Part shown: piece by piece, positions 1-64,000 of the stretch
Layout of the letters: every line of letters starts with the position of its first letter
Position numbering within the stretch: position 1 is the stretch's first letter
NCBI RefSeq assembly: GCF_000382345.1
Contig: NZ_KB908097.1
Coordinates: forward strand, 1 to 64,000
Source of the DNA: Massilia niastensis DSM 21313
GTDB taxonomy: Bacteria; Pseudomonadota; Gammaproteobacteria; Burkholderiales; Burkholderiaceae_D
Reading direction: 5' to 3'
Length of the DNA stretch: 64,000 bases
Translations under genes and position numbers: made by a program
The notes under the pieces: model-generated
What the model saw: the letters and a program-made list of their open reading frames with translations, nothing else
The model's database searches: none
What the model was told of the DNA's origin: nothing

Positions 1-77
1 CGGGTCACCAAAGCCAAACCGCAACGCTATCCAGAACGCCGACTCCGACGTCCGCCATCCCTAACTTAACGGCATTA

Positions 78-185
78 GACTCTGACCCTAATTGTTTAGG
101 GTAGAGGCTGCTTGGTGCAATGCCAGGGTCGGAGTCGAATTGTTAGAAATTTTTGGAAGTTTCCTGGTAATGTGACTCTGACCCT
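78..185. repeat. Cluster of three 12-bp repeats (REP-like)
   Basis: The 12-mer GACTCTGACCCT occurs directly at 78-89 and 174-185, and inverted with one mismatch at 125-136. The 125-136 and 174-185 copies bound a 61-bp unit with inverted ends. A small perfect hairpin, CCCTAA/TTAGGG with a 4-nt loop, lies at 86-101. The rest of 1-297 contains no gene I can support. This layout resembles REP or RAYT-associated palindromes, but no transposase is present, so the class is inferred. Confidence 0.6.
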
Positions 186-297
186 ACCGTGTTCACGGCG
201 GCGTCGACATGGTGGGGTTTCGGCGTCGCCGGGCAGGACGGCACCGCCGTCAACGTCGAGACCGAGGCGCCGCGAGCGCGGCTGAGCATCGGGCCGG

Positions 298-2010
298 CTA
301 GCGGGGCGGCGTCGGGTTCCCGCCCGCGGGCGGGGCGTGGCGCGCTGCGGCGATCTGCGCGAAGATGGCGCCCAGCACCGCGATGTCCACCGGCTTGGTG
401 CAATGGAAATCGAATCCGGCGTCGAAGGCTTCGCGCTGGTCGTGCGCCTGGCCGAAGCCGGTCAGCGCGACCAGGCTGAAGCGGCCGAGGCCCGGCAGGC
501 GGCGCAGGCGGCGCGCCAGTTCGTAGCCGTCCATCCCCGGCAGTCCGATATCGAGCAGGAAGACGTCGGGCTGGAAGCCGGGCGCCAGGTCGAGCGCCGC
601 CTGCGGATGGTGCACCACCGCGCTCCGGTGGCCCAGCGCATCGAGCAGCATGCCCATCGTGTTGCCGGCATCCTCGTTATCGTCGACCACCAGCACCTTG
701 CAGCAGGCGGCATCGCGCGCGGCGCCCGCCGGCGCCGCGGCCGCAAGCGGGGAAGCCGTCACGGGAGCGGCCTTCGGCAGGGTCATGACGACCTGGGTGC
801 CGTGCCCGAGTCCCTCGCTGGTCGCGCGCAGGCTGCCGCCGTGCAGGTCGACCAGCTTGCGCGCGAGCGCCAGGCCGACGCCCAGTCCGCCGTCGGTCCG
901 GTCGGTGGAGCGCCTGACCTGGGTGAAGAGCTCGAAGACCCTGGCGAGCATGTCGCGTTCGATGCCGATGCCGTTGTCGGCCACGCACACCGACACCGCC
1001 TGGTCCGTGGCGCGCAGCGACAGGGTGATCTCGCCGCCGGCCGGCGTGTACTTGGCTGCGTTGTTGAGCAGGTTCGACAGGATCTGGATCAGCCGCTTCT
1101 GGTCGCCCTCGATCGGGAACGGGGCCGCGGGAATGCAGGTCAGCAGGCGGTGCCCCTTGTCCTCGATGTAGCCGCGGGTCTGTTCGATGGCCACCCCGAT
1201 GACCTCGCGCATGTCGATGCCTTCGGTCTCGAGCACGACGGCGCCGGTCGACAGCCGCGAGACGTCGAGCAGGTCGTCCACCAGGTGGGTCAGGTGCTGG
1301 ACCTGGCGTTCGATGATGGCGCCGGTACGCTGGATTTGCTCGACCGTGACGCCCTCGTTCTGCCAGATCCCGGCGCCGGCCCGGATCGGCGCCAGCGGAT
1401 TGCGCAGTTCGTGTCCCAGCATCGCCAGGAACTCGTCTTTCAGCCGGTCGGATTCTTCCTGGGCGTGCTGCATGCGCGCGGCCTGCAAACCGGTGGCGGC
1501 CAGCGAGGCGGCGGCGCGCAGGATGGCGAGATCGGTACCGGTAGGGAAATCCGGCGCGTCCGAGCCGAACCAGGCGCCGCCGCCGAGGGTGCTGAGGCCG
1601 AGTTCGAGCCGGACCATGCGCATCGACCCGATCGGGGTCGGCTGGAATGCATTGGTCGCCACCGACATGCTCGCGAGCCTGGGCCAGGCGGCGGAGGCGC
1701 GCTTCCAGTCCGCGAGCGCCGCAGGCGGCGCCTCGCACCCGTCGGCGCGCACGAACACACTGTGTTCTTCGCCGGCCAGGATGCTCGCCTCGATATAGCT
1801 GAAGCGCAGCGACACCATGCGCTCGACGGCCTGCGCCATCAGCTGCAGGACGGTCTGCCCATCCTTGCCCAGCCACATGGCGGACAGCGCGAGCAGTCCC
1901 ATGAGGTCGCGGATGCCGCGCTGCGCTTCTCCGGCATCCATGCCGGCGCCATGCGCCTGCATGCCGGCCGGGCTGGCGCTCGTCCGACCCGGACCGCCGA
2001 CTTCAGGCAC
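298..2010 (-). CDS. Hybrid sensor histidine kinase with C-terminal receiver domain
   Basis: This 570-residue protein is probably a cytoplasmic hybrid kinase, since no membrane segment is evident. Residues of about 30-180 look like a GAF-type sensory region. The HisKA H-box (GHELRNPL) has its phospho-accepting His near residue 200. A HATPase_c domain follows, with N-box NLLNNAAKYTP, a DNGIGI box and a GLGVGLALARKL G2 box. The C-terminus is a CheY-like receiver (VLVVDDNED, LLDIGLPGMDG, TKP). The GTG start at 2010 overlaps the stop of the upstream MEDS gene by 8 nt, indicating translational coupling. Internal ATGs at residues 17 and 24 are alternative starts. The signal is not identifiable from sequence. 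Confidence 0.9.
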   Translation of the reverse strand: MPEVGGPGRTSASPAGMQAHGAGMDAGEAQRGIRDLMGLLALSAMWLGKDGQTVLQLMAQAVERMVSLRFSYIEASILAGEEHSVFVRADGCEAPPAALADWKRASAAWPRLASMSVATNAFQPTPIGSMRMVRLELGLSTLGGGAWFGSDAPDFPTGTDLAILRAAASLAATGLQAARMQHAQEESDRLKDEFLAMLGHELRNPLAPIRAGAGIWQNEGVTVEQIQRTGAIIERQVQHLTHLVDDLLDVSRLSTGAVVLETEGIDMREVIGVAIEQTRGYIEDKGHRLLTCIPAAPFPIEGDQKRLIQILSNLLNNAAKYTPAGGEITLSLRATDQAVSVCVADNGIGIERDMLARVFELFTQVRRSTDRTDGGLGVGLALARKLVDLHGGSLRATSEGLGHGTQVVMTLPKAAPVTASPLAAAAPAGAARDAACCKVLVVDDNEDAGNTMGMLLDALGHRSAVVHHPQAALDLAPGFQPDVFLLDIGLPGMDGYELARRLRRLPGLGRFSLVALTGFGQAHDQREAFDAGFDFHCTKPVDIAVLGAIFAQIAAARHAPPAGGNPTPPR

Positions 2011-2620
2011 GCTTGCGCGCCCGCAGTTCCGCCAGCATGTCGGCAGCCGGCGTATAGAAGGGATTTTCCTGCACCACGCCGCCGATCAGGGTCAGCGGGT
2101 GGGTGCGCAGGATGTCGATCATCATCGAGCCGGACAGCTTGGCGATATCGTACACGCACACCGCAGGCTGCCTGTTGCGCGTCAGGACGTCGTTGACCTC
2201 GGCCTCGTATTCGAGAATGTCGGCGGCGCCCGGCGTCCCGGCGAAGACCCAGTCCATGTCGCCCATGATCCGCACGCGCCCGAACCCCGTGTCGCGGCCG
2301 CTCCCGGTCAGGTGGTCGACGGTGGCGAGCATCCTGTCCTTGCTGAAGCGGCCCGTCTCGTCGAGGTAGGTCTGGTGCCAGTCCAGCATTTCGAGCTGGC
2401 CGCATGCTTCGCAGTGCGGAACATCCATGCCGGCCTCGGCCAGGCGCCGGCGATGGTCCTGGCCGTTGGCCGGATTAACGATATGCAGGTTCTTCTCGTC
2501 CTGGGCGACTGCTTCGTTGAAGAAAGGAGACAGCATGGCGTACTCTTCGTCCCGGCTGTTGAAAAAGGCGCAGACGTGGAAATATTCGAGTTCCGTCCCG
2601 GCCAGCGATAGTCGATGCAT
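2003..2620 (-). CDS. MEDS-domain sensory protein
   Basis: A 205-residue protein beginning MHRLSLAGTELEYFHVCAFF, with a strong AGGAG ribosome site 6-7 nt upstream. The fold pattern (FHVCAFFNSRDEEYAMLSPF near the start; HIVNPANGQDHRRRL around residue 45; ACGQLEMLDW; VRIMGDMDW; VCVYDIAKLSG; HPLTLIGG) matches the MEDS family (DcmR-like sensory domain) that usually accompanies histidine kinases. No DNA-binding or catalytic domain is present, so it is probably a signal-input or partner protein for the overlapping hybrid kinase downstream. The ligand is unknown. A plausible -10 (TATACT) lies upstream. Confidence 0.85.
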   Translation of the reverse strand: MHRLSLAGTELEYFHVCAFFNSRDEEYAMLSPFFNEAVAQDEKNLHIVNPANGQDHRRRLAEAGMDVPHCEACGQLEMLDWHQTYLDETGRFSKDRMLATVDHLTGSGRDTGFGRVRIMGDMDWVFAGTPGAADILEYEAEVNDVLTRNRQPAVCVYDIAKLSGSMMIDILRTHPLTLIGGVVQENPFYTPAADMLAELRARKRA

Positions 2621-2661
2621 CTCGTTCTCCTCTTTTCGCTGACCAGGCGGCCAGTTGGAAA

Positions 2662-2667
2662 AGTATA
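2662..2667 (-). promoter_or_regulatory. Candidate -10 box for the MEDS-kinase operon
   Basis: TATACT on the minus strand lies 42 nt before the MEDS start, downstream of an A-rich tract. No convincing -35 hexamer was found at 16-18 nt, so this is weak support for a sigma-70 promoter. Confidence 0.3.
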
Positions 2668-2739
2668 GCTTGCTTTTTTTTGCCACACGGAAGAATCGAC
2701 GGCCCCTGTGCAGTCGAGCGACATCGCGGACTGCGGCGG

Positions 2740-3723
2740 CTAGGGCATGCCGGCTGCGGCGGCGCCGCGCAGGCGCTCCACCGCGGAGAACACGAAGTCG
2801 CGCGCCGTGGCGCAATCCAGCCTGGCCAGGGTCTGCAGGTCGTAGCGTTTGGCGGCTTCCTGCGCCACGAGGTAGCCCAGGTAGTAGCCGCGCCGCGCCG
2901 GCATGCCGGTCTTGTCGCCGCGGCGCAGGAACAGGCCGCTGTAGACTTCCTGGTCGTTCGAGTCCAGGTTGGCCTGCAGGTGTTCCAGGGCGCGCGGCAT
3001 CTGGGCGTCGGTGTCGCGCGCCATGTTCGCCGGCAGGTCGAACCCCAGCTCGGCCTCGGTGGCCGACGGATTCAGGGCCTTGGCCACATAGCCCGCCATG
3101 CCCTCGCGCCACAGCGACATCCACATCTTCTCTTCCTTGCATTCGAGGACCTGGTAGTCATGGAAGAGTTCATGGTGGAAGAAGGGCGCGACGTGGCCCT
3201 TGCCGTGCACCTTGGTCATGAGGTCGGCGCCGAAGATGAAGACCAGGCGGCCATCGAGGCGGCGCTTGCCGCCGTCCATCTCGCCCAGCGAGTGAACGAA
3301 CCAGATATCGCTGGCCTGCGGATAATCGGGGAACGCCGCCTTGAAGGACTTGACGTGGGCGGGCAGCTCGCGCGCGAAGGTCTCGACCTTCGCGATATAG
3401 GCGTCGCGAAGCGCCGGGAATTCCGTGTACGCCGCCGCGATCTCGGCGTCGCGCTGGGCTTGCGTCTTCCTGCCTTCATATCGTTCGATGCCGTAGAAGG
3501 CAGGGAAGCGGGCGCCGATCGTGGCCTTGAAATCCTTGACGAAGTCGGCCGGCGAGGTGGCGGCATTCCGGTCCCAGACCTTGACGAACTGGCTGGCCAG
3601 GTCGTGCACTTGGCCCTGTGCCTGCGCCATGGCGGCCTGGTCCAGGGCGTGGGCGGGGGCGGTCGCCAGCGCGGCGCTCAACAACAGCGACGCGATCCCG
3701 GCAGTGTTCATGGCAATGTTCAT
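2740..3723 (-). CDS. Secreted protein with HExxH metallopeptidase-like motif
   Basis: A 327-residue protein of no family I can name. It starts MNIAMNTAGIASLLLSAALA followed by APAHA, a good signal peptide, so it is probably periplasmic or secreted. A longer reading back to 3846 would bury this signal peptide and is not preferred. In the middle it carries HHELFHDY, which contains an HELFH (HExxH) zinc-binding signature. About 25 residues later comes WREGMAGYVA, resembling the gluzincin third-ligand Glu helix (EGxA). This makes a zinc-dependent peptidase plausible but unproven. It is transcribed away from the S46 peptidase gene across a 175-nt gap. A second in-frame ATG lies 12 nt inside. Confidence 0.7.
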   Translation of the reverse strand: MNIAMNTAGIASLLLSAALATAPAHALDQAAMAQAQGQVHDLASQFVKVWDRNAATSPADFVKDFKATIGARFPAFYGIERYEGRKTQAQRDAEIAAAYTEFPALRDAYIAKVETFARELPAHVKSFKAAFPDYPQASDIWFVHSLGEMDGGKRRLDGRLVFIFGADLMTKVHGKGHVAPFFHHELFHDYQVLECKEEKMWMSLWREGMAGYVAKALNPSATEAELGFDLPANMARDTDAQMPRALEHLQANLDSNDQEVYSGLFLRRGDKTGMPARRGYYLGYLVAQEAAKRYDLQTLARLDCATARDFVFSAVERLRGAAAAGMP

Positions 3724-3898
3724 GGCAGTGTACCCTGTCAAAAAAGGCAAGATTGTATGAGTGACATGGGCGGCATTTGTCATGAATTTGTCACGGCCCG
3801 GCAGGCGCGAAGTCCCGTCAATACGCGCGAAAACCACTCCCGGCATCCGGCAACGGCGCTATACTCGCGGATTGCTTTTTTTCATCCTGGGGTCTACC

Positions 3899-6043
3899 TT
3901 GTTCAAATCCATCGTCCTGCCTGTCGCCCTGCTGGGCGCGGCGACTGTCGCGGTCGCCGACGAGGGCCAATGGCAACCGCACCAGCTGCCGCAGCTCAAG
4001 TCCGAACTCAAGCGCATCGGCATCACCATCCCGGCCGACAAGCTGAACGACCTGGGCAAGCATCCGATGAGCGCCATCGTGTCGCTGGGCGGCTGTTCGG
4101 CCTCGTTCGTCTCGCCGGACGGCCTGGTCGTGACCAACCACCATTGCGCCTACGGTGCGATCCAGCGCAACTCGACCCCGGAAAAGAACTACATCGTCAA
4201 CGGCTTCCTGGCGAAGACCCGCGCCGAGGAACTGCCGGGCGGCCCGAACACCCTGGTGTACGTGACCGAGAAGGTCGAGAACGTCACCGAGCGCGTGCTC
4301 AAGGGCCTGTCGCCGGCCATGTCCGGCCGCGAACGCCATGAGCTGGTCGAGTCGCGCATCAAGGCCCTGATCGCCGAATGCGAGACCGACAAGGCCTACC
4401 GCTGCTCGGTGCCGGCCTTCCACCGCGGGCTCGAGTACTACCGCATCAAGCAGCTGATGATCCGCGACGTGCGCCTGGTGCACGCGCCGTCCGACCGCAT
4501 CGGCAACTTCGGCGGCGACATCGACAACTACGAATGGCCGCGCCAGACCGGCGACTACTCCTTCCTGCGCGCCTATGTCGGCAGGGATGGCCGCCCGGCC
4601 GATCCGTCGCCCGACAACGTGCCGTACAAGTCGAAGGACTTCCTGGTGGTCTCGGCCGAAGGCCTGAAGAACGGCGACCCGATCCTGCTGGCCGGCTACC
4701 CGGGCCGCACCAGCCGCTACAAGCTGCCGTCGGAAATCCGCTTCGCGCGCGACGTCGACTTCCCGGCCAAGGTCGCCACCATCACCGCCGACCTGTCGGT
4801 GATCGCGGCCGCCACCCACGGCAACCCGGCCTCGGACGTGCGCTACGCGAGCGTGGCCAAGAGCCTGAACAACGTGCTGAAGAAGACCCAGGGCCTGCTC
4901 GACGGCTTCGCGCGCAAGGACATCGCCGCCATCAAGGACGTGCAGGACGCCGAGTTCCGCGCCTGGTACAAGCAGAGCGGCAACGGCAATGGCGGCAGGA
5001 CCCTGCTGGCCGACCTCGACGCCGTGATCGCCGCCGACATGGCGCAGTCGCGCCAGGAAGCCGCGTGGAACGAAGCGACCCACAGCGACCTGCTCAAGAG
5101 CGCGCGCACCCTGTACCGCCTGGCGCTCGAGCGCCAGAAGCCGGACGCCCAGCGCGAAGCCGGCTACCAGGAGCGCGACCTGTCGTTCATCAAGGCGCGC
5201 CTGACCCGCCTCGAGCAGTCGTTCGTCGCGGGCGTCGACGAAGCCCGCTTCAACGCCGCGCTGCAGCGCTACGCGCGCATCGACGCCAGGCTGCGCCCGC
5301 AGGGCCTGGATCCGCTGCTGCCGGCCTTGACCTCACTTCCGGACATGGTCAAGGCCAGCGAGCTGTCCGACACCGCGAAGCGCCTGGCCTGGATCGGCCG
5401 CGATGCGGACGCCTTCCGCAAGTCGAACGACCCCTTCATCCAGCTGGCCGTGCGCCTGCACGACACCGGCCTGGCGCTGGAACACCGCCGCAACGACATC
5501 GACGGCAACCTGGAACGCGTGATCCCGCAGTACATGTCGGCCGTGATCGCCTGGAAGAAATCGCAGGGCAAGCCGGTCTACCCGGACGCGAACTCGACCC
5601 TGCGCGTGACCTACGGCACGGTGGCGCCGTACTCGCCGCGCGACGGCCTGGTGAAGGGCCCGTTCAGCACCGTCGAGGGCATCACCGAGAAGGCGACCAG
5701 CAAGGACCCGTTCATCGTGCCGGCCTCGCTGACCGAGGCGGTCAAGGCCAAGCGCTATGGCGTGTTCAAGGACCCGGTCCTGAACACCGTGCCGGTCAAT
5801 TTCCTGTCGAGCGCCGACACCACCGGCGGCAACTCGGGTTCGGCCGTGATGAACAAGCGCGGCGAACTGGTCGGCCTGAACTTCGATTCGACCTACGAGT
5901 CGATCACCAAGGACTGGTACTTCGACAGCGACATCACGCGCGCGATCCACGTCGATATCCGCTACATGCTGTGGGTGATGAAGGAGGTCGACCAGGCCGA
6001 CAACCTGCTCAAGGAAATGACGATCAAGTACCCGAAGAAGTAA
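3899..6043 (+). CDS. S46-family dipeptidyl-peptidase (DPP7/DPP11 type)
   Basis: A 714-residue serine peptidase removing dipeptides from oligopeptide N-termini, probably in the periplasm. The catalytic His is in VVTNHHCAYG, the Asp region in GGDIDNYEWPRQTGDY, and the catalytic Ser in TTGGNSGSAV. The chosen TTG start (FKSIVLPVALLGAATVAVAD follows) gives a standard signal peptide, normal family length and an upstream GGGG site; the open frame extends to 3761 but that part does not look like family sequence. A TATACT hexamer at 3860-3865 could be its -10. The residue after FD in GLNFDSTYES, which separates Gly (DPP7) and Arg (DPP11) specificity types, is Ser here. A strong terminator follows. Confidence 0.93.
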   Translation: MFKSIVLPVALLGAATVAVADEGQWQPHQLPQLKSELKRIGITIPADKLNDLGKHPMSAIVSLGGCSASFVSPDGLVVTNHHCAYGAIQRNSTPEKNYIVNGFLAKTRAEELPGGPNTLVYVTEKVENVTERVLKGLSPAMSGRERHELVESRIKALIAECETDKAYRCSVPAFHRGLEYYRIKQLMIRDVRLVHAPSDRIGNFGGDIDNYEWPRQTGDYSFLRAYVGRDGRPADPSPDNVPYKSKDFLVVSAEGLKNGDPILLAGYPGRTSRYKLPSEIRFARDVDFPAKVATITADLSVIAAATHGNPASDVRYASVAKSLNNVLKKTQGLLDGFARKDIAAIKDVQDAEFRAWYKQSGNGNGGRTLLADLDAVIAADMAQSRQEAAWNEATHSDLLKSARTLYRLALERQKPDAQREAGYQERDLSFIKARLTRLEQSFVAGVDEARFNAALQRYARIDARLRPQGLDPLLPALTSLPDMVKASELSDTAKRLAWIGRDADAFRKSNDPFIQLAVRLHDTGLALEHRRNDIDGNLERVIPQYMSAVIAWKKSQGKPVYPDANSTLRVTYGTVAPYSPRDGLVKGPFSTVEGITEKATSKDPFIVPASLTEAVKAKRYGVFKDPVLNTVPVNFLSSADTTGGNSGSAVMNKRGELVGLNFDSTYESITKDWYFDSDITRAIHVDIRYMLWVMKEVDQADNLLKEMTIKYPKK

Positions 6044-6063
6044 ACCAGGCAAGCGCCTGACGG

Positions 6064-6097
6064 GGCCGCGGCGAAGAAGGTTCGCCGCGGCCTTTTT
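6064..6097 (+). terminator. Rho-independent terminator after the S46 peptidase gene
   Basis: A perfect 12-bp stem (6064-6075 with 6081-6092) with a 5-nt loop GAAGG is followed by TTTTT. It lies 20 nt after the peptidase stop and separates it from the transporter gene. Confidence 0.92.
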
Positions 6098-6124
6098 GCT
6101 TGTGCCGCCCCACACTCCGACCGA

Positions 6125-6718
6125 ATGAACGACTCGCTTTCCCTGCTGGGCCTCACCACCACGCCGCTCGAACTGGTTTCCTTCCTGCTGGCCGCCACCA
6201 CCGTCGTGCTCAACATCCGCCAGAAGCACTGGGCCTGGCTGTTCTCGATCGTCTCCTCAGGCACCTATGCCGCGGTGTTCTTCGAGGCCCGCCTGTACGG
6301 CGACATGGGACTGCAGTTCGTGTTCATCGCGGCTTCGGTATGGGGCTGGTACCAGTGGCTGCACGGCGCCGGCGACAAGCCGCTGGTGGTCACCCGCCTC
6401 AAGCCCTCGGGCTGGGCGTGGTCGCTGGCCGCCTGGCTGCTCGGCTACCTGGTGCTGTCGAGCTTCCTGCGGCACTTCACCGACACCGACGTGCCGCATG
6501 CGGACGGCTTCCTGACCGCCGGCAGCCTGGTCGGCCAGCTCCTGCTGGGCCGCAAGAAGGTCGAGAACTGGCACGTCTGGATCGTGGTCGACGTGCTGTA
6601 CGTGGGCCTGTACGTGTATAAAGGCCTGATGCTGACCGCCGTGCTGTACGGCGTGTTCGTGCTGCTGGCCTGGACCGGGCTGCGCGCCTGGGGCAACATC
6701 GCACGGAGGGATGCATGA
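6125..6718 (+). CDS. pnuC: PnuC-family vitamin transporter (nicotinamide riboside or thiamine)
   Basis: A 197-residue integral membrane protein with about seven hydrophobic segments. The PnuC-family core is visible: NIRQKHWAWLFSIVSSGTYA in the first third, LQFVFIAASVWGWYQW in the middle, and the C-terminal NWHVWIVVDVLYVGLYVYKG. PnuC proteins carry nicotinamide riboside by facilitated diffusion driven by cytoplasmic phosphorylation; the PnuT subgroup carries thiamine. The gene overlaps the downstream kinase-like gene (ATGATGG), consistent with transport plus trapping. It converges on a TonB receptor controlled by a TPP riboswitch, which makes thiamine a serious alternative. No clear ribosome site precedes the ATG. 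Confidence 0.88.
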   Translation: MNDSLSLLGLTTTPLELVSFLLAATTVVLNIRQKHWAWLFSIVSSGTYAAVFFEARLYGDMGLQFVFIAASVWGWYQWLHGAGDKPLVVTRLKPSGWAWSLAAWLLGYLVLSSFLRHFTDTDVPHADGFLTAGSLVGQLLLGRKKVENWHVWIVVDVLYVGLYVYKGLMLTAVLYGVFVLLAWTGLRAWGNIARRDA

Positions 6719-7236
6719 TGGCGCAAGTGGAAAAGATCGCGATCCTCGGCGCCGAGTCGTCCGGCAAGTCGACCCTGTCGGACGCGCTGGCGCGGCATTA
6801 CGGCAGCGTATGGGTGCCGGAATACCTGCGCGAGTTCGTCGACACCCGGGGGCGCGTGCCGTTCGAACACGACCAGTTCGGGATCGCCCGCACCCAGCTC
6901 GAACGCGAGGACCAGGCGCTCGCGCGTGCGCGGCGCTTCCTGTTCTGCGACACCACGCCCCTGATGACGGCGCTGTACAGCCGCGTGTACTGGGGCAGGG
7001 TGGATCCGCAGCTGGCGGCGCTCGACACGCGCCACGACTATGCCCGGACCTTCGTCACGGCGCCCGACAGCCCGTGGGAGCCGGATGGCCTGATGCGCGA
7101 ATCGGATGCGGTGCGCCAGATGGTGCACCGGATGCTGCTGGAGACGCTGGACGCAAGGGGCATCCCCTACGTCCTGCTGGAAGGAAGCCTGCCGCAGCGG
7201 CTGCGGCAGGTGGAAGGCCTGCTTGGTCCCGCCTAG
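6715..7236 (+). CDS. NadR-like P-loop kinase (AAA_28 family)
   Basis: A 173-residue cytoplasmic ATPase/kinase. The Walker A motif GAESSGKST is at residues of about 11-19. It continues with WVPEYLREFVDTRG and FLFCDTTPLMTALYSRVY, the arrangement of the ribosylnicotinamide-kinase domain of NadR. No N-terminal HTH or adenylyltransferase domain is present, so it is a stand-alone kinase. Its start overlaps the transporter stop by 4 nt, supporting a role in trapping the imported vitamin by phosphorylation. Nicotinamide riboside is the default substrate. A thiamine substrate is an inference from the neighbouring TPP-regulated receptor. Its end overlaps the convergent receptor gene by 4 nt. Confidence 0.82.
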   Translation: MMAQVEKIAILGAESSGKSTLSDALARHYGSVWVPEYLREFVDTRGRVPFEHDQFGIARTQLEREDQALARARRFLFCDTTPLMTALYSRVYWGRVDPQLAALDTRHDYARTFVTAPDSPWEPDGLMRESDAVRQMVHRMLLETLDARGIPYVLLEGSLPQRLRQVEGLLGPA

Positions 7237-9350
7237 AAGCTGAACTCCGCCGACACGCGGAAGCTGCGCGGCGCGCCCGGCAGCAGGTAGCCGCCCAGCG
7301 CCTGCGTCACGTCGCGCCAGTAGAACTTGTCGAAGGCGTTGTCGACGCGCGCGCGGATCGTGGTGTTCACGTTCCCGAGGCGCAGGACATACGCGCCGCC
7401 GAAGCCGAACACGTGGTAGTCGGGAACGACCATGCGGTTGGCGGGATCGAAGGCCTTGCTGCCCGAATACTGCCAGATCGCGTCCAGCTTCAGGCCCGGC
7501 AGTTGCGGCACGGCGTACTCGACCCAGGCGCTGGAGCGGAACTTCGGCACGTTGGTCACGCGCTTGCCTTCGGTGCCCGGATCGCCCGTTTCCTCCTGGT
7601 CGGTATCGAGCGCCATCAGGGACAGGTTGTAGCTCAGGTCGCGGGTGGCCTTGCCCTGGGCCGACAGTTCCAGGCCGCGGTGCTTCTGCTCGCCGGCGTG
7701 CACGAAGAAGTTCTCGGCATTCGTGTATTCGAGGCCCTGGCGGATCTCGAACAGGGAGGCCGACAGCAGCATCTGGTTGCCGACCATGCCTTTCACGCCG
7801 ACTTCGGCCGACTTCGAGCGGCCGGGGGGCAGGGCGGTGTTCTCGTTCCGGGTTTCCATCGGCGCGATGCCGCCGTACTGCAGGCCATGGCTCAGCGCGC
7901 CGTACACGCTCCAGTCCTGGACCGGCTTGTAGACCAGCGCCACGCTCGGCAGGGTGAACGAGTCCTTCGCGCGCACCCATGGCAGCTCGGGCACGGGCAA
8001 CTCGGCGCGGTCCAGCTTCACGTGGCGCAGGCCGGCGTGCACGGTGAACCGCGGAGACAGCGTGATCACGTCCTGCACGAACACGGCGCGCTCGCGGTCG
8101 CTGCGGCGTTCCATCACGGGGCCGGTGGTGCGATCGCTCGACACCGGCGGCACGCTCAGGTTCTGGTAGATGTTGCTGTAGCCGACGTAGTCGTAGACGT
8201 ACTCGCCGAAGCTGTCGTGGCGCTCCGAGTAGGCCAGGCCGGCGGTGAGGGCGTGGCGCACCGCCCCGGTCGCGAAGCGGCCCTGCAGCATGGCCTGCAC
8301 GCCGAACGGGGTCTTGCGCTCGCCCACGCTCTGGTAGTCGTAGACGTCGTAGTCGCCGTTCGAGCAGTAGCCCGGGTAGTAGCCTTCGCCCTCATTGCTG
8401 CAGCCGTAAGGGAAGGCGGTGTAGTCGTCGCGCTTGAACCAGTGCTTGTTGGCGTTGACGGTGGCGTTCCAGTTGTCGTTGAAGCGGTATGCGAAGCGCA
8501 GGCCGAGGTTGCTGCTGTCGGTGTCGACCGGGCGGGTCCAGGACTGGTCGTTCAGCAGGGTCTTGGGCGAGACGCCGGTCGGCAGGACTTCGTTGCGGAT
8601 CAGCTGGTAGCCCGGCGCGGTGATCTGCGACTTGTGCTGGTGGTCGAGGTCGACCTGGAACAGCGCGTTCGGGCTGATCTGCCAGTCGAAGGCGGCGGAC
8701 ACGAACTGGCGCTCGCCGTCGGCGCCGCGCACATAGGACTTCAGGTCCTCGGCGGCGGCGTTGACGCGGTAGCCGAAGCGGCGGTCCTCGAAGCGGCCGC
8801 CCAGGTCGATCGCGCCGTACACGGTGCCGCGCTCGCGCGCTTCGAGCGTCGCCATGCGCAGCGGCGTAGTGGTCGGGCGCTTGGTGACGTAGTTGACCAT
8901 GCCGCCCGGCGCCGCGACGCCGGCCTGCAGGCCGGCCAGGCCGTGCAGGATCTCGATGCGTTCCTTGTTCTCGAGCGGGATCTGGGTGTCGGCAGGGATC
9001 GCGATGCCGTCCTTGCGGTAGCTGGTGGCGTTGTCGAGGGCGAAGCCGCGGATCGAGAACTGTTCGGCATAGCCGACCGTGTTGTAGGCGTCGCCCACCG
9101 AGGCGTCGAAGCGGGCGGCGTCGGTGGCGCTGCGGATCTGCAGGTCGCGCATCTGGTCCTGGGTCAGCGCGGTGATCGAGGCCGGGGTGTCCAGCAGCGG
9201 GGCGTCGGAGAAGCCGCCGATGCCGGCGCGGTCGCTGGTGACCCACTTGGCGCCGGTGACGACCACCGATTGCACGGCTTCCTGGGCCGAAGCGGAGAAT
9301 GCCTGCACGATGGCGCAGGCGAGGACGGTTTGTTTCAGGGTGAATGTCAT
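7233..9350 (-). CDS. TonB-dependent outer-membrane receptor under TPP control
   Basis: A 705-residue outer-membrane receptor of the TonB-dependent siderophore-receptor type. The start MTFTLKQTVLACAIVQAFSA gives a signal peptide ending near ASAQEA. A plug domain follows (DTPASITALTQDQMRDLQIR; FSIRGFALDN; RIEILHGLAGLQAGVAAPGG; NYVTKRP), then a 22-strand-type barrel ending in the canonical terminal Phe (FRVSAEFSF). It is likely to take up a TonB-energised small molecule. The 101-nt leader is preceded by a TPP riboswitch, so the cargo is probably thiamine or a relative despite the siderophore-like family. The neighbouring PnuC-type transporter and kinase could finish the route across the inner membrane. 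Confidence 0.93.
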   Translation of the reverse strand: MTFTLKQTVLACAIVQAFSASAQEAVQSVVVTGAKWVTSDRAGIGGFSDAPLLDTPASITALTQDQMRDLQIRSATDAARFDASVGDAYNTVGYAEQFSIRGFALDNATSYRKDGIAIPADTQIPLENKERIEILHGLAGLQAGVAAPGGMVNYVTKRPTTTPLRMATLEARERGTVYGAIDLGGRFEDRRFGYRVNAAAEDLKSYVRGADGERQFVSAAFDWQISPNALFQVDLDHQHKSQITAPGYQLIRNEVLPTGVSPKTLLNDQSWTRPVDTDSSNLGLRFAYRFNDNWNATVNANKHWFKRDDYTAFPYGCSNEGEGYYPGYCSNGDYDVYDYQSVGERKTPFGVQAMLQGRFATGAVRHALTAGLAYSERHDSFGEYVYDYVGYSNIYQNLSVPPVSSDRTTGPVMERRSDRERAVFVQDVITLSPRFTVHAGLRHVKLDRAELPVPELPWVRAKDSFTLPSVALVYKPVQDWSVYGALSHGLQYGGIAPMETRNENTALPPGRSKSAEVGVKGMVGNQMLLSASLFEIRQGLEYTNAENFFVHAGEQKHRGLELSAQGKATRDLSYNLSLMALDTDQEETGDPGTEGKRVTNVPKFRSSAWVEYAVPQLPGLKLDAIWQYSGSKAFDPANRMVVPDYHVFGFGGAYVLRLGNVNTTIRARVDNAFDKFYWRDVTQALGGYLLPGAPRSFRVSAEFSF

Positions 9351-9450
9351 GGTTTGCTCGTTTTCGCACGCCACGGGCGCGCTGCTTTTTTCAAAAGCCG
9401 GAGCCAACGTGGGGGAAGGGCAAACAAGGATGGGAGCTGCGTTGCGCTTT

Positions 9451-9528
9451 CCTTCGCTGGCATTATCCAGATCAGGTACGGAGGGTATCTCTCACCCGGA
9501 ACAATCGTTCCAGGACCCCTAGCGAAGG
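9451..9528 (-). promoter_or_regulatory. TPP riboswitch (THI element)
   Basis: On the minus strand, P1 is a perfect 8-bp helix: CCTTCGCT (9521-9528) pairs with AGCGAAGG (9451-9458). Inside are the conserved blocks AGGGGTCC, GGTGAGAGATACCC and ACCTGATCTGGATAATGCC, the hallmark core of the thiamine-pyrophosphate aptamer. It ends 100 nt before the TonB-receptor ATG. TPP binding should reduce receptor expression. No U-tracted terminator is obvious downstream, so control of translation initiation is more likely. Confidence 0.95.
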
Positions 9529-9568
9529 CGAAAGTGTACCACGGTCCCGGCCATGCGTGGCGAATGTG

Positions 9569-10198
9569 TCAATGGATGGGGTGATGCCGGCTGGCGCGGC
9601 CGGGTGGCGCGCCAGCCGCGGCCGGCGATGACAGGCAGCGTTCCAGCACCTGGCGGCTGACCTCGAGCGTCACGCCGCGATCCTCGCCCAGCCTGGTCAT
9701 GCGGTGTGCTTCCAGCGCTTTCAGGACCGGCTCGATGTGTTCGCACCCCAGCCCATAACCCGGCAGGCGGGTCGGCACGCCCATGCTCCTGAAGAAGTCC
9801 TCGGTGCGTTCGATCGCCGCGTCGATGCGCGCATCCTCGTCGCCCTCGGCCAGGTTCCAGACGCGCGCCGCGTACTGCCGCAGCTTGGCGCGCTTGGCTT
9901 CGCGGCGCACGCGAAGCATCGCCGGCAGCACCACCGCCAGGGTCTGGGCATGGTCGAGCTGGTACAGCGCGGTCAGCTCGTGGCCGATCATGTGGGTCGC
10001 CCAGTCCTGCGGCACGCCCACGCCGATCAGGCCGTTGAGCGCGAGCGTCGCGGTCCACATCAGGTTGGCGCGCACGGCATAGTCTTCCGGCATGGACAGG
10101 GCCTTCGGGCCGTCCTCGACCAGGGTCAGCAGCAGGCCTTCGGCGAAGCGGTCCTGGACCTTGGCGTTCACCAGGCGAATCCCCCAGTGTGAACACAA
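9569..10198 (-). pseudogene. 5'-truncated yqhD-like iron-containing alcohol dehydrogenase
   Basis: The 209 codons match only the C-terminal half of the NADPH-dependent, YqhD-type alcohol dehydrogenases. Recognisable blocks are NAKVQDRFAEGLLLTL, GVPQDWATHMIGHELTALY, LDHAQTLAVVLP and EDRGVTLEVSRQVLE. Family members are about 385 residues. The missing N-terminal half holds the nucleotide-binding region and upstream metal ligands, so no activity is expected. Homology begins abruptly about 10 residues after the first ATG. The 34 bp to the next gene hold no trace of the lost half, pointing to a deletion. The remaining frame is intact, so the decay looks fairly recent. Confidence 0.85.
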
Positions 10199-10232
10199 AG
10201 AGGGATGATCGCCGATCAGGCAGCGTGCGTGA

Positions 10233-11156
10233 TCAGGCCTCGGCCGCGGCCGGCGCGCTGGCCGCCACCTTGGCGGCGGCGGTGTCGGCCGATACCATGT
10301 GGCGCAGCATCGCGCTGCGGGTGGAATCGCCGATCGCGCGCCAGTTTTCGCGCCGCAGGGCCGCGCGCTTGCGGTGCTTGGAGGGCATGTCTTCGAGCGG
10401 CTTGAGGTAGAACGGCAGGCGGATCAGGTAGCTGCGCTCGTCCATCTCGACGCCGCCCAGGATCTTCCAGAAGCCGTCGTAGGCGTTCTCGTAGTGGCGC
10501 GCGTCGTCGGGCTCGTAGCCGACGTGCGAGGTGCAGCGCACCGCCACCACCCGGTCCATGCCCAGCGCCTGGGCCACGCCCTGCATCGCGGCGAAGCAGA
10601 AGAAGCTGGGCGAGTTGTTCGGGAACACGCGCTCGAAGGCTTCGAAGGCCGCGCCGGAATCGGTCCAGCGGCCCTGGTTGCGGGTGACGAAGGGCACGGT
10701 CGGCAGGCTGACGTTGGCGAAGGCGCCATCGACCCAGGTATAGGACAGGCGGTGCAGGTACTTGCCGTCGGCGACCAGCGAGATGGTGAGGTCGCCCTCG
10801 GCGTCGTGGCGCGGGGCCATCTCGAGGCGCAGCGCGAAGCTGCTGCCGCCGCCGTCGTGCTGCCATAGCGTGAGCCCGGCGCCGCCGTACACGGCCTGCT
10901 TGTAGGCCGGATTGAACTTGCCGTCCTCGAAGCGGTAATGCGACAGCAGGCACTGCACGCGCTCCTGCGCGCTCAGGCCCTTGGCCAGGTAGTCGCGGTC
11001 TGCCAGGTGGTCGAACAGGTCGCCTTTCGGCGAGGCGTCGGCGAAGCGGCGCACGAGGTCGAGCCGGCCCAGCGCCTGGTGCTCGCGCCAGTAGCGCAGC
11101 AAGCGCAGGCGGCGGGCAATGCCATGCATCGGTTTGGTCAGGTGAGCGAGGTTCAT
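10233..11156 (-). CDS. VirK/YbjX family protein (DUF535)
   Basis: A 307-residue protein resembling the VirK/YbjX family. Features include the N-terminal basic stretch RRLRLLRYWREHQ, LSAQERVQCLLSHYRFEDGKF, a central beta-rich region with LTISLVADGKYLHRLSYTWV, FCFAAMQGVAQALGMDRVVAVR, and a C-terminal segment with KHRKRAALRRENW. Family members are linked to virulence and membrane stress in enterobacteria, but the biochemical role is unknown. The start at 11156 is preferred over the ATG 12 nt upstream because GGAG lies 6 nt before it. The upstream region contains a 17-bp palindrome and the divergent short ORF and GST gene. Confidence 0.82.
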   Translation of the reverse strand: MNLAHLTKPMHGIARRLRLLRYWREHQALGRLDLVRRFADASPKGDLFDHLADRDYLAKGLSAQERVQCLLSHYRFEDGKFNPAYKQAVYGGAGLTLWQHDGGGSSFALRLEMAPRHDAEGDLTISLVADGKYLHRLSYTWVDGAFANVSLPTVPFVTRNQGRWTDSGAAFEAFERVFPNNSPSFFCFAAMQGVAQALGMDRVVAVRCTSHVGYEPDDARHYENAYDGFWKILGGVEMDERSYLIRLPFYLKPLEDMPSKHRKRAALRRENWRAIGDSTRSAMLRHMVSADTAAAKVAASAPAAAEA

Positions 11157-11247
11157 CGAGCGCTCCATTCGGCGAAAAAGGGCGGACGCCGCAACGGCGT
11201 CCAGTCTTTAAACTGCGTGCGCTCACCCTGCAGGGTAAGCATGCTCA

Positions 11248-11264
11248 GCGGAATTGAATTCCGC
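11248..11264. promoter_or_regulatory. Perfect 17-bp palindrome, candidate operator
   Basis: GCGGAATTGAATTCCGC has two 8-bp arms around one central base. It sits in the 190-bp gap between the divergent VirK/YbjX gene and the short ORF/GST unit. A second perfect 12-bp palindrome, ACCCTGCAGGGT, lies just beside it at 11225-11236. The binding protein is unknown. Confidence 0.4.
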
Positions 11265-11347
11265 GCCGCAATTATCTGCCGAATTTTCAGCTCGTGCCTG
11301 GATGAAAGAAATTAAGTGGTGGCGAACCAACAAAAGGAGTAGTCATC

Positions 11348-11398
11348 ATGGTCTCTCTCGCATTGTCGACTTATTGTTTTTGCTGGGCTGGCAAGTAA
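11348..11398 (+). CDS. Putative 16-residue Cys-rich leader peptide
   Basis: ATG at 11348 opens a 16-codon frame, MVSLALSTYCFCWAGK, ending in TAA. It is preceded by a strong AAAAGGAG site at normal 8-nt spacing, better than that of many full genes here. The two Cys codons flank Phe and are followed by Trp. It lies 80 nt ahead of the GST gene on the same strand. That 80-nt gap can form two alternative short stems sharing one 3' strand (see findings). It may be a regulatory leader peptide or a tiny secreted or modified peptide. No family is recognised. Confidence 0.4.
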   Translation: MVSLALSTYCFCWAGK

Positions 11399-11478
11399 CT
11401 CTACCATGATTGTGCGGCGACACGCTTCGGTTTCATCATCGATAATTGCGCCAAACCGCACGAGACCGGAGGCAAGCG

Positions 11479-12186
11479 ATGGTGTATGAACTTTACTACT
11501 GGCCTGGTATCCAGGGCCGAGGGGAATTCGTCAGGCTGGCGCTCGAGGAAGCCGGCGCCGGGTATGTGGACGTGGCGCGACGCCAGGGCGGCACCGACCT
11601 CCTGATGGCGGCCCTCGAGGTCGAGGAATACCCCTCGTTCGCTCCGCCCTTCCTGAAGGTGGGCGAGCTGACCATCGGCCAGGTGTCCAACATCCTGCTG
11701 TACCTGGGCGAGCAGCACGGCCTGGCGCCGCGCACCGATCCGGGCCGGCTGTGGGTGCACCAGTTGCAGCTGACCATCGCCGACCTGGTGACCGAGGTGC
11801 ACGACACCCACCATCCGATCGCCACCTCGCTGTACTACGAAGACCAGAAGCCGGAAGCCTTGCGGCGCTCGGCCGACTTCATCGAAGAGCGCCTGCCCAA
11901 GTTCCTCGGCTATTTCTCGCGCCTGCTGACCAACCCCGAGCCGCGCGAATTCCTGTCGGGCGACAGGCTGACCTATGCCGACCTGTCGCTGTTCCAGGTC
12001 ATCGAAGGCTTGCGCTATGCCTTCCCGAAGGCAATGCAGCTCACCGAGACCGAGTACCCGGCCCTGGGCGCGTTGCGCGACCGGGTCGCGGCGCGGCCGA
12101 ACATCGCGGCCTACCTGGCTTCCGAGCGCCGCATCCCCTTCAACGAGAACGGCATCTTTCGCCACTACCCGGAGCTCGACCAGTAG
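11479..12186 (+). CDS. Glutathione S-transferase family protein
   Basis: A 235-residue soluble protein. The N-terminal thioredoxin-fold domain starts VYELYYWPGIQGRGEFVRLALEEAG, with the likely catalytic Tyr at the strand-1/helix-1 junction and the cis-Pro region at APPFLKVGELTIGQVSNILLYLG. The C-terminal helical domain includes LSGDRLTYADLSLFQVIEGL, the usual N-capping box. It should conjugate or bind glutathione with electrophiles; the specific class is uncertain but the N-terminus resembles sigma-like enzymes. GGAGG precedes the ATG at 11479. The short Cys-rich ORF upstream may share its transcript. Confidence 0.9.
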   Translation: MVYELYYWPGIQGRGEFVRLALEEAGAGYVDVARRQGGTDLLMAALEVEEYPSFAPPFLKVGELTIGQVSNILLYLGEQHGLAPRTDPGRLWVHQLQLTIADLVTEVHDTHHPIATSLYYEDQKPEALRRSADFIEERLPKFLGYFSRLLTNPEPREFLSGDRLTYADLSLFQVIEGLRYAFPKAMQLTETEYPALGALRDRVAARPNIAAYLASERRIPFNENGIFRHYPELDQ

Positions 12187-12198
12187 GCCTCGGAGCGC

Positions 12199-12999
12199 TC
12201 AATCCCACTGCGGGGCGAAGTCCGGGCTGACCAGGCGCTCGCCCCGGTCGAGGGCGTCGATGGCGGCGCAGTCCTGCGCGCTCAATGCCAGGCCGGCGGC
12301 TTGCAGGTTGCCGGCCAGGTTCTCGCGCCGGGTCGACGACGGGATCACCGCGATGCCCTTGGCCAGCAGCCACGCCAGGCTCACCTGGGCCGCGGTGGCG
12401 CCATGGCGCCGGGCGACCGCGCCGATGATCGGGTCGTCCAGCACCTTGCCATAGGCCAACGGCATATAGGCGGTGACGTGGATCCCGGCGTCGCCGGCGA
12501 AGCGCAGCAGCTCGCGGTTCTGCAGGTAAGGGTGGAGCTCGACCTGGTTGGTGGCGATGTTGGCGGCGCCGACCGCGGCGATCGCCTCGCGCACCAGGGC
12601 CACCGGGAAGTTCGACACGCCGATCGCCGCCGCCAGGCCGGCCTCGCGCGCCGCCAGCAGCGCCTGCATCGACTCGCGCAGCGGCACGGCGCCGCCGGGC
12701 GAGGGCCAGTGGATCAGGGCCAGGTCGACCTGCTCGACGCGCAGCTTGCGCAGGCTCTCCTTCAGGCTGTCGGCCAGCCGGTCGGCGGCCAGGTGCTCGG
12801 TCCAGACCTTGGTGGTCACGAAGACCTCGCCGCGCGCCACGCCGGCATCGTGCAGCGCCTGGCCGACCTCGGCCTCGTTGCCGTAGATCTGGGCGGTATC
12901 GATGTGGCGGTAGCCCAGTTCGAGGCCGTTGCGGACCGAATCGATGGCTTGCTGGCCCTGCAGGCGGAAAGTGCCGAGGCCGAGTTGTGGCATGTTCAT
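12199..12999 (-). CDS. dkgB: Aldo/keto reductase, 2,5-diketo-D-gluconate reductase B-like
   Basis: A 266-residue NADPH-dependent (alpha/beta)8-barrel reductase. The catalytic tetrad is visible: Asp in YRHIDTA, Tyr in QIYGNEAEVG, Lys in TTKVW and His in LIHWP. GVSNF and VIPSSTRRENLAGNL (cofactor binding) follow. It best resembles DkgB/YafB, which reduce methylglyoxal, 2,5-diketogluconate and related carbonyls. It begins 20 nt after the MFS gene, with an AAAGGA site, so the two form an operon divergent from a LysR regulator. That suggests an inducible carbonyl or electrophile response. Confidence 0.92.
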   Translation of the reverse strand: MNMPQLGLGTFRLQGQQAIDSVRNGLELGYRHIDTAQIYGNEAEVGQALHDAGVARGEVFVTTKVWTEHLAADRLADSLKESLRKLRVEQVDLALIHWPSPGGAVPLRESMQALLAAREAGLAAAIGVSNFPVALVREAIAAVGAANIATNQVELHPYLQNRELLRFAGDAGIHVTAYMPLAYGKVLDDPIIGAVARRHGATAAQVSLAWLLAKGIAVIPSSTRRENLAGNLQAAGLALSAQDCAAIDALDRGERLVSPDFAPQWD

Positions 13000-13018
13000 A
13001 TGAATCCTTTTCTTGAAG

Positions 13019-14227
13019 TTAGTGGGTGACGACGGCGCTGCGGCCGGCGGCGGCCCTGGCGGGCACGCCGTCGCGACGGTCGAGCCAGCCGGCCAGGGTG
13101 GTCAGGGCGAGGGCGCCGACCACGATCAGGGCGCCGATCGGCGGCGTGGCCATCAGGCCGAGCCTGGCGACGATCAGGCCGCCGCCCCAGGCGCCCAGCG
13201 CGATGCCGACGTTGAAGGCGGCGATGTTCAGGCCCGAGGCCACGTCGACGGCATGCGGGGCGTCGCGCTCGGCGCGCTGCACCACGTACACCTGCAGGCC
13301 GGGCACGTTGCCGAAGGCGACCGCACCCCAGGCCAGGACCGTGATCAGCACCAGCGTCTTGCTCGGCGCGGTGAAGGTCAGCACCGCCAGCACCACGGCC
13401 AGCAGGATGAACACGATCTGCAGGGCGCGCACCGGACCATGGCGGTCGGCCAGCTTGCCGCCCCAGATATTGCCGGCGGCCACAGACACGCCGTACACCA
13501 GCATCACCAGGCTGACGGTGCCCGCCGCGAAGCCCGAGACTTCCTGCAGGATCGGCGCCAGGTAGGTGAAGGCGACGAAGGTGCCGCCATAGCCGAGGGT
13601 GGTCATGGCGTACACCAGCAGCAGGCGCGGCTTCTTCAGCACGCCCAGCTGGGTCAGCAGGCTGCTGGGCTTGCTGCCGGCGATCGTCGACGGCACCAGG
13701 ATCCAGCTGCCGATCATGGCGACGACGCCCAGCAGCGAGACGGCCAGGAAGGTGGCCTGCCAGCCGAGGTGCTGGCCGATGAAGGTTCCCAGCGGCACGC
13801 CGGTGACCAGGGCCACGGTCAGGCCGGTGAACATCAGGGCGATCGCGCTGGCGGCCTTTTCCTTCGCCACCAGGCCGGTGGCGATGGTCGAGCCGATCGA
13901 GAAGAAGACGCCGTGCGCCAGGCCGGTGAGCACGCGCGCGGCCATCAGGGCGCTGTAGTTCGGCGCCATCCAGGCGACCAGGTTACCGATCGTGAACAGG
14001 GCCATCAGGGCGAGCAGCAATTGCTTGCGCGGCACGCGGCCGGTGAGGGCGGTCAGCACCGGCGCGCCGACGGCCACGCCCAGCGCGTACAGGCTCACCA
14101 GCAGGCCGGCCGACGGGACCGACACCCCCAGGCTGGCGGCGATGGTGGGAATCAGGCCGACGATCACGAATTCGGTCGTGCCGATGGCGAAGGCGCTCAG
14201 CGTGAGCGCCCAGAGTGCGAGTGGCAT
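13019..14227 (-). CDS. MFS transporter (AraJ/YdhP-type efflux pump)
   Basis: A 402-residue inner-membrane protein with about 12 transmembrane segments. The N-terminal motif TTEFVIVGLIPTIAASLGVS is characteristic of the AraJ/YdhP/PbuE drug and sugar efflux branch, followed by TGRVPRKQLLLALM (motif A loop) and ARVLTGLAHGVFFSIG. The start at 14227 has AAGGAG 7 nt upstream; further upstream codons do not encode membrane sequence. It is probably a proton-coupled exporter of a sugar, drug or metabolite. It is co-transcribed with the aldo/keto reductase and likely controlled by the divergent LysR protein. Confidence 0.92.
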   Translation of the reverse strand: MPLALWALTLSAFAIGTTEFVIVGLIPTIAASLGVSVPSAGLLVSLYALGVAVGAPVLTALTGRVPRKQLLLALMALFTIGNLVAWMAPNYSALMAARVLTGLAHGVFFSIGSTIATGLVAKEKAASAIALMFTGLTVALVTGVPLGTFIGQHLGWQATFLAVSLLGVVAMIGSWILVPSTIAGSKPSSLLTQLGVLKKPRLLLVYAMTTLGYGGTFVAFTYLAPILQEVSGFAAGTVSLVMLVYGVSVAAGNIWGGKLADRHGPVRALQIVFILLAVVLAVLTFTAPSKTLVLITVLAWGAVAFGNVPGLQVYVVQRAERDAPHAVDVASGLNIAAFNVGIALGAWGGGLIVARLGLMATPPIGALIVVGALALTTLAGWLDRRDGVPARAAAGRSAVVTH

Positions 14228-14468
14228 AAAGTTCTCCTTGTTGCCGATTGAGGGGAACCCCGACAAACCTGCTGCGCGCTGCACTGCCGGCGGGGCCGCC
14301 GGGGCCTGCGAAGCTCGCTGTACTTCTCGTACAGCTGCGCTTCCGGCCAGCATTGCTGTCGCCCGCCACGGTTTTTCGAGGTTCCCTGAAGTAGGCATGC
14401 AGTGTGCCGTTCTCGACGACAAGGAAAAACCCGTTGGCATACACTATACTTTTGATTCGGAGTCACAA

Positions 14469-15365
14469 ATGCTGGATGTCGACGCCTTGATAGTATTTTC
14501 CACCGTCATAGATACGGGCTCGTTCTCGGCCGCGGCCGAGCGGCTGGGGCAGACGCCGTCGGGCGTGTCGCGCACCATCTCGCGCCTCGAGGAGCGGCTG
14601 GGCCTGACCCTGATGCACCGCACGACGCGGCGCCTGCAACTGACGGAAGAGGGGACCTGGCTGCTGGGACGGGCGCGCAGCCTGCTGGCGGACCTGGCCC
14701 ATACCGAGGCCGAGGCGCAGGCGCGGCGCTCGCAGCCGTCGGGGCTGGTGCGCGTGAACGCGGCCACGCCCGCGCTCGACCACCTGCTGGCGCCGCTGGT
14801 GCCGGAATTCCTGGATGCGTATCCGCTGGTGCAGCTGGAGCTGGTCAGCGGCGAGACCTATGTCGACCTGATCGAGGAGCGCGCCGACCTCGCGATCCGC
14901 ATCGGCGCGCTGCCCGATTCGACGCTCAACGCGCGCCGCCTGGGCACGACCCACCTGCGCGTGCTGGCCGCGCCCGCTTATCTGGAACGGCATGGCGTGC
15001 CGGCCGAACCGGCCGAGCTGGAGCGGCACCGGACCCTGGGGTTCACGGCGCCGGTGTCCCTGAACACCTGGCCGCTGGCGCACGGCGGCGCGGAAGGCTG
15101 GACGGTGACGCCCTCGATCCGGGCGTCCAGCGGCGAAACGGTGCGCCACCTGGCGCTGGCGGGGGCGGGCATCGCGTCGCTGTCGGATTTCCTGACGCGG
15201 CGTGATGTCGAGGCGGGACGGCTGGTGCCGGTGCTGGCGTCGCACGGCTTGCCCTGGACGCAGCCGGTTTGGGCGGTATTCTATCGACAGGGCGCGCTGG
15301 CGCCGCGGGTGGCGGCGCTGGTGGATTTTCTTGCACGGCGGCTGGACGAGGTGCTCGGCAGGTAG
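14469..15365 (+). CDS. LysR-family transcriptional regulator
   Basis: A 298-residue regulator. The N-terminal winged HTH spans residues 1-60 (FSTVIDTGSFSAAAERLGQTPSGVSRTI; RLEERLGLTLMHRTTRR), then a linker helix and a type-2 periplasmic-binding-like effector domain (LVRVNAATPALDHLLAPLVPEFL; ADLAIRIGALPDSTL; AGAGIASLSDFLTRRDVEAGRL). It belongs to the branch typical for genes next to efflux or oxidoreductase operons. It is divergent from the MFS/reductase pair across 241 bp and likely regulates that pair and itself. TATACT at 14445-14450 is a plausible -10. The inducer is unknown. Confidence 0.95.
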   Translation: MLDVDALIVFSTVIDTGSFSAAAERLGQTPSGVSRTISRLEERLGLTLMHRTTRRLQLTEEGTWLLGRARSLLADLAHTEAEAQARRSQPSGLVRVNAATPALDHLLAPLVPEFLDAYPLVQLELVSGETYVDLIEERADLAIRIGALPDSTLNARRLGTTHLRVLAAPAYLERHGVPAEPAELERHRTLGFTAPVSLNTWPLAHGGAEGWTVTPSIRASSGETVRHLALAGAGIASLSDFLTRRDVEAGRLVPVLASHGLPWTQPVWAVFYRQGALAPRVAALVDFLARRLDEVLGR

Positions 15366-15391
15366 CGGCTGGGCGGCCTGGCCGGTTCCGC

Positions 15392-16177
15392 ATGGGCCAC
15401 AATGAAATGCTGAAGACACTGGGTGTGATCATGCTTACCGGCATCGCAGTCTATGCGGTCACCTGCCTGTGGCTGTTCTTCTACCAGCAATCCATGATTT
15501 ACTTTCCTCCGAGCAGCGCCATGTTTCCCGCGCCGGCCGGCTTCACCCTGGACGTCCCGGGTGCGGTGATCAAGGTGTCCGAACGACCCGCGCAAGGCCG
15601 GAGAGCGCTGATCTACCTGGGCGGGAATGCGGAAGACGTGACGGCCAGCCTGCCGCTGCTGGATCACGCGTTTCCCGACCATGCCATCTACCTCGTGCAT
15701 TACCGTGGCTATCCGGGCAGCACGGGAAAGCCGTCGGAACCGGCGCTGGTGGCGGATGCACTGGCCGTGTTCGACCATGTCGCCGCCAGGCATGGCGAGA
15801 TCGTGGTGATCGGCCGCAGCCTCGGCGCCGGCGTGGCGATCCAGCTGGCGAGCCAGCGCCCCGTCGCGAAACTGGTGCTGATCACGCCTTTCGACAGCCT
15901 GCAGGGACTGGCTGCCCAGCATTTTCCGTATTTCCCGGTGCGCTGGCTCTTGAAGGACAAATACGAATCCTGGCGCCATGCTCCGATGGTCAGGGCGCCG
16001 ACCTTGCTGATTTCAGCCCAGCATGATGAAATCATTCCGGCGCGGAGCACGGCACAGCTGCTTTCCCGATTCGGGCATGGCGTCGCGACCATCAAGGTGA
16101 TCGAAGGGGCGAGCCATAATTCGATTTCCGACAGCGCATCCTTTATCCCCTCGCTTCAATGGGCGCGCTCGCCATGA
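15392..16177 (+). CDS. Membrane-anchored alpha/beta hydrolase
   Basis: A 261-residue protein with one N-terminal membrane anchor (TLGVIMLTGIAVYAVTCLWLFF) and an alpha/beta-hydrolase domain facing outward or the periplasm. The nucleophile elbow is GRSLGAG. The acid is probably in SAQHDEIIPA and the His in EGASHNS. The pattern resembles the ABHD13/BEM46-like group of serine hydrolases. The substrate is unknown. A second in-frame ATG lies 15 nt inside and neither start has a good ribosome site. It is 26 nt after the LysR gene on the same strand, so read-through transcription is possible. Confidence 0.85.
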   Translation: MGHNEMLKTLGVIMLTGIAVYAVTCLWLFFYQQSMIYFPPSSAMFPAPAGFTLDVPGAVIKVSERPAQGRRALIYLGGNAEDVTASLPLLDHAFPDHAIYLVHYRGYPGSTGKPSEPALVADALAVFDHVAARHGEIVVIGRSLGAGVAIQLASQRPVAKLVLITPFDSLQGLAAQHFPYFPVRWLLKDKYESWRHAPMVRAPTLLISAQHDEIIPARSTAQLLSRFGHGVATIKVIEGASHNSISDSASFIPSLQWARSP

Positions 16178-16252
16178 CGCATCCGGCCACTGCGTAGCAG
16201 CCATCTTCGACCAGCGCCATGCGCCGCACGGGCTGGTTTCCCGGCCTGCCGA

Positions 16253-16744
16253 TCAGCGGTTCGGCCGGCAGGATTTCCCCTCGTACTGATGCCGATTCAG
16301 CGCGTATGCCTTGCCGTTCCAGCGTTCGACCGGGAAGCAGAAGCCGGGGCCGCCGACTTCGATGTCCGGCCAGCCATCCTTGCCCTTGGTGGGCAGGAAG
16401 GTGGCGATGCCCGTGCCGCCCGTGAGCTTTTTCCAGCTGCCGTTCGCCTGTTTCGACACAAGCGTGTACCCTGCGCCGGCGTGCCCGAAACAGTAGGTGC
16501 CGCCCTCGGTGATGACGGCCTCGGGCCGTCCGTCGCCGTTCAGGTCACGCACGTCGGCGACTTCGCCCGGCGAATAGGTCGGCGTCGGGTCGTCGCACTG
16601 GCGCCACTGCTTTCCCTTCAGCGTGAAGCCGGCCGCCTTGAACGCAGCGGCTTCGTCCGCCGGGCTAAGGCTGGACGGCGCGCTGCTGGCCGTGGCGCTA
16701 AAGGCCAGCAGCGCCGCGGCAGCAATGAGCATGCGGGGTTTCAT
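16253..16744 (-). CDS. Secreted protein with Ca-binding DxNGDG repeat-like motif
   Basis: A 163-residue protein with a clear signal peptide (MLIAAAALLAFSATASSA). The mature part contains VADVRDLNGDGRPEAVITEGG, matching the DxNxDGxxD-type loop of FG-GAP/VCBS or EF-hand-like repeats. Three Cys residues (QCDDP, TYCFG, GFCFP) and a C-terminal KSCRPNR could form disulphides. Homologous short periplasmic proteins are common in Massilia-type genomes but without known role. It lies 73 nt downstream of the ArsR remnant on the same strand. Confidence 0.75.
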   Translation of the reverse strand: MKPRMLIAAAALLAFSATASSAPSSLSPADEAAAFKAAGFTLKGKQWRQCDDPTPTYSPGEVADVRDLNGDGRPEAVITEGGTYCFGHAGAGYTLVSKQANGSWKKLTGGTGIATFLPTKGKDGWPDIEVGGPGFCFPVERWNGKAYALNRHQYEGKSCRPNR

Positions 16745-16817
16745 GGGTGTCTTCCTTTCCGCGATGGGTGGAAACAGCCTTTATTATGCACCTGCCCGCC
16801 GCCAGCCACGGCAGCGA

Positions 16818-17018
16818 TCAGGCTTCCAGCCCACCGCTGCGCTCGAGGTCGCATACCAGACCCGGTCGCTGGCCAGGCTCCAGGGCGTGCGCACGCCGAG
16901 CCGTCGAAGCGCGCCGCCACGTCCCCGTGCTCATTTCCTCGTGGCGCAGCAGGCGCAGGATCTCGCGCCGGATCGGGTCGGCGATGGCCTTGAAGACATC
17001 GTTCAGCGGCACACTCAT
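16818..17018 (-). pseudogene. Decayed ArsR-family regulator
   Basis: The first ~32 residues (MSVPLNDVFKAIADPIRREI, then LRLLRHEEMSTG) match the N-terminus of ArsR-type HTH regulators. The natural continuation, DVAARFDGS, appears only in the -1/+2 frame, and the recognition helix and wing that should follow are absent. The open frame ends after 66 residues against about 100 in the family. A frameshift plus deletion is the simplest reading. It lies divergently beside a VOC-family gene; intact loci of this type often pair an ArsR regulator with VOC or SRPBCC genes. No SRPBCC gene is present here. Confidence 0.65.
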
Positions 17019-17167
17019 TCGATGGATTTCTAATGAGATGACTATCTACATACCAGGTGGGACGAAGTGGCGTGTCAAGCCATCCGGCAGTTGCGCGAAG
17101 CTGCCCAACAGCGTAGTGTCGTCCATGCCCTTCATCGCCGCTGTCCAACCATCCTGAGGAGATTCCC

Positions 17168-17635
17168 GTGAATACAACGAAGCCAGTGGAAGATGGCATG
17201 CATACCGTGACCCCGCACCTTGTCTGCGCGGGAGCGTCCGAGGCGATCGCGTTCTATGCCCGTGCGTTCGGGGCCGAGGAAGTGATGCGCCTGCCCGAAC
17301 CGGGCGGCAAGCTGGCCCATGCGGCGGTGCGCATCGGCGATTCGATGGTGATGCTGATGGACGAATTTCCCGACTGGGATGCGCACGGGCCGCTGGCGCT
17401 GGCCGGTACGCCGGTGACGCTCCACCTGGCGGTGCCCGACGTCGACGCCGCCTACAAGCGGGCCGTCGAGGCCGGCGCCACCGGGCGCATGGCGCCGGCC
17501 GACATGTTCTGGGGCGACCGCTACGGCGTGGTGGAGGATCCGTTCGGCCACCGCTGGTCGATGGCCACCCACATCCGCGACGTCGCCCCCGCGGACATGG
17601 CCGAGGCGATGAAGCAGGGCTGCCCAAGCATCTGA
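17168..17635 (+). CDS. VOC family protein (PhnB/glyoxalase-like)
   Basis: A 155-residue single-polypeptide VOC protein: VTPHLVCAGASEAIAFYARAFGAEEV starts the first beta-alpha-beta module, and VTLHLAVPDVDAAYKRAVEAGA with GDRYGVVEDPFGHRWSMATH forms the second. This is the PhnB-like subgroup of the glyoxalase/bleomycin-resistance superfamily; enzymatic function is unassigned in most members. The start codon is GTG at 17168 with GAGGAG 7-8 nt upstream. The adjacent ArsR gene is decayed, so original regulation is probably lost. Confidence 0.9.
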   Translation: MNTTKPVEDGMHTVTPHLVCAGASEAIAFYARAFGAEEVMRLPEPGGKLAHAAVRIGDSMVMLMDEFPDWDAHGPLALAGTPVTLHLAVPDVDAAYKRAVEAGATGRMAPADMFWGDRYGVVEDPFGHRWSMATHIRDVAPADMAEAMKQGCPSI

Positions 17636-17707
17636 AGGGCAGGGTGGGAGCGGCGCCGCGCCGGCCGGGCTATCATGGCAGTTTCTCGACTTCCAGGAGG
17701 GACTGCC

Positions 17708-18553
17708 ATGAACGTGAACGAGATCCAGCGCATCGCCGCCTTCGACGACAATGGCCAGGGCGGCAACCCGGCCGGCGTGTGGATCGGCCCGGCGCTGCCG
17801 CCGGAAGCCGAGATGCAGCGCCTCGCGCACGAGGTCGGCTATTCCGAGACCGCGTTCGCGGCGCGCGCCGGCGCAGGCTGGCGGGTGCGCTATTTCTCTC
17901 CTGAAGCCGAAGTGCCCTTCTGCGGCCACGCCACCATCGCCCTGGGCGCGGCGCTGGCGCGCGAAGCCGGCGACGGCGTGTTTCCCCTTGCCCTCAACGC
18001 GGCCGCGATCACGGTCGAAGGCCGGCGCGACGGCGAGCGCGTGCGGGCCGCCCTGCAGTCGCCGCCCACGCACAGCCGTCCCGCGCCCGACGCGCTTGTC
18101 GACTCGGCATTATTGCTTTTTGGTTACAGCCGGGCCGACCTCGACCCGCGGATTCCGCCCGCGCTGGCCCATGCCGGCGCCGACCACCTGGTGCTGGCCC
18201 TGAACAGCCGCGCACGCCTGGCCGCCATGCAGTACGAGCTCGACGCCGGGCGCAAGCTGATGAACGCCCACGGCCTGGTCACGGTCGTGCTGGCCTGGGC
18301 CGAGCACGCGCAACTGTTCCATACCCGCAATCCGTTCGCTGCCGGCGGCGTCTATGAAGACCCGGCCACAGGGGCCGGCACGGCCGCGCTGGCGGGCTAT
18401 CTGCGCGATCTCGGCTGGCCGCACGGCGGGCGCGTCGAGATCGTGCAGGGCGAGGACATGGGCATGCGCTCGCGCCTGACGGCCGAGTTCAGCGAGGCGC
18501 CGGGAAGCTCGATCCGCGTTGCGGGAACTGCAAGAATGATACAAGCTTGTTAA
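17708..18553 (+). CDS. PhzF-family isomerase/epimerase-like protein
   Basis: A 281-residue PhzF-fold protein. The conserved catalytic Glu lies in YSETAFAA near residue 45; the FSPEAEVPFCGHATIALG and EDPATGAGTAALAGYLRD blocks are both intact. PhzF itself isomerises a phenazine precursor, but nothing else of phenazine synthesis is nearby, so this is one of the many orphan PhzF-like proteins with unknown substrate. AGGAGG lies 7 nt before the ATG. It is 72 nt downstream of the VOC gene on the same strand and might be co-transcribed with it. Confidence 0.92.
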   Translation: MNVNEIQRIAAFDDNGQGGNPAGVWIGPALPPEAEMQRLAHEVGYSETAFAARAGAGWRVRYFSPEAEVPFCGHATIALGAALAREAGDGVFPLALNAAAITVEGRRDGERVRAALQSPPTHSRPAPDALVDSALLLFGYSRADLDPRIPPALAHAGADHLVLALNSRARLAAMQYELDAGRKLMNAHGLVTVVLAWAEHAQLFHTRNPFAAGGVYEDPATGAGTAALAGYLRDLGWPHGGRVEIVQGEDMGMRSRLTAEFSEAPGSSIRVAGTARMIQAC

Positions 18554-18642
18554 ATACCTGCAGTAACATTTGTTGCATTTTAAATAGAGGGTAAAAAGCA
18601 CTCCTGCTCATCAGTTAAGTTTCGGGTAAGCGGATTGATAAT

Positions 18643-18667
18643 TTGAACCAGACAAAAACTGTTTCAA
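18643..18667. promoter_or_regulatory. Imperfect inverted repeat before the FeeM-like gene
   Basis: Arms TTGAACCAG and CTGTTTCAA (8 of 9 pairs) are separated by 7 A-rich bases. The repeat sits 21 nt before the FeeM-like start codon and just upstream of its AGGAG ribosome site. It could be an operator or an mRNA stem over the leader. The protein that would bind is unknown. Confidence 0.35.
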
Positions 18668-18688
18668 TTTCTCAACTAGGAGCCCGAC

Positions 18689-19474
18689 ATGGAGCTGTTC
18701 CCTGCAGCCGTTTTCAACCCGCCGAAAGCGTCGCGTGCACGCACCGCACGTGAAGCGGCCGCCGGCCGCGCGATCGAGCGCCTGCCGTTCACTGTCCGCC
18801 GGGTGGAAACCGAAGCGGACCTGCTCAAGGCTGTCCGCATCCGCCACGCGGCCTACGCCCGCCACGTGCCGGATTTCGCCCGCACCCTGGCCCAGCCGGA
18901 AGCGGCCGACTACGACGACGACACCATCGTGCTGCTCGCCGAATCCAAGCTGGACGGCACGGCGCTCGGCAGCACCCGCATCCGCACCAACCTCTACCGT
19001 CCGCTGGGCGTCGAGGAGTCGGTGGTCCTGCCCGACTGGCTGCAGGGCCGCCGCCTGGTCGAGGCCACCCGTCTCGGCATCGATGAAGGCCGCGTCGGCC
19101 GCATGGTCAAAGTGGCATTGATCAAGGCTTGCTTCATGTACTGCGAAGATAACGCCATCGACTTTTCGGTCGCGACCGGCCGTCCGCCGGTGGACCGCCA
19201 GTACGAGCAGATGATGTTCGTCGACGTGTTCCCGGAACAGGGCCCGGTGCCGCTGCGCCATGTGGGGAACATCCCACACCGCGTGATGGCGTTCGAGATC
19301 GCGACCTTCGAGGAGCGCTGGACCCAGGCCCGTCATCCGCTGCTGAACTTCTTCTTCAATACGCACCACCCGGACATCGATATCGGTCCGGCAGCCCCGC
19401 CGCCGGTGCTGGCGCTGCCGCGCCATATGGTCGGGAACCAGGCGGCTGAGCGTTGCGAAATGGCTGTAGCTTAA
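18689..19474 (+). CDS. FeeM-like N-acyl amino acid synthase (GNAT fold)
   Basis: A 261-residue protein resembling the FeeM N-acyl amino acid synthase family, relatives of LuxI-type acyl-homoserine-lactone synthases. Recognisable parts are FTVRRVETEADLLKAVRIRHAAYARH (entry helices), LGSTRIRTNLYRPLGVEESV, and VEATRLGIDEGRVGRMVKVALIKACFMYCEDN, the acetyl-CoA/ACP-type core helix. Such enzymes join an acyl chain from acyl-ACP to an amino-acid amine and may make signal or surfactant molecules. AGGAG precedes the ATG. No acyl carrier or exporter is adjacent; the next gene, 97 nt on, is a c-di-GMP signalling protein. Confidence 0.82.
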   Translation: MELFPAAVFNPPKASRARTAREAAAGRAIERLPFTVRRVETEADLLKAVRIRHAAYARHVPDFARTLAQPEAADYDDDTIVLLAESKLDGTALGSTRIRTNLYRPLGVEESVVLPDWLQGRRLVEATRLGIDEGRVGRMVKVALIKACFMYCEDNAIDFSVATGRPPVDRQYEQMMFVDVFPEQGPVPLRHVGNIPHRVMAFEIATFEERWTQARHPLLNFFFNTHHPDIDIGPAAPPPVLALPRHMVGNQAAERCEMAVA

Positions 19475-19571
19475 ATATTTATTGCATGACGGCATCACGG
19501 TAAAGCTGTATCCTTGCGCCTCAAGGCTGTCAGTAGTGACGGCGGCCCGCACGAATCCCAAGATACCGCTT

Positions 19572-22511
19572 ATGCCCACTTTAGAACCCCAGCGTCGTTC
19601 CTCCATGCCAGCCGCGGCTCATGCGGCTGTGGAGCTGGTGTTGAAGTTTTTCGGTTATTACCTGATTCCGATCGGGATCGGCATCGTTTCCCTGGTCGCG
19701 CTGTTGTTCTGGCACGACGCCTATCGCACCAGCGGCGACGTCCCGCTGTCGATGCATGTGACGGTGCAGGAAGAGGGCGCGCTCACCCCGGCCGCCGCGC
19801 TGGCCAGGGCGCAGGCCCGGCCGCTCACCAATACCCATGAAACCCATCTGTCCGAGGCGCCGGTCTGGTTCGCGTTCGAGCCGATGCCGCGCGCCGGCGC
19901 GCAGGTCATCGAATTCCCGTCGCGCCATTCGCTCGATGTCGCCTGCTGGGATGCCGCCACCCTGAGCCCGCTCGGCGCCGCCACCCGCGGCAGCGGCAGC
20001 GGCGCCCTGGAAGGGACCAAGGCCGGCTTCGCGCTGCGCCTGGCGCCGATGCCGCGCCAGCTGCTGTGCCGCGCCGGATTCTCCGGCCCGGCGCGCCTGT
20101 CGGTGCTGCAATGGCCGGCCGAGCAGTTCGACCTCTCGGTCGAGCAGTACCACCGCAAGTCGGGCCTGCTCGACGGCGGCATGATCGTGCTGGCGCTGTT
20201 CGTCCTGATCACCGCCCTGATCAACCGCCAGCCGCTGTACGTGCTGTTCGCCGGCTGGCTGATCCTGAACCTGCGCGTGGGCGCGCTGTCGGCCGGCTGG
20301 GACATCCAGTGGCTGGGGCAGACCGTTCCCTACGAGTGGCTGCTGCGCAGCCGTTCCATCACGATCACCCTGTACGGCATCGCCACCCTGACCCTGTACC
20401 AGGCCCTGCTCAGGGAACACCTGGCGGAGATGCGCTACGTCCTGCCGATGCGCATCATGCAATGGCTGTGCATGCCGATGCTGCTGGCCGCGTTCTTCCT
20501 GCCTTACCACCTGTACCTGCCGCTGATGTGGGTGATCGTGGTGTGCTGCTTCGCGGTCATGACGGTCGGCCTGTTCAAGATCATCGTGGAATCGCGCAAC
20601 CGTGTGGCCTCGTGGTTCGCGGCCTCGTTCGCGCTGACCTTCCTGGCCTCGATGGCCGAAGTCGCGGCGGCCGCGCTGGGCATGCGCGAACTGCTGGGCG
20701 TGATCAACAGCGTGACCGCGGCGCTGGCCTCGAGCCTGCTGGCCGCGCTCGCGGTGGCCGAGCAGATGCGCAGCGAAACCGAGAAGCGCCAGGAAGCCCA
20801 GGAAGAGCTGGAGCACGCCTACCAGGCGATGCCGGTCGGCCTGTTCACGCTCGACATGTACGGTCACTTCCTCAGCGTCAACCCGGCGCTGCAGAAGATG
20901 CTGGGCATCGCCACCTTCGTGCCGGGCCGCACCGCCTGGCGCCAGTTCTTCACCGAGAGCAGCTGGACCGACCTGCACGAGCAGGTGCACGCCAAGGCCG
21001 AGGCCGAGATGGAACTGACCAGCCGCGACGGCAGCCAGCGTTTCCTGGTCAGCGCCACCCTGGCGCGCTCGCGCATCGAAGGCGTGCTGCAGGATACGAC
21101 CGAAAAATACAAGGCCACCGAACAGCTGCGCTTCATGGCCAACAACGATCCGCTGACCAAGGTCTACAACCGGCGCGGCATCGAGAAGGAATTCAGCAGC
21201 GCCGCCGCCAGCCTGGCGTCGGGGCGCCCGATGGCCCTGGCCTACGTCGACCTCGACCGCTTCAAGCTGATCAACGACCTGTTCGGCCACGCGGCCGGCG
21301 ACGAAGTGCTCAAGCAGGTGTGCGAACGGATGGGCACGATGCTGGCCGGCGGCCAGCAGATCGGCCGCGTCGGCGGCGACGAATTCGTGATCGTGATGCC
21401 GGAAACGGCGATCCCGCTGGCATCGATCATCGCGCGCGGCATCGTCGACCGTCTCGGCAATACCCCGTACCGGGTGGGCGACAAGGCCTTCCATGTGCGC
21501 GGCTCGGTCGGCCTGATCGAAGTGGTGCCGGGCATGGCGATGAAGGACGCGGTCTCGACCGCCGACCGCGCCTGCCGCGAAGCCAAGACCGGCTCCGGCG
21601 AAGGCCTGGTGGTGTACGAGCGCGGCGCGGACGCATTCCGCCAGCGCGCCGCCGAGCTGGACCTGGTCGAACGCTTGTCCGGCCCCAACGCGACCGACAA
21701 CCTGCTGCTGGAGATGCAGCCGATCATGTCGCTCAAGGCGCCGCGCGAATCGCTGAACTTCGAGGTGCTGCTGCGCATGCGCGAGCCGGATGGGCGCGTG
21801 GTGCCGGCCGGTCCGGTGATCGCCGCCGCCGAGAAGAGCGGGCGCGCCAGCGTCATCGACCGCTGGGTGCTGTCGACCACCCTGGCCTGGATCGCCGAGC
21901 ATACGGACGACCTGTGCAACACCCGTTTCGTGTGCATGAACCTGTCGGGCGCCTCGCTCAACGACGAACGCTTCGTGCAGGACACCTTCGAGATCCTGGG
22001 GCGCTATGTGCACGTGGCCAGCCGCCTGTGCCTGGAAATCACGGAAAGCGTGGCGCTGCACGACCTCGACAACACGCGCCGCTTCATCGACCAGGTGCGC
22101 AACTTCGGCGTGAAGGTCGCGCTGGACGACTTCGGCGCCGGCTACACCTCGTTCTCCTACCTGAAGGAGCTGCCGGCCGACGTGCTCAAGATCGACGGCA
22201 ACTTCATCGTCAACATCAATGCGCACCCGGCCAACGTGGCGATCGTCGAGGCGATCGTCAGCCTGGCGGTGAACCTGGGCATGAAGACCATCGGCGAATG
22301 GGCGGAAGACGCGGCCACGGTCCAGACCCTGCGCGAGATCGGCGTCGACTACGTACAGGGTTATGCGGTGGCGCGTTCGATGCCGCCGGAGCGCCTGCTG
22401 GAAGGCCATTCGTCCGCCAGCTTCATCAAGGACGAGGAACTGCTGGAACTGCTGCGCGAGATCGACAATCCGCCGCCGCCGCACCTGGTCAGCGTCAGCC
22501 GCCTGCACTGA
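19572..22511 (+). CDS. Membrane 7TM-PAS-GGDEF-EAL c-di-GMP signalling protein
   Basis: A 979-residue protein. One N-terminal transmembrane helix (LIPIGIGIVSLVALLFW) is followed by an extracytoplasmic DISM-like domain (residues of about 55-200), about seven further membrane helices to residue 400, a PAS region near 420-530 (LEHAYQAMPVGLFTLDMYG), a GGDEF domain (LTKVYNRRGIEKEF; intact RVGGDEF) and a C-terminal EAL domain (signature EVL in NFEVLLRM; DDFGAGYTSFSYLKELPAD). The GGDEF site looks catalytic. The EAL motif is the EVL variant, often still active, so either making or degrading c-di-GMP is possible. Neither candidate start has a strong ribosome site; the next ATG is 33 nt inside. Confidence 0.93.
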   Translation: MPTLEPQRRSSMPAAAHAAVELVLKFFGYYLIPIGIGIVSLVALLFWHDAYRTSGDVPLSMHVTVQEEGALTPAAALARAQARPLTNTHETHLSEAPVWFAFEPMPRAGAQVIEFPSRHSLDVACWDAATLSPLGAATRGSGSGALEGTKAGFALRLAPMPRQLLCRAGFSGPARLSVLQWPAEQFDLSVEQYHRKSGLLDGGMIVLALFVLITALINRQPLYVLFAGWLILNLRVGALSAGWDIQWLGQTVPYEWLLRSRSITITLYGIATLTLYQALLREHLAEMRYVLPMRIMQWLCMPMLLAAFFLPYHLYLPLMWVIVVCCFAVMTVGLFKIIVESRNRVASWFAASFALTFLASMAEVAAAALGMRELLGVINSVTAALASSLLAALAVAEQMRSETEKRQEAQEELEHAYQAMPVGLFTLDMYGHFLSVNPALQKMLGIATFVPGRTAWRQFFTESSWTDLHEQVHAKAEAEMELTSRDGSQRFLVSATLARSRIEGVLQDTTEKYKATEQLRFMANNDPLTKVYNRRGIEKEFSSAAASLASGRPMALAYVDLDRFKLINDLFGHAAGDEVLKQVCERMGTMLAGGQQIGRVGGDEFVIVMPETAIPLASIIARGIVDRLGNTPYRVGDKAFHVRGSVGLIEVVPGMAMKDAVSTADRACREAKTGSGEGLVVYERGADAFRQRAAELDLVERLSGPNATDNLLLEMQPIMSLKAPRESLNFEVLLRMREPDGRVVPAGPVIAAAEKSGRASVIDRWVLSTTLAWIAEHTDDLCNTRFVCMNLSGASLNDERFVQDTFEILGRYVHVASRLCLEITESVALHDLDNTRRFIDQVRNFGVKVALDDFGAGYTSFSYLKELPADVLKIDGNFIVNINAHPANVAIVEAIVSLAVNLGMKTIGEWAEDAATVQTLREIGVDYVQGYAVARSMPPERLLEGHSSASFIKDEELLELLREIDNPPPPHLVSVSRLH

Positions 22512-22527
22512 GGCTGGTTCTCGGGCT

Positions 22528-22911
22528 TCAGCGGCCGGCCAGGGTCTCGCGGATGCCGGTATCGCCGAGCAGGAACTGGGCGCGCGCCTCTTTCATGGTG
22601 GCGACATCGCGCTGTATCGGCTTGGCCTGGGCCTTGGCGCGCGGCGGCGCGCTGTGGCGCTGCAGGCTGCCGGCCGGCGGCATGCTGCTGCGCTCGACGG
22701 TAAGCGGGTAGGGCTGGGCGGGCGCGGTGTCGGCGGCGGCCGGCATGCTGGCCATGCGCACGGTCACGGCGCCGTTGGTGCAGGGCTGGTCGGTCAGGGT
22801 CACGTGGCCGGCGTTGTCGATGCATTTGACGATGTCGGCTCCGGCGAAGGTCGCTGGTGCGGCCAGGCCCGCAGCCAGAATCAGGCTGAGTTGGCAGAGT
22901 TGACGCTTCAT
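22528..22911 (-). CDS. Secreted DUF4124-type protein
   Basis: A 127-residue protein with a signal peptide (LCQLSLILAAGLAAPATFA). It then has the short DUF4124-like module IVKCIDNAGHVTLTDQPC, with two Cys that probably form a disulphide. The remainder is Pro/Ala-rich and low complexity with a short C-terminal helix. Function is unknown; such proteins are periplasmic or envelope-associated. It is convergent with the large c-di-GMP gene, whose stop lies 17 nt away. Confidence 0.8.
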   Translation of the reverse strand: MKRQLCQLSLILAAGLAAPATFAGADIVKCIDNAGHVTLTDQPCTNGAVTVRMASMPAAADTAPAQPYPLTVERSSMPPAGSLQRHSAPPRAKAQAKPIQRDVATMKEARAQFLLGDTGIRETLAGR

Positions 22912-23057
22912 GGTCGTTTCCTTTCACGGAAACTGTAGTCTGCGCCTCCCGCTTCCATTCTTCTGTTCGGTGCTTCACGCCTGCGGGTTTTGTACAGTCC
23001 GGAGTGTTCTGGCTAAAATGTCCAGCTTGACCACGACCCGATAAAGGATGCCATTCC

Positions 23058-24026
23058 ATGAACCAGCCTTCGCTTCCCACTTACGACGATGTCGTCCAGG
23101 CCGCGAACCGCATCGCCGGCGCCGCCAACCGGACCCCGGTGCTGACCTCGCGCACCGTGAACGAGGAATTCGGCGCCGAGGTGTTCTTCAAGTGCGAGAA
23201 CATGCAGCGCATGGGCGCGTTCAAGTTCCGCGGCGCCTACAACGCGCTGTCGAAGCTGGGCCCGGAGCAGCGCCGCGCCGGCGTGGTGGCCTTCTCGTCG
23301 GGTAACCATGCGCAGGCGATCGCGCTGTCGGCGCGCCTGCTTGGCATGCCGGCCACCATCATCATGCCGAAGGATGCGCCGGCGGCGAAGGTGGCGGCCA
23401 CCCAGGGCTATGGCGGCAAGGTGGTGTTCTACGACCGCTACAGCGAGGACCGCGAGCGGATCGGCCGCGAACTCGCCGACAGGCACGGACTGACCCTGAT
23501 TCCGCCCTACGACCACGCCGACGTGATCGCGGGGCAGGGCACGGCCGCCAAGGAGCTGTTCGAGGAGACCGGCGCGCTCGACGCCTTCTTCGTGTGCCTG
23601 GGCGGCGGCGGCCTGCTGGCCGGATCGGCGCTGGCCACGCGCGCGCTGGCGCCGCGGTGCGCGCTGTATGGCGTCGAACCGGAGGCCGGCAACGACGGCC
23701 AGCAATCGTTCCGCTCGGGCGCCATCGTGCACATCGACACGCCCAAGACCATCGCAGACGGCGCCCAGACCCAGCACCTCGGCGAGCTGACCTTCCCGAT
23801 CATCCGGCGCGACGTCGACGACATCCTGACGGTCTCGGACGAGGAGCTGGTGCAATGCATGCGCTTCTTCGCCGAGCGCATGAAGATCGTGGTCGAGCCG
23901 ACCGGCTGCCTCGGCTTCGCGGCGGCGCGCAACATGAAGGACAGCCTGAAGGGCAAGCGGGTCGGGATCCTGGTCAGCGGCGGCAACATCGATCTTGCCC
24001 GTTTCGCCAGCCTCGTTGCAGGTTGA
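23058..24026 (+). CDS. PLP-dependent threonine/serine (3-hydroxyaspartate) ammonia-lyase
   Basis: A 322-residue fold-type II PLP enzyme. The Schiff-base Lys is in GAFKFRGAYNAL. SSGNHAQAIALSARLLGMPA holds the substrate loop, and CLGGGGLLAGSALA is the glycine-rich phosphate loop. A Ser/Gly-rich C-terminus (ILVSGGNIDL) completes the domain; there is no ACT regulatory domain, so this is not biosynthetic IlvA. Length and motifs match the serine racemase/threo-3-hydroxyaspartate ammonia-lyase group, which deaminate hydroxyamino acids to oxoacids. The exact substrate cannot be read from sequence. Confidence 0.93.
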   Translation: MNQPSLPTYDDVVQAANRIAGAANRTPVLTSRTVNEEFGAEVFFKCENMQRMGAFKFRGAYNALSKLGPEQRRAGVVAFSSGNHAQAIALSARLLGMPATIIMPKDAPAAKVAATQGYGGKVVFYDRYSEDRERIGRELADRHGLTLIPPYDHADVIAGQGTAAKELFEETGALDAFFVCLGGGGLLAGSALATRALAPRCALYGVEPEAGNDGQQSFRSGAIVHIDTPKTIADGAQTQHLGELTFPIIRRDVDDILTVSDEELVQCMRFFAERMKIVVEPTGCLGFAAARNMKDSLKGKRVGILVSGGNIDLARFASLVAG

Positions 24027-24082
24027 AGGAAGCAGCAGGGTGGACGGGCGCGCCGGGCCGGCTCGCCGTCCATCCTAGGTCA

Positions 24083-25456
24083 TCAGCTTGCCAGCGGCAG
24101 CGCGATCTGGATCACCAGCCCGCCTTCCTCGCGGTTGCGCACTTCCAGCTGCGCGTTATGCCGCGTCAGCACCCGTTCCACGATCGCCAGTCCCAGGCCC
24201 GCGCCATTGGCCTGCCCGCGCGCGCTGTCCAGGCGCGTGAACGGCTTGAGGAGCTGCGCGATCTGGTCCGGCGGCACGCCCGGCCCATGGTCGCCGATCT
24301 CCACCACCGCGCGCCGTCCATGCCCGGTCGCCTTGACGCGCAGGACGATGTCGATGTCGGTATGCTCCTCGCCCGGCGTCTTGCCGTAGCGGCGCGCATT
24401 CTCGATGACGTTGTTGATCACGCGCCGCAGGTCGGTCGCGTTGCCCAGTACGTGCACGCCCGGCATCAGGTCGCACTTCACCTGCAGGTCGCGGATGCGG
24501 CCGGCCTCGCGGCCGACGTCGGCCAGCATCTCCGACAGGTTCACCGCCACGAAGGTGGCGGCGTCGGTCGGCTTGGCGTAGTCGAGGAACTGGCCGATGA
24601 TCGCATCCATCTGGTTGATGTCCGACTGCATGCCCTCGCGCGCCTCGTCGGGCAGGCTGGCCATCTCGACCTCGAGCTGCATGCGCGCCAGCGGCGTGCG
24701 CAGGTCGTGCGAGATGCCGGCCAGGATCACCGCGCGGTCCTTCTCGACCTGGGCCAGGTCATCGACCATCTGGTTGAAGCTGCGGTTGGCCTCGATGATC
24801 TCCTGCGAACCCTTCTCCGGCAACGGGACAGGGCGCTCGCCTTTCGCGATCGCGCGCGCGGCCGCCGTCAGGCGCGCCAGCGGCAGGTTGACCAGGCTCG
24901 AGATCAGGGCCGCGCCGACCAGCGACAGCAGGCCCACCAGGGTCGCCCAGCCCAGCCACTGCACCCGCGTCAGTCCGGCCAGGCGCTCGCGCTCGAGCAT
25001 CAGCCAGTACTGGTCGTCCTCGATGTTAAAGCTGACCCAGAAGCCGCCGACGCCGTTCACGCTGCTCGAGAAGCGCGTGTTCTTGCCCAGCTTGTCGCGC
25101 ACCATGGCGGCGATCTCGGGCATCAGGGGATTGTTGGGCGGCGGGTCGACGACGTCGGTTTCCTCGAGCGGGAAGATGCGGATGCCTTCGTTCGACACCA
25201 GCTCGAACAGCAGCTCGCGCCGCAGGTCGGGCGCCGAGTGGGTCAGCGCGGCCTTGGTGATCGTCACCACCGACACCACCAGCTCGGCGGTCTGCTGCAC
25301 CTGCGGACCGCGCTGGAATACGCTGATCATGCCGATCCACGAGCCCATCGAGAGCGTGGTCAGCACCGACAGCAGGAAGAAGGTGCGCCAGAACAGGCCG
25401 CTTTTGTACCAGGCAAAGCGGGCGGCGCGGCGCGCCGCTGCAAACGGGGCAAACAC
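24083..25456 (-). CDS. envZ: EnvZ-type osmosensor histidine kinase
   Basis: A 457-residue inner-membrane sensor kinase, partner of the OmpR-like regulator. It has a first transmembrane helix (FWRTFFLLSVLTTLSMGSWIG), a periplasmic domain of about 120 residues, and a second membrane helix (ATLVGLLSLVGAALISSLVN). HAMP follows, then the H-box AGISHDLRTPLARM and a HATPase domain (VINNVIENARRYG; GDHGPGV; GAGLGLAIVERVL). GTG start and OmpR stop share one base (TAGTG), so translation is coupled. It probably controls envelope or osmotic-stress genes. Confidence 0.92.
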   Translation of the reverse strand: MFAPFAAARRAARFAWYKSGLFWRTFFLLSVLTTLSMGSWIGMISVFQRGPQVQQTAELVVSVVTITKAALTHSAPDLRRELLFELVSNEGIRIFPLEETDVVDPPPNNPLMPEIAAMVRDKLGKNTRFSSSVNGVGGFWVSFNIEDDQYWLMLERERLAGLTRVQWLGWATLVGLLSLVGAALISSLVNLPLARLTAAARAIAKGERPVPLPEKGSQEIIEANRSFNQMVDDLAQVEKDRAVILAGISHDLRTPLARMQLEVEMASLPDEAREGMQSDINQMDAIIGQFLDYAKPTDAATFVAVNLSEMLADVGREAGRIRDLQVKCDLMPGVHVLGNATDLRRVINNVIENARRYGKTPGEEHTDIDIVLRVKATGHGRRAVVEIGDHGPGVPPDQIAQLLKPFTRLDSARGQANGAGLGLAIVERVLTRHNAQLEVRNREEGGLVIQIALPLAS

Positions 25457-26229
25457 TAGCGTGGCTGGCCTTCCGGAATGAAGACGTAGCCGAGGCCCCA
25501 GACGGTCTGGATGTAGAGCGGGCTGGAAGGATCGGGTTCGATCAGCTTGCGCAGGCGCGAGATCTGGACGTCGAGCGAACGGTCGAAGACCTCGTATTCG
25601 CGGCCGCGCGCCAGTTCCATCAGCTTCTCGCGCGACAGCGGCTGGCGCGCATGGCGCGCGAACACCTTCAGCACCGAGAATTCGCCGGTGGTCAGCGGCA
25701 CCGTCTCGCCGTTCTTCTTGAGCGTGCGGGTGCCCAGGTCGAGCACGAAGTCGCCGAACTCGAAGGTCTGCGGGGTTTCGGACGGCGCGCCCGGGATCTC
25801 GTCCGGGCCCTTGCGGCGCAATACGGCGCCGATGCGGGCGACCAGTTCGCGCGGATTGAAGGGCTTCGGCATGTAGTCGTCGGCGCCCATCTCGAGGCCG
25901 ACGATGCGGTCCACGTCCTCGCCCTTGGCGGTGAGCATGATGATCGGGGTCTGGTCGCCGGCGCCGCGCAGGCGGCGGCAGATCGACAGGCCGTCCTCGC
26001 CCGGCAGCATCAGGTCGAGCACCAGCAGGTCGTAGCGCTCGCGCAGCCAGAGCTTGTTCATGGCCGGCGCGCTTTCCGCGGTCACGACCTGGAATCCCTG
26101 TTCGGTCAGGTAGCGGCGCAGCAGGTCGCGCAGCCGTACGTCGTCGTCGACGATCATGATCTTCGCGGAGTGGCCGCCTGGCGTGCCTGGGCCCGCGGTA
26201 GCGCCCGTATTCGAAGTCGATGCTGTCAT
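25456..26229 (-). CDS. ompR: OmpR-family response regulator
   Basis: A 257-residue regulator. The N-terminal receiver domain (IMIVDDDVRLRDLLRRYL; phospho-acceptor Asp in LLVLDLMLPGEDG; Lys in MPKPF) is joined to a C-terminal winged-helix DNA-binding domain (RTLKKNGETVPLTTGEFSVL; YEVFDRSLDVQISRLRKLIE; IQTVWGLGYVF). It is followed directly by the cognate EnvZ-type kinase. The first 22 residues are a Gly/Ser/Thr-rich extension before the receiver. The 199-bp upstream region, shared with a divergent secreted protein gene, contains a perfect 8-bp inverted repeat and AT-rich sequence likely to hold the promoter. Confidence 0.96.
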   Translation of the reverse strand: MTASTSNTGATAGPGTPGGHSAKIMIVDDDVRLRDLLRRYLTEQGFQVVTAESAPAMNKLWLRERYDLLVLDLMLPGEDGLSICRRLRGAGDQTPIIMLTAKGEDVDRIVGLEMGADDYMPKPFNPRELVARIGAVLRRKGPDEIPGAPSETPQTFEFGDFVLDLGTRTLKKNGETVPLTTGEFSVLKVFARHARQPLSREKLMELARGREYEVFDRSLDVQISRLRKLIEPDPSSPLYIQTVWGLGYVFIPEGQPR

Positions 26230-26272
26230 TTGGTGTCCGGAATTGTCAGATGAATGTCGCTATGGTAACGTC

Positions 26273-26295
26273 TTATCGATTAAGCACATCGATAA
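26273..26295. promoter_or_regulatory. Perfect 8-bp inverted repeat in the ompR divergent region
   Basis: Arms TTATCGAT and ATCGATAA are separated by 7 bp, 44 bp upstream of the ompR start and 133 bp upstream of the divergent secreted-protein gene. It is a plausible operator for a dimeric regulator acting on either gene. A GTTACA-containing tract at 26320-26330 faintly resembles OmpR half-sites. Confidence 0.4.
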
Positions 26296-26428
26296 CATGC
26301 CTCATCCATTACAATGTGTTACAAACTTTACCCAATCGGTCTTATACCTCAGGCGGATTACACATACACTGGCGGCAAGTGGTCATCACAGCTTATCTGT
26401 TTATAAGGCATCGCGGAAGAGGAACACC

Positions 26429-26815
26429 ATGAAAGACGCGCTCACACATACCAAAGCAGCATCCGCCGCACGCGGCGGCCGGCTGGCCCGGCTCGTGCGC
26501 CATGGTCTTCTTGCCTGCCTGCTCGCCGGTATCGGCGCCGGCGCAGTGGCGCAGAATCACGACCGCGGCGGCCGCCGCGACGAAGCCCAGCAGGGCCGGT
26601 TCCAGGTGCAGGGCCAGGAGCCGCGCTTCGACCAGCGCGCCTACGACATGCAGATGCGCGAGGAACAGCGGCGCCAGATCCAGATGCAGCAGGAGCAGCA
26701 GCGCAACGAGGCTGCCCGCCGCAGCGGCCGCATGACGCCGGACGAGCGGCGCGACCTGCGCCGCCAGATCAACGAGGCGGGCATGGACCTGTATCCGAAC
26801 GCCCAGCGCCGCTAA
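26429..26815 (+). CDS. Small secreted basic, Gln-rich protein
   Basis: A 128-residue protein with a long, Arg-containing signal peptide (LVRHGLLACLLAGIGAGAVAQ). The mature part is very rich in Gln, Arg and Glu (MREEQRRQIQMQQEQQRNEA), probably a charged helix. It ends in a conserved-looking tail, MTPDERRDLRRQINEAGMDL followed by YP. Similar tails occur in other Burkholderiales secreted proteins of unknown function. GAAGAGG precedes the ATG. Its position divergent from ompR-envZ suggests envelope-stress control; this is inference. Confidence 0.72.
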   Translation: MKDALTHTKAASAARGGRLARLVRHGLLACLLAGIGAGAVAQNHDRGGRRDEAQQGRFQVQGQEPRFDQRAYDMQMREEQRRQIQMQQEQQRNEAARRSGRMTPDERRDLRRQINEAGMDLYPNAQRR

Positions 26816-26836
26816 GACGGCAGTGCTTCACCTGAG

Positions 26837-26856
26837 ACGGCGCCTGCGGGCGCCGT
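26837..26856 (+). terminator. Candidate hairpin terminator
   Basis: A perfect 8-bp stem (ACGGCGCC with GGCGCCGT) with a 4-nt loop lies 22 nt after the secreted-protein stop. The following bases (TGTCGTTGG) are only weakly T-rich, so termination is uncertain. Confidence 0.4.
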
Positions 26857-27024
26857 TGTCGTTGGCGCTGCCGGCGCCTGGCGACTTGTGTCGCATAAAA
26901 GTTTCAAAAAAAGAAAATATGTTGCAATATGTTTATTTAAATTGCGCAACATGTTACGCTTACATCAAGCTTACTGTTGGGATTGGCGGCCCGCCATTTC
27001 CCCCCAGCCTGATGGAGCGTGCAC

Positions 27025-28914
27025 GTGACCGATCCCGCCGTAGAACCTGTCGTGCCCCTGCCGGCCGAGCGCTTCGCGCACGCCGGGCCCGAACATTGCA
27101 TCGCCCAGCGCGAGGACGGCGTGTATGCCGATCCCCAGGTCGTGGGAACGACCCTGGTGGCGGCGGTCGACGCCATCCTGCAGGGCGGCAGCTATTTCGT
27201 CGGCGTCGATTATCCCGTCCTGATCAAGGCCTTGTACGGCCACGGTCCCGAGCTGCCGCGCAACGCTTCCGGCGCGACCGTGGTGCGCTTCGCCGCCAGC
27301 ATCGCCCCGTTCGCGCCCGGGCGGCGCGCCCTGTACCGCGCGGTGAAGCTGGCCGACGGCCAGGCGGAGTACTATTTCGAACCGGTCTTCATGCCTGGTG
27401 CGGACGGGGTCGAACAGCCGACCCGGCTCGATGCCGATGAATTCCTGGCCGACCTGTGGACGAAGGGCGTCCGCTTCGGCGTCGACCTCGACGCGATCCG
27501 CCATGCCATCGTCTCCGGCGCGGCCGGGCGCTTCGTGGTCGGGCGCCGGCTGGCCCCGAGCCCCGGCGTCGATGCGCACGTGGTCGAGGTCTCGAACGAC
27601 CTGCACCGCAGCGACGCGCCGCGCCAGCTCGCCAACGGCAAGCTCGACCTGATGAGCTTCCAGAACCGCTTCCCGCAGATCCACAAGGGCGAGCGCCTGC
27701 TGCGCAAGATTCCGCGCTCCCATGGCGCGCCGGGCTTCGAGCTGTCGGGCATTCCGGTCGCGCCCGCGGAGCCGGCCGACCTCGACCTGTCGAGCTACGT
27801 GGGCGAAGGCACCATGTCCCTGGAGTGCGCCGACGGCGAATTCCTGGTGGCGCAGCGGGACGGGTTCCTGGACGTCGACCCGGGCGTGGGCCGCATCGCG
27901 GTGACCGACAAGATCGTCAGCCGCGACGGTGTCAGCGCCAGGACCACGGGCAACCTGCAGTTGACCGCCGACTACGAGGAATTCGGCGAGGTGCAGGAGC
28001 AGCGCATCGTCGAAGGCGAGGGCGTCACGGTCCACGCGGATGTGTACGGCCACGTGGTCTCGCGTGGCGGCGCGATCCGCCTGAACCGCAACCTGGTGGG
28101 CGGCAGCGCGCGCAATGCCTGCGGGCCGATCGTGATCCTCGGGGTGGCCTCCGGCGCCGTGATCCAGACCGTGAACGGCGAAGTGAACGTGCAGCGCGCC
28201 GAGAACTGCGTGATCTCGGGCACCCGGGTCAGGGTCGAGCAGGCGATCAATTGCGAGATCCTGGCCGACGAGGTCGAGATCGCGCATGCCGAAGGCAGCG
28301 CGGTGGCCGGCCGGCGCGTGACGATCGGCTGCGCCGCGCCCAAGCGCCAGAGCGAGATGCGGGTGTTCGTGCTGCGCCCGGACTGCGCGCGCGTCGAGGA
28401 GGCGATCGGCCAGGTGGGCGCGCGCATCGCGCAGTTCGGCGCCCTGGCCGGACGCCACCGCGCCGCGCTCGAAGCGCTCAGCGGCCAGCCCGCGCTGCGC
28501 AAGTACCTGATGCTGGCGCGGCGCGTGCGCACGGGCGAACTGAAGCTCACCGCCGAGCAGGAGCCGCAGTTCCGGCGCATGGCGCAGGTCGTGGCGCCGG
28601 CGCTCAAGGAATTCGGCCGGCTGTCGCAGGAACTCAAGGGGCTCGAAGCCGAGCGGCAGGCCGGCGCCGCCCTCCTGGGGCGGCTCGAGGCCCAGCATGC
28701 CGAGCGCGTGGGCGCGGCCGGCGTCGCCATCGGCGCGATGCAAGGCGAGGTCCAGGTGCGGGCGCTGGACTATGAACCGGATGCCGGCGGCATGGTCGAC
28801 CTGCCGGCGCGCGACATCAGGGAACGCCTGCGCGGGCCGCTCAGGTCCGAACTGCTGTTCGCCGGTGCGAGCGGCTCCTATCGCTGGGACGGCACGGCGG
28901 CGCAGGACGCCTAG
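27025..28914 (+). CDS. FapA/DUF342 family protein (flagellar assembly protein A-like)
   Basis: A 629-residue cytoplasmic protein. The N-terminal alpha/beta part contains VGTTLVAAVDAILQGGSYFVG. The DUF342 right-handed beta-helix core is recognisable by repeated short strands such as GRIAVTDKIVSRDGVSARTT, GPIVILGVASGAVIQTVNGE, VNVQRAENCVISGTRVRVEQ and INCEILADEVEIAHAEGSAV, followed by a coiled-coil tail. FapA proteins are linked to flagellar assembly or polar placement in several bacteria, but the mechanism is unclear. GTG at 27025 is preferred because GGAG lies 7 nt before it; the GTG 6 nt upstream is too close to that site. A cheW-like gene follows on the same strand. Confidence 0.85.
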   Translation: MTDPAVEPVVPLPAERFAHAGPEHCIAQREDGVYADPQVVGTTLVAAVDAILQGGSYFVGVDYPVLIKALYGHGPELPRNASGATVVRFAASIAPFAPGRRALYRAVKLADGQAEYYFEPVFMPGADGVEQPTRLDADEFLADLWTKGVRFGVDLDAIRHAIVSGAAGRFVVGRRLAPSPGVDAHVVEVSNDLHRSDAPRQLANGKLDLMSFQNRFPQIHKGERLLRKIPRSHGAPGFELSGIPVAPAEPADLDLSSYVGEGTMSLECADGEFLVAQRDGFLDVDPGVGRIAVTDKIVSRDGVSARTTGNLQLTADYEEFGEVQEQRIVEGEGVTVHADVYGHVVSRGGAIRLNRNLVGGSARNACGPIVILGVASGAVIQTVNGEVNVQRAENCVISGTRVRVEQAINCEILADEVEIAHAEGSAVAGRRVTIGCAAPKRQSEMRVFVLRPDCARVEEAIGQVGARIAQFGALAGRHRAALEALSGQPALRKYLMLARRVRTGELKLTAEQEPQFRRMAQVVAPALKEFGRLSQELKGLEAERQAGAALLGRLEAQHAERVGAAGVAIGAMQGEVQVRALDYEPDAGGMVDLPARDIRERLRGPLRSELLFAGASGSYRWDGTAAQDA

Positions 28915-29137
28915 CGCCGGACCTTCCTTCGACCGGTAGCCCGCCAGTTCGTGCGCATGGGTCGACCGCGTGTCCCGGGCGCGCACGCGGATGCGGGGCC
29001 GGCCTGCCGGGCCACCAGCCGGGCGATCGCGAAGAAGCCGGGCGGGCGCGGCCTCGCGGCGCCCATTGCTTGACGGCACGCAACCGTCGCCTTCGGCGGC
29101 GCCGGTACGATAGGCCTTGCCTTCGAAAGGATGCCCC

Positions 29138-29596
29138 ATGGACACGCACCACACCGTGGCGCCGCTGGAATTCCTCAGCTTCAGCCTGGGCGGGATGGAG
29201 TATGGACTGGATTGTTCCAGGGTCCAGGAACTGAAGATGCTCAAGTCGCTCGAGCGCGTCGCGGCGGATGGCGGGATCATCGGCGGGGTGGCGCTGTCGC
29301 GCGGCGTGGTGCTGCCGGTGGTCGACCTGCGCGCCGGGGCCTGCCATCCGGCGGCGTCGGATCCGCATCTCGAAGTGATCATCCTGCGCCTGGCGGCCAG
29401 CCTGGTCGGGCTGGTGGTGGGGCGCGTGAACGATGTGGTGCGGCTGGGGCCGGACCAGGTGCGGCCGCCGGGATGTGGCGAAGGCGGGGAAGGGGCCGAT
29501 TACCTGATCGGCATCGGCTGCATCGGGGCGCGCAGGCTGATTCTGGTCGACATCGAGCGCCTGATGTCGCTGGCGCCGGTGCGGCAGGCGGCCTAG
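29138..29596 (+). CDS. cheW: CheW-like chemotaxis coupling protein
   Basis: A 152-residue CheW-domain protein: EFLSFSLGGMEYGLDCSRVQELKML opens the first subdomain and GGVALSRGVVLPVVDLRAG matches the conserved CheW beta-strand block. It ends with GARRLILVDIERLMS, as CheW does. It would bridge chemoreceptors and CheA at the membrane. It is a stand-alone copy with no cheA or mcp nearby, so it may be an accessory paralogue or act in another signalling array. AAAGGA precedes the ATG; the 223 bp upstream show no gene. Confidence 0.88.
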   Translation: MDTHHTVAPLEFLSFSLGGMEYGLDCSRVQELKMLKSLERVAADGGIIGGVALSRGVVLPVVDLRAGACHPAASDPHLEVIILRLAASLVGLVVGRVNDVVRLGPDQVRPPGCGEGGEGADYLIGIGCIGARRLILVDIERLMSLAPVRQAA

Positions 29597-29620
29597 CGTG
29601 GGCGGATTTCCCGCCCACGC
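29596..29620. terminator. Hairpin between convergent cheW and ABC-F genes
   Basis: A perfect 10-bp stem (GCGTGGGCGG with CCGCCCACGC) with loop ATTTC lies between the two convergent stop codons. There is no long T tract on either side, so it could be a bidirectional but weak terminator. Confidence 0.5.
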
Positions 29621-29626
29621 CGGGAA

Positions 29627-31606
29627 TCAGGCAGCCAATCCTTCGAGCTGCTCCTGCAGTTCCAGCCATTCCGACTCCAGCTGCTCCAGGTCGCGCACCG
29701 CAAACGCCTGGTCCGCCACCAGGGTCTTGAGGCGATCCTTGTTCCCGGCCTCGTAGATCTCCGGGTCGAGCAAACGGGCGTCGATCTCCGCCTTCTTCGT
29801 GTTCAGCTTGGCCATCTGCTCTTCGAGCCGCTTGATGCGGTTCTCGATCGGCTTCTTGATCGCGGCCACGCGCTGGCGTTCCTCGGCCTGCAGGCGCTTC
29901 TGTTCCCTGCGGTCGACCGGCGCCATGTCGGGCTGAGCCGCCGTGGCGGCCTTCGCCGGCGCGGGTGCGGGCAGGGTGTCGGTGCCCTTGCCCAGCTTGG
30001 TCTGGAACAGCCATTCCTTGTAGTCGTCCAGGTCGCCGTCGAAGGGCTGCAGTTTGCCGTCGGCGACGATGATGAACTGGTCGGTGGTGGCGCGCAGCAG
30101 GTGGCGATCGTGGGAGACCACCACCAGGGTGCCCTCGAACTGGGCCAGCGCCATGGTCAGCGCCTCGCGCGTTTCCAGGTCCAGGTGGTTGGTCGGTTCG
30201 TCCAGCAGCAGCAGGTTGGGGCGCTGCCACACGATCAGGGCCAGCGCCAAGCGCGCCTTTTCGCCGCCCGAGAAGGGCTTGATCGGGCTGGTCACCATGT
30301 CGCCCGGGAAGTTGAAGCTGCCGAGGAAGTTGCGCAGCTCCTGCTCGCGCACGTTCGGCGCCAGCTTCACCATGTGCCACAAGGGCGACTCGTCATGGCG
30401 CAGCATCTCGACCTGGTGCTGGGCGAAGTAGCCGATCGACAGGCCCTTGCCGAGGGTGGCGACGCCGTTCAAGGGGGCCAGTTCGCCGGCCACGGTCTTG
30501 ATCAGGGTCGATTTACCCGCGCCGTTCACGCCCAGCAGGCCGATGCGCTGGCCGATCTGGAGCGAGAAATTGACGCGGTTGACGATGGTCTTGGCGCCCA
30601 CCTTGTCGCCATGGCCATCCAGGATCGGATAGCCGGCATCGACGTCTTCCAGCACCAGCAGCGGATTCGGCGCGGCCAGCGGCTCGCGGAACTCGAACGA
30701 GAACTCGGCGGCGGCGCGCAGCGGCGCCAGTTCTTCCATCTTGGCCAGCATCTTGATCCGGCTCTGGGCCTGGCGCGCCTTGGTCGCCTGGGCCTTGAAG
30801 CGGTTGATATAGGATTCCAGGTGGGCGCGCTGGCGCTGCTGCTTTTCGATCGCGGAAGCGGCCAGCACCATCTGGGCGGCGCGCTGGCGCTCGAAGCCGG
30901 AGTAGTTGCCCGAGTAGCGCTTCAGCTTGCGCTCGTCGATGTGCACGATCACGTTGACGATCGCGTCGAGGAAGTCGCGGTCGTGCGAGATGATGATCAG
31001 GGTGCCCGGATAGCGCTTGAGCCAGTCCTCGAGCCAGATGATGGCGTCCAGGTCCAGGTGGTTGGTCGGTTCATCGAGCAGCAGCAGGTCGGAAGGGCAC
31101 ATCAGCGCCTGCGCCAGGTTCAGGCGCATGCGCCAGCCGCCCGAGAAGCTGGCCACCGGCTGCTTCATCTGGTCGAGCGAGAAGCCCAGGCCGATCAGCA
31201 GCTGCTCGCCGCGCGACTGCACCGTGTAGGCGTCGGCGTCGGCCAGGGCGCTGTGCAGCTCGCCCAGGCGCATGCCGTGGGCGTCCAGGTCCGGATGGGA
31301 TTCCAGTTCCTCGAGCTCGGCCTGCAGGCGGCGCAGGTTGGCGTCGCCGTCGATCGCGTATTCCAGCGCCGGACGGTCGAGCGCCGGGGTCTCCTGGGCC
31401 ACGTAGGCCATGCGCCACTTGGCGGGGAAGTCGATCTGGCCCTGGTCCGGATGCAGCTCGTTGCGCAGCATCGCGAACAGGCTCGACTTGCCGGCGCCGT
31501 TGGCGCCGATCAGGCCGATCTTGTCGCCGGGGTTGAGGGTCAAGTCGGCGTCCTCGAGCAGCGGCTTGGTGCCGCGCATCAGGCTGACGTTCTGGAATCG
31601 GATCAT
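29627..31606 (-). CDS. ABC-F family ATPase (YheS/Uup-type ribosome-associated)
   Basis: A 659-residue cytoplasmic protein with two ABC ATPase domains and no membrane domain. Domain 1: Walker A GANGAGKSS, signature SGGWRMRL, Walker B LLLLDEPTNHLDL. Domain 2: GVNGAGKST, SGGEKARL and a second LLLLDEPTNHLDL. A charged interdomain linker (residues of about 240-310, containing RFKAQATKARQAQSRIKML) and a C-terminal coiled coil (KRLEEQMAKLNTKKAEID) match ABC-F translation factors, which act at the ribosomal E site. The start at 31606 aligns with family N-termini (MIRFQNVSL). It is the last gene of a long minus-strand block. Confidence 0.93.
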   Translation of the reverse strand: MIRFQNVSLMRGTKPLLEDADLTLNPGDKIGLIGANGAGKSSLFAMLRNELHPDQGQIDFPAKWRMAYVAQETPALDRPALEYAIDGDANLRRLQAELEELESHPDLDAHGMRLGELHSALADADAYTVQSRGEQLLIGLGFSLDQMKQPVASFSGGWRMRLNLAQALMCPSDLLLLDEPTNHLDLDAIIWLEDWLKRYPGTLIIISHDRDFLDAIVNVIVHIDERKLKRYSGNYSGFERQRAAQMVLAASAIEKQQRQRAHLESYINRFKAQATKARQAQSRIKMLAKMEELAPLRAAAEFSFEFREPLAAPNPLLVLEDVDAGYPILDGHGDKVGAKTIVNRVNFSLQIGQRIGLLGVNGAGKSTLIKTVAGELAPLNGVATLGKGLSIGYFAQHQVEMLRHDESPLWHMVKLAPNVREQELRNFLGSFNFPGDMVTSPIKPFSGGEKARLALALIVWQRPNLLLLDEPTNHLDLETREALTMALAQFEGTLVVVSHDRHLLRATTDQFIIVADGKLQPFDGDLDDYKEWLFQTKLGKGTDTLPAPAPAKAATAAQPDMAPVDRREQKRLQAEERQRVAAIKKPIENRIKRLEEQMAKLNTKKAEIDARLLDPEIYEAGNKDRLKTLVADQAFAVRDLEQLESEWLELQEQLEGLAA

Positions 31607-31649
31607 TGCAGGGCTATCGTAAAAACGGAAAAGTGAGGCTGGCTTGCGC

Positions 31650-32543
31650 TTACGCGGCTTGCAGCTGTTCGGCGGTGAGCAGGAACACCGCATCGTCGCC
31701 GATGCTGGTGGTGAGCCAGGTCAGGCCCAGGGCGCCGAAGGCCGCTTCCGCGTATTCGCGCTCGTTGCCGATCTCGACCACCAGCACGCCTTCCGGGGTC
31801 AGGCGCTGGGCGGCGCCGGAGATGATCTTGCGCACCAGGTCCATGCCGTCATCGCCGCCGGCCAGCGCGATCTGCGGCTCGCGCAGGTATTCCGGCGGCA
31901 GCTTGCGCATCGATTCCGCGTTCACGTACGGCGGATTGGTGATGATGAGGTCGTATTTCTTGAACGGCACGTTCTCGTACAGGTCGGACTCGATCGGGTT
32001 GACCCGGCCTTCCAGCTTGTATTCGCGGATGTTGTGCTCGGCCACGGCCAGCGCATCCTTCGAAATGTCGACCGCGTCGACCACCGCGTTCGGGAAGGCG
32101 TCGGCCATCATGATCGCCAGGCAACCGCTGCCGGTGCACAGTTCCAGCACGTTCTCGACGCCCTCGGCATCCGCGATCCAGGGGCTGAACAGTTGCGGAA
32201 TCAGCTCGGCGATGAAGGAGCGCGGCACCAGCACGCGTTCGTCGACGTAGAAGTTGTAGCTGCCGAGCCAGGCTTCCCTGGTGATGTAGGCGGCCGGCAC
32301 GCGCTCGTTGACGCGGCGTTCGATCACCGACAGCACCTGCAGCACTTCGTCGTTCAGCAGTTTGGCGTCGAGGAAGGGTTCCAGCTTGTCGAGCGGCAGC
32401 TTGAGGGTGTGCAGGATCAGGTAGGCCGCCTCGTCGAGGGCTTCGGCGCTGCCGTGGCCGAAGAACAGCTTGGCGCTGTTGAAGCGGGTGACGGCATAGC
32501 GCAGCAGGTCGCGCGGCGTGCTGAAAGGTGTGGTGGTAGTCAT
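31650..32543 (-). CDS. prmB: 50S ribosomal protein L3 glutamine methyltransferase
   Basis: A 297-residue SAM-dependent methyltransferase that N5-methylates a Gln of ribosomal protein L3. Visible motifs: the SAM-binding loop VLELCTGSGCLAI, the acidic VDAVDISKDAL, and the catalytic NPPYV tetrad typical of Gln/Asn N-methylation. The N-terminal helical domain (LLRYAVTRFNSAKLFFGHGS) matches PrmB rather than PrmC. It lies 24 nt downstream of dapE, probably in the same operon, as in related beta-proteobacteria. Confidence 0.95.
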   Translation of the reverse strand: MTTTTPFSTPRDLLRYAVTRFNSAKLFFGHGSAEALDEAAYLILHTLKLPLDKLEPFLDAKLLNDEVLQVLSVIERRVNERVPAAYITREAWLGSYNFYVDERVLVPRSFIAELIPQLFSPWIADAEGVENVLELCTGSGCLAIMMADAFPNAVVDAVDISKDALAVAEHNIREYKLEGRVNPIESDLYENVPFKKYDLIITNPPYVNAESMRKLPPEYLREPQIALAGGDDGMDLVRKIISGAAQRLTPEGVLVVEIGNEREYAEAAFGALGLTWLTTSIGDDAVFLLTAEQLQAA

Positions 32544-32567
32544 GGCCTTGTTCTCGTGTTGGTGGGC

Positions 32568-33704
32568 TCAGGCGGCCAGCAGGCGTTCCAGCGTGCGGCG
32601 GTAGATATTCTTCAGGGGATCGATGTAGCGCAGTTCGATGTGCTCGTCGATCTTGTGGATGCTGGCGTTCGGTGGGCCGAATTCTATCACTTGGGGGCAG
32701 ATGCGGGCGATGAAGCGCCCGTCCGAGGTGCCGCCGGTGGTCGACAACTCGGCCTGCACGCCCAGTTCGTCATGGATCGCATCGCAGATCGCATCCGACA
32801 GGCTGCCTTTCGGCGTCAGGAAGGGCTGGCCGGACAGGGTCCAGCGCAGGTCGTAGTCGAGCTGGTGGCGGTCGAGGATCGCATGCACCCGCGCTTCCAG
32901 GCCGTCGGCGGTGCTGGCGGTCGAGAAGCGGAAGTTGAAGTCGATCGTCATGTGGCCCGGAATCACATTGGTGGCGCCGGTGCCGGCCTGGATGTTGGAG
33001 ATTTGCCAACTGGTGGGCAGGTAGTATTCGTTGCCCTCGTCCCAGACTTCGGCGGCCAGCTCGGCCAGCGCCGGGGCGGCCTGGTGGATCGGATTGCGCG
33101 CCAGCTGCGGGTAGGCGATGTGGCCCTGCACGCCCTTGATGACCAGGTGGCCGGAGAGCGAGCCGCGGCGGCCGTTCTTGAGCATGTCGCCCAGCACGTG
33201 CGCGGAAGTCGGTTCGCCGACCAGGCAGTAATCCAGGGTCTCGCCGCGCTCTTCCAGGCGTTCGCAGACGACCACGGTGCCGTCCGTGGCCGGGCCTTCC
33301 TCGTCGCTGGTGATCAGGAAGGCGATCGAGCCCCGGTGGCCCGGGTGGGCGGCGATGAATTCCTCGCAGGCCACGACCATGGCCGCGATCGAGGTCTTCA
33401 TGTCGGAGGCGCCGCGGCCGTACAGCTTGCCGTCGCGGTGGGTCGGCGCGAACGGCGCCGAGTGCCACTGGTCGAGCGGACCGGCCGGCACCACGTCGGT
33501 GTGGCCGGCGAACACGAATACGGGAGACTCGCTACCCTTGCGCGCCCACAGGTTGGTGACGCCGTTCGATTCGATGGTTTCGCACGTGAAGCCCAGCGGC
33601 GCGAGCAGCTCGATCAGGCGCTGCTGGCAGCCCTTGTCGTGCGGGGTGATGGAGTCGAGGGCGATCAGCTCTTCGGTGAGGAGCAGGGTGCGCGAGGGTT
33701 TCAT
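32568..33704 (-). CDS. dapE: Succinyl-diaminopimelate desuccinylase
   Basis: A 378-residue M20-family zinc hydrolase that cleaves N-succinyl-LL-2,6-diaminopimelate to LL-DAP in lysine and peptidoglycan precursor synthesis. Metal ligands and catalytic sites appear in [28 protein letters not shown] and [13 protein letters not shown]. The dimerisation domain and the C-terminal [15 protein letters not shown] are intact. Its start overlaps the ArsC-like gene by 4 nt (ATGA). With dapD and dapC nearby it covers the last succinylase-branch steps. Confidence 0.97.
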
Positions 33705-34060
33705 GCGGCGCCGCCGAACTTGGACTGGTACTGGTCGGCGGAGAAGCCAACGCTCACCGGACCCACGCCTTCGAGCACCGGGCGCTTGATCACGGACGGG
33801 TTTTCCAGCATCAGTTCGAGCGCGCTGGCCTTGTCGACGATCTGCGTCTTGCGCTCGTCGCCCAGGTTACGCCAGGTCATGCCCTTGCGGTTGACCAGGA
33901 CTTCCCAGTCGAGCTGGTCGAGCCAGCCCTGCACCAGTTCGCGCGTCAGGCCCTGTTTCTTGAAGTCATGGAAGGTGAAGTCGTGGCCGTTGTCGGCCAG
34001 CCAGGTGCGGGCTTTCTTGACGGTGTCGCAGTTGGGAATTCCGTAGAGGGTCGTTTTCAT
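33701..34060 (-). CDS. ArsC/Spx-family protein (YffB-like)
   Basis: A 119-residue thioredoxin-fold protein of the arsenate-reductase-like family ([20 protein letters not shown] start with a single active-site-type Cys in [31 protein letters not shown]). The single Cys matches YffB-type members found within dap clusters rather than true arsenate reductases, and no ars gene is near. The function is not established. It overlaps dapE by 4 nt. A 373-bp gap containing a MITE-like repeat separates it from pilU, so it may need its own promoter. Confidence 0.88.
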
Positions 34061-34201
34061 GGGCGTGGTCGGGCCTGCGGCGCAGGCCTTGCTGTTTTGA
34101 AAAGGCGCGAGAATAGCACGAGCTCCCGCAGGAGAATTGTACACAGATGGCTGAAGGCGGCTGGCCGCCTTGCAGATTTGAAAGCAAGCGGGAAGCGACG
34201 T

Positions 34202-34425
34202 TCAGGGTCAGATCTGTCATTCGGACACCCGTCACGCACCTTTGAGCTAAGTCGTCTCCCAATATTTTGGGTGAACACTTAAGCAGTGGCGCCAGCGGTG
34301 GAACGAGCTGGGGCTGGCGGTGCTGCGTGAGGAATTCGGCGCCGAGTTCACGATGAATCGCACGTGACTACTTAACATAGCTCAAAGGTGCCTCATGGGT
34401 GTCCGAATGACAGACCTGACCCTGA
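34202..34425. mobile_element. MITE-like element with 47-bp inverted termini
   Basis: Left arm 34202-34248 and right arm 34379-34425 are inverted copies matching at 43 of 47 positions; both start TCAGGGTCAG or its complement and end in AGCT. The 130-bp interior contains a 28-codon fragment (34281-34367, ending in TGA) beginning KQWRQRW and containing EEFGAEF, but no start codon, so it looks like the tail of a decayed gene. The right end stops 8 bp from the pilU stop codon. No target-site duplication is obvious. No transposase is present, so it would be a non-autonomous or dead copy. The rest of the 373-bp gap between pilU and the ArsC-like gene shows nothing else. Confidence 0.7.
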
Positions 34426-34433
34426 ATTGCCGA

Positions 34434-35573
34434 TCAGGAATTGAGCGTGAATTCGGTAAATGAGGCGCCTTGCTGCTCGGCAGGTTTCTGGTCGTCCTGC
34501 TGCGCCTGGCTTTCCGGCCCATTGTTGAGCAGCCAGAGCAGGTTGGTGGCCGAGTCGGCATTGGCCAGCGCTTCTTCCTGCGTGACGAGCCCATCCTTGA
34601 CCAGCCTGAACAGTGCACTCTCGAAGGACTGCGAGCCCGGCGACAGGCTCTTGTCCATCGCTTCCTTGATCTGGCTGATCTCGCCCTTCTCGATCAGGTC
34701 GGCGACGTAGCGGGTGTTGAGCATGACCTCGACCGCGGCCTGGCGCGCGCCGGCGGCGGCGGATTTCACCAGGCGCTGCGAGACGATCGCCTTCACGCTC
34801 GAGGCCAGGTCCTGCAGCAGCGCCGTGCGGTTCTCGAGCGGGTAGAAACTGATGATGCGGTTCAGCGCGTTGTAGCTGTTGTTGGCGTGCAGGGTGGCCA
34901 GCACCAGGTGGCCCGACTGGGCGTAGGCCAGCGCCGCCGCCATGGTTTCCTTGTCGCGGATCTCGCCGATCAGGATGCAGTCGGGCGCCTGGCGCATCGA
35001 ATTCTTCAGCGCGGTGGCGAAGCTGGTGGCGTCGCTGCCGATCTCGCGCTGGTTGACGATCGATTTCTTGTTCTTGAACAGGTACTCGATCGGGTCTTCC
35101 AGGGTCAGGATATGGCCGGTGCGCTGCTCGTTGCGGTGGTCCAGCATGGCGGCGATGGTGGTCGACTTGCCGGAGCCGGTGGCGCCGACGACCAGCAGCA
35201 GGCCGCGCTTTTCCATGATCAGCTCGGACAGCACGGTCGGCAGTCCCAGCTCGCCCAGCGGCGGGATATTCGCCGGCACGAAGCGGAACACGGCCGAGAT
35301 CGAGCCGCGCTGGCGGAAGGCCGACAGGCGGAAGCGCCCGAGGTTGGGGACCGAGACTCCCATGTTGAGCTCATTCTCGCGTTCGAGGTCGGCCATCTGC
35401 TCCGGCGTGGCGATCTCGGACAGCAATGAATGGATGTTCTCGGGTTCGAGGCGATGCTGGTTGATCGGGATGAGGTTCCCGTTGATCTTGATGTGGACCG
35501 GCGAATTCACCGCGAAGAACATGTCGGAGGCGTTCTTCTCCTTCATCAGCTGGAACAGGCGGTCCATGGCCAT
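34434..35573 (-). CDS. pilU: PilT/PilU-family twitching-motility ATPase
   Basis: A 379-residue hexameric secretion/retraction ATPase. N-terminal PAS-like region (LMKEKNASDMFFAVNSPVHIKINGN), Walker A GATGSGKST, Asp box (LTLEDPIEYLF), Walker B (DCILIGEIRDKETM) and His box (LATLHANNSYNALNRII). The C-terminus (longer than PilT, ending SFTEFTLNS) and position between dapD and dapE match PilU of beta-proteobacteria; PilU aids PilT in retracting type IV pili. GGAG lies 8 nt before the first ATG; a second in-frame ATG follows at codon 3. Confidence 0.9.
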   Translation of the reverse strand: MAMDRLFQLMKEKNASDMFFAVNSPVHIKINGNLIPINQHRLEPENIHSLLSEIATPEQMADLERENELNMGVSVPNLGRFRLSAFRQRGSISAVFRFVPANIPPLGELGLPTVLSELIMEKRGLLLVVGATGSGKSTTIAAMLDHRNEQRTGHILTLEDPIEYLFKNKKSIVNQREIGSDATSFATALKNSMRQAPDCILIGEIRDKETMAAALAYAQSGHLVLATLHANNSYNALNRIISFYPLENRTALLQDLASSVKAIVSQRLVKSAAAGARQAAVEVMLNTRYVADLIEKGEISQIKEAMDKSLSPGSQSFESALFRLVKDGLVTQEEALANADSATNLLWLLNNGPESQAQQDDQKPAEQQGASFTEFTLNS

Positions 35574-35613
35574 GGCATCGTCTCCGTTATCGTTGTGATG
35601 TGTGCATGCGTCG

Positions 35614-35645
35614 AACGCGTGGACGGGAAGACCCGTCCACGCGTT
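35614..35645 (-). terminator. Strong 14-bp hairpin between dapD and pilU
   Basis: A perfect 14-bp stem (35614-35627 with 35632-35645) and 4-nt loop lies 21 nt after the dapD stop, before pilU. No T tract follows on the minus strand, so it may pause, stabilise the dapCD mRNA or terminate with Rho rather than act as a classical terminator. Confidence 0.5.
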
Positions 35646-35666
35646 CAGCCAACGGGGCGCAGCGGC

Positions 35667-36494
35667 TTAGTCGCCGCGCAGCAGTTCGTTGATGCCGGTC
35701 TTGGCGCGGGTCTGTGCGTCGACGCGCTTGACGATCACGGCGCAGTACAGGCTGTACTTGCCATCGGCCGAGGGCAGGCTGCCCGACACCACCACCGAAC
35801 CCGAAGGCACGCGGCCGTAGGAGACTTCGCCGGTTTCGCGGTTGTAGATCTTGGTCGACTGGCCGATGTACACGCCCATCGAGATCACCGAGTTCTCTTC
35901 GACGATCACGCCTTCCACGATCTCGGAACGGGCGCCGATGAAGCAGTTGTCCTCGATGATGGTCGGATTGGCCTGCATCGGCTCCAGCACGCCGCCGATG
36001 CCCACGCCGCCCGACAGGTGGACGTTCTTGCCGATCTGCGCGCACGAACCCACGGTGGCCCAGGTGTCGACCATCGCGCCTTCATCGACGTAGGCGCCGA
36101 TGTTGACGTAGGACGGCATCAGCACGACATTCTTGGCGATGAAGCTGCCGCGGCGGGCGACCGCCGGCGGCACCACGCGGAAGCCGCCGCGCGCGAAGTC
36201 TTCCGCGGTGTAGTCGGCGAACTTGGTCGGGACCTTGTCGTAGAACTGCATGCCGCCGCCGCCGGCGACCGGCACGTTGTTCTCGAGGCGGAAGGACAGC
36301 AGCACCGCCTTCTTGATCCACTGGTTCACAACCCAGCTGCCGGTGTCCTTCTGCGCGACGCGCAGGCTGCCGTCGTCAAGGCCGGCAAGGACGTGGGCGA
36401 CCGCGTCGCGCACTTCTGCGCTGGCGCTGGACGGGCTGATCTCGGCGCGCTGTTCCCAGGCGGTGTCGATGATGGTTTGCAGTTGTTGGGTCAT
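35667..36494 (-). CDS. dapD: Tetrahydrodipicolinate N-succinyltransferase
   Basis: A 275-residue trimeric left-handed beta-helix enzyme. It transfers succinyl from succinyl-CoA to tetrahydrodipicolinate, the first step of the succinylase branch of lysine/DAP synthesis. Hexapeptide-repeat turns run through the middle ([60 protein letters not shown]). The start [15 protein letters not shown] and the end [12 protein letters not shown] match DapD closely. It follows dapC by 36 nt, giving a dapC-dapD transcript. Confidence 0.98.
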
Positions 36495-36530
36495 GGTGCG
36501 TTTTTCAGTTGGGGAGAATTCGGGAATGCC

Positions 36531-37748
36531 TTATTTGCTCAGGCTCTTGCAGAACTGGACGATGCGGTTCGCGGCTTCCAGCCCTTCGTCGACGCCGGCC
36601 ACCAGGGCCATGCGGATACGGTTGCGCCCAGGATTGGCGCCGTGCGCTTCGCGTGCGAGGAAGCTGCCAGGCAGGACCGTGACATTATAGTCGGCGTACA
36701 GGCGCCGTGCGAACTCGGTGTCCGACAGCCCGGTGCGGCGCACGTCGGCCCACAGGTAGAAGGCGGCGTCGGGCAGCTCGACATCCATCACCTGCTTGAG
36801 CAGCGGGGTGATGAGCTTGAACTTTTCCTTGTACAGCGCACGGTTTTCCTGCACGTGGTGCTCGTCGTTCCAGGCCGCGATCGACGCCGCCTGCACCGGC
36901 GGCGACATCGCGCCGCCGCAATAGGTGCGGTACAGCAGGAACTTCTTCATCGCCACCGGATCGCCGGCCACGAAGCCGGAGCGCATGCCCGGCACGTTGG
37001 AGCGCTTCGACAGGCTGGAGAACACGATCAGGTTCCGGTAGGGACGCTCGCCCGCGCTGCGCCCGAGCTGGTGCGCCGCCTCGAGCGCGCCCAGCGGCGG
37101 GGTCGAATCGAAGTAGATCTCGGAATAGCACTCGTCGGCGGCGATCAGGAAGCCCCAGCGGTCGGCCAGTTCGAACAGCTGGCGCCAGTCGTCCAGGGTG
37201 AGCGTGGCGCCGGTCGGGTTGCCGGGCGAGCAGACGTAGAGCAGCTGCACGCGCGGCCACACGTCGTCCGGCACGCTGCCGTAGTCGCAGCCGAAGTTGC
37301 GCGCCGGGTCGGAATTCACGAACCAGGGCGCGGCGCCGGCCAGGTAGGCCGCGCCTTCGTAGATCTGGTAGAACGGGTTCGGGCACATCACCAGCGCATC
37401 GCGCGCCGAGCCGTCGACCACGCACTGCGCGATCGCGAACAGCGCCTCGCGCGAACCGTTCACCGGCATCACCATGGTCGCCGGGTCCAGCGCCGGGATG
37501 CCGTAGCGGCGTTCCAGCCAGCCGGCGATCGCCGCGCGCAGCGGCTCGCTGCCATGGGTGACCGGATAGCTGGACAGGCCGGCCATCGCGTGCATCAGCG
37601 CCTTTTCGATGAAAGCGGGCGTCGGATGCTTCGGCTCGCCGATGCCCAGGCTGATCGCCGGATAGGCGGCGTTCGGCGTGACTCCCGCAAACAGCTGGCG
37701 CAGTTTTTCGAACGGGTAGGGTTGGAGTTTGTCGAGGTGGGGGTTCAC
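36531..37748 (-). CDS. dapC: Succinyldiaminopimelate transaminase
   Basis: A 405-residue fold-type I aminotransferase that converts N-succinyl-2-amino-6-oxopimelate to N-succinyl-LL-DAP using glutamate. Motifs: SLGIGEPKHPTP near the N-terminus, VCSPGNPTGATL, IAADECYSEIYFD, the PLP Lys in SSLSKRSNVPGMRSGF, and the C-terminal RNRIRMALV. GTG at 37748 is preferred because MNPHLDKLQPYPFEKLR matches the family N-terminus; the frame open to 37877 adds nonfamily sequence. No good ribosome site is seen. It heads the dap block. Confidence 0.94.
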   Translation of the reverse strand: MNPHLDKLQPYPFEKLRQLFAGVTPNAAYPAISLGIGEPKHPTPAFIEKALMHAMAGLSSYPVTHGSEPLRAAIAGWLERRYGIPALDPATMVMPVNGSREALFAIAQCVVDGSARDALVMCPNPFYQIYEGAAYLAGAAPWFVNSDPARNFGCDYGSVPDDVWPRVQLLYVCSPGNPTGATLTLDDWRQLFELADRWGFLIAADECYSEIYFDSTPPLGALEAAHQLGRSAGERPYRNLIVFSSLSKRSNVPGMRSGFVAGDPVAMKKFLLYRTYCGGAMSPPVQAASIAAWNDEHHVQENRALYKEKFKLITPLLKQVMDVELPDAAFYLWADVRRTGLSDTEFARRLYADYNVTVLPGSFLAREAHGANPGRNRIRMALVAGVDEGLEAANRIVQFCKSLSK

Positions 37749-37869
37749 GGATAACCAGTTAGTGCTTTGCAATAATCTTTTATTATATCCCTTGCTGCGA
37801 GATCGCTGGGTTACGTTGCTAATGTGATTTGCAGTAACATAATGGCAAGCCAACCTGGAGTTCCATGCC

Positions 37870-38634
37870 GTGCCCATCCACTACGCGCGCAGCCTGACCG
37901 GACATGAGCGCACCCCCGGCGCCAACCGCCACCTGGGCATCGCGCTGGCCTTCGTCGCCGGCGCGCTCAACGCCGGCGGCTTTCTCGCGGTGCAGCAGTA
38001 CACCTCCCACATGACGGGTCTCGTGTCCAGCGTCGCCGACCACCTGGTGCTGGGCGACTACGTGCTGGCGCTGGCGGCGCTGGGTGCGGTGCTCAGCTTC
38101 CTGCTCGGGGCGGCCTGCACCGCCGTGCTGGTGAACTACGTGCGCCGCCGCGGCCTGCTCAGCGCCTACGCGCTGCCCTTGCTGGTCGAAGCGGTGCTGC
38201 TGCTCGTCTTCGGCGTGCTGGGAGCGCGGCTGGCGACCATCGGCGGCCTGTTCGTGCCGCTGACCGTGATGCTGCTGTGCTTCACGATGGGACTGCAGAA
38301 CGCCGTCATCACCAAGGTCTCGCACGCCGAAATCCGCACCACCCACATGACCGGCATCGTCACCGACATCGGCATCGAGCTGGGCAAGCTGTGTTACTGG
38401 AATGCGGACGGAGGACGGCGCCGGCCGAAGGTCCTGGCGAACCGTTCGCGCCTGGCGCTGCTGGTGTCGCTGCTGGGCGCCTTCCTGGTAGGCGGCATTG
38501 CGGGAACGCTCGGCTTCAGGCACCTGGGCTACGTGTCCACGGTGCCGCTGGCGGCGCTATTGTGCCTGCTGGCCATCGTGCCTGCGGTCGACGACGCGCT
38601 GCGGGTGCTGGCCCGGCAGGGAAAACAGCGCTGA
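37870..38634 (+). CDS. DUF1275 (YoaK-type) membrane protein
   Basis: A 254-residue inner-membrane protein with about six to seven helices. Conserved blocks of the DUF1275 family: LAFVAGALNAGGFLAVQQYTSHMTG, then CFTMGLQNAVITKVSHAEIRTTHMTGIVTDIG. The repeated T-S/T-HMTG motif is characteristic. The physiological role of this family is unknown. GTG start at 37870 follows a CTGGAG site; an ATG 5 nt upstream is out of frame. It is divergent from dapC. Confidence 0.9.
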   Translation: MPIHYARSLTGHERTPGANRHLGIALAFVAGALNAGGFLAVQQYTSHMTGLVSSVADHLVLGDYVLALAALGAVLSFLLGAACTAVLVNYVRRRGLLSAYALPLLVEAVLLLVFGVLGARLATIGGLFVPLTVMLLCFTMGLQNAVITKVSHAEIRTTHMTGIVTDIGIELGKLCYWNADGGRRRPKVLANRSRLALLVSLLGAFLVGGIAGTLGFRHLGYVSTVPLAALLCLLAIVPAVDDALRVLARQGKQR

Positions 38635-38651
38635 GCATCGCCGCCCAAGAC

Positions 38652-39692
38652 TCAGGCGGCCTGCTCGCGCCAGGCGCCCGGATTCATGCCGCTCCATTCG
38701 CGGAAGGCGTGCGTGAACGCGCTCTGCTCCTGGAAGCCGAGCATCATGGCGATGTCGGCCAGGCCGAGCTCGCGCCGCCGCAGGTAGTCCTGCGCCAGCC
38801 CGTAGCGTACCGCGTCGAGCACCTGCTGGAAGCTCGATCCGGCGCCGGCAAGCTTGCGCTGCAGGGTGCGCGCCGACATGCCGAGGTCTCCGGCCACGCC
38901 AGCCAGCCGCGCCTGGCCCTCCGGCAGCCGGCGCAGCAGCGCCGCGCGCACCAGGGTGGGCACGCCGCCGGCCTGCGCGGCGCGCTCCTCGAGCAGGCGT
39001 TCGGCATGCTGGCGCAGCACCGGATACAGGCTGGTGTCGGCGTTCGGCACCGGCATCGACAGCAGCGCGGGATCGAAGTGCGCCGTGTTGGCCGCCGCCC
39101 CGAACTCGGGCGCCAGCCCGAGCACGCGCCGGTATTCGCCGGCGCCGGCGCTGCTCCCGTGGGCGAACGCCATGCGGGTGGCCGTCAGCGGCCTGCCGGC
39201 CAGCCAGCTGCCGAATACGCGGATGCCCGCGAACACGCTTTCCACCAGGTGCCGGTTCGCTTCCGGATAATGGCTGTCCCAGGCATACACGGCGTCCCGG
39301 CCCTCGAGCGCGAGGCGGCTGCGTCCGAGGTCGTGCGCCAGCTGCTCGTAGCGCTGCGTCAGCTGCAGCGCCTGGCCGAAGTCCTTGCAGGCCAGGAGCA
39401 CCATGCCATAGGCGCTGAAGGTCGCCGGCCGGACCTTTTCTCCCACGTGCAGGCCGAAATGCGGATCGTTCGCCAGCCGCGCGCCGGCGTCGAGCAGGGC
39501 GATGTAGGCGCGCGCAGGAAGCGCGTCAGGCAGGGGCGCGAGGAAGGAGGCGGGCAGGCCGGCGGCGGCGCACAGCCGGGCGGGTTCGACGCCCCGTTCC
39601 GCAGCGGCGTCCAGCAGCGGCTGCACGTAGGCGCCGGTGACCCGGCCGCAGTCGGAGAACGGGGCTGGCGTCTTGGAGCAATGCTGTGTCAT
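38652..39692 (-). CDS. AraC-family regulator with arabinose-binding-like N-domain
   Basis: A 346-residue regulator. The N-terminal effector domain (YVQPLLDAAAERGVEPARLCAA; HFGLHVGEKVRPATFSAYGMVLLACKDFGQAL) is of the type found in OruR/ArgR-like AraC proteins. The C-terminal pair of HTHs (VAGDLGMSARTLQRKLAGAGSSFQQVLDAVR; ADIAMMLGFQEQSAFTHAFREWSGMNPGAWR) is complete. It is divergent (100-bp gap) from the AGPS-like/GlpD-like/FGGY operon and most likely controls it. Confidence 0.93.
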   Translation of the reverse strand: MTQHCSKTPAPFSDCGRVTGAYVQPLLDAAAERGVEPARLCAAAGLPASFLAPLPDALPARAYIALLDAGARLANDPHFGLHVGEKVRPATFSAYGMVLLACKDFGQALQLTQRYEQLAHDLGRSRLALEGRDAVYAWDSHYPEANRHLVESVFAGIRVFGSWLAGRPLTATRMAFAHGSSAGAGEYRRVLGLAPEFGAAANTAHFDPALLSMPVPNADTSLYPVLRQHAERLLEERAAQAGGVPTLVRAALLRRLPEGQARLAGVAGDLGMSARTLQRKLAGAGSSFQQVLDAVRYGLAQDYLRRRELGLADIAMMLGFQEQSAFTHAFREWSGMNPGAWREQAA

Positions 39693-39792
39693 GAAAGCGC
39701 AATACAGGGGAGGTAAGCCGGCTTAATCTGGCATGAATGGCAAGAGTCAGTATAACTGGAAACCAAGCTGTCAATAATCGGAAAACTCACGG

Positions 39793-41388
39793 ATGCGGCG
39801 CTGGAACGGTTGGGGAGACGACACGGTCGAGGTGGAGCTGGAAGCGCATGCGCGCGGCTTCCTCGAACAACGGATAGGCAAGGGTACGGCGCCCATCGAC
39901 GCCAGCTTCGAACAGGCCTGCGCGGCGCTGCCGCCCGGCCGGCTGCCGCCCCATCCCCTGGTCGACGCCGGCGCGGCCCAGCGCGTGCTGCATGCGCTCG
40001 GACAGAGCCTGCCCGACTGGCTGCGCCTGCGCCACGGGCACATCGGCGCGGCGCCCGACGGCGTCGCCTTCCCGGAATGCGCGCGCGAGGTGCGCGAGCT
40101 GCTGGAGTTCTCCGCCGCGCACGGCGCCGACGTGATCCCCCATGGCGGCGGCACCAGCGTCGCCGGCCACCTCGGCGCCGGCGCCGGCGGGCGTCCGGTG
40201 CTGAGCATCGACATGCGCCGCATGCGCGGGATGATCTCGCTCGACCACGAAGCCCGGCTGGCCAGCTTCGGCGCCGGCGTGACCGGTCCCGACCTGGAGG
40301 CGCAGCTGCGCGCCCACGGCTACACGCTGGGCCACTTCCCGCAATCCTTCGAATACTCGACCCTGGGCGGCTGGATCGCCACCCGTTCGTCGGGCCAGCA
40401 ATCGCTGCGCTACGGTCGCATCGAACAGCTGTTCGCGGGCGGGCGGGTCGAGACCCCGTCCGGCATGCTCGAGATCCCGACCTTCCCGGCATCGAGCGCC
40501 GGCATCGACCTGCGCGAGATGGTGCTCGGCTCGGAAGGGCGGCTCGGCATCCTGACCCACGCCAGCGTGCGCATCAGCCGCCTGCCCGAACACGAGGCCT
40601 TCCACGCCGTGTTCTTCCCCAGCTGGCAGGAGGCGGCGCAGGCGGTGCGCGAGCTGGCCCAGGAGCGGCTGGCGCTGTCGATGCTGCGCCTGTCGAACCC
40701 CACCGAGACCGCCACCATGCTGGCGCTGGCCGGGCATGCGCGCCTGGTCGGCCTGCTCGGGCGCTATCTCGGCCTGCGCGGCTGCGGGGCCGGCAAGTGC
40801 ATGCTGCTGGTCGGCGTGAGCGGCGCCAGGGCGCAGGCCCGGCAGGCCCTGCGCGCGGCGCTGGCGATCGCGCGCCGCCACCGCGGCGTGCACGCCGGAC
40901 GCGGCCTGGGCGAGCGCTGGCGCAGCAACCGCTTCCGCAGCGTCTACCTGCGCAACGCGGCCTGGGCGCACGGCTATGCGATCGACACCGTCGAGACCGC
41001 GGTCGACTGGTCGCGCGTGACGCCGGCGATGGAATCCATCGAGCAGGCCGCGGCGCGCGCCCTGCAGGCCTTCGGCGAGCGGGTGCATGCCTATACCCAC
41101 CTGTCGCACCTGTATCCGCAGGGCGCGAGCGTGTACTCGACCTTCGTGTTCCGGCTGGCCGGCGACTACCAGGCCGACCTGGCGCGCTGGCGCCAGCTGA
41201 AGGACCGGGTGTCGGACGCGATCGTCGCCTGCGGCGGCACCATCAGCCACCAGCACGGGATCGGCGTCGACCATGCCCCCTGGCTGGCGGCCGAGAAGGG
41301 CGAGCTGGGCCTGGGTGCGATGGATGCGCTGTTCCGCCACTTCGACCCCGAGCGGCGCATGAACCCGGGCAAGCTGGTGAGCGGATGA
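39793..41388 (+). CDS. FAD-binding oxidase, alkyldihydroxyacetonephosphate synthase-like
   Basis: A 531-residue FAD-linked oxidase of the vanillyl-alcohol-oxidase superfamily, closest by motif to alkyl-DHAP synthase (AGPS). FAD domain: VIPHGGGTSVAGH and STLGGWIATRSSGQQSLRYGRIEQL. The C-terminal region has GGTISHQHGIGVDHAPWLAAEKG and the terminal DPERRMNPGKL, both AGPS-like. AGPS swaps acyl for alkyl on DHAP in ether-lipid synthesis, but bacterial relatives are often of unknown function. It overlaps the GlpD-like gene by 4 nt, which suggests work on a glycerol- or polyol-phosphate substrate. No acyl-DHAP synthase gene is adjacent. Confidence 0.88.
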   Translation: MRRWNGWGDDTVEVELEAHARGFLEQRIGKGTAPIDASFEQACAALPPGRLPPHPLVDAGAAQRVLHALGQSLPDWLRLRHGHIGAAPDGVAFPECAREVRELLEFSAAHGADVIPHGGGTSVAGHLGAGAGGRPVLSIDMRRMRGMISLDHEARLASFGAGVTGPDLEAQLRAHGYTLGHFPQSFEYSTLGGWIATRSSGQQSLRYGRIEQLFAGGRVETPSGMLEIPTFPASSAGIDLREMVLGSEGRLGILTHASVRISRLPEHEAFHAVFFPSWQEAAQAVRELAQERLALSMLRLSNPTETATMLALAGHARLVGLLGRYLGLRGCGAGKCMLLVGVSGARAQARQALRAALAIARRHRGVHAGRGLGERWRSNRFRSVYLRNAAWAHGYAIDTVETAVDWSRVTPAMESIEQAAARALQAFGERVHAYTHLSHLYPQGASVYSTFVFRLAGDYQADLARWRQLKDRVSDAIVACGGTISHQHGIGVDHAPWLAAEKGELGLGAMDALFRHFDPERRMNPGKLVSG

Positions 41389-42989
41389 ACGCGATCACGG
41401 CCCTCGACAGCGAGCTGCCGGCGCTGCTGGCGCGCGACTGGGACCTGCTGGTGGTCGGCGGCGGCATCACCGGCGCCGGCATCCTGCTCGAAGCGGCGCG
41501 GCGCGGCTTGCGCGCGCTGCTGGTCGAGCAGCGCGATTTCGCCTGGGGCACCTCGAGCCGTTCCTCGAAGCTGGTGCACGGCGGCCTGCGCTACCTGGCC
41601 GGCGGCCACCTGCGGCTGGCGCGCGAATCGGTGCGCGAGCGCGAAGCCCTGCTGCGCGAAGCGCCGGGGCTGGTGGAGCCGCAGGGCTTCGCCTTCGCCG
41701 ACCATGGCGCCGGCCTGGGGCGGCGGCTCGGCTTCCTGGCGACGCTGCGCGTCTACGACCGGCTGGCGGGCCGCCGCGAGCCGCACTGGGAAAGCGCCGA
41801 CGCCTTCGCGATGCTGGCTCCCAACGTGCGGCGCGAGGCGCTGGCGGGCGGCATCCGCTACACCGACGCCAAGACCGACGACGCGCGCCTGGTGCTGCGG
41901 GTGCTGGACGAGGCGCGCGCGAACGGCGCGGCGACGCTGAACTACATGGCGGTCGGCGCGCTGCTGCGCGACGGCGGACGGGTCGCGGGCGCGCGCCTGC
42001 GCGACCTGCGCACCGGCGCCGGCCACGCGGTGCGTGCGCGCATCGTGGTGAACGCCTCCGGCGCCTGGGCCGGGGCGCTGGCGGGGCAGGGGCCGGCGCC
42101 GCGCCTGCGTCCGCTGCGCGGCAGCCACCTGGTATTGCCGTCCTGGCGCCTGCCGCTGGCGCAGGCGATCAGCCTGATGCACCCCGAGGATGGCCGGCCG
42201 GTGTTCGCCTTTCCGTGGGAAGGCGTGACCCTGGTGGGCACCACCGATGTCGACCATGCGGACCACCTGGACGGCGAGGCGCGCATCACGCGCGCCGAAT
42301 TCGACTACCTGATGGCGGCGCTGCGCGACCAGTTCCCGCAACTGGGGCTGGGCGAGGCCGACGTGCTGGCCACCTATGCAGGCGTGCGGCCGGTGATCGA
42401 CGGCGGCGGCGCGGTGGCGCCGTCGAAGGCGGGACGCGAGCACCTGGTCTGGTCCGAGCCGGGCCTGGTGTCGGTCACCGGCGGCAAGCTGACCACCTTC
42501 CGCGCGATCGCCCTCGATACCCTGCGCCACTGCGCGCGCCAGCTGCCCGGCTGGCAGGCGGACCTTGCGCCGCTGCCGGTGTTCGCGCCGGCGCCGCCGC
42601 CGCGCCGGCGCGGGCTGGACGAGGCCGTCCTGCGGCGCCTGGCGGGCCGCCACGGCCGCCATGCCCAGGTCCTGCTCGACGCCGCCCGCGACGACGAACT
42701 CGACATCGTGCCCGGCACGCTCACCTTGTGGGCCGAGCTGCGCTGGGCCGCGCGCAGCGAGCAGGTGGCCTGGCTCGAAGACCTGCTGCTGCGCCGCACC
42801 CGGCTCGGCATCCAGCTGCGCGACGGCGGCGCGGCGCTGATGCCGCGCATCCGCGCGATCTGCCAGCCGGAGCTGGGCTGGGACGATGCCCACTGGCTGT
42901 CCGAGCAGGCCGCCTACGTGGCGCTCTGGCGCAGCCACTACAGCGTGCCGTCCCGGCCGCGCCCGGAGCACGACCGGCGCCATGCATGA
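41385..42989 (+). CDS. Glycerol-3-phosphate dehydrogenase/oxidase-like FAD enzyme
   Basis: A 534-residue FAD-dependent enzyme of the GlpD family. The N-terminal dinucleotide motif is [22 protein letters not shown], followed by [21 protein letters not shown], a hallmark of Glp[16 protein letters not shown] and [14 protein letters not shown] complete the pattern. The C-terminal domain is present. In this operon it probably oxidises a glycerol-3-phosphate-like product of the adjacent FGGY kinase, passing electrons to quinone. Its ATG overlaps the oxidase stop (ATGA) and its own stop overlaps the kinase start by 8 nt, so the three genes are translationally linked. Confidence 0.9.
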
Positions 42990-44544
42990 CCCCCTGATCC
43001 TGGCCATCGACAACGGCACCCAGAGCGTGCGCGCGCTGCTGTTCGACCTGCGCGGCGAGATCGTCGCCAAATCGCAGGTGCCGCTGCAGGCGTATTACTC
43101 ACTGCATCCCGGCTGGGCCGAGCACGACGCCGACGGCTACTGGGACGCGGTGTGCGAAGCCTGCCGCCGGCTGTGGGACCTGCCCGGCGCCGACCGGGCG
43201 CGGCTGGCCGGCGTGGCCGTCACCACCCAGCGCGGCACCGTCATCAACCTCGGCGGCGACGGCAGGCCGCTGCGGCCCGCGATCACCTGGCTCGACCAGC
43301 GCCGCACCGACCAGGTGCCGCCCATCGGCCCGCTGTGGCGCGCGGCCTTCCGGCTGGCGCGGGTGGCGGACACGATCGACGTCCTGCGCGGCGAGGCCGA
43401 GATCAACTGGATCCGCGCGCACCAGCCCGACATCTGGCGGGCGACCGACAAGTTCCTGCTGCTGTCGGGCTACCTGAACTACCGGCTGTGCGGGCGCTTC
43501 GTCGATTCGTCCGGCTCGCAGGTGGCCTACCTGCCGTTCGACTACCGGCGCCTGCGCTGGGCCGGCCGCCGCGACTGGAAGTGGCAGGCGCTGGCGGTCG
43601 AGCCGCGCATGCTGCCCGAGCTGGTCGAGCCGGGCGCGCGCATGGGCGCGGTCACGGCCGAGGCGGCGCTGGCCACCGGGATTCCCGAAGGGCTGCCGCT
43701 GCTGGCCGCCGCCGCCGACAAGGCCTGCGAGGTCATCGGCGCCGGCTGCCGCGAGCCGCATGTCGGCTGCCTGAGCTACGGCACCACCGCGACCATCAAC
43801 ACGACCTCCACCCGCTATGTCGAGGTGACGCCCTTCGTGCCGCCGTATCCGGCCGCGATCCCCGGCGCCTACAGCACCGAGGTGCAGGTGTTCAGGGGCT
43901 ACTGGATGGTCAGCTGGTTCAAGGAGCAGTTCGGCCACCACGAGCAGTCGCGCGCGCTGCTCGAGGACGTCGCGCCCGAGCAGCTGTTCGACGAGCTGGC
44001 CAATGCGGTGCCGCCCGGCGCGATGGGACTGATGCTGCAGCCCTACTGGACCCCGGGCATCCGCGTGCCCGGGCGCGAAGCCAAGGGCGCCATCATCGGC
44101 TTCGGCGACGTGCATACGCGCGCCCACGTCTACCGCGCCATCCTGGAGGGGCTGGCGTATGCGCTGCGCGAGGGGAAGGAAAGGATAGAGAAGAGCAGCG
44201 GAGTGTGCATCACCGAACTGCGCGTCTCGGGCGGCGGCTCGCAGAGCGACGCGGCGATGCAGCTGACGGCCGACATCTTCGGCTTGCCGACGTCGCGCCC
44301 GCACGTGTACGAGACTTCCGGGCTGGGGGCGGCGATCGACGCGGCGGTGGGACTGGGGCTGTATCCGGACTTCGGCGCCGCGGTGCAGGCGATGACGCGG
44401 GTGGGGAAGGTGTTCCACCCGGTTGCGGCGAACCGGGCGATCTACGAGCGCCTGTACCGCGAGGTCTACCTGAAGATGTACCGGCGCCTGCAGCCGATGT
44501 ACCGCGATATCGCGCGCATCACCGGCTATCCGGGACAGGCCTAG
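42982..44544 (+). CDS. FGGY-family carbohydrate kinase
   Basis: A 520-residue sugar/polyol kinase. The N-terminal ATPase motif [20 protein letters not shown], a WLDQRR segment corresponding to the FGGY substrate motif, and the C-terminal [20 protein letters not shown] phosphate-binding block are intact. It resembles glycerol, xylulose or ribitol kinases, but the substrate cannot be set by motif. Sitting directly after AGPS-like and GlpD-like genes, it may phosphorylate glycerol, an alkylglycerol or a related polyol. Its stop overlaps the convergent diguanylate cyclase stop (CTAG shared). Confidence 0.9.
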
Positions 44545-45899
44545 AGCGCAAGCGCATCGCGCATCGCTTCCCAGGCCGCGCCGACGCGCACCGCCGCCAC
44601 CCGGTTGCGCCCGCCCGACTTGGCCTCGTACATCGCGCGGTCGGCGGCAATGAAGAACCCGCGCAGCTCGTCGAACAGGGTCGGCACGATGGTCGCCACA
44701 CCCACGCTGACCGTGACCACGTTCGAGGTCGTGGCGCGCGGATTCGTCATCCCCAGCCGTTCCACGTGCGCCCGGATCGCCTCGCCCAGCAGGGCCGCGC
44801 CATCGTGGGCGGTGTCGGCCAGCAGCACCACGAATTCCTCGCCGCCGTAGCGCGCCGCCAGGTCGGTCGGGCGCAGCGCGTGCTCCTGCAGGGCGTCGGC
44901 GATGGCCTGCAGGCACAGGTCGCCGGCCGCGTGGCCCAGGCTGTCGTTGTAGCCCTTGAAGTGGTCGACGTCGAGCACGATCAGCGACAGCGGCTGGCCG
45001 CTGCGGATGGCGCGCTGCCATTCCTTGTCGAGCGTGGCGTCGAAGTGGCGGCGGTTGGCGATGCGGGTGAGCGGATCGGCCAGCGCGGCGAGCTGCAGCG
45101 CCGATTCGGACTGCTTGTGGTGGGTGATGTCGTGCAGCAGCACGACGAACAGCGGCTCGCCGCCCACCATCGGGGTCAGGTTCAGGTCCATCGCGCGCAA
45201 GGAGCCGTCGCGCTGGACCAGCAGCACTTCGCGCGTGCCGCGGCAGCGCGCGGCCCGTTCCGGGTCGTCCCGGTGGGCGAAATAGGCGGCGTAGTCGTGG
45301 GCGTCCGGCGCCGCCAGCAGCTCGGCCAGGGGCGTGCCGGACAAATCTCCGCCGGCGGCCGCCAGCTGGCGCGCGCAGGCCGGGTTGGCGTAGACGATGC
45401 GGCCGTCCAGGCCGACCAGCATCAGGCCCTCGTCCATGCCTTCGACGATCATCTGCAGGCGCTCGGCGTGCTGCTTCTGGTTCTCGCTGCTGCTGCGCAG
45501 GCGCAGCTGGGCGCGCACGCGCACGCAGACCTCGGCCATGCGCACCGGCTTGGGGATGTAGTCGGCCGCGCCGATGTCGAAGCCGGCCACGATGTCGTCG
45601 GTTTCGCCGCAGGCGCTGATGAAGATGATGGGGATGTGGGCGGTGTCGGCCTGCCCCTTCAGGCGGCGGCAGATCTCGAGTCCGTCCAGGTCGGGCAGGA
45701 TGACGTCGAGCAGGATCAGGTCGGGCTGGACGCGCGCGGCGATGTCGAGCGTACGCTTGCCGGTGGTGGCGACAAAGGTCTGGTAGCCCTGTTGGCGCAT
45801 GGTTTCCTGCAGCATTCCAAGGCTGTCGGGAGCGTCGTCGACAATCAGGATCGCGGGCTGGCGCGGCGGAGTGGCGAACGCGAGGGCAGGGTGAATCAT
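44541..45899 (-). CDS. Response regulator with PAS and GGDEF diguanylate cyclase
   Basis: A 452-residue cytoplasmic c-di-GMP synthase. Receiver domain ([41 protein letters not shown]), PAS domain ([21 protein letters not shown]) and C-terminal GGDEF domain ([15 protein letters not shown]; intact [13 protein letters not shown]). It has no EAL domain, so it should synthesise c-di-GMP under control of an unknown kinase. ATG at 45899 is chosen because it starts 30 residues before the receiver core; an ATG at 45938 adds 13 residues. It converges on the FGGY kinase gene with overlapping stops. Confidence 0.92.
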
Positions 45900-46094
45900 G
45901 GGTCGCTGGCATGGCCTCATCGGTGACGCCGGAATCATACCCCCAATGTCATCCCCTGGGGCAACTTTTGTTGCCCTTTATCCATGATCACCGTGTTTGT
46001 TGTTTGCCTACAACCAAGAGTTACAAGTCCGTGACAGCGATGCGGCGGCAGCCATGCGCCCCTGGCGGGACGCGGATGCCGCCGCGCCTGCAGC

Positions 46095-47288
46095 TTACAG
46101 CATGTCGGCGATCAGCTTGCCGAGGATGGCGATGCCTTCACGGATGCGTTCCGGCGGCACGGTCACGAAGGACAGGCGCAGGGTGTTGGTTTCCGGCTCG
46201 TTCGCGTAGAACGGCGCGCCCGGCACGAAGGCCACGCGCGCGGCCAGCGACTGGTCGAGCAGCTTCATGGCGTCGATCTGCTTCGGCAGGGTGACCCAGA
46301 TGAACATGCCGCCTTCCGGACGGGTCCAGCTCACGCCGGCCGGGAAGTGCTCGCCCATCGCGTCGAGCATCACCTGGCACTGGTCGCCGTACAGCTTGCG
46401 GATGGTCGGGATGTGCTGGTCGAGGAAGCCGTCCTTGACCACTTCGTGCACCACCATCTGGGTCAGCTGGGCGGTGTGCAGGTCGGCGGCCTGCTTGGCC
46501 AGCTCGAGGCGGCGCACCAGCGGCAGCGGGGCGCACACGTAGCCGAGGCGGATGCCCGGGGTCAGCACCTTGGAGAAGGAACCCATGTAGATCACGCCGT
46601 CCGGGTTCATGGCGACCATCTTCGGCTTCGGCTCGCCCTTGTAGCTCAGGGCGCCGTAGGGATCGTCCTCGATCAGCGGCAGGCCCAGGCGCGCGCAGGT
46701 TTCCACCAGCTCCAGGCGGCGCTCCAGCGACAGGCTGCGGCCGGTCGGGTTCTGGAAGTTCGGCAGCGAGTACAGCAGGCGCGCGCCCTTGGCCACGCCT
46801 TCGATCGACGACGGCACCAGGCCGTGTTCGTCGGTGTCGACCGACTTGAAGTCGGGACGGTAGACCGAGAACGCCTGCAGCGCGCCCAGGTAGCTCGGGG
46901 TCTCGACCAGCACGCGGCTGCCTTCGTCGATCAGCACCTTGCCCAGCAGGTCGAGCGCCTGCTGCGAGCCCGAGGTCATCAGGATCTGTTCAGGCAGGAT
47001 TTTGCTGCCTTCCGTGGACAGCGAATTGGCGATCCATTCCCGCAGCGGGGCATAGCCATCGGTCGGGCCGTATTGCAGCGCGACTTTGCCGGTCTCGGTC
47101 AGCACCTTGTCGAACGCGGCCTTCATGCGTTCGACCGGGAAGGTGGCGGGCGAGGGCAGGCCACCGGCGAAGGAAATGATTTCCGGACGCTGGGTGATCT
47201 TCAGGATCTCGCGGATGAACGAGCTTTGCAGCTGCTCGGCGCGTTCCGAGAACTGCCACTGGATGGGGTTTGGATTTTCAATTTTCAT
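46095..47288 (-). CDS. PLP-dependent aminotransferase (LysN / 2-aminoadipate type)
   Basis: A 397-residue fold-type I aminotransferase. Conserved parts: FAGGLPSPATFP, YSLPNFQNPTG, LIEDDPYGALSY, the PLP Lys in GSFSKVLTPGIRLGY, and RPEGGMFIWVTLP. This is the class I subgroup that includes 2-aminoadipate/LysN and kynurenine/alpha-aminoadipate-type enzymes. The kynurenine operon is 10 kb away, so kynurenine transamination is one option among several. An alternative GTG start lies 12 nt upstream. It follows the RidA gene on the same strand across 152 nt. Confidence 0.9.
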   Translation of the reverse strand: MKIENPNPIQWQFSERAEQLQSSFIREILKITQRPEIISFAGGLPSPATFPVERMKAAFDKVLTETGKVALQYGPTDGYAPLREWIANSLSTEGSKILPEQILMTSGSQQALDLLGKVLIDEGSRVLVETPSYLGALQAFSVYRPDFKSVDTDEHGLVPSSIEGVAKGARLLYSLPNFQNPTGRSLSLERRLELVETCARLGLPLIEDDPYGALSYKGEPKPKMVAMNPDGVIYMGSFSKVLTPGIRLGYVCAPLPLVRRLELAKQAADLHTAQLTQMVVHEVVKDGFLDQHIPTIRKLYGDQCQVMLDAMGEHFPAGVSWTRPEGGMFIWVTLPKQIDAMKLLDQSLAARVAFVPGAPFYANEPETNTLRLSFVTVPPERIREGIAILGKLIADML

Positions 47289-47401
47289 TACTGATCTCAC
47301 AGGCTCACATGAAGGGACCGCAGGTTATGCCGGACCATTATAAAGCACGCCGGGTAGGCGGCTTCTCCAGGGCCGGGCCGGATAAGCCCAGCCCGCTAGG
47401 G

Positions 47402-47426
47402 ACCTGTCCCGGCAGGCGGGACAGGT
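47402..47426 (-). terminator. Candidate hairpin after ridA
   Basis: A perfect 10-bp stem (ACCTGTCCCG with CGGGACAGGT) with a 5-nt loop lies 15 nt after the RidA stop. It has no T tract, so its efficiency as a terminator is uncertain. Confidence 0.45.
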
Positions 47427-47440
47427 TCAAGGGGTGACTC

Positions 47441-47902
47441 TTAGGCTACTTCAACAATCATCTCGATCTCGACGCAGGCGCCGCGCGGGAGCGACGCCAC
47501 GCCGAAGGCCGAGCGGGCGTGCTTGCCGGCATCGCCGAACACCTCGCCCAGCAGTTCCGAGCAGCCGTTGGTGACCAGGTGCTGCTCGTTGTAGTCCGGG
47601 GTCGAGGCGACCAGGCTCATCACCTTGACGATGCGCTTGACGCGGGCCAGGTCGCCGCCCACGGCTTCCTGCAGGGTGCCGATCAGGTCGATCGCGACCG
47701 AGCGCGCGGCGGCCTGGCCGTCGGCGGTGGTCTTGTCCTTGCCCAGGATGCCGGTGTTCGGGGTGCCGTCGGCGTTCTTCGAAATATGGCCCGAGAGGAA
47801 CACGAGGTTACCGGTCTGTACGTACATGACGTAGGCGGCGACCGGCGCGGCCGGTGCGGCCAGGGTGATGTTCAGTTCTTTGAGTTTGTCGTAGACGGAC
47901 AT
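47441..47902 (-). CDS. RidA-family enamine/imine deaminase
   Basis: A 153-residue RidA (YjgF/YER057c/UK114) protein. The family pattern is visible: NLVFLSGHISKNADG, DLARVKRIVKVMSLVAST, then GVASLPRGACVEIEMIVEVA, which contains the Arg and Glu residues that bind the carboxylate in RidA proteins. Members hydrolyse reactive 2-aminoacrylate-type enamines formed by PLP enzymes. The nearby aminotransferase gene on the same strand fits that role. It is longer than canonical 128-residue RidA, so it may be another subgroup. Confidence 0.9.
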   Translation of the reverse strand: MSVYDKLKELNITLAAPAAPVAAYVMYVQTGNLVFLSGHISKNADGTPNTGILGKDKTTADGQAAARSVAIDLIGTLQEAVGGDLARVKRIVKVMSLVASTPDYNEQHLVTNGCSELLGEVFGDAGKHARSAFGVASLPRGACVEIEMIVEVA

Positions 47903-47999
47903 GGTTTTTTAGCGTTGCGGTGGGTGAAACCGATATTGTACGTCGTGCCTGAGCCGCTGCACATCGTTTTGCCGGGGTTGCCGGGATGGCGGCGCGAGC

Positions 48000-48908
48000 T
48001 CAGCGGCGCACCCCCATGCGGCGTCCCAGGAACACGACGCCGATCACGGCCAGCGCGAACAGGCAGTTCGCCAGGCTCAGTGCTTCGCCCAGCAGGACGG
48101 CGGCGCCCGCCAGGCTCAGGAAAGGCTGGACCAGCTGCACCTGCCCGACCCGGGCCACGCCGCCCAGCGCCATTCCGCGGTACCAGAAAAAGAATCCGAT
48201 GAACATCGAGAACACGGTGACATAGCCGAAGCCGGTCCAGGCGAGCGCGCCGACCTGGGCCAGGGCGCCGATGTGCGGCCCGTCCAGCCACAGCAGCAGC
48301 GCGACCACCGGGCTGGACAACACCAGCGCCCAGCAGATGACTTCCTGCCCGCCCATCGTGCGCGACAGCCGGCCGCCTTCGGCATACCCGACCGCCCCGA
48401 CGGCGACGGCGCCGAACATCAGCAGGTCGGCCAGGTGCAGCGTGCCGCCGCTCTGCAGCAGCGCGAAGGCGGCCACCAGCGACGAGCCCAGCAGGGCCAT
48501 CCACCAGAAGCCGCGCGAGGGACGCTCGTGGCCGCGCAGGGCGGCGTAGAGCGCCGTCGCCAGCGGCAGCACGCCGACCAGCACCGCGCCATGGGAGGCG
48601 GGCAGGGTGCGCAGGGCGATCGAGGTCAGCAGCGGGAAGCCGACGATGCAGCCGGCCGCCACCACGGCCAGCGGCCACAGGGCGCTGCGCGGCGGCAGGG
48701 CGGCCCGTTTCCAGGCCAGCCACGCGGCCGCCAGCAGGGACGCGCCCAGCGCCCGGCCCAGCGCCACGAACAGCGGATCGAGCTCGGCCACGGCCATGCG
48801 GGTGAACGGGATGGTCAGGCTGAAGATGGCCACGCCCGCCAGGCCGAGCAGCATCCCGCGCGTCTCGTCGAGCGCCACGGGGACGGAAGGGCAGGTGGCG
48901 GCGGTCAT
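48000..48908 (-). CDS. EamA/DMT-family metabolite exporter
   Basis: A 302-residue inner-membrane protein with ten predicted helices arranged as two EamA repeats (GLAGVAIFSLTIPFTRMAVA start of repeat 1; a second repeat from LADLLMFGAVAVGAVGYAEG; the last helices LANCLFALAVIGVVFLGRR). EamA/DMT transporters export amino acids and other small metabolites. It is divergent from a MocR-type regulator across 102 bp, a typical regulator-target pair. The substrate is not evident. Confidence 0.9.
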   Translation of the reverse strand: MTAATCPSVPVALDETRGMLLGLAGVAIFSLTIPFTRMAVAELDPLFVALGRALGASLLAAAWLAWKRAALPPRSALWPLAVVAAGCIVGFPLLTSIALRTLPASHGAVLVGVLPLATALYAALRGHERPSRGFWWMALLGSSLVAAFALLQSGGTLHLADLLMFGAVAVGAVGYAEGGRLSRTMGGQEVICWALVLSSPVVALLLWLDGPHIGALAQVGALAWTGFGYVTVFSMFIGFFFWYRGMALGGVARVGQVQLVQPFLSLAGAAVLLGEALSLANCLFALAVIGVVFLGRRMGVRR

Positions 48909-49010
48909 GGTTTCCCCTTGATGTCTGTTGGATGAAGGTCTATGCTAGCGCGGTGTCCCAGTACAGTCCCAATACACTTCGGCACATACTTTCTGAACTG
49001 TGATGGTGAA

Positions 49011-50420
49011 ATGACCAATACGCCTTTGCCCTTGTTGCTGACGCGCGAATCGGGCGAGCCGCTGGCCGACCAGATCGTGCGCTCGGTCGCCGCCCGCATC
49101 GACGAGCGCCTGCTGCGTCCCGGCGCGCGCATGCCCTCGATCCGCCAGTTCGCCAGCATCCACGGGGTCTCGGCGTTCACGGTGGTGGCCGGCTACGACC
49201 GGCTGGTGGCCCAGGGCTACCTCGAATCGCGGCGCGGCGCCGGATTCTTCGTGCGCGAGCGCAGCGTACCCGAGCCGCAGCGCGCGCCGGCGGCCAGGGA
49301 AGTCCCGGCGCCAAGCAGCCTCGATGTCGCCTGGCTGGTCCGCAGCATGTTCCGCCAGGCGCCGATGCACCTGTCCCCGGGTACCGGGGTGCTGCCGCCC
49401 GACTGGCTGGACGGCCCGGCGGTCGCCAATGCGCTACGCGCGCTGAGCCGCCAGAACAGCGACAGCCTGCTGAACTACGGCACGCCGCAAGGCTTCCTGC
49501 CGCTGCGCCAGCAGCTCCAGCTCAAGCTGGCGGAAAGCGAGATCGACGCCGCGCCGGAACAGCTGGTCACCACGCTCGGCGTGTCGCAGGCGCTGGACCT
49601 GGTGGCGCGCGAATTCTGCCAGCCGGGCGACACGGTGCTGGTCGACGATCCGGCCTGGTTCCTGATGTTCGGCTCCTTCGCCGCGATGGGCCTGAACGTG
49701 GTCGGCGTGCGCCGCCTGGCCGACGGGCCCGACATCGCCCAGCTGGCGCAACTGGCCGAACTGCACCGGCCGCGCCTGTTCGTGATCAACTCGGTGCTGC
49801 ACAATCCCAGCTCGACCTCGGTGTCGGCGGCCAAGGCCTTCCAGGTGCTGCGCCTGGCCGAGCAGCACGGCTTCACCGTGGTCGAGGACGACATCTACAG
49901 CGACCTGCACCCGGGCGGCGCCACCCGCCTGGCGGCGCTCGACGGGCTGCAGCGGGTGATCTACCTGGGCGGGTTCTCGAAATCGATGGCGGCCAACCTG
50001 CGGGTCGGCTACATCGCCGCCTCGCGCGAACGGGCCCAGCGCCTGGCCGACCGCAAGATGCTGGCCACCCTCACCACCAGCGACATCGGCGAGCGCGTCG
50101 TCTACAAGATCCTGCTCGAGGGCCACTACCGCAAGCACCTGGACCGCATCCGCACCCGGCTGGACGCGCTGCGGCCGCGCGCGCTGCGCCGCCTGGAGGC
50201 GCTCGGGATGCGCCCGGTTCCGGCGCCGGCGGCGGGCATGTTCGTCTGGGTCGACGCCGGGCGCGACACCAACCTGCTGGCGGCGCGCGCCATGCAGGAA
50301 GACCTGCTGCTGGCGCCCGGCAGCCTGTTCTCGCCGAACCAGCTGCCGTCGACCTTCATGCGCGTCAACGTGGCGGCGCTGCAGGACGAGGGCGTGTGGC
50401 GTTTCCTGGAGCGAGCCTGA
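49011..50420 (+). CDS. MocR/PdxR-family transcriptional regulator with aminotransferase domain
   Basis: A 469-residue regulator. N-terminal GntR-type winged HTH (DQIVRSVAARIDERLLRPGARMPSIRQFASIHGVS; AGYDRLVAQGYLESRRGAGFFV) and a C-terminal fold-type I aminotransferase domain (SLLNYGTPQGFLPLRQQL; VEDDIYSDLHP; PLP Lys in GGFSKSMAANLRVGY). MocR regulators sense PLP or PLP-amino-acid adducts. It probably controls the divergent EamA exporter. The ATG lacks a strong ribosome site; the earlier frame to 48942 is less likely because it adds no domain. Confidence 0.92.
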   Translation: MTNTPLPLLLTRESGEPLADQIVRSVAARIDERLLRPGARMPSIRQFASIHGVSAFTVVAGYDRLVAQGYLESRRGAGFFVRERSVPEPQRAPAAREVPAPSSLDVAWLVRSMFRQAPMHLSPGTGVLPPDWLDGPAVANALRALSRQNSDSLLNYGTPQGFLPLRQQLQLKLAESEIDAAPEQLVTTLGVSQALDLVAREFCQPGDTVLVDDPAWFLMFGSFAAMGLNVVGVRRLADGPDIAQLAQLAELHRPRLFVINSVLHNPSSTSVSAAKAFQVLRLAEQHGFTVVEDDIYSDLHPGGATRLAALDGLQRVIYLGGFSKSMAANLRVGYIAASRERAQRLADRKMLATLTTSDIGERVVYKILLEGHYRKHLDRIRTRLDALRPRALRRLEALGMRPVPAPAAGMFVWVDAGRDTNLLAARAMQEDLLLAPGSLFSPNQLPSTFMRVNVAALQDEGVWRFLERA

Positions 50421-50582
50421 GGCGCCGGTCCAGTGCGGGGCCGAAGCTGGCGCCTATCAAGTTCGACTACTTCATTTGAAATAGAAATCCTTCCGTCGAA
50501 TTCAGGGGGCCAAGCCGTGCGGCTGTGGCTAATCTGCCTTGTGCAATCAGAACTTGTGTAGATTCGGGAAGGCACGATCGAT

Positions 50583-50797
50583 ATGCAAGTCACCCTTCAA
50601 CAGGCGCAAGCAATCATCGAGGGCGCGCTCCCGCTCCCGGCCTCGACCGAAGTAATGGCGGCCTGATGAGCCTCGCCGGCGGGATCTCTCCCAGGACGCG
50701 TGATGGCATCCTGATCGGCGCCATCGGCGTCTGCGGTGGCGCCGTATCCCAAGATAAAGAGATCGCACAAGCGGGCGCAGCCGCCTTATCCGTTTGA
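50583..50797 (+). pseudogene. Internally deleted GlcG/HbpS-family gene
   Basis: The first piece (50583-50666) encodes MQVTLQQAQAIIEGAL, the usual N-terminus of the GlcG/HbpS heme-binding-like family, then diverges and stops. The second piece, in another frame to 50797, encodes ISPRTRDGILIGAIGVCGGA and QDKEIAQAGAAAL, the family's C-terminal motif. Intact members are about 135-140 residues; here roughly half, including the centre, is missing. A TGATG overlap links the pieces. A central deletion with frameshift explains this. The rest of 50421-50851 shows no other gene. Confidence 0.78.
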
Positions 50798-50851
50798 TCG
50801 CTGCCCATCTGCATACTTTCTTGTAGCGCCATTCAACGAAAGGAGCCTCAA

Positions 50852-51664
50852 GTGTCGAAGACAATCCTTATTACTGGCTCGGCGGTAGGGTTCGGCAGGG
50901 GCGCCGCCCTCGGCATGGCCAGGAACGGTCACAGGATCATCGCGACCGTTCATGTGTCGTCGCAAGTCACAGGTTTCCGGGAAGAAGTGGAGAAGCTTGG
51001 CCTGAAGGACAGAATCAGGGTCGAGCGCCTGGATTTGACCGATCCCTACGATATCGACCAGGCGCTCGGCTGGGACTATGACATCTTGTGGAACAACGCC
51101 GGCATGGGCGAAGCCGGTCCGGTGTGGGAGATTCCGCTGGACCTGGTGCGCAAGAATTATGAGGTCAACGTGTTCCTGCCGCTGGCGCTGACCCAGCGCG
51201 TGGTGCGCAAATGGATCGACCAGGGCAATGCGAGAGGCAAGAAAGTGGTGTTCACCTCCTCGATGGGAGGCCTGTTCACCCCGGCCAACTGGGGAACCTA
51301 TGTGTCGACCAAGCATGCACTGGAGGCGATCGCGGAAGCCCTGCAGCAGGAGCTCGTTTCCTACGGGATCAAGATCCAGACGATCAACCCGGGCGCCTAC
51401 TACACCGGCTACAACGAGACCATGGCGGACAACCCTTTCCGCTGGCTCGACGAGAAGAAGCATCTCACCAGGCGTGCGGAACTACGCAAGGGTTTTGATG
51501 ACTTCTTTGCAACACCGGAAGGCAAGATGGATCCCCAGGAAATGATCGACCGGATGATCGACATCGTTCCTGCGGATACTGGCAAGTTCCGGAATGTCGT
51601 GCCCAAGGTGATCGAGGATATGCTGAAGAAGCACCAGGTCGACGCTTGGGAAAATGCCATCTGA
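50852..51664 (+). CDS. Short-chain dehydrogenase/reductase
   Basis: A 270-residue classical SDR. Cofactor motif TGSAVGFG (TGxxxGxG), NNAG after ILW, catalytic Ser in FTSSMGG, and the YVSTK catalytic Tyr/Lys pair. The C-terminal part (FATPEGKMDPQEMIDRMIDI) is typical of SDRs acting on small alcohols or ketones. GTG start with AAAGGAG 7-8 nt upstream. It directly follows the GlcG/HbpS remnant, a frequent neighbour of small oxidoreductases. The substrate is unknown. Confidence 0.92.
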   Translation: MSKTILITGSAVGFGRGAALGMARNGHRIIATVHVSSQVTGFREEVEKLGLKDRIRVERLDLTDPYDIDQALGWDYDILWNNAGMGEAGPVWEIPLDLVRKNYEVNVFLPLALTQRVVRKWIDQGNARGKKVVFTSSMGGLFTPANWGTYVSTKHALEAIAEALQQELVSYGIKIQTINPGAYYTGYNETMADNPFRWLDEKKHLTRRAELRKGFDDFFATPEGKMDPQEMIDRMIDIVPADTGKFRNVVPKVIEDMLKKHQVDAWENAI

Positions 51665-51674
51665 GTGGCCGGAT

Positions 51675-51702
51675 GGTGCGGCGCCTTTCATGACGCCGCA
51701 CC
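51675..51702 (+). terminator. Candidate hairpin after the SDR gene
   Basis: A 9-bp stem (GGTGCGGCG with CGCCGCACC) with a 10-nt loop lies 11 nt after the SDR stop. The downstream tract (CATATTGCTGTT) is only moderately T-rich. Confidence 0.45.
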
Positions 51703-51885
51703 CATATTGCTGTTGACCGCGAGCGATAACGACTAACCGCATCCGCCCGGGACCCAAGGCCCTGGCCATGGCAAGTTTCGTGTTCTTCGCTGCGATGACG
51801 CCGGCCCTGTTTGCGCAGGCCACGCGTCATGAATGAATACGCCGCCCCTTGGTAGTTGTCCTGTCACTATGCACAGGAGGAAAAC

Positions 51886-53673
51886 ATGTCGCCAACTGCT
51901 GCATCGCATGCGACACATGCACCCGCGGGTGCGGGTGTCGAATTATTGCCGGTCCTGGTGCTTCTTGGCGCGGCGGTCGTTGCTGTTCCATTATTCAAGC
52001 GGCTGGGTCTCGGATCCGTCACGGGCTATCTGGCTGCCGGGATGATCGTCGGGCCATTCGGCTTTGGCGTCATGTCGGACCCGCAGGCCATCCTCCATAT
52101 CGCCGAACTCGGCGTCGTGATGTTCTTGTTTGTCATCGGTCTTGAAATGCAACCCTCACGATTGTGGGGAATGCGTGCAGACATATTTGGCCTTGGATTC
52201 GCCCAGGTCGGGGTGTGCAGTGCTTTGCTCACGGGCTTCGGGATGGCGCTCGGTTATCCTTTTGCCCAGAGCTTTGTCGCCGGCACCGGCTTCGTGCTGA
52301 CCTCGACGGCGATCGTCATGCAGATGCTCGAGGAAAGGAGGGTGAGGGGATTGCCGCGCGGGCGGCGCACCATCGCCATATTATTGCTTGAAGATATGGC
52401 CATCGTACCGCTGCTGGCGATCGTCGCCTTGCTTGCCCCCGAAGTCGCGAGCGTCACGACCGTGGAACAGCTCAAGCAGCTCGCCATCGGATTGGCCTCC
52501 ATTGTTGCCCTGGTGCTGGCGGGCCGCTATCTGCTGAATCCACTGTTCAAGATCCTGGGGCAGGCGCGTGCCCGGGAAGTGATGACGGCGGCCGCCCTGT
52601 TCGTCGTGCTTGGCGCCGCCTTTGCCATGCAGTCTGGCGGCCTGTCGATGGCGATGGGCGCATTCCTGGCCGGCGTATTGCTATCCGAATCGGCATTCCG
52701 GCATCAGCTCGAAGCCGATATCGAACCGTTCCGCGGGATTTTACTTGGCCTGTTCTTCCTCGGCGTTGGCATGGCGCTCGATCTGACGGTGATCGCGGCA
52801 AACTGGCGGATCGTCGTCCTCACTGTACTGGCCTATATGGCGCTGAAGATGATCGCCATCTACCTTGTCGCGCGCCTGTTCAAGCTGGACAATCGGGAAG
52901 CGATCGGCAGGGCCGTCCTGATGGCGCAAGGCGGCGAATTCGCTTTTGTCCTGTATGCGGCCGCCACCGCGGCCGGCATCATCGACGCCGAACAAAACGC
53001 CGTCCTTACCAGCGCGATCATCGCGTCCATGATCCTGACCCCCTTTCTGATCATCCTGTACGACCTGTTCATGCCCAAACCCGTCCAATCGATGGAAGGC
53101 ATCAAGCCCGCCGAAAACCTGTCGGCAAATGTCCTGCTGATCGGTTTTGGACGGTTCGGACAGATTCTCAGCCAGCCGCTGCTGGCGAATGGCTATTCGC
53201 TATCGATCATCGAAACCAGCACCCAGGCCATATTCGATCTCGAGCCCTTCGGCTTCAAGGTGTATTACGGCGACGGAACGAGGCTGGATATCCTGCACGC
53301 GGCAGGGGCGCACGATGCAAGACTCATCATCGTGGCGATCGATGACCGCAGCGCCTGCCTGAAAGTCGTGGAAATCGTCAAGAGCGAATTTCCCCAGGTA
53401 CCGGTCCTTGCACGTGCCTATGACAGGGAGCATGCCATCGAGCTGATCCACGCAGGAGTCGACTGGCAAATCCGGGAAACCTTCGAATCGGCGCTGTCCC
53501 TGGCGGAAAAGGCCCTGCAGCTGCTGGAGCCGGAGGAAGTGGTTCGCCGGCAAGTGATGGAAGAGGTCCGCCAGCGCGACGCCGAGCGCCTTGCCATCGA
53601 GAGTACGGGAGGACTGTTCGCTGCCCGTGACCTGGTTCGGAGCAATGCGGACGCAAGCAGGCACCAGGCCTGA
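51886..53673 (+). CDS. KefC-type monovalent cation:proton antiporter (CPA2)
   Basis: A 595-residue protein. Residues of about 20-390 form a 12-13-helix Na+/H+-exchanger-like domain (GYLAAGMIVGPFGFGVMSD; GVVMFLFVIGLEMQPSRLW; LAGVLLSESAFRHQLEADIE; AQGGEFAFVLYAAATAAG). Residues 400-530 are an RCK/TrkA-N nucleotide-binding domain with VLLIGFGRFGQILSQPLL. KefB/KefC relatives carry out K+ efflux in exchange for H+, gated by glutathione adducts or NAD(H), to protect against electrophiles. No kefF/kefG ancillary gene is present. AGGAGG lies 6 nt before the ATG at 51886; the frame to 51856 is not needed. Confidence 0.93.
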   Translation: MSPTAASHATHAPAGAGVELLPVLVLLGAAVVAVPLFKRLGLGSVTGYLAAGMIVGPFGFGVMSDPQAILHIAELGVVMFLFVIGLEMQPSRLWGMRADIFGLGFAQVGVCSALLTGFGMALGYPFAQSFVAGTGFVLTSTAIVMQMLEERRVRGLPRGRRTIAILLLEDMAIVPLLAIVALLAPEVASVTTVEQLKQLAIGLASIVALVLAGRYLLNPLFKILGQARAREVMTAAALFVVLGAAFAMQSGGLSMAMGAFLAGVLLSESAFRHQLEADIEPFRGILLGLFFLGVGMALDLTVIAANWRIVVLTVLAYMALKMIAIYLVARLFKLDNREAIGRAVLMAQGGEFAFVLYAAATAAGIIDAEQNAVLTSAIIASMILTPFLIILYDLFMPKPVQSMEGIKPAENLSANVLLIGFGRFGQILSQPLLANGYSLSIIETSTQAIFDLEPFGFKVYYGDGTRLDILHAAGAHDARLIIVAIDDRSACLKVVEIVKSEFPQVPVLARAYDREHAIELIHAGVDWQIRETFESALSLAEKALQLLEPEEVVRRQVMEEVRQRDAERLAIESTGGLFAARDLVRSNADASRHQA

Positions 53674-53729
53674 AGAGCGTTCCCGTGCCCGTGCCGCCCG
53701 GTCCGAAAAAAAATTTAGCGGCGCAGGGC

Positions 53730-53757
53730 CTTGAAACTCTTTTCTTTATCCCAATAT
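53730..53757 (+). promoter_or_regulatory. Sigma-32 (RpoH) heat-shock promoter of htpG
   Basis: CTTGAAA at 53730-53736 and CCCAATAT at 53750-53757 are separated by 13 nt, matching the sigma-32 consensus CTTGAAA-N11-16-CCCCATnT in all but one or two bases. It ends 40 nt before the htpG ATG. Heat-shock induction of htpG by RpoH is well established. Confidence 0.92.
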
Positions 53758-53797
53758 CCGCTCGGTCTGCATCAACCTGACCATTAACGAGGAAAAG

Positions 53798-55717
53798 ATG
53801 GCTGTCGCCGAAAAAGAGACCCTTGGCTTTCAAGCTGAAGTAAAACAGCTGCTGCAACTGATGATCCACTCCTTGTACTCGAACAAGGAGATCTTCCTGC
53901 GCGAACTGATTTCGAACGCGTCCGACGCGGCCGACAAGCTGCGCTTCGAGGCGATCAACAACGATGCCCTGTACGGCAACGACCACGAACTGAAGATCAA
54001 GGTCCTGTTCGACAAGGATGCGAAGACCATCACCATCTCCGACAACGGCATCGGCATGAGCCGCGAAGAGGTGATCTCGCACCTGGGCACGATCGCCAAG
54101 TCGGGCACCAGGGAATTCTTCAGCAAGCTGTCGGGCGACCAGCAGGCCGACGCGGCCCTGATCGGCCAGTTCGGCGTCGGCTTCTACTCGGGCTTCATCG
54201 TCGCCGACCGGATCACCGTGGAAACCCGCCGCGCCGGCGCTTCGCCTTCCGAAGGCGTGCGCTGGGAATCGACCGGCGAGGGCGACTACAGCGTCGAAGC
54301 GATCGAGAAGACCGACCGCGGCACCGACGTGATCCTGCACCTGCGCGCCGGCGAGGAAGAGCTGCTGTCGTCGTGGAAGCTGAAATCGATCATCCGCAAG
54401 TACTCCGACCATATCTCGCTGCCGATCGTGATGCAGAAGGAGGAATGGGACGAGGAAGCGAAACAGACCGTCCTGAAGGACGAGACCGAGACCGTCAACC
54501 AGGCCAGCGCCCTGTGGGCGCGCAGCAAGTCGGAGATCACCAAGGAACAGTACGACGAGTTCTACAAGCACGTCTCGCACGACTTCCAGGAACCGCTGAT
54601 CCACACCCACAACCGGGTCGAGGGCCGCAGCGAGTACACCCAGCTGCTGTACGTGCCGAGCCACGCGCCGTTCGACCTGTGGGACCGCAACAAGCGCGGC
54701 GGCATCAAGCTGTACGTCAAGCGCGTGTTCATCATGGACGACGCCGAGCAGCTGATGCCGACCTACCTGCGCTTCATCAAGGGCGTGATCGATTCGGCCG
54801 ACCTGCCGCTGAACGTCTCGCGCGAGATCCTGCAGGAGTCGCGCGACGTGAAAGTCATCCGCGAAGGCTCGACCAAGCGCGTGCTGGGCATGCTGGAGGA
54901 AATGGCGAACGCGGACGAGCAGGAACTCAAGGACAAGTACACCACCTTCTGGAAGGAATTCGGCCAGGTGCTGAAGGAAGGCATCGGCGAGGACGCGACC
55001 AACAAGGACCGCATCGCCAAGCTGCTGCGCTTCGCCTCGACCTCGGATGATACCGGCGACCAGACCGTGTCCTTCGCCGACTATGTCGCGCGCATGAAGG
55101 AAGGCCAGGACAAGATCTACTACGTCACCGCCGACAGCCATGTCGCCGCGAAGAACAGCCCGCACCTGGAGATCTTCCGCAAGAAGGGCGTCGAGGTGCT
55201 GCTGCTGACCGACCGCGTGGACGAGTGGATGCTGTCCTTCCTGAACGACTTCGACGGCAAGGAACTGGTGTCGGTGGCCAAGGGCGGCCTGGACCTGGGC
55301 AGCCTGGAGGACGAGGCCGAGAAGAAGGAACATGCCGAGACCGAAAGCAGCTACAAGGAGCTGGTCGAGCAGATGAAGGGCGCCCTGGGCGAGAAGGCCA
55401 AGGACGTGCGCGTCACCTTCCGCCTGACCGACTCGCCGGCCTGCCTGGTGGCGGACGAAAACGAGTTGTCGGGCAACCTGCTGCGCATGCTGAAGGCGGC
55501 CGGGCAGAATGCGCCGGAATCGAAGCCGATTCTCGAGATCAACCCGAACCATCCGCTGGTGACGCGCCTGAAGTACGAGGATGCGGCCGGCCAGCGCTTC
55601 AGCGACTGGTCGCACATCCTGTTCGACCAGGCCATGCTGGCCGAAGGCGGCAGCCTGACCGATCCGGCGGCCTTCGTGAAGCGCCTGAACGAGATGCTGC
55701 TGGCGACTGGCAAGTAA
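53798..55717 (+). CDS. htpG: Molecular chaperone HtpG (Hsp90)
   Basis: A 639-residue cytoplasmic Hsp90. The N-terminal GHKL ATPase domain shows [20 protein letters not shown], the [11 protein letters not shown] box, and [13 protein letters not shown]. The middle domain includes [20 protein letters not shown] and [17 protein letters not shown]; the C-terminal dimerisation domain is intact. It refolds stress-damaged proteins with DnaK. GAGGAAAA precedes the ATG, and a near-consensus sigma-32 promoter drives it. A perfect stem-loop terminator follows. Confidence 0.98.
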
Positions 55718-55731
55718 GCCTTGGCATCAAT

Positions 55732-55762
55732 AAAAACCGGGGCAGCGGCCCCGGTTTTTTTT
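55732..55762. terminator. Bidirectional terminator between htpG and the GFA gene
   Basis: An 11-bp perfect stem (AAAAACCGGGG with CCCCGGTTTTT) and 6-nt loop are followed by extra T on the plus strand and preceded by A on the minus side. This suits termination of both convergent transcripts. Confidence 0.92.
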
Positions 55763-55769
55763 CGTCCAT

Positions 55770-56168
55770 TCAAAGGTGGCGCGTCTCGGCCGGCGGCGTC
55801 ACCCAGTTGTCGTTGCGTCCGTCGAAGTAGCGCACCGGCGCCGCCACCAGGTCGTCCACCGGCATGTCATCCAGGCTGCCCACCGTCACGGCCACGAAGG
55901 GCCCGGCACTCGGCGACTCGCCCGTCGAAAAGACATTGATGCCGCACTCGCCGCAGAAGTGATGCCCGTCGCGGCGCGTATGGAAACGGTATTCGCGCAG
56001 CGCCGCCTCCCCCTGGCGCAGGCGGAACGCCGAGGGCGCGACGACGGCGGCCCAGAACCGCATCTTGGTGCAGATCGTGCAGTTGCACTTGATGGTGCCG
56101 GCGCCGATGTCGATGTCGGCCTCGTAGCGCACCGCGCCGCAATGGCAGCTCCCGTGGTAAGTCTTCAT
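55770..56168 (-). CDS. GFA family zinc protein (glutathione-dependent formaldehyde-activating-like)
   Basis: A 132-residue protein with the GFA Cys pattern: SCHCGAVRYEA, then KCNCTICTKMRFW, then HFCGECGINVF, each supplying zinc ligands. Gfa enzymes catalyse addition of glutathione to formaldehyde, but most family members are uncharacterised. The ATG at 56168 has GGGAG at 6 nt; the longer frame contains unrelated sequence from the overlapping gene. It overlaps the GNAT gene stop by 4 nt, so the two are translated together. Confidence 0.9.
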   Translation of the reverse strand: MKTYHGSCHCGAVRYEADIDIGAGTIKCNCTICTKMRFWAAVVAPSAFRLRQGEAALREYRFHTRRDGHHFCGECGINVFSTGESPSAGPFVAVTVGSLDDMPVDDLVAAPVRYFDGRNDNWVTPPAETRHL

Positions 56169-56695
56169 GCCCGCTCCCGCGCGGCCCACGCCGCGCCGTC
56201 GATCTCGTACACCGATACCGGGCGCGCATGCCAGGTCTCCTCGCCCCGGTAGCGCATGCCGAGCTTTTGCATCACCCGTGCGGAGGGCGCGTTGTCCGGA
56301 TCGCAGATCGCGCACAGCAGCGGCGCCTCCAGGTCCTCGAAGGCGAAGCGCGCCATCCGCTGCGCGGCCTCGATCGCATAGCCGCGTCCCCAGCGGTCCG
56401 GGCGCAGCCGCCAGCCGATCTCGTGCGGGTTGGCCGGGTCGTGGCCGAGGTGCTGGATGCAGCCGGCGCCGACCAGTTCGCCCGACTCGGTCTCGATCAG
56501 GCTCCACCACGAATGGCCGTACTGGCGCCAGCGTCCCTGCACGCGCTCGATCATCCGGCGCGTCTCGTCCGCCGTCTCGGGCTGGCCGGAGATGTAGCGC
56601 ATGACGGCCGGGTCGGTGTTCAGCGCGCGCAGGCCCTCGTAATGGATGTCGGTGATCGGCTCGAGCCGCAGGCGCGGCGTGTGCAGGATGGTCAT
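56165..56695 (-). CDS. GNAT-family N-acetyltransferase (RimJ-like)
   Basis: A 176-residue acetyltransferase: starts LHTPRLRLEPI, typical of the RimJ/RimL group; acetyl-CoA loop region LRPDRWGRGYAIEAAQRMAR and the NAPSARVMQKLGM C-terminal motif are present. It N-acetylates an amine such as a protein N-terminus or small molecule; the substrate is unknown. AAGGGAACC precedes the ATG at 56695. It lies 8 nt after the RBBP9-like hydrolase gene and overlaps the GFA gene by 4 nt. Confidence 0.92.
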   Translation of the reverse strand: MTILHTPRLRLEPITDIHYEGLRALNTDPAVMRYISGQPETADETRRMIERVQGRWRQYGHSWWSLIETESGELVGAGCIQHLGHDPANPHEIGWRLRPDRWGRGYAIEAAQRMARFAFEDLEAPLLCAICDPDNAPSARVMQKLGMRYRGEETWHARPVSVYEIDGAAWAARERA

Positions 56696-56703
56696 GGTTC
56701 CCT

Positions 56704-57249
56704 TTATACGGATATCTCGTCGCAGAAGTCGTTCAGAAGCCGTTCGCCCTCGGGCCATGCGCCGTGGCCCGAGTCGCCATTGATATGCCCGGCCTTGCCG
56801 ATGTCGACGAAGCGGCTGCCCCAGGCCGTGGCGAAGCCGCGCGCGCGCTCCAGGCTCACGTAGGGATCGTCGGCGCTGGCGACCACCATGCTGGGGAAGG
56901 GCAGCTTCTCCAGCGGCGCCGGGGCGAAGCCGTTCAGGGCGGCCGGATAGGTGGGCGCATCGACGTCGCTGGGCGCGACCAGGAAGGCGCCGGCCACCTT
57001 CAGCGGCGAGCCGCAGCGCGCCCAGTGCGCCACCAGCAGGCAGCCCAGGCTGTGCGCAACCAGGATCGGAGGGCCTTCGCAGTCGGCAACCGCCGCGTCC
57101 AGCTCGGACACCCATTCCTCGCGTGCGGGGCTGGTCCAGTCGCGGTGCGCAGCGCGCGTCCATTTCGGATAGCGCTGCTGCCACAGCGACTGCCAGTGCC
57201 CGGGGCCGGAATTCCACAGGCCCGCCAGTATCAGTACGTCACACTTCAT
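56704..57249 (-). CDS. RBBP9/YdeN-family alpha/beta hydrolase
   Basis: A 181-residue small serine hydrolase. ILAGLWNSGPGHWQSLW marks the oxyanion-side loop and LVAHSLGCLL is the nucleophile elbow (GxSxG variant AHSLG). The Asp is in SADDPYVS and the His in GKAGHINGDSG. The RBBP9/YdeN family is mostly uncharacterised. It is the first gene of a three-gene minus-strand operon with the GNAT and GFA genes. Confidence 0.9.
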   Translation of the reverse strand: MKCDVLILAGLWNSGPGHWQSLWQQRYPKWTRAAHRDWTSPAREEWVSELDAAVADCEGPPILVAHSLGCLLVAHWARCGSPLKVAGAFLVAPSDVDAPTYPAALNGFAPAPLEKLPFPSMVVASADDPYVSLERARGFATAWGSRFVDIGKAGHINGDSGHGAWPEGERLLNDFCDEISV

Positions 57250-57318
57250 GGCTACTCCCAGGATCGTTGGTGGTCCGCCGATTGTACGACGATCGCGGCG
57301 TGGCGGCCGGCTTCGCGT

Positions 57319-58164
57319 TTACAAGGCGGTGCGCAGCGCGAACAGCTCGGGGAACAGCACCACGTCGAGCATCTTGCGCAGGTAGCTGACGCCGGCGGTG
57401 CCGCCGGTGCCGGTCTTGAAGCCGATGATGCGCTCGACCGTGCTGACATGGCGGAAGCGCCAGAAACGGAAGGCGGTCTCCATGTCCACCAGCTTCTCGG
57501 CCAGCTCGTACAGGGCCCAGTGCCGTTCGGGATCGCGGTACACCTCCAGCCAGGCCTCCTTGACCGAGTCGTCCGCCTCGGTCGGCCGGGTCCAGTCGGC
57601 CGCCAGGCGCGCCGGGTCGATGTGCAGGCCGCTGCGCGCCAGCAGCATCACCGCCTCGTCGTAGATCGAGGGCGCGCGCAGTTCCCGCTCCAGCAGCGCG
57701 TGGTGTTCGGGCGACTTCTCGTGCACCGCCAGCAGGGCGGCGTTCTTGTTCCCGAGGATGAATTCGAGCTGGCGGTACTGGAAGGACTGGAAACCCGAGG
57801 AGGCGCCCAGGTAGGGCCGGATCGCCGTGTACTCGGGCGGCGTCATGGTGGCCAGCACGTCCCAGGCATGCACCAGCTGGTCCATGATGCGCGCCACCCG
57901 CGCCAGCATCTTGAAGGCCGGCGGCAGGTTGTCCTCGCGGATGTGGCGGCGCACCGCCTGCAGCTCGTGCAGCATCAGCTTGATCCAGAGTTCGCTGGTC
58001 TGGTGCTGGATGATGAACAGCATCTCGTTATGGTTGGGCGACAGCGGATGCTGGGCCGTGAGGATCCGGTCCAGGCCGAGGTAGTCGCCGTAGCTCATGG
58101 ACTCCTTGAAGTCCAGCCTGGCGCCGTGCCAGTCGGACGCATCGTTCTTGATCTTGTCGTTCAT
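57319..58164 (-). CDS. kynA: Tryptophan 2,3-dioxygenase
   Basis: A 281-residue heme enzyme that opens the indole ring of L-tryptophan to N-formylkynurenine, the first step of the kynurenine pathway. Hallmarks: [36 protein letters not shown] with the heme-ligand region, [20 protein letters not shown], and [25 protein letters not shown] near the C-terminus. It is the last gene of kynB-kynU-kynA, 9 nt after kynU. Confidence 0.98.
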
Positions 58165-58173
58165 GGTGCTCTT

Positions 58174-59430
58174 TCAGGTGACGGCGCTGCGCGCGGCCTT
58201 GACGTCGTAGGCTTTGCTGTCCAGGATGTCCTTCAGGATGGCGACCGCATCCCAGACGTCCGCATGACTGGTGTACAGCGGGGTGAAGCCGAAGCGCATG
58301 ATCTCCGGCTCGCGGTAGTCGCCGATCACGCCGCGCCCGATCAGGGCCTGCATCACCGCATAGCCGTGCGGATGGGTGAAGCTGACGTGGCTGCCGCGCC
58401 GCGCATGCGCGCGCGGGGTGACGAGGGTGAGCGGATGCCCGGCGCAGCGGCTTTCCACCAGTTCGATGAACAGGTCGGTCAGCGCCAGCGACTTGGCGCG
58501 CACCGCCTCCATGTCGGTGTCGTCGAACACGTCCAGGCCGCATTCGACCAGCGCCAGCGAGACCACCGGCTGGGTGCCGCACAGCGCGCGGCCGATGCCG
58601 CCGCAGGGCGAGAACGAGGGCGCCATCGCGAACGGCGCGGCATGGCCCCACCAGCCCGACAGCGGATGGCTGAAGCGCGCCTGGTGGCGCTCCGGCACCC
58701 AGATGAAGGCCGGCGCGCCCGGACCGCCGTTCAGGTATTTATAGGTGCAGCCGACCGCGAAGTCGGCTTCCGCCGCGTGCAGGTCGAGCGGCACCGCGCC
58801 GGCCGAGTGGGCCAGGTCCCAGACCACCAGCGCGCCTTGCGCATGGGCGTGGCGGGTCAGCGCCGCCATGTCGTGCTGGTGGCCGCTGCGGTAGTTCACA
58901 TGGGTCAGCATCAGCACCGCGCAGTCGCCGTCGACGGCGGCAGGGATTTCCTCCACCGAGTCGACCAGGCGCACGCTGTAGCCGCGCTCGAGCCAGCCGG
59001 CCAGTCCTTCGGCCATGTAGATATCGGTCGGGAAGTTGCTGCGCTCGGTGACGATGACCCTGCGCGCCGCGCCGGGACCGTGGGCCTGGAGGTGGATGGC
59101 GGCGGCCAGCGCCTTGAACAGGTTGAGCGAGGTGGTGTCGGTGACGGCCACTTCGCCGGCGCGCGCGCCCAGCAGCGGGGCCAGGCGGTCGCCCAGGCGT
59201 TTGGGCATGTCGAACCAGCCGGCGCTGTTCCAGCTCTTGATCAGGTCCTGGCCCCATTCGCGCGCGACGACTTCCTGGGCGCGCGCCAGGGCGGCCCTCG
59301 GCCGGGCGCCGAGCGAATTGCCGTCCAGGTAGATGACGCCTTCCGGCAGGTCGAAGCGCTCGCGCAGGGCGCGCAGGGGATCGTGGGCGTCGCGGGCCAG
59401 GCAGGCCTCGCGGGTCGGGGGAGCGCTCAT
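58174..59430 (-). CDS. kynU: Kynureninase
   Basis: A 418-residue fold-type I PLP enzyme that cleaves kynurenine to anthranilate and alanine. [15 protein letters not shown] begins the domain; [35 protein letters not shown], the PLP Lys in [17 protein letters not shown] and [11 protein letters not shown] are intact. With kynA and kynB it completes tryptophan to anthranilate. Its start overlaps the kynB stop by 4 nt. Confidence 0.97.
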
Positions 59431-60086
59431 GCGGTTTCCTTGGTGGGCAGGGCGCGCACGAGTTCACGTAATACCGCGCGCACCGGGCTGGCATCCATGC
59501 CGGCGAATTTCAGGGGCAGGGCGATCAGTTCGTAGTCGCCCTCGGGCACCTCGTCGAGGATCACGCCCTCCAGGATCGCCATGCGGCTGGCGCGCACCGC
59601 GTGGTGGGCGTCGAGCGTCTTCGAGTCCTGCGGATCGAGCGAGGCGCTGTCGGTGCCGACCAGGATCACGCCGCGGCTGGCCAGCAGGTCGATGGCGGCG
59701 GGCGTGACCGCGGCGAAGTCCGGGTCCCACCCGTCCTGCGGGGCGCGCGCGTAGGTGCGCAGCAGCACGCGCGGCGGTACGCCGTCCAGGCGCCCGGCCA
59801 GGTCCGAAGCGTCCACCTGGCGTGCGCCGATGCAGTGGATCACCCGGCACGGTCCCATATAAGGCGCCAGCGCGACCTGGTCAATGCTGGCCCCTTGCGG
59901 ATCGTAGTGGGAGGGCGCATCGGCATGGGCGCCCAGGTGGGTCGTCATCGTCATGCGGCTGACATGGACCGGGCAGCCGTTCCCGATCTGCCAGGTGGGG
60001 GCGGCCTCGAATGGCGTGTCGCCGGGCCAGACTGGAATCGCAGCCGAGATCGTCGGACTGATATCCCAGAGTTGTGGAGCTTCCAT
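59427..60086 (-). CDS. kynB: Kynurenine formamidase (arylformamidase)
   Basis: A 219-residue cyclase-family metal hydrolase that deformylates N-formylkynurenine. The metal-binding motif is [16 protein letters not shown], followed by [20 protein letters not shown] and a C-terminal DASPVRAVL. It opens the kynB-kynU-kynA operon. The 600-bp region upstream is shared with flhD. No recognisable kyn operator is seen; its promoter is probably within the AT-rich stretch to about 60240. Confidence 0.95.
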
Positions 60087-60250
60087 GCGGAACCCTCTCG
60101 TGGAAAGATTGAAGCTTCAAGCAAATGTTGCGGCTCGCAGTGTAGCAAGTTCCAGTGGCCCCTGTAAAAGAGGAATGGGGTTGGCGAGCCTGCCTGCCCG
60201 GCCGTGCGCCACGACCGCAAAAATAATTGAAAAAATTTTGCTCCCCACCC

Positions 60251-60277
60251 TAAAGTTCCTGGAAAGCCCTCCGATAA
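60251..60277 (+). promoter_or_regulatory. Sigma-28 (FliA)-type promoter 1
   Basis: TAAAGTTC, 11 nt, TCCGATAA: 7 of 8 in each box and the exact spacing of the FliA consensus TAAAGTTT-N11-GCCGATAA. It reads toward flhD, about 406 nt upstream of the ATG. Confidence 0.75.
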
Positions 60278-60325
60278 CAGGTTCAGACGGGCGGAATCGG
60301 GTCGAAAATTTTTTTCAACAAACCC

Positions 60326-60352
60326 TAAAGTTCTCTTCCAGGCTTCCGATAA
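60326..60352 (+). promoter_or_regulatory. Sigma-28 (FliA)-type promoter 2
   Basis: A second identical-box copy, TAAAGTTC-N11-TCCGATAA, lies 75 nt after the first, within the tandem repeat, reading toward flhD. Confidence 0.75.
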
Positions 60353-60399
60353 CGGATGCACAAGGGCGCAAAAGGTGAGAAAAAAATTTCAAGAAACCC

Positions 60400-60426
60400 T
60401 AAAGTTCCCCTAAAGCATGACGTTAA
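60400..60426 (+). promoter_or_regulatory. Degenerate sigma-28-type promoter 3
   Basis: TAAAGTTC, 11 nt, GACGTTAA (6 of 8 in the -10). It sits at the same repeat phase as the other two, but the weaker -10 may make it inactive. Confidence 0.45.
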
Positions 60427-60682
60427 CCGTAGCAAGTTTGCGACAGGCAACATCAAGCGTGACTACAATCCAGGGCGTTTCTCCGACGCCGGCCATGACC
60501 TCCTCCTCATAGGGGAAACAGGGTGATCCGAGAGGGTTTGTCAGACAAACTCCTACGGGTCATGTCCGTCATGCGCGGACCGAAAATACAGACTTCGTCC
60601 GATTCCGGAAAAGTTTCCTCACGGTCAGAATCTATCTCAACGGCAATACAACTGGACGCCGATTCAACAACGGAGAGAGAAA

Positions 60683-61000
60683 ATGACTGCGAACGACATG
60701 ATGGCTGAAATTCGTGATGCTAACCTGAGCTACCTGATGCTCGCGCAGCAGATGATCCGCGCCGACAAGGTCACCGCAATCTTCCGCCTCGGTATCTCGG
60801 CCGACATCGCCGAGCTGATCGAAGGCATGAGCAATGCCCAGATCCTGAAGCTCGCCGGCGGCAACATGATGCTGGCCCGCTTCCGCTTCGACGACACCGC
60901 CATCCTGTCGATGCTGACCAGCCACAGCAAGGAGCGCAGCCTGGCCCAGTCGCATGCCGCCATCCTGATGGCCGGCCAGCCTGTTGAAGAGATCGTATAA
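60683..61000 (+). CDS. flhD: Flagellar master regulator subunit FlhD
   Basis: A 105-residue FlhD. MMAEIRDANLSYLMLAQQMIRADKVTA, then FRLGISADIAELIEGMSNAQ and RFDDTAILSMLTSHSKE match FlhD. With FlhC it forms the FlhD4C2 activator of class II flagellar genes via sigma-70. AGAGAGA precedes the ATG. The leader of nearly 600 bp holds three tandem FliA-type boxes, unusual for a class I gene. flhC follows after 54 nt. Confidence 0.97.
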   Translation: MTANDMMAEIRDANLSYLMLAQQMIRADKVTAIFRLGISADIAELIEGMSNAQILKLAGGNMMLARFRFDDTAILSMLTSHSKERSLAQSHAAILMAGQPVEEIV

Positions 61001-61054
61001 TCCGGCTCACGGTCTTGTTTGGGGCCGGTTGTCGTCACAGCCCGGAGCAGTCTC

Positions 61055-61606
61055 ATGAGCAAAAAAAGCGTCGTATCGGAAGCGCAGGAAATCCAGCTCG
61101 CCATCGAATTGATCAATCTCGGTGCGCGCCTGCAACTGCTGGAGACCGAAGTCTCGCTGTCGCGCGAACGCCTGCTCAAGCTGTACAAGGAACTCAAGGG
61201 TGTCTCTCCACCCAAGGGTATGCTGCCTTTCTCGACCGACTGGTTCCTGACCTGGCAACCGAACATCCATTCTTCGCTGTTCATCAATATCCATAACTTC
61301 CTGGTCGAGCACGCCGGCGCCACCGGCATCCAGGCCGTGATGAAGGCCTACAAGCTCTATCTCGAACAGATGCCGCCCGCTCCGGGCGAAGAACCATTGC
61401 TGTCCCTGACGCGCGCCTGGACACTGGTGCGTTTCTTCCAGGGCGGCATGCTGCAGCTGGCCCCATGCAACAAGTGCCAGGGCAAATTCGTCGTCAATAC
61501 CCTCGACCTGAACGCCGACTACCAGTGCGGCCTGTGCCACATGCCTTCGCGCGCGGGCAAGACCCGCAAGGCCAAGGATGCGGCGGCCAACCAGAATCCG
61601 GCCTGA
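61055..61606 (+). CDS. flhC: Flagellar master regulator subunit FlhC
   Basis: A 183-residue FlhC, the DNA-binding zinc partner of Flh[21 protein letters not shown] and [20 protein letters not shown] are family blocks; the four zinc-binding Cys appear as CNKC and CGLC near the C-terminus. The ATG at 61055 is chosen over the earlier open frame because [13 protein letters not shown] matches family starts and CCCGGAGCAGTCTC supplies GGAG. Confidence 0.97.
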
Positions 61607-61625
61607 GCTGCGCGTTGCACGCGCG

Positions 61626-62393
61626 ATGAGCCGGTTTTCGCGCATCCTGCGCGCTCCCGCGGTCCAGGCGCTGTTCCTCCAGTGCGCCAGCTTTCCCCTC
61701 ACCTTGGGCGCCGTGTACCTGGCGGCGCGCGCCGGCCTGGCGCTGGACTACCCCCATGCCGCGCTGGCGCAGGGGATCTTCGCGGCCGCGCTCACCTGGT
61801 GGCGCGGCCTGGCCGCGTGGTGGCGCGCGATCCAGTTCGTTTTTCCGCTCGCGCTGCTGGGCGCGCGCCAGGTCGCCATTCCGCCCGCCGTGTTCCTCGG
61901 CCTGTTCCTGTTCCTGCTGCTGCTGTACTGGTCGACCTTCCGCACCCAGGTGCCGTACTACCCGTCCGGGCGCAAGGTGTGGGAGGCGGTGGCGGCGCTG
62001 CTGCCGCAGGGCAGGGCGCTGGACGTGATCGACATCGGCAGCGGCCTCGGCGGGCTGGTGCTGGACCTGCAGCGCCGCCGTCCCGATGCGCGGATCACCG
62101 GCATCGAGCTGGCGCCGCTGCCCTGGCTGGCCAGCCGGCTGCGCGCGCAACTCGCCGGCAGCCCGGCCCGCTTCGTGCGTGGAGATTACGAATCCCTCGA
62201 TTTCGGCCATTTCGACGCCGTCTTCGCCTACCTGTCGCCGGCCGCGATGAGCGCGCTGTGGCGCAAGGCCGCGCACGAGATGCGCCCCGGATCGATGCTT
62301 CTTAGTTACGAATTTGGCATAAGGGAACGCACTCCCAGCCGCATTGTCCGTCCATACAAGGATGGCCCGGCGCTGTACGTTTGGGACTTTTAG
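61626..62393 (+). CDS. Membrane-anchored SAM-dependent methyltransferase
   Basis: A 255-residue protein with about three to four N-terminal transmembrane helices (AVQALFLQCASFPLTLGAVY; AIQFVFPLALLGARQ; VFLGLFLFLLLLYWSTF). They are joined to a class I methyltransferase domain (DVIDIGSGLGGLVLDLQ motif I; ITGIELAPLPWLASR; FDAVFAYLSP). It is 19 nt after flhC and 132 nt before motA, so it lies inside the flagellar regulon. It is not a known flagellar gene; its substrate may be a lipid or membrane protein. Confidence 0.87.
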   Translation: MSRFSRILRAPAVQALFLQCASFPLTLGAVYLAARAGLALDYPHAALAQGIFAAALTWWRGLAAWWRAIQFVFPLALLGARQVAIPPAVFLGLFLFLLLLYWSTFRTQVPYYPSGRKVWEAVAALLPQGRALDVIDIGSGLGGLVLDLQRRRPDARITGIELAPLPWLASRLRAQLAGSPARFVRGDYESLDFGHFDAVFAYLSPAAMSALWRKAAHEMRPGSMLLSYEFGIRERTPSRIVRPYKDGPALYVWDF

Positions 62394-62525
62394 GCGACAG
62401 ATCGGGCGGTTTTGCTTGCCCCTGAACCATTCTCCAGCTATTGTAGTTCCCTGCGTAAATATTTTCCTGAATCACTGTTTTTTGCCATGCCGGCATGCTC
62501 ATCCGGCATTTCTGGAGTCGGTTCC

Positions 62526-63380
62526 TTGTTAGTCATTATTGGTTACATCGTCGTCTGCGCCTCGGTGTTCGGCGGCTTCGTCATGAGTGGCGGCCACATG
62601 GGCTCGCTGTTCCAGCCGCTCGAACTGCTGATGATCGGCGGCGCGGCGGTCGGCGCCTTCTTCGTCGGTAACAATGCGAAATCGGTCAAGGCGACCATGA
62701 AGGCGCTGCCGACCGTGTTCAAGGGTTCCCAGTACACGCGCGACATGTACATGGAACTGATGGCGCTGCAGTTCGACGTGCTGTCCAAGGTCCGCAAGGA
62801 AGGCCTGATGTCGATCGAGGGCGATATCGAAGCGCCCGATGCGTCGCCGCTGTTCTCGAAATACCCGGCCGTGCTGGCCGACCACCACATCATCGAATTC
62901 ATGACCGACTACCTGCGCCTGATGGTGTCGGGGAACATGGATGCGTTCCAGATCGAGAACCTGATGGACAACGAGATCGAGACCCACCACCACGAGGGCG
63001 CGATTCCGGCCCACTGCATCGCCAAGCTGGGCGACGGCCTGCCGGCCTTCGGCATCGTGGCGGCGGTGATGGGCGTGGTCCACACCATGGAATCGGTGGG
63101 CCTGCCGCCGGCCGAGCTGGGCATCCTGATCGCCAAGGCGCTGGTCGGCACCTTCCTCGGCATCCTGCTGGCCTACGGCTTCGTCGGCCCGCTGGCCAGC
63201 GTGCTGGAACAGAAGCTGGAAGAGTCGACCAAGATGTTCCAGTGCGTGAAGGTCACCCTGCTGGCCAGCCTGAACGGCTACGCGCCGGCGCTGGCGGTCG
63301 AATTCGGCCGCAAGGTGCTGTACTCGACCGAGCGTCCGACCTTCGCCGAGCTCGAAGAGCACATCAAGAAGAAGAAATAA
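62526..63380 (+). CDS. motA: Flagellar motor stator protein MotA
   Basis: A 284-residue MotA with four membrane helices. TTG at 62526 is chosen: GGAG lies 8 nt upstream and LLVIIGYIVVCASVFGGFVMS matches the canonical MotA N-terminus, while the longer frame adds nonfamily residues. NEIETHHHEGAIPAHCIAKLGDGLPAFG and GTFLGILLAYGFVGPLA are intact cytoplasmic and proline regions. A hairpin (ATGCCGG with CCGGCAT) sits just before the ribosome site at 62487-62509. It forms the proton stator with MotB. Confidence 0.97.
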   Translation: MLVIIGYIVVCASVFGGFVMSGGHMGSLFQPLELLMIGGAAVGAFFVGNNAKSVKATMKALPTVFKGSQYTRDMYMELMALQFDVLSKVRKEGLMSIEGDIEAPDASPLFSKYPAVLADHHIIEFMTDYLRLMVSGNMDAFQIENLMDNEIETHHHEGAIPAHCIAKLGDGLPAFGIVAAVMGVVHTMESVGLPPAELGILIAKALVGTFLGILLAYGFVGPLASVLEQKLEESTKMFQCVKVTLLASLNGYAPALAVEFGRKVLYSTERPTFAELEEHIKKKK

Positions 63381-63427
63381 GCGGGCAATGATGGTCATTT
63401 CCGACAACCTGGGCGGGGGAGGCGTGC

Positions 63428-64000
63428 ATGGCTGACGACGGCATGCGCCCCATCGTCGTCAAGCGCATCAAGAAGGTGGCCGGCGGCCACCATGGCGGCG
63501 CCTGGAAGATCGCGTACGCCGACTTCGTGACCGCGATGATGGCCTTCTTCCTGCTGATGTGGCTGCTTGGCTCGACCGCCAAGGGCGACCTGGACGGCAT
63601 CTCGGAATTCTTCAAGACCCCGCTCAAGGTGGCGATGTCGGGCGGCTCCGGCGCGGGCGACTCCTCGTCCGTGATCAAGGGCGGCGGCCAGGACCTGACG
63701 CGCCGCAACGGCCAGGTCAAGAAGGGCGACATCCCGCCGGAATCGAAGACCTACGACCTGCAGGCGGCCAAGGCGGCGCTGGCGCGCGAGGAAAGCGCGC
63801 GCCTCGAATCGCTGAAGGCGAAGATCGAGTCGATCATCGAGGTCAACCCGCTGCTCAAGAAGTACAAGAACCAGCTGCTGCTCGACATCACCAGCGAAGG
63901 CCTGCGGATCCAGATCGTGGACGAGAAGAACCGCCCGATGTTCGCGATGGCCCGCGCCGACCTGCAGCCCTATACCCGCGAGATCCTGCACGTGATCGGC
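63428..64000 (+). CDS. motB: Flagellar motor stator protein MotB (partial, runs off window)
   Basis: The first 191 residues of MotB. The single transmembrane segment follows AWKIAYADFVTAMMAFFLLM, with the essential proton-binding Asp at residue 32, as in E. coli MotB. The plug and linker (KSDLD-like PLKVAMSGG, GKGGGQDL region) and the start of the OmpA-like peptidoglycan-binding domain (LLDITSEGLRIQIVDEKNRP) are present. GGGAGG precedes the ATG; the gene begins 47 nt after motA and continues beyond 64000. Confidence 0.97.
   Translation, partial: MADDGMRPIVVKRIKKVAGGHHGGAWKIAYADFVTAMMAFFLLMWLLGSTAKGDLDGISEFFKTPLKVAMSGGSGAGDSSSVIKGGGQDLTRRNGQVKKGDIPPESKTYDLQAAKAALAREESARLESLKAKIESIIEVNPLLKKYKNQLLLDITSEGLRIQIVDEKNRPMFAMARADLQPYTREILHVIG

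Follow-up and report, generated by a model that had tools for sequence, protein, structure and literature searches.

In textbook accounts the flagellar cascade starts from the flhDC operon. The sigma-28 consensus, in turn, consists of a TAAAG-type -35 element, a CCGATAA-type -10 element and an 11-nt spacer, and it was also re-derived in this work from flgM promoters. The FliA class III promoters, such as those of flgM and fliC, have the -35 element, the -10 element and the 11-nt spacing in common with a group of boxes located in front of flhD in the Massilia genome described here. The flhD boxes differ from the class III promoters in that they precede the master operon and not late genes, are arranged in tandem, are accompanied by an A+T tract, and have a C at a position where the flgM boxes mostly have a T.

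Two other known systems are comparable with this arrangement. In the E. coli FliA map, a site inside flhC drives motAB-cheAW (PMC4183435). This promoter shares with the flhD boxes both the locus and the sigma factor; it is located downstream of flhD, whereas the Massilia boxes are located upstream and could raise FlhDC. In Salmonella and Xenorhabdus there is a known positive feedback on flhDC, or on FlhDC activity, that operates via FliZ (PMC5809477, PMC3814329). The likeness lies in the fact that a later-tier flagellar regulator acts back on the master regulator; the difference is that FliZ is a protein working at the flhDC promoter or via YdiV, while in the present case flhDC would be read by the sigma factor itself. 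A search of the open literature, with most subscription journals outside its scope, yielded no publication that describes FliA promoters in front of flhDC in Burkholderiales.

The boxes were found in the window, that is, the whole 64,000-nt stretch of DNA that was analysed, which corresponds to contig C22 of a 6.59 Mb genome; among named genomes, the best matches of its FlhC are from Massilia. Gene families were assigned by Pfam (FlhD, FlhC, MotA, MotB, FlgM, FliD, FliT and the CheA-type kinase, with PF00669 for the flagellins), and the remaining che gene names by reading the sequence. The features of the locus are the following:

60219..60239, + strand: A+T tract before box 1, from the sequence and the A+T profile; possibly UP-element-like, judging by its position
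60250..60277, + strand: FliA-type box 1, CTAAAGTTC-N11-TCCGATAA; exact pattern; flgM-matrix score 22.7
60305..60315, + strand: A+T tract before box 2, from the sequence and the A+T profile
60325..60352, + strand: FliA-type box 2, CTAAAGTTC-N11-TCCGATAA; exact pattern; flgM-matrix score 22.7
60380..60389, + strand: A+T tract before box 3, from the sequence and the A+T profile
60399..60426, + strand: FliA-type box 3, CTAAAGTTC-N11-GACGTTAA; flgM-matrix score 22.5
60440..60469, + strand: weak sigma-70-like site, GCGACA-18-TACAAT
60524..60562, + strand: inverted repeat or RNA hairpin of the flhDC leader; its core, GTTTGTCAGACAAAC, is a perfect inverted repeat at 60536-60550
60683..61000, + strand: flhD (Pfam FlhD, E 3e-44)
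61055..61606, + strand: flhC (Pfam FlhC, E 3.3e-87)
61626..62393, + strand: methyltransferase-domain gene between flhC and motA (Pfam Methyltransf_25, E 1.9e-8), present in 47 of 61 loci
62487..63380, + strand: motA (Pfam MotA_N, E 1.7e-35); the true start may be downstream of 62487

The tandem arrangement proposed in the initial annotation is confirmed, with all three boxes oriented toward flhD (ATG at 60683). The sequence TAAAGTTC-N11-TCCGATAA occurs without mismatch at 60251-60277 and again at 60326-60352. The third copy reads TAAAGTTC-N11-GACGTTAA and occupies 60400-60426 with the same spacer as the other two. The boxes start at 60250, 60325 and 60399, which gives intervals of 75 and 74, and the repeat finder reported a single three-copy family with units of 48 nt, spaced by the same 75 and 74 and 67-73% alike. 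The third copy had been called degenerate; its -10 element does differ from that of copies 1 and 2, but its core, ACGTTA, is also the core of the box that precedes the genome's own fliC.

Pattern searches, which covered the entire genome, were used together with reversed controls. The exact 16-base pattern matches only the two full copies in the 6.59 Mb. When up to three mismatches are allowed there are 18 matches in the genome against 13 for the reversed control, so that the loose matches have no meaning on their own. The pattern CTAAAG-N16-CGWTA is found exactly at six places in the whole genome, namely boxes 1-3, fliC (C9:28714), flgM (C30:51838) and a site on contig C7 (C7:30888), so that, by this pattern, three of the six exact sites are located before flhDC. 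If up to one mismatch is permitted, more matches are obtained for the reversed control (134) than for the pattern itself (28); at this level there are matches in front of fliT, fliD and a second flagellin, and many of the others are due to chance.

An additional line of evidence is provided by a score matrix trained on the flgM promoters of 26 out of 30 flgM loci, from which the flhD boxes were excluded; the other four loci were omitted, L164, L170 and L173 because they are truncated and L175 because its only box is weak. The three boxes score 22.5-22.7 with this matrix, while 2000 dinucleotide shuffles of the 900 bp that precede flhD gave a best score of 15.6 and no site of 22 or more. The scan of this genome comprised 328,301 bases on both strands and, since the stretches were picked mostly for their flagellar genes, it tests specificity and does not count the sites of the whole genome. 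Eight sites exceeded 14: flgM (31.4), C7:30888 (28.0), the flhD boxes (22.7, 22.7 and 22.5), fliT (20.6), fliC (20.0) and C30:60335 (17.7). The candidates before fliD and the second flagellin remained below 14 in the same scan. Sequence comparison also revealed that the flhD boxes resemble the flgM, fliC and fliT boxes of the same genome, and they contain the TAAAG-type -35, the CCGATAA-type -10 and the 11-nt spacer expected of a FliA promoter. There is thus a strong case, built on the DNA sequence, that the boxes upstream of flhD are FliA-type promoters, and this identity, already assigned in the initial annotation, agrees with their strand specificity.

The scan also drew attention to the box at C7:30888 (L144), a strong FliA-type site followed 359 bp further on by an ORF that matches Pfam DUF2282 (E 1.3e-20) and then by an ORF that, by eye, resembles DUF692.

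The flhD boxes have characteristics of their own. In 187 boxes from the relatives and the window, the A+T content at -20 to -11 before the box is 93-96%, compared with 52-61% in the same stretch of the 26 flgM boxes. The tracts are placed roughly where an UP element would lie and, given this position, they may play that role. At the ninth position of the box, 164 of 188 flhD boxes have a C and 23 of 26 flgM boxes have a T. Because the flhD boxes differ from those of flgM at this base and carry an A+T tract, another factor could act on them.

The initial annotation considered that a lack of the array in close relatives would speak against its proposal. Among named genomes 80 flhC loci were collected, of which 79 had enough upstream sequence (L050, with 292 bp upstream, was dropped), and a box was called when a site in the 900 bp before flhD scored at least 16. 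At least one box precedes flhD in all 79 of these relatives (Massilia, Duganella, Janthinobacterium and kin), with 180 boxes on the forward strand and none on the reverse, and with regard to conservation the proposal thus withstands this check. The number of boxes per locus is one in 3 loci, two in 54, three in 19 and four in 3; their spacing is mostly 73-79 or 84-130 bp, and their positions relative to flhD cluster near -285, -310, -360, -415 and -440. An alignment of 32 of the 80 relatives indicates that the sequence between the boxes diverges and the boxes are kept. When the pattern is allowed up to three mismatches, 76 of the 80 relatives have a match, and the 177 matches (window included), at least four of which are at unrelated places (L018, L020, L032 and L081), are all forward and none reverse. 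The conservation of the box score is partly selected by the scan itself, and the reverse-strand control is free of that bias. A chance origin of the boxes was also considered, and was ruled out by the shuffles, the matrix scan and the strand controls.

The search was extended to genomes of the same family, a set that overlaps with that of the named loci and is not independent of it. It consists of 66 genomes with FlhC minus G007 and L197 (189 bp upstream), which leaves 64 including this genome. A box was found in 46 of the 64, with 92 sites forward and 2 reverse; two of these 46 (L229 and L230) have their sole site at -60, outside the usual place. In a sample of the order, 42 of 120 genomes had a match and the scan took in 28 further loci, one of which (L327) comes from a family genome that had been included before; seven of the 28 have a box between -720 and -200. 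Two named flhDC copies, that of the Cupriavidus metallidurans megaplasmid and that of a 25-kb plasmid of Burkholderia glumae, have no flhD box above 14, and B. glumae has a site scoring 22.0 before motA. In the E. coli control, the matrix recovered the FliA promoter known to lie within flhC, and it found no site in front of flhD.

The distribution of the boxes was also examined on a tree of FlhC with 92 rows, of which 91 are different (G028 is in twice) and from which the family genomes G007, G020, G051, G071 and G074 are absent. A branch with support 95/92 divides the rows into a group of 56, of which 47 have boxes, and a group of 36, of which 3 have them. The box label requires 10 changes on the tree, compared with a mean of 30.8 when it is shuffled, and at least six changes are forced by the starred branches. 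An old gain followed by several losses would be the simplest account, although this is a reading and not a proof, because the tree has only a midpoint root, weak forks and a bootstrap that is not settled. Since 9 of the 56 rows in the box-rich group have no boxes, these elements are dispensable.

Downstream of the boxes, the leader contains a conserved block at approximately 60524-60640, in which the GTTTGTCAGACAAAC palindrome sits inside a two-part helix. The core pattern is present in 73 of 81 loci (the named ones plus the window). In the 64 family genomes it accompanies 28 of the 46 that have boxes and 2 of the 18 that do not, and in these 30 genomes it is located about 142-155 nt before flhD. 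In an alignment of 28 sequences, chosen by the author out of 81, 93.5% of the cells of the helix pair, changes on both sides number 29 against 8.1 in shuffles, and the covariation score is 0.282 against 0.148, a value that 0 of 500 shuffles reached, while the pairs with changes on both sides are five, a number equalled by 36 of the 500; all these figures are inflated by the fact that the structure was derived from the same alignment and that the sequences are related. The conserved element may act as a hairpin in the RNA or as an operator bound by a protein, and TNAGACAAACTCCTA within it resembles an RcsB-type box. Transcripts started at the boxes would carry this hairpin or inverted repeat. 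The block is also a better candidate for the class I control region than the site at 60440-60469. The latter had been proposed as a weak sigma-70 candidate, and GCGACA-18-TACAAT is indeed present there, but the pattern [GA]CGACA...CAAT could be traced at that place in just 8 of 80 relatives, and it was rejected as a sigma-70 promoter.

The elements observed directly are the boxes, their class III likeness, the conservation of their strand and position, the A+T tracts and the terminator-free leader of the window, and they support the proposal that, through the tandem sigma-28 promoters, flhDC probably receives additional transcription driven by FliA, so that class III would act back directly on class I. 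The box-free rows on the box-rich side of the tree speak against it, as does an excess of terminator-like sites over shuffles in the leaders of relatives. From them we infer that FliA uses the boxes, that the resulting mRNA is translated and that the effect is an amplifying one. Each module consists of an A+T tract (a possible UP element), the -35 element CCCTAAAGTTC and a -10 element, CCGATAA or ACGTTAA. In the order of events, which is borrowed from the enteric model for FlhDC, FliA and FlgM, FlhDC would turn on the class II genes, including fliA, and FlgM would hold FliA until the hook is finished. The freed FliA would then transcribe the class III genes and also flhDC, on top of the transcription coming from the class I promoter. 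FliA would in this way feed back directly and positively on flhDC, with hook completion, that is, the export of FlgM, as the gate.

Other explanations have to be weighed against this proposal. The boxes could be real FliA promoters whose purpose is the read-through of flhDC into motAB and che, with the extra FlhDC as a by-product. This is a serious rival because in this genome no FliA site above 11 is found from flhD to cheZ, and the genes that follow flhD on the same strand are flhC, the methyltransferase-domain gene, motA, motB, a gene of 182 aa (no Pfam match), a cheY-like gene, cheA, cheW, cheR, cheD, cheY and cheZ. It also agrees with the fact that in 36 of the 92 rows the flhD boxes are not accompanied by a box of 16 or more between flhC and motA, and that among the 75 named relatives in which motA was located none has a motA box of 16 or more (the best scores 9.2). 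Of the other rows, 9 have a motA box only, 25 have neither and 9 are not judgeable. However, the remaining 13 rows have both types of box, and for this reason read-through into motAB is not the sole reason for the flhD boxes. Furthermore, a transcript of about 11 kb would be needed to get to cheZ, and motA could have a sigma-70 promoter of its own, since in many aligned relatives a TTGCC-type and a TATTGT-type element, the second with variants such as TAATCT, can be recognised by eye about 17 nt apart before the gene. As the purpose of the boxes, read-through is considered unlikely.

The notion that the boxes generate a sigma-28-dependent leader or small RNA, which acts in trans or tunes flhDC, and not the flhDC mRNA, is quite unlikely. 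It is kept because sigma-28-dependent small RNAs are known in E. coli (PMC10578931), and the covarying hairpin of the leader would be compatible with it, as would an excess of terminator-like sites (24, all weak, in the leaders of 18 of 81 loci, against 8.7 in shuffles). A conserved terminator after a short transcript was nevertheless not found: on the + strand between the boxes and flhD the window has no terminator-like site, and, with the window included, 63 of the 81 loci have none. Half of the sites (12 of 24) borrow their T-rich tail from GTGTTTGT of the conserved palindrome, no Rfam match reaches its gathering score (one has an E of 0.59 on the other strand, with 22.6 bits against 50), and the sequence that separates box 3 from the hairpin shows poor conservation. 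Finally, the repeats might be operators of a regulator other than FliA whose resemblance to a sigma-28 promoter is due to chance, an explanation that would suit both the existence of a subtype (CCCTAAAGTTC with the A+T tract) and the distance of 73-130 bp between most successive copies; it is very unlikely, given that both half-boxes and the fixed spacing agree with the flgM promoters and that the fliT and fliC boxes of the same genome are close in sequence.

FliA-driven positive feedback on flhDC is the most likely reading. Because tandem sigma-28 promoters with UP-like tracts precede it, the master operon would also be a late gene, so that the export of FlgM would amplify FlhDC. It can be suggested, more tentatively, that in a large group of Burkholderiales a loop of this kind, in which hook completion amplifies FlhDC, might lock cells in a flagellated, bistable state, an extension that we regard as somewhat doubtful. 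If the reading is correct, the conserved FliA promoters before flhDC close the cascade directly into a loop in many bacteria, and a nearly finished flagellum helps to hold its own master switch on. The origin of flagellar commitment and bistability would then become testable by a few promoter deletions.

Some minor observations concern the region before motA and the sigma factor itself. A sigma-70-like pair, TTGCCC-N17-TATTGT, is located in the window at 62416-62444, before motA, and in some relatives a FliA-like CTCAAG...CGTAAA is found beside the sigma-70-like pair. The fliA gene of the genome (C30:39200-39862) is above the curated cut-off, and there is a second fliA match at C1:282857. The latter belongs to a region (G000:C1:262690-312690, L137-L139) that likely contains a second set of flagellar genes, served by a FliA-like sigma factor of its own, and in which flagellin-N matches were found in a frame of 306 aa (C1:300784) and in another of 309 aa (C1:270560).
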